A stretch of DNA of 10,209 bases from Planctomycetaceae bacterium TMED10 (lineage in GTDB: Bacteria > Planctomycetota > Planctomycetia > Pirellulales > UBA7805), in contig NHBP01000056.1 in assembly GCA_002168195.1 (NCBI GenBank), forward strand, positions 26,240 to 36,448, in the 5' to 3' direction. Below are positions 1-10,209 of this stretch, piece after piece (position 1 is the first letter of the stretch; every line of letters begins with the position of its first letter). Made by a program: the position numbers and the translations under genes. The notes under the pieces were generated by a model. That model saw nothing but the letters and a program-made list of their open reading frames with translations. It searched no databases and was not told the origin of the DNA.

Positions 1-849
1 GCGGAGCATGTGGGCGCTACGGTGGTGCCCACTTCGGGTGGGAATACGGATCGGCAGATCCAAGTCATGCAGGAGTTCGGCGTGACAGCGATCTGCTGCA
101 CGCCGAGTTATTTTCTCCATTTAATGGATCGGGCTCAGCAGATCGGCATCGATTTCAAACAACTATCGCTAAAAACTGGTGTGTTCGGTGCAGAGCCCTG
201 GACTGAAGCGATGCGCAAACGCATCGAGGGTTCTGCCGATATTCGCGCATTTGATATTTATGGTCTGTCCGAGATTGTAGGGCCGGGGGTTGCAGCGGAA
301 TGCGAAGAACAGAACGGTTTACACGTTTTTGAAGATCACTTTTTCCCAGAAATTATCGATCCGGAAAGTGGAACGGTGTTGCCCGATGGCGAAGAGGGAG
401 AGCTCGTCTTAACGACACTCAGCAAAGAGGCCATGCCCCTGATCCGGTATCGCACGGGCGATATTACAAAGTTACTTCCAGAACCGTGTAGCTGTGGACG
501 CACGTTGCGAAAGATTCAACGGATTCATCGTCGGTCTGATGACATGCTGATTGTACGTGGTGTCAATGTTTATCCTGCACAAATCGAAGCAGCTCTTTTA
601 TCGGTCGAGGGAACGCTACCGCACTACCAGATTGAATTAACCCGCAAAGACGATCTCGACCAAGTTGCTGTGCATGTCGAAGTTGAAGCCGGTTTATCTG
701 ACGATCATTCAAATCAAACCCATACTGCGGTGATGCAGGCGATGAAAAGCGGTGTCGGAATACGGGTCGAGGTACAACTGCTCAAGCCTCAGACGCTGCC
801 ACGGAGCGAGGGAAAAGCGAACCGCGTATTCGATCGTCGGTCAGAGTAA
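1..849 (+). CDS. Phenylacetate-CoA ligase-like (PaaK family) adenylate-forming enzyme, C-terminal 282 residues, 5' partial
   Basis: ATP-dependent ligase that activates a carboxylic acid as acyl-AMP and transfers it to CoA; cytoplasmic. The frame is open to base 1, reading AEHVGATVVPTSGGNTDRQI, so the GTG at base 10 is internal and the gene starts outside the window. Visible landmarks, numbered from base 1: the GGNT-type loop near residues 13-16, ICCTPSYF near 31-38, the A5 motif YGLSEIVGPGVAAEC (87-101), RTGD (151-154), the CSCGR pair (163-167), the hinge/A8 region RSDDMLIVRGVNVYP (178-192), and the catalytic-type lysine in EGKANRVFDRR (K272). These match PaaK (about 430 residues), so roughly the last two thirds is present. 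The true acid could be phenylacetate, another aryl acid or an acyl chain; the nearby ketosynthase and thioesterase make a biosynthetic role possible. Stop is TAA. It converges on the ketosynthase gene with only 15 bases between stop codons. Confidence 0.93.
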   Translation, partial: AEHVGATVVPTSGGNTDRQIQVMQEFGVTAICCTPSYFLHLMDRAQQIGIDFKQLSLKTGVFGAEPWTEAMRKRIEGSADIRAFDIYGLSEIVGPGVAAECEEQNGLHVFEDHFFPEIIDPESGTVLPDGEEGELVLTTLSKEAMPLIRYRTGDITKLLPEPCSCGRTLRKIQRIHRRSDDMLIVRGVNVYPAQIEAALLSVEGTLPHYQIELTRKDDLDQVAVHVEVEAGLSDDHSNQTHTAVMQAMKSGVGIRVEVQLLKPQTLPRSEGKANRVFDRRSE

Positions 850-864
850 TCCGGATCGAAAAGA

Positions 865-2100
865 TTAGACATTGTCGGGGTGTGTAAATACCAGGCTGCA
901 ATTGGTACCGCCAAAACCAAATGAATTGCTCAGTGCCCATCCGATCGTGGCATTTTCACTTTTTCGCACGACCGGCAAGTCATCCACGAGTGGTTCTGGA
1001 TCTTCCAAATTAATGTTGGGGGCCAGAAAACCACCTTGCATCATGAGAATGCAAAAAATAGCTTCATGAACACCTGCGGCGCCCAGTCCGTGCCCCGTCA
1101 TCGATTTGGTCGATGAAAATGGCGGCATGCGAGCGCCGAAAACATTTTGGATCGCCTCTACTTCAACCGTGTCCCCAACCGGTGTCGAGGTGCCATGGAG
1201 GTTGACGTAATCAATTTGGTCAGAAGTGATGTTTGCATCTTCCAGGCTTAACCGCATCGCCTCTTCGCCACCGATGCGATTCGGAACCACCATGTCCTCG
1301 CCATCACAGGATGCCCCGGCTCCAGCCAGGACTGCCCAGATCTTTGCCCCTCGTTCCGTTGCGACCTGTAAATTTTCCAGGACCAGTACGCCTGCGCCAC
1401 CGGAGTAGACAAACCCGTCTCGTCCCCGGTCTAGTGGCCGCGAAGCCCTGGCAGGTTCGTCGTTGTAGGCAATGGAAAGAGCATTCATCCCATCGAAAGA
1501 TGCAACGCAGAAGACGTTGATGTCTTCAGCGCCTCCTGCAAAAACACGATCTTGTCGTCCCGAGCGAATCAAATCGAAGCCATGCATAATCGTATGTGCC
1601 GAAGTGGCACACGCGGAGGTCATTGAATAAGAGTGACCATGAATGTGAAACATGTTGCTCAGGTTAGCCGTCACGGCCGAGCCCATGATCCTCGGTACAA
1701 AGTAGGCTCCGACTTTACAACCACCCCGCGCTCGCATCCGATCCGCCAGGGCAACGGCATCCGGTACACTTGATCCACCAGTGCCCATGACGAGTCCCGT
1801 ACGCAAACTCGTTACGGCATCTTGATCGAGTTCTGCATGTGCAATAGCGTCGCGCATGGCCAACGCAGAGAGCAGAGCGGGGTCACATAGAAAACGACTT
1901 TGTTTACGATCAAACTCGCCGCGGAGTGGTTCGAGATCGACGTTGCCAGAAACGCGCGATCGAAGTTTCTCTGCTTCCCACTCCGGACGGGCCACGAGCC
2001 CTGACTCACCCGCTCGAAGGGCTTTTTCATTGAACTCAGCGCCACGACCAAGGGCACTAAGTATCCCAAATCCGGTTACGGCAACTTGCGTCTGCGTCAT
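865..2100 (-). CDS. FabB-like beta-ketoacyl-ACP synthase
   Basis: Condensing enzyme that extends an acyl-ACP by decarboxylative Claisen condensation with malonyl-ACP; cytoplasmic. The 411-residue product has the full thiolase-fold catalytic triad: C164 in TSACATSAH, H302 in NLHGTSTPVGD and H337 in KSMTGHGLGAAG, with the gating loop SNSFGFGGTN (391-400). The text around the cysteine, VFAGGAED, and the stretches YNDEPARASRP and GFLAPNINLEDP, resemble KAS I (FabB) more than FabF. I chose the ATG at 2100 because the domain begins at once (MTQTQVAVTGFGILSALG) and AGGG lies about 9 bases upstream; a longer frame to a TTG at 2148 adds a non-homologous, polar leader. It follows the thioesterase by 54 bases on the same strand, so the two are probably co-transcribed. 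It may serve a secondary fatty-acid or polyketide-like pathway rather than housekeeping synthesis. Stop is TAA. Confidence 0.93.
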   Translation of the reverse strand: MTQTQVAVTGFGILSALGRGAEFNEKALRAGESGLVARPEWEAEKLRSRVSGNVDLEPLRGEFDRKQSRFLCDPALLSALAMRDAIAHAELDQDAVTSLRTGLVMGTGGSSVPDAVALADRMRARGGCKVGAYFVPRIMGSAVTANLSNMFHIHGHSYSMTSACATSAHTIMHGFDLIRSGRQDRVFAGGAEDINVFCVASFDGMNALSIAYNDEPARASRPLDRGRDGFVYSGGAGVLVLENLQVATERGAKIWAVLAGAGASCDGEDMVVPNRIGGEEAMRLSLEDANITSDQIDYVNLHGTSTPVGDTVEVEAIQNVFGARMPPFSSTKSMTGHGLGAAGVHEAIFCILMMQGGFLAPNINLEDPEPLVDDLPVVRKSENATIGWALSNSFGFGGTNCSLVFTHPDNV

Positions 2101-2154
2101 TATGGCTGCCCTGCAGGTGCAGTCTCTTCGCGAATCATTGGGACGCAAGCAGAT

Positions 2155-2616
2155 TTATTCAGTGCGGGCCGGCTCTGCTGATCGTTTGGGAGTGGGTTCA
2201 TCACACTCGGGCACGAGAATAAAAGAGTCAATAATTTCCTGCGGAATGCGACGCGGCCTTCGCTTGGCAATATCCACCAGGGCCCAATTGGTTTCTGCTG
2301 TGACAAGAACACAATCATCCTCGGGTCGCCGGATCAGGTACTTTCTCAAAGACCTTGTTTTACCAAAGTTGGAGACCCATGTGTCGATCACAACTTCTTC
2401 ACCGGCAAATGCCGGGCGAAAGTATTCGATGTGGTGTGTGCGCACGACCCACGCTGCACCGATTTCAATATATTTCTCGGGAGTCCAGCCTTGCCTGGCA
2501 GAATGTTCTTGGGCAGCCGAACGCGTCCACAAAAGATAGGTCAGGCAACTCACATAGCCGTCAGGCTCCACTTCATTTTCGCCGATGACGTGATGATAGG
2601 GATATATGGCCGACAT
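2155..2616 (-). CDS. Hotdog-fold acyl-CoA/acyl-ACP thioesterase (4HBT/YbgC-like)
   Basis: Probable hydrolase of acyl- or aryl-thioesters; cytoplasmic. The 153-residue product has the usual length and pattern of the 4-hydroxybenzoyl-CoA thioesterase family: EVEPDGYVSCLTYLLWTRSA (15-34, equivalent to the D-x-x-G-H-V-N-N-x-x-Y segment with the acidic residue at D19), the long helix through AAQEHSARQG, and WVVRTHHIEYFRPAFAGEEV (56-75), followed by strands ending in ETNWALVDIAKRRPRRIP. The canonical His-Val-Asn-Asn is Tyr-Val-Ser-Cys here, so substrate handling may differ. The ATG at 2616 was chosen because GAGG sits 7 bases upstream, and because a -10 box centred near 2675 would place transcription start near 2665, downstream of the alternative frame start at 2670. 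It lies directly upstream of the ketosynthase; the pair resembles modules in aryl-polyene and related type II fatty-acid-like clusters, but no carrier protein is visible here. Confidence 0.88.
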   Translation of the reverse strand: MSAIYPYHHVIGENEVEPDGYVSCLTYLLWTRSAAQEHSARQGWTPEKYIEIGAAWVVRTHHIEYFRPAFAGEEVVIDTWVSNFGKTRSLRKYLIRRPEDDCVLVTAETNWALVDIAKRRPRRIPQEIIDSFILVPECDEPTPKRSAEPARTE

Positions 2617-2671
2617 AGGGAATCCTCGGGAACGTGTGGTGAACATTGCACTGCCCAGAAGTAGCATCACA

Positions 2672-2702
2672 ATTATAGATCAAAACGCGTCTCGCGTGCC
2701 AG
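2672..2702 (-). promoter_or_regulatory. Likely sigma-70 promoter for the thioesterase-ketosynthase unit
   Basis: The minus strand carries a perfect TATAAT at 2677-2672. A 4/6 match to the -35 box, CTGGCA, lies at 2702-2697 with a 19-base spacer, longer than the ideal 17. Predicted transcription starts near 2665, giving a leader of about 50 bases to the ATG at 2616. The -10 is convincing and the -35 is weak. Confidence 0.5.
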
Positions 2703-2772
2703 AAATGGGCTTGTTCAACTCGGGCAACGCAGCGGGGTGTTTGGGTCCTGCCGCGCGTGACGGTTGGAGGGG

Positions 2773-5130
2773 TTATTTCCCTACCATGCGGAGACGCTCA
2801 GCGTTCCGTGTCATCCGCAATGCCATGATGGGCGTATCGAGTATTCGAAATTCAGGTTTTCCCTCGGTGATCTCGATACGCTGATCCATGGGGACCGAAT
2901 TGAAAGTCTGAGTCACGCCGGTGGTGGGCCAATAGACTTCGATCCGATCAATTTGTGAAGCTTTCCCCAACCCTATCGTCTGACATAAAGGATTTGCCCC
3001 GAAACTCCCACCGCTATTCACGTGTTTGTAGATCGATCTTTTCTCGCCATTCTCTGTGATCACTACGTGAATGCGTGCGCCGATAGCCGAACGGTTGGAC
3101 TCCGTACCGATCAATTTGACCTTCAACCAGTGATTTCCAAAGCCGGGATTCTGAAAAATCGCATCCCGAAAATGATCCCCTTCATATGCTCCGCCCATCT
3201 GTGCGATCACTTCCTGGTCACCGTCGGAATCGAGGTCCGCAAAAGCAATGCCGTGTCCTTTCTGCAAATGACCGAATCCCCCCGGGTAGGTAACATTTTC
3301 AAATGAGGTGCCGTTACAATTTCGAAACATGACATTGGGTATCAGCGCTTCATAGTCCGGATACCCGGTCCCCAGATAAAAGTCGGTGAACCCATCATTG
3401 TCGAGGTCACCGAAATTGCCCCCCATTGGAATCAGCGTGCGCGTGAGGCCTAGATCCTTACTCCTTTCGCGAAATTCGCCCTCGGATGTTCCTTGATATA
3501 ATTTTGGTGATTCGAGCGAGGTTGTTTTTTTCATGAACCCTTGGACAACGGGGCCCAGATTTCCGTACCTAAGACTGTAACTTGGAACATACAAATCGAG
3601 GTTTCCGTCATTATTGAAATCCCAGAACCACACAGGAAAACTCTTGAGAGGGCCGTCCACATTGAATTTACCCGCCACATCCGTGAAGGTGCCGTCTCGA
3701 TTGTTCTGATAGAGTCGGTTCGGACTATCGAAGTTTGAAACATAGAGATCAGGATATCGATCGTTATTAAAATCTCCCCAGGTGACTCCCTTCGCGTAGC
3801 GAAAGTTTTCTACGCCTGCTTCTTTCGCCACATCGGTGAACGTGCCGTCTCCTTCGTTTCGAAAAAGCTGACTGGGAGAGGGAGATTCGGCATAGAAATC
3901 TTTCGAGGTCTTCTCGTAAACTCCCTCGTTTCCAACGAACAAGTCCAGATCTCCATCATTGTCATAATCGGCCCAGCCCGCGGAGTGCGACGGATAATGT
4001 ACCTCCCCGAGTCCTGCGAGAAATGTGATATCCTTGAATCGTCCCCTTCCATCATTTTCCAGCAGTGAGTTCGGGATCGTTCCTTTGCGACCCATCCAAC
4101 CTCCCCGCAACACGTAGACATCAAGGTCACCATCGTTATCGAAATCGGCTTGGACCATGTTGATCCCCCCGAGCAATCCCTGTAACCCTGCCTCTCCACT
4201 TCGATCTTGAAATTCGCCCCCACCCTTATTTTTGTAAAATCGCATCGGCTCTCTTGGGTCCCAGGACGAGGTCAAGATATCGTTCAACCCGTCATTGTCA
4301 AAATCATCCACCACGACTGTGCCGCCGGAATTGAATGCTTTCATACCGGACGCGGCGGCCACATTTTTAAATCGAGGAAATGAATCACCGTTGGCCTGAA
4401 AATTAAAGTCGATTAAATGTTCACGGGGAACCTTGTCCGGGTATTCGCCCAAGGTCATATAGGCAATGTTCATAAGCCATCGAGATCGCTGATCGACACC
4501 ATTCGATTTTTGAAGCGACTTGGAAAAATAGGCAATCGCATTCTCGGCGCCAGCACGATTTGTATGGATTGCAGCAGGTTGAAACGGGATAATGCAACTC
4601 TCGGGAGAGTTTTTCAAACAACAGTTTTCTGTCTCCGCAAGCCGCATGTAGGTTACACCGAGTCGATACAGTACTTCCCGATGCTTAGCTTCCGGGATGT
4701 TATTCCGAGGGTCACTCGCAAGTTTCTCAGCGACCTCAAGGTGCTTGATTGCCTCTCGTTCATTTCCGAGATTTAGCTCGGCAATGCTCAACATGCTATG
4801 CAACCGATAACGCTCGACAGCGATGGCATCCTCAGGCAACCTAGAGAGCGATCTGAGCATTTCGGAACGCGGTGGTGTGAGTGGTAAAAATAGGCGGTCG
4901 GCAGTCGTGACGCCATCGGCCACCTTCGCCAAGATGGCGACCATTTTTTGGTGAGAATCTTCTTGTTTTGACGCGGGTTTGCTGCCCGGCAATTGAGCGA
5001 GAGAAGTCGCTTCTACATTACAACCCGCAAATGTTCCGCACACGCAGAGAACAAAGCCCCAGAGTCGTGTTTGACTCCACCGGAATCTCCCCTGAGAGGT
5101 TACTTCAACAGAAGGTTTTTCGATGGGCAT
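2773..5130 (-). CDS. Exported lipoprotein with TPR-like region, seven VCBS/FG-GAP repeats and C-terminal ASPIC/UnbV domain (CRTAC1-like)
   Basis: Function unknown; predicted surface or periplasmic lipoprotein. From the ATG at 5130 it has 785 residues. A hydrophobic stretch (WGFVLCVCGTFAGC) ends at C37, a loose lipobox (F-A-G-C). Residues about 60-240 are helical and TPR-like and contain NCCLKNSPESCIIPFQ, with C170, C171 and C179, followed by H189. Then come seven calcium-loop motifs of the D-x-D-x-D-G-x-x-D type: 276-284, 329-337, 388-396, 453-461 (DFNNDRYPD, glycine lost), 504-512, 575-583 and 632-640, as expected for a beta-propeller. Residues about 679-757 (AIGARIHVVI to IEITEG) form the ASPIC/UnbV domain. 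The frame extends to another ATG at 5187, adding 19 residues; I prefer 5130 because it gives a shorter positive region before the signal core, but neither start has a Shine-Dalgarno sequence. Stop is TAA; 156 bases separate it from the thioesterase start. Confidence 0.9.
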   Translation of the reverse strand: MPIEKPSVEVTSQGRFRWSQTRLWGFVLCVCGTFAGCNVEATSLAQLPGSKPASKQEDSHQKMVAILAKVADGVTTADRLFLPLTPPRSEMLRSLSRLPEDAIAVERYRLHSMLSIAELNLGNEREAIKHLEVAEKLASDPRNNIPEAKHREVLYRLGVTYMRLAETENCCLKNSPESCIIPFQPAAIHTNRAGAENAIAYFSKSLQKSNGVDQRSRWLMNIAYMTLGEYPDKVPREHLIDFNFQANGDSFPRFKNVAAASGMKAFNSGGTVVVDDFDNDGLNDILTSSWDPREPMRFYKNKGGGEFQDRSGEAGLQGLLGGINMVQADFDNDGDLDVYVLRGGWMGRKGTIPNSLLENDGRGRFKDITFLAGLGEVHYPSHSAGWADYDNDGDLDLFVGNEGVYEKTSKDFYAESPSPSQLFRNEGDGTFTDVAKEAGVENFRYAKGVTWGDFNNDRYPDLYVSNFDSPNRLYQNNRDGTFTDVAGKFNVDGPLKSFPVWFWDFNNDGNLDLYVPSYSLRYGNLGPVVQGFMKKTTSLESPKLYQGTSEGEFRERSKDLGLTRTLIPMGGNFGDLDNDGFTDFYLGTGYPDYEALIPNVMFRNCNGTSFENVTYPGGFGHLQKGHGIAFADLDSDGDQEVIAQMGGAYEGDHFRDAIFQNPGFGNHWLKVKLIGTESNRSAIGARIHVVITENGEKRSIYKHVNSGGSFGANPLCQTIGLGKASQIDRIEVYWPTTGVTQTFNSVPMDQRIEITEGKPEFRILDTPIMALRMTRNAERLRMVGK

Positions 5131-5231
5131 CGGTACCGCGCGCGGACCGGGAGAAGAGATGCTGAAAAGGAGGAGTCGCGGGGCCATGCAATTGCAGACG
5201 TAATGAGTTCAAACGCTGTGAAGTGAGCGTC

Positions 5232-5253
5232 GGACTCCGCCCCTCGCGAGTCC
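5232..5253 (-). repeat. Hairpin-forming inverted repeat in the probable leader of the VCBS lipoprotein gene
   Basis: GGACTC at 5232-5237 is perfectly repeated in inverted form as GAGTCC at 5248-5253, with a 10-base GC-rich loop; CTCGCGAG inside it is itself a palindrome. It lies just downstream of the weak TATAAC box (5267-5262, minus strand), so it could be a leader hairpin or an operator. There is no T-run after it, so a terminator is unlikely. Confidence 0.4.
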
Positions 5254-5447
5254 AACTACATGTTATAGTACCGGGGCAAAAAAGAATTTGCTTGATATGC
5301 GAAAATACCGCCAAGTTATTGCTTGGGTCTAAAATTTTTTTTCGCAGTTTAATCAGGTCGGCTGAATAGAGACTGATGGTCTATTTATGCTGAGGATTGG
5401 TATCACCTTGGTCTATATTGCTAGCCTATCTTTGCTTTGCTGATTCT

Positions 5448-5475
5448 GGAAAAGACCATCGCGGAAGTTGCGATG
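5448..5475 (-). terminator. Candidate rho-independent terminator of the large selenoprotein gene
   Basis: On the minus strand, 52 bases after the TAA at 5527, CATCGC and GCGATG form a perfect 6-bp stem around a 7-base loop AACTTCC, followed by GTCTTTTCC. The stem is GC-rich but short and the U-run is interrupted, so this is a modest candidate. Confidence 0.4.
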
Positions 5476-5526
5476 TGACTTAAACGGCCGACAGGTTGCT
5501 CTCAACGTGAGCCCGTTGGGCACCTT

Positions 5527-7590
5527 TTATCGAGAGGCAGGCGTTCGAAAAGGCTTGTCGGATTGGTAGAGTTTCAGTCGATCCGCTAGTGGTGGTCTGG
5601 CACTCTCCGGAGCCTGCTCAATCGCCTTGAGTTGCCACTCCACGGCCTTCTCGTATTGCGTCGTCTCTGCATATGCGGCAGCCAGCGTATCCAACACAAA
5701 AAAATTGTCATTTGCAAACAAAGACGCCGCTTTGTTTGCATTCGCGAGTGCTTGTTTTCCATTTCTGAATTCCGGGTCAGGGCAGGTAGCCTGAAGCCAA
5801 GCCAGATTGTTATAGGCTTGGGCATCTTTTCCATTCAAGGCGATTGCGCGATGAAAGTCTTCTGCGGCCAGCTTGAATTTCCCTAACGTTTCATAACTGG
5901 TACCACGCCGATTGAATACAGGAAAAAAGTTTGGGGCCAGTTCGACTACGCGTGTAAAATCTTCAACCGCCTTACTGGTTTTTCCGAGGGCACTTAAAGC
6001 AATGCCTCGGCCGAAGAACAGTTTGGGATTTTCCGACTGTAATGAGATGGATTTATTGAAGTGCTTGACAGCATCCTTCATGCGATTCTGTTTAAGAAAG
6101 AGTTCTGCCATTGCCACCTGAGCGGGCGGGTAATCTGGTTCGGTCCGGAGTACTTCTTCTAGTTGTTTTAGGGCAGTTACGTTTTGCCCTGTTTGCATTA
6201 GCGCGGAAGCAAACTCCGTTCGAACGCCTGCAGAGTCGGGCCAAATATCGACAACATGGTTTAGCTGATTCGCCGCATATCGTTTTTGGCCTAAACGTTG
6301 AAAGAAGTCGGAAAACTTTCGATGTTTTAAGGCTTCCATTCCATTGAGCGCGGCTTGTGCCGCATCATCATCGAGTGTGCGGCCCGCAAGAATTGCTGCA
6401 CGTTGATACCGGTCGACCGGTGAATCAATCGGGGTAGTTAGGTCTTTTAGCACCTCCTCGACCGACACTGGGCCCTTGTAGATCGTAATTAAACGACCTT
6501 TTCCATCGATAAGAAAACTGGTTGGTAACGGCAGCGGCCTGCGCACTGGCGTCTGCAAGTCGTGTATCGATTGTAATAAATTAATCAGCGGGAGACTGGC
6601 ACGACCTGTAGGAAATGGAAAGCCCATTGTTTTAATTTGTTGTGCGGCATCCTCGTAGGTTGATCGTTCGTCGTTTAAGCCGTCAACGGATAAGGCCAAG
6701 ATATCAAGTCCTGCTTTTCCAATTTCATCTCTATTGCGGCTGAAGTCTTGCAATTCTTTCAGGCATGGAAGGCACCAACTTGCCCATAGGTTTACCAGTT
6801 TGGGTTTGCCGTTTGCGATATTAATGGGTTTGGTTGAACCGGCCCAGTTTTTGTAGGCAAGCTTAGGAAATTCCAATGGTGTAATTAATCGCAAGACTGC
6901 CTGATCGGAGTATGGTACCGGGCTTTGTTCCTTTGCAAAAAGTGCTTGGGTTTGCTTACGGTCGTCTACAACCTTTGATTTACCGGACCCCTGATCCAAG
7001 ACTTGGCGAGTGTCTAACTGGACATTATCAAATGTTTCGAGTCCGCCACCTGGCCAATGCACCACAACCCGCGCTATCTTTGTTGCATCGCCGAGGCCAA
7101 AGTGCATCCATTTGCTGTTTTGCGAGAGGAATCCTTCGCCGGCTCGCAAGGTCTTCGCGACAGGGTGCTTTTCGTCGCCGGTCGCATAAACTTCAACTCG
7201 GGCACCGACCGCATCTCGATTGGTCGTGATGCCGTCACCGTGGAGTAGCAGAGAAACGAAGTGGTTTTTTAGTGGTTGATCGTTTCGCATAAAGCGGAGA
7301 CGAGGAGCGGTGCGATTGGATATCCAGAAATCCAGATCACCGTCGTGGTCCCAGTCTCCAAAGGCCAGTCCTCTGCCATCGTCGGGGAAGTCCACCCCAC
7401 TCGCCACTGAGATATTGGCGAATCCTCCATCTCCGGTATTCAGGTAGGCGCAGTTACGTTCATTTCCACTCCAAGACGAACCAGAACGAATCATCTGGAA
7501 TATTTTTGCCCAACCGCGACGATAATCAGGATTATTTTCATCTTCCGCTGTCTCCGGTGATTGCGACACGACCTGTCGCCAAAACAAACT
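5527..7590 (-). CDS. C-terminal portion after the UGA: last VCBS loop, ASPIC/UnbV, TlpA/ResA-like thioredoxin and TPRs
   Basis: Codons after the UGA encode SLFWRQVVSQSP and onward, 687 residues (655-1341 of the whole protein). Residues 733-741 are DWDHDGDLD, the seventh VCBS loop. About 780-855 (RDAVGARVEVYA, RAGEGFLSQNSKWMHFGLG, VVVHWPGGGLETFDNV) is ASPIC/UnbV. A thioredoxin fold of TlpA/ResA type follows: LVNLWASWCLPCLKEL with C927 and C930, and the cis-proline-type segment RPLPLPTSFLIDGKGRL near 1005-1021. From about 1100 to 1250 there are TPR units, ending in the planctomycete-style AYNNLAWLQATCPDPEFRNG and LDTLAAAYAETTQYEKAVEWQLKAI. As an independent gene it would have to start at the TTG at 7587, would lack any signal peptide, and would put a VCBS-ASPIC-thioredoxin protein in the cytoplasm, which argues for joint translation with the upstream half. 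Stop is TAA. Confidence 0.85.
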   Translation of the reverse strand, partial: SLFWRQVVSQSPETAEDENNPDYRRGWAKIFQMIRSGSSWSGNERNCAYLNTGDGGFANISVASGVDFPDDGRGLAFGDWDHDGDLDFWISNRTAPRLRFMRNDQPLKNHFVSLLLHGDGITTNRDAVGARVEVYATGDEKHPVAKTLRAGEGFLSQNSKWMHFGLGDATKIARVVVHWPGGGLETFDNVQLDTRQVLDQGSGKSKVVDDRKQTQALFAKEQSPVPYSDQAVLRLITPLEFPKLAYKNWAGSTKPINIANGKPKLVNLWASWCLPCLKELQDFSRNRDEIGKAGLDILALSVDGLNDERSTYEDAAQQIKTMGFPFPTGRASLPLINLLQSIHDLQTPVRRPLPLPTSFLIDGKGRLITIYKGPVSVEEVLKDLTTPIDSPVDRYQRAAILAGRTLDDDAAQAALNGMEALKHRKFSDFFQRLGQKRYAANQLNHVVDIWPDSAGVRTEFASALMQTGQNVTALKQLEEVLRTEPDYPPAQVAMAELFLKQNRMKDAVKHFNKSISLQSENPKLFFGRGIALSALGKTSKAVEDFTRVVELAPNFFPVFNRRGTSYETLGKFKLAAEDFHRAIALNGKDAQAYNNLAWLQATCPDPEFRNGKQALANANKAASLFANDNFFVLDTLAAAYAETTQYEKAVEWQLKAIEQAPESARPPLADRLKLYQSDKPFRTPASR

Positions 7591-9552
7591 TCACAAATCA
7601 CCAGATTGGTCACCGGTCAAGAAACCATTTGCTACCAGCAGGTCATCCCAACCGTCGTTATTAATATCCGCGAACATGGAGGCCCAGGCCCAGCGCCCGA
7701 ATTCGATGCCTGAATCGGCACTCGTTTTATCGAATCCTCCTTGTTGTGTATTTTTAAGCAGTGTGTTTCCGCGAGCCATGCTTTGCATGCGCTGTTTTAC
7801 ATTGGTGTCAGCATCTTGCATAAATTTCGGTTGAAAGGCGATCCGCCCTCCTGCGGAAGACCACATGTTGCTCACATGGATGTCAAACCAACCATCTCGA
7901 TCATAATCACCCCAAGTGATACCCATTCCGCTTGCCGCATCCTCCGCTCCGGCTTGACTACTCACGTCAACAAAATGTCCTTCGTCATTACGATATAGAT
8001 TGTCTCGACCGAAATCATTTGCGACGTAAAGGTCTTGATCTCCATCGTTGTCATAATCCTCCCAGGACACAGCAAAACTGAAACGGTTGTTATTGATATT
8101 GAGGCCGACATTCTCAGTAACATCCTCAAATTCCCAGCCTTTTTCCTGGATGTTGTTCTGGAATAACGCATTTTGTCCACCATTATTCCCGTCGTGATAA
8201 ACGCGAGGTTGTTGGGGGATCGGCGCTCCTGTCTCACCTCTCCACTGGGTTAAAAAAGCAGTTGCATAAATATCTAAGTCCCCATCATTGTCATAATCGG
8301 CAGCCGCCAAAGACATGAGATGCTTGTCTGATGGAATGATTGTACGCACTTTGAATCGTTGGCCATCTTCATTCGAGGCGACGATAATTCCACCGTGGAA
8401 AGCAACCAGAAGATCCTGGTCGCCATCGTTATCGATATCTACAAAGAGCGGGCTCCTTGAATCTTCTAACCAGTCGACTCCCCATCGATCAGAGACATCT
8501 TCAGCCGACCCATCGTTTTGATGTAAAAAAAGCCGATTTGGCAATCCTTGTTCTTGACAGACATAGAGATCGTCGAGCCCATCGCCGTTAATATCGCCAA
8601 GGGCTATTCCAGGGGTTCCGAGGTTATCTGTAATCAGGTATCGCATTTGCTGACTCGCGGAAAGCCAATACATGTACCCACGAAGAAACTGTTCTTGATA
8701 ACAAACGTTCTTATCTAATATTGATTCTGTGCAGTCAGAAAATAGTGTCCCTGAGGGCATCTGCGAACGCACCTGCTCCATACCCATGAGTTTGAGAGAC
8801 GTGAGCACGGGCGCAGTTGGATCTTTATTGTCCCACTCAGCAAGCCAGTCCGTATGCAACTCGAGCGAACCATCGTCAAAGAAACCGGCTATTTCTGCAT
8901 ATTGTCGCGTGGCTACCATCTCCCCGCCTGGTTCCACCCTGAAGATTTTAAATTTTGTCCGGACCTTATTTGCAGTTAAAAATGGCTCCATCAATTCCGA
9001 GAGGGCATCACGGAATCCACGGGCGCCGTTAAAAGAAGTTTCGATTTGCACATGCTTTGTGTTATCTCTATTCCAACGGGTCGCTTCAAGCGTTTTGTCC
9101 TGAAAGAGTGTTTCCATCGATTCAGGAACTAAACCAGAGCAGGTAAAATTTGGAGCAATCAGAGCCTCTAAATTCGCAGAAGAAATCTGCGCAGGATGTT
9201 TGAGGATCTTGCCAAGGCTTGAAAGCTTTTCGCCTGCAAGGTTGTTAAACAGTTCAGTGTTCCATCCATCCTGTGAGGGATCGTCCATCCGCTCAAGTCG
9301 TTCTCTTATTTTCGCTGAATTGCCGGTTGAATTCTGGCGACTTAAGCTTGCATCGGCGTTCGCATTCAGGGTTGGCCCTGGGATTAAAACGGAATCATTT
9401 TTTGTTGCCGAGCTGTCCATGTCATGGCAACCGGACTGAAGAATCATGAGCGGCCACACGATTGCAAAAAACAAACCGAGCGAACGACTCCAGGAACCAA
9501 GCCGAGCGACGCTTCTTTTACGAACAGCGGTGATAGTTGCAATCGGTTTCAT
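5527..9552 (-). CDS. Candidate selenoprotein: VCBS-ASPIC/UnbV-thioredoxin-TPR lipoprotein, 1341 aa, Sec654 encoded by in-frame UGA
   Basis: One continuous reading frame of 1342 codons from the ATG at 9552 to the TAA at 5527, interrupted only by a TGA at codon 654 (7593-7591). The frame, domain order and codon character carry straight through: GDL-[UGA]-SLFWRQVV. The first part has the signal peptide and six VCBS loops but no ASPIC domain; the second starts in mid-module and contains a seventh VCBS loop, the ASPIC/UnbV domain, a CLPC thioredoxin domain and TPRs. A perfect hairpin with a GGUCG loop begins 11 bases after the UGA, as expected for a bacterial SECIS, so I read the UGA as selenocysteine. 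Predicted exported and lipid-anchored, with redox function inferred from the thioredoxin fold. Alternatives: a nonsense mutation or sequence error making a pseudogene, or two polypeptides through re-initiation at the TTG at 7587. The selenocysteine call needs selA, selB, selC and selD in the same genome, which lie outside this window. Confidence 0.68.
7561..7582 (-). promoter_or_regulatory. Candidate bacterial SECIS hairpin
   Basis: In the transcript, GCGACA (7579-7574) pairs perfectly with UGUCGC (7568-7563) around the five-base loop GGUCG (7573-7569). UU (7582-7581) can pair with AA (7562-7561) if G7580 bulges. The loop begins 17 nt after the UGA, inside the window generally described for bacterial SECIS elements, and starts with GG, satisfying the loop-guanine requirement for SelB. 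The E. coli fdhF element, from memory, has loop sequence AGGUCU about 18 nt after its UGA, so both share CAGGUC. The E. coli bulged U has no obvious counterpart. The hairpin lies wholly inside the FWRQVVSQ codons. Confidence 0.6.
7591..7593 (-). other. In-frame UGA codon, proposed selenocysteine (Sec654)
   Basis: The codon TGA (plus-strand tca) lies between TTG (Leu653) and AGT (Ser655) in an otherwise open frame of 1342 codons. It is followed by A. No other real gene in the window contains or ends with TGA: the six genuine stops (847, 865, 2155, 2773, 5527, 9649) are all TAA. General reassignment of UGA to Trp is unlikely because the window's many Trp codons in coding frames are TGG. Confidence 0.6.
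7591..9552 (-). CDS. N-terminal portion up to the UGA: signal peptide, unknown domain and six VCBS/FG-GAP loops
   Basis: This is the 653-residue open frame that a standard annotator would call as a complete gene. It starts with a basic region and hydrophobic core (LGLFFAIVWPLMILQSGC) ending at C42, a probable lipoprotein cysteine although Gln at -3 is unusual. Residues about 80-300 are a mixed alpha/beta region I do not recognise (APNFTCSGLVPESMETLF; KVRTKFKIFRVEPGGEM). Calcium-loop motifs are DINGDGLDD (320-328), DIDNDGDQD (372-380), DYDNDGDLD (419-427), DYDNDGDQD (499-507), DYDRDGWFD (549-557) and DINNDGWDD (629-637). It ends LLVANGFLTGDQSGDL just before the UGA, i.e. directly after a VCBS strand, without the ASPIC domain that normally closes such proteins. 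The ATG at 9552 has no Shine-Dalgarno sequence. Termination at this UGA would yield a truncated propeller protein. Confidence 0.85.
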   Translation of the reverse strand: MKPIATITAVRKRSVARLGSWSRSLGLFFAIVWPLMILQSGCHDMDSSATKNDSVLIPGPTLNANADASLSRQNSTGNSAKIRERLERMDDPSQDGWNTELFNNLAGEKLSSLGKILKHPAQISSANLEALIAPNFTCSGLVPESMETLFQDKTLEATRWNRDNTKHVQIETSFNGARGFRDALSELMEPFLTANKVRTKFKIFRVEPGGEMVATRQYAEIAGFFDDGSLELHTDWLAEWDNKDPTAPVLTSLKLMGMEQVRSQMPSGTLFSDCTESILDKNVCYQEQFLRGYMYWLSASQQMRYLITDNLGTPGIALGDINGDGLDDLYVCQEQGLPNRLFLHQNDGSAEDVSDRWGVDWLEDSRSPLFVDIDNDGDQDLLVAFHGGIIVASNEDGQRFKVRTIIPSDKHLMSLAAADYDNDGDLDIYATAFLTQWRGETGAPIPQQPRVYHDGNNGGQNALFQNNIQEKGWEFEDVTENVGLNINNNRFSFAVSWEDYDNDGDQDLYVANDFGRDNLYRNDEGHFVDVSSQAGAEDAASGMGITWGDYDRDGWFDIHVSNMWSSAGGRIAFQPKFMQDADTNVKQRMQSMARGNTLLKNTQQGGFDKTSADSGIEFGRWAWASMFADINNDGWDDLLVANGFLTGDQSGDL

Positions 9553-9648
9553 GTAAATCGCTGTCTATATTTTTACAGTTGAGTTTTTATGTTTTCTATA
9601 GATAGCATGCTTAGATTACGGCATCAAATGCACACGCAATCTAAAGTA
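9553..9648 (-). other. Intergenic region with nested inverted repeat between two minus-strand genes
   Basis: Ninety-six AT-rich bases separate the TAA of the upstream TPR gene from the ATG at 9552. There is no Shine-Dalgarno sequence before the ATG. A TATAGA hexamer on the minus strand near 9570 could be a -10 box, but no matching -35 is visible. Whether the large gene has its own promoter or is read through from upstream cannot be decided. Confidence 0.45.
9611..9644 (-). repeat. Nested inverted repeat just after the upstream TPR gene
   Basis: TTAGATT (9611-9617) and AATCTAA (9638-9644) are perfect 7-bp inverted arms; inside them GCAT (9621-9624) and ATGC (9628-9631) form a second 4-bp stem with loop CAA. 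It begins 4 bases after the TAA codon at 9651-9649 in the transcript direction. The outer stem is AT-rich and no U-run follows, so it may be a weak terminator, an mRNA 3' end structure or a protein-binding dyad. Confidence 0.4.
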
Positions 9649-10209
9649 TTACTTGTCGTTTACGCGATACTTCTTTCCTTGTTTGTAAAGTTGAAGTCTC
9701 TGGCGCAGTGTCGTATTTGAATGTCCCGAATCTAGCGACAACGCTTTTTCCTGCCATTTAACTGCTTTTTTAAAATCGCCCGATTCCGCAGCAGCTGCAG
9801 CAAGCGTATCGAGGCTATCTTTGCTTTTCCAATTCATTAAGTCACAGGCTTTCGTCGCATAGACGGTCGCCTTCTCGCCATCACGATATTCAGGGTCGAT
9901 GCATGTTGCGAGCATCCACGCAAAATTATTGTAGGCTGAGGCACTATTGGGGTTCAACTCGATTGCGGAAGTAAAATCTTTGATCGCTAGGTCATATTTA
10001 CCCGACGCGGCATAGAGGGCCCCTCGATTTGCGAGCGAACTTACATCTTGAGGATCAATTTCCAAGGTCTTTGAAAAGCAGTGTAGCGCGCCAGCAGTAT
10101 TGCCCCGCATCGAAAGCAGTTGCCCCCACTCTCGATAGGCGTCCGCATTCAGTGGATCATAATCAATGACATCTTTAAAATATTTGATTGCTTCGTCATT
10201 ATTTTTTAA
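9649..10209 (-). CDS. TPR protein, C-terminal 186 residues (5' partial); paralogue of the C-terminus of the large selenoprotein candidate
   Basis: The frame is open to the window's last base, reading LKNNDEAIKYFKDVIDYDPLNADAYREW and on, so the ATG at 10110 is internal and the start lies to the right. It holds about four TPR units: residues near 1-34, ALHCFSKTLEIDPQDVSSLANRGALYAASGKYDLAIKDF, AIELNPNSASAYNNFAWMLATCIDPEYRDG, and LDTLAAAAAESGDFKKAVKWQEKAL. The end (AYNNFAWMLATC.DPEYRDG, SLDTLAAA, KAVKWQEKA, RQRLQLYKQGKKYR) aligns without large gaps to the last 100 residues of the large protein (AYNNLAWLQATCPDPEFRNG, VLDTLAAAYAE, KAVEWQLKA, ADRLKLYQSDKPFR). It may therefore be the tail of a second VCBS-thioredoxin-TPR protein, or a plain TPR protein. 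TPRs mediate protein contacts; no catalytic motif is visible in this part. Stop is TAA. Confidence 0.85.
   Translation of the reverse strand, partial: LKNNDEAIKYFKDVIDYDPLNADAYREWGQLLSMRGNTAGALHCFSKTLEIDPQDVSSLANRGALYAASGKYDLAIKDFTSAIELNPNSASAYNNFAWMLATCIDPEYRDGEKATVYATKACDLMNWKSKDSLDTLAAAAAESGDFKKAVKWQEKALSLDSGHSNTTLRQRLQLYKQGKKYRVNDK

Follow-up and report, generated by a model that had tools for sequence, protein, structure and literature searches.

Gene architecture at the locus

The window, here meaning the whole 10,209-nucleotide stretch analysed from Planctomycetaceae bacterium TMED10 (contig NHBP01000056.1), carries on its minus strand a frame of 1341 codons (9552-5527) whose sole interruption in the ORF listing is a TGA at 7593-7591. 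That TGA terminates a first ORF of 653 aa (9552-7591, minus strand), and a second ORF of 686 aa, for which a TTG is the first start, continues in the same phase (7587-5527, minus strand). Translation through the TGA gives a 1341-residue product in which U occurs once, at position 654, with no frameshift, confirming the preliminary description of two same-phase frames with one TGA between them and no indel. From the ORFs, the translation, Pfam and Foldseek, the read-through gene (5527..9552, minus strand) would encode an exported FG-GAP/ASPIC propeller joined to a TlpA/ResA-like thioredoxin domain and TPRs, with the TGA at codon 654 (7591..7593, minus strand) probably read as selenocysteine (Sec).

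In Pfam searches of the read-through protein, FG-GAP_3 matched in five stretches, UnbV_ASPIC at residues 781-849 (7006..7212, minus strand), AhpC-TSA at residues 895-1021 (6490..6870, minus strand), Redoxin at residues 913-1032 and TPRs from about residue 1087, the TPR region extending to about residue 1266 in NCBIfam and Pfam profile searches (5755..6294, minus strand). The AhpC-TSA/TlpA-like domain, recognised also by sequence search and Foldseek, contains W-C-L-P-C with Cys927 and Cys930. The TGA is preceded by the signal sequence and some of the FG-GAP repeats, and followed by further repeats, the UnbV_ASPIC domain, the thioredoxin-type domain and the TPRs, in agreement with the earlier statement that the first half lacks ASPIC. 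The N-terminal signal sequence (9427..9552, minus strand, read by eye from the translation) ends in ILQSGC at Cys42, and QSGC is a possible lipobox, atypical relative to the consensus in having Q at -3. The signal sequence of the earlier account is therefore upheld, and its reading as a lipoprotein is plausible at most.

Downstream on the same strand lies a neighbouring FG-GAP/ASPIC protein of 804 aa that lacks Sec (2773..5187, minus strand, from the ORF listing), and upstream the window ends in the C-terminal TPR tail (9649..10209, minus strand) of the next Sec paralogue (C105:36392-39814, with its TGA outside the window). The neighbours at 1-2670, judged by eye, resemble an AMP-binding CoA ligase, a ketoacyl synthase and a thioesterase.

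Recurrence of the in-frame UGA

The source genome (G000; 3.76 Mb in 117 contigs, 97% complete, 7.4% contamination) contains six long close paralogues of the read-through protein, each with one internal TGA, and five of the six share contig C105 with the window. Ten genomes were compared in the GTDB family; listed matches spanning residue 654 occurred in seven (G000 and G004-G009), and none across this residue was present among the matches listed for G001-G003. By hand count, the 39 closest of the 46 listed spanning matches (37-100% identity) have an internal TGA, 38 of them exactly one and the other two. The remaining seven, distant FG-GAP/ASPIC proteins at 27-31% identity, have no stop at the site; the one inspected, from the source genome itself (C105:74997-76637, 30% identity; L017), covers the site without the whole motif. 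In each of the 24 long loci inspected individually the TGA aligns with that of the window gene, and 22 of these loci fit D-L-U-S-x-[FY]-W-R, the other two having a slightly different motif around the TGA (DLUSFMWRQVV in L051 and DLUSFLWRQVL in L059). The motif stretches of L103, a Planctomycetota record, are identical to those of the same-genus genome G006.

An exact-pattern scan of GTDB contigs returned at least 110 matches in at least 109 stretches in the TGA form, for which conservation of the fixed letters of the motif holds by construction, as the pattern demands it. All 110 listed matches lie in a frame that reads through the UGA, some frames being cut by the end of the stretch, such as that of L114 with 10 codons before the UGA; in L170 just 64 codons precede it. 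The in-frame UGA is conserved in homologues with the frame kept on both sides. The TGA form was found by motif scans in Verrucomicrobiota, Planctomycetota and Acidobacteriota, and the named records among the 109 Sec sequences used for the tree described below were from Verrucomicrobiota (54), Planctomycetota (18), Acidobacteriota (11), Myxococcota (1) and Pseudomonadota (1), with 24 having no name.

Among 294 genomes of the phylum, the TGA motif was present in 21 and a reversed control motif in none. Sense-codon patterns (VNN and TGY) gave zero matches in the same 294 genomes, a result that leaves room for sense forms, as the motif is narrow and TCN, TAY and TTN codons fall outside these patterns. 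Of 140 motif matches in 50 genomes chosen for holding the TGA form, 139 had TGA (hand count) and one had GAA; the two genome sets overlap, with G306 and G327 of the 50 sharing match coordinates with G126 and G080 of the 294. The sole sense-codon copy among the 140 encodes Glu (G326:C600:3486-3517; L187). The most copies seen, twelve TGA motifs, were in a planctomycete genome of 9.2 Mb (G312; locus L077). A variant Sec motif, D-F-U-T-x-[FY]-W-R-Q-V, was observed in G155:C204 and G298:C249, in some cases with GTT for GTC after CAG.

A conserved hairpin downstream of the UGA

On the 3' side of the UGA lies a SECIS-like hairpin, GCGACA-GGUCG-UGUCGC (7563..7579, minus strand), identified by comparison and folding, in which bases 14-19 pair with bases 25-30 around a loop at 20-24 (T of TGA = 0). 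Its conservation was assessed in 127 loci, obtained from 132 TGA loci (L051 and L059 not among them) of which 129 were distinct and 127 had 66 clean bases. The scan pattern had left third bases and codons +1 and +9 free, and at these positions codon choice was strongly restricted relative to elsewhere in the same genes: Ser+1 is AGY in 125/125 (34% elsewhere), Val+7 is GTC in 115/127 (37%), Val+8 is GTG in 122/127 (33%) and Ser+9 is TCG in 98/100 (21%). The 6-bp stem is fully paired in 110 of the 127 loci, compared with a mean of 92.7 and a maximum of 99 when 3' arms were redealt among loci (2000 shuffles), counts that are not probabilities since the sequences are related to each other. Compensatory stem variants include GCGACA/UGUCGC, GCGGCA/UGCCGC, GCGCCA/UGGCGC and GAGGCA/UGCCUC, and the folding excess over synonymous shuffles averaged 2.6 kcal/mol at the site versus 0.2-0.8 kcal/mol at five control offsets. 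As judged from these alignments, the choice among synonymous codons and the compensatory changes in the stem keep the hairpin fixed.

The loop is GGUCG in 113 of the 127 loci and may resemble the loop of E. coli fdhF. An Rfam search around the UGA gave nothing meaningful, and the 48 nt from the window, folded in isolation, were no more stable than shuffled sequences (z 0.10). The stem-loop that the preliminary description placed after the UGA is therefore real and comparatively supported, while being unremarkable in the window's sequence alone. Published limits for bacterial SECIS elements (bSECIS) include a loop of 3-9 nt, a stem of 4-16 bp, a G in loop place 1 or 2, a distance of 16-37 nt from the UGA and a minimum free energy of at most -7.5 kcal/mol (PMC13188914). 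The window hairpin lies within these limits as given there, with a loop of 5, a stem of 6, GG at the start of the loop (G in place 2 being forced by the scan pattern), 17 nt from UGA to loop and -7.9 kcal/mol. Across loci, 68 of the 127 bare hairpins reach -7.5 kcal/mol and 59 are weaker.

Selenocysteine machinery

A search of the source genome for selA, selB, selC and selD, as proposed in the preliminary description, recovered all but the first. SelB was present at 361 bits, over cut-off, and tRNA-Sec at 68.6 bits in Rfam, an assignment that ARAGORN corroborated (anticodon tca); two further Rfam matches exceeded the cut-off in the tRNA search and were tRNA-Leu and tRNA-Ser. SelD (348 bits) is of the Sec type with its own in-frame TGA in SCAGUAGK, and the SelD of this genome (G000:C26:38779-39702; L037) is thus itself a selenoprotein. 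Neither of two models recovered SelA in this assembly, and none was found in G006 or G002; SelA was strong in 6 of the 9 family relatives (G001, G004, G005, G007, G008 and G009) and weak in G003. In G005, which is 99% complete and 1% contaminated, TGA copies and SelA occur together, lessening the concern over contamination of the source assembly. Across the 294 phylum genomes, strong SelA matches (E < 1e-30, hand count, with 18 weaker matches scored as absent) were found in 20 of the 21 TGA genomes versus 172 of the 273 others (Fisher p 0.0016).

Homologues without UGA and the residue at position 654

A search of 5.8 billion proteins gave 7993 scored candidates, of which 5447 match residues 480-870. 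In 121 aligned rows, some weakly aligned, residue 654 was Ser (32), Asp (22), Glu (11), Cys (10, one being the query itself written with C), Ala (9), Asn (8) or others. A stricter set of 93 sense-codon homologues had mostly Ser, Asp, Glu, Asn and Ala, with Cys in a minority of 9; one single-frame homologue of 1450 aa (P0002) has Cys at this position at 55% identity over residues 480-870. The preliminary description had proposed examining this residue in relatives, with unrelated residues to count against Sec: close relatives do have TGA and some database homologues Cys, but sense-codon residues are mostly not Cys, which that description had in part foreseen as unfavourable. The rarity of Cys among sense-codon homologues indicates that redox chemistry at the site is not universal.

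In a tree of 202 sequences (109 Sec and 93 others, from FastTree only, with short sequences and those below 40% identity dropped), at least 13 changes between Sec and non-Sec states were required, indicating that Sec was lost or gained many times. Cys701 (7450..7452, minus strand) is a candidate redox partner of Sec654 on account of its frequency among homologues, being present in 67% of the 109 Sec, 56% of the 9 Cys and 11% of the 84 other homologues. The association was not significant in a tree-corrected test and Cys701 is missing in a third of the Sec proteins. Cys701 as an obligatory partner was rejected, and its pairing with Sec654 is regarded as suggestive only.

Split database entries

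The expectation that automated pipelines would split the gene in two was borne out, as each of the best 120 among 7914 passing matches to the first half stops with the residue that precedes the UGA. This search admitted lengths up to 1.75 x 653 aa (1142 aa), so that whole proteins could not appear in it. In the whole-protein search, which admitted lengths to about 2347 aa, nothing listed was closer than 55% identity, and the halves reach 98%. Where given, the names on half-length matches were 'VCBS repeat-containing protein', 'FG-GAP repeat domain-containing protein' or 'hypothetical protein', and one at 83% identity (P0128) and several others were named Pirellulales.

Predicted structure and relation to known families

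Residues 300-1045 were modelled by AlphaFold2 from 45 sequences with a pLDDT of 88 and a pTM of 0.88, and Sec654, modelled as Cys (model residue 355), is predicted to be the first residue of helix 355-361. Ser, Asp, Asn and Gly cap helices, which fits many of the replacements seen at 654, with Glu and Ala fitting less well. Foldseek returned CRTAC1 (9etn) as the best match (E 4.4e-26, TM 0.70 by target length), followed by TlpA and ResA, and sequence search agrees for both the FG-GAP/ASPIC part and the TlpA/ResA part. The function of CRTAC1-type propellers is obscure. The protein has FG-GAP repeats followed by UnbV_ASPIC and a propeller fold, as in the ASPIC-UnbV FG-GAP propellers and murine CRTAC1 (PDB 9etn), which it resembles in fold and in FG-GAP/ASPIC sequence; the solved CRTAC1 chain differs in matching the propeller/ASPIC part only and not the thioredoxin and TPR parts. 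Residues of about 872-1037 resemble TlpA (1jfu) and ResA (1st9) in fold, sequence and the WCxxC motif, but here form a domain towards the C terminus of a large propeller protein and score far under the NCBIfam family cut-offs. Among 111 Sec proteins whose chain continues for at least 330 aa past Sec, 104 have a motif [WF]-[ACST]-x-x-C at 180-420 residues from it, a count taken with no chance control, and 7 are without the motif. Sec654 may have a catalytic redox role.

No NCBIfam family exceeded its cut-off among the best 25 of 28 for the whole protein and the best 25 of 31 for the second half, and none matched the first half; no named selenoprotein family there passed its curated cut-off, NF041054 (WAxxUGC_long) reaching 20.9 bits against a cut-off of 300. 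Table 1 of a 2026 inventory of 119 prokaryotic selenoprotein families, which includes families credited to Haft and colleagues, contains no FG-GAP/VCBS/ASPIC propeller family (PMC13188914, Table 1). The open-licence PMC literature yielded nothing relevant joining selenium with FG-GAP, VCBS, ASPIC, UnbV or CRTAC1 and no Sec-bearing CRTAC1 / ASPIC-UnbV member. Within that literature and that table, the earlier statements that no VCBS or ASPIC/UnbV selenoprotein family is known and that the present one is undescribed both hold. The family resembles bacterial selenoprotein families in its in-frame UGA, its downstream hairpin within bSECIS limits and its Sec machinery (PMC13188914), as well as in some Cys homologues and a fused thioredoxin fold. 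It differs in that Sec is replaced mostly by Ser, Asp, Glu, Asn or Ala rather than Cys, and the window protein has neither UxxC nor CxxU at the site.

Interpretation and alternative explanations

Taken together, these observations indicate that the large, probably exported protein is very probably a single selenium-containing protein of a widespread, apparently undescribed family. The earlier reading of the UGA as Sec is supported by selB, tRNA-Sec and selD, by TGA in close relatives and by the conserved hairpin, whereas the mostly non-Cys residues of sense-codon homologues and the failure to find selA in this assembly run counter to it or go beyond it. Insertion of Sec at position 654 appears highly likely on this sequence evidence. 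That the gene encodes one exported selenoprotein is only slightly less secure, and the following mechanism is proposed for it. SelB-GTP-Sec-tRNA would bind the hairpin and place Sec at 654, with some ribosomes presumably stopping at the UGA and releasing the 653-residue half. As the first residue of a helix in the predicted CRTAC1-like propeller, a position that should lower the selenol pKa, Sec654 would act as a redox nucleophile outside the cytoplasm. A selenenylsulfide with Cys701 could form where that residue is present, and the fused TlpA/ResA-like WCxxC domain would re-reduce Sec654; candidate substrates are a peroxide, disulfide or sulfoxide. Such a redox function, in which the fused thioredoxin serves as reductant, is proposed tentatively, at somewhat less than even probability.

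An ordinary stop, with either two separate genes or a pseudogene whose second part begins at the TTG at 7587, would account for the splitting of the gene by gene callers and for first-half matches that end at the UGA, and a TTG start is indeed available while TGA serves as the stop of ordinary frames elsewhere on the contig. This explanation is nevertheless highly improbable, as the 39 closest listed family matches share this TGA, loci from several phyla have it with the frame open before and after, base pairing dictates the codons used downstream, single-frame sense-codon homologues exist, and a pseudogene would not keep the TGA in six paralogues. Sequencing error or a pseudogene was likewise rejected in view of the TGA in those 39 matches. 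Suppression, or a local change of the code, by which the UGA would be read as an amino acid other than Sec, is similarly improbable. In its favour, relatives show many different residues at the site and the source assembly yielded no selA; against it, tRNA-Sec, SelB and a Sec-containing SelD are present, the hairpin falls within bacterial SECIS limits and strong SelA accompanies the motif in all but one of the 21 TGA genomes of the phylum sample. TGA also terminates other frames nearby, and a change of genetic code was rejected on that ground.

A more substantial alternative, though still an unlikely one, is that Sec is inserted but is not catalytic, serving as a helix cap or as a switch by which selenium decides whether the short or the long form is made. 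The capping-type residues (Ser, Asp, Asn, Gly) of sense-codon homologues, in which Cys is seldom found, are compatible with this, as is the fact that the short half would be a whole exported N-terminal piece; the retention of the recoding signal across phyla in up to 12 copies per genome, and the thioredoxin-type motif carried in the same chain by 104 of the 111 longer Sec proteins, argue instead for catalysis. It is conceivable, at odds a little below even, that Sec-propeller redox enzymes form a widespread and overlooked selenoprotein class in Planctomycetota, Verrucomicrobiota and Acidobacteriota, with as many as 12 copies in a genome, Sec as the first residue of a helix, recharging by an in-chain TlpA-like domain and public entries consisting of halves cut at the UGA. 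If so, a widespread multi-copy family would have a fold not listed among the known prokaryotic selenoproteins of PMC13188914 (Table 1), common environmental phyla would be expected to use more selenium, large proteins would be systematically misannotated in databases as short VCBS-repeat proteins with the second half lost, and CRTAC1-type propellers would gain a testable redox site.

Genomic neighbourhood

Non-Sec FG-GAP genes adjoin the window gene and recur elsewhere on its contig. Among TGA loci with enough flank, a same-strand FG-GAP-like frame was found downstream in 3 of 41 and upstream in 5 of 47, compared with 0 of 24 background loci. Given the rarity of such neighbours, the idea that the gene sits in a fixed operon together with an FG-GAP gene lacking Sec was rejected. 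Five Sec paralogues lie on this one 89.6 kb contig (G000 contig C105:14000-89599; L213-L216), which also holds non-Sec FG-GAP/ASPIC genes, a TPR-sulfotransferase, a phosphodiesterase-TPR protein, a PQQ-type propeller and a cytochrome c-like protein.
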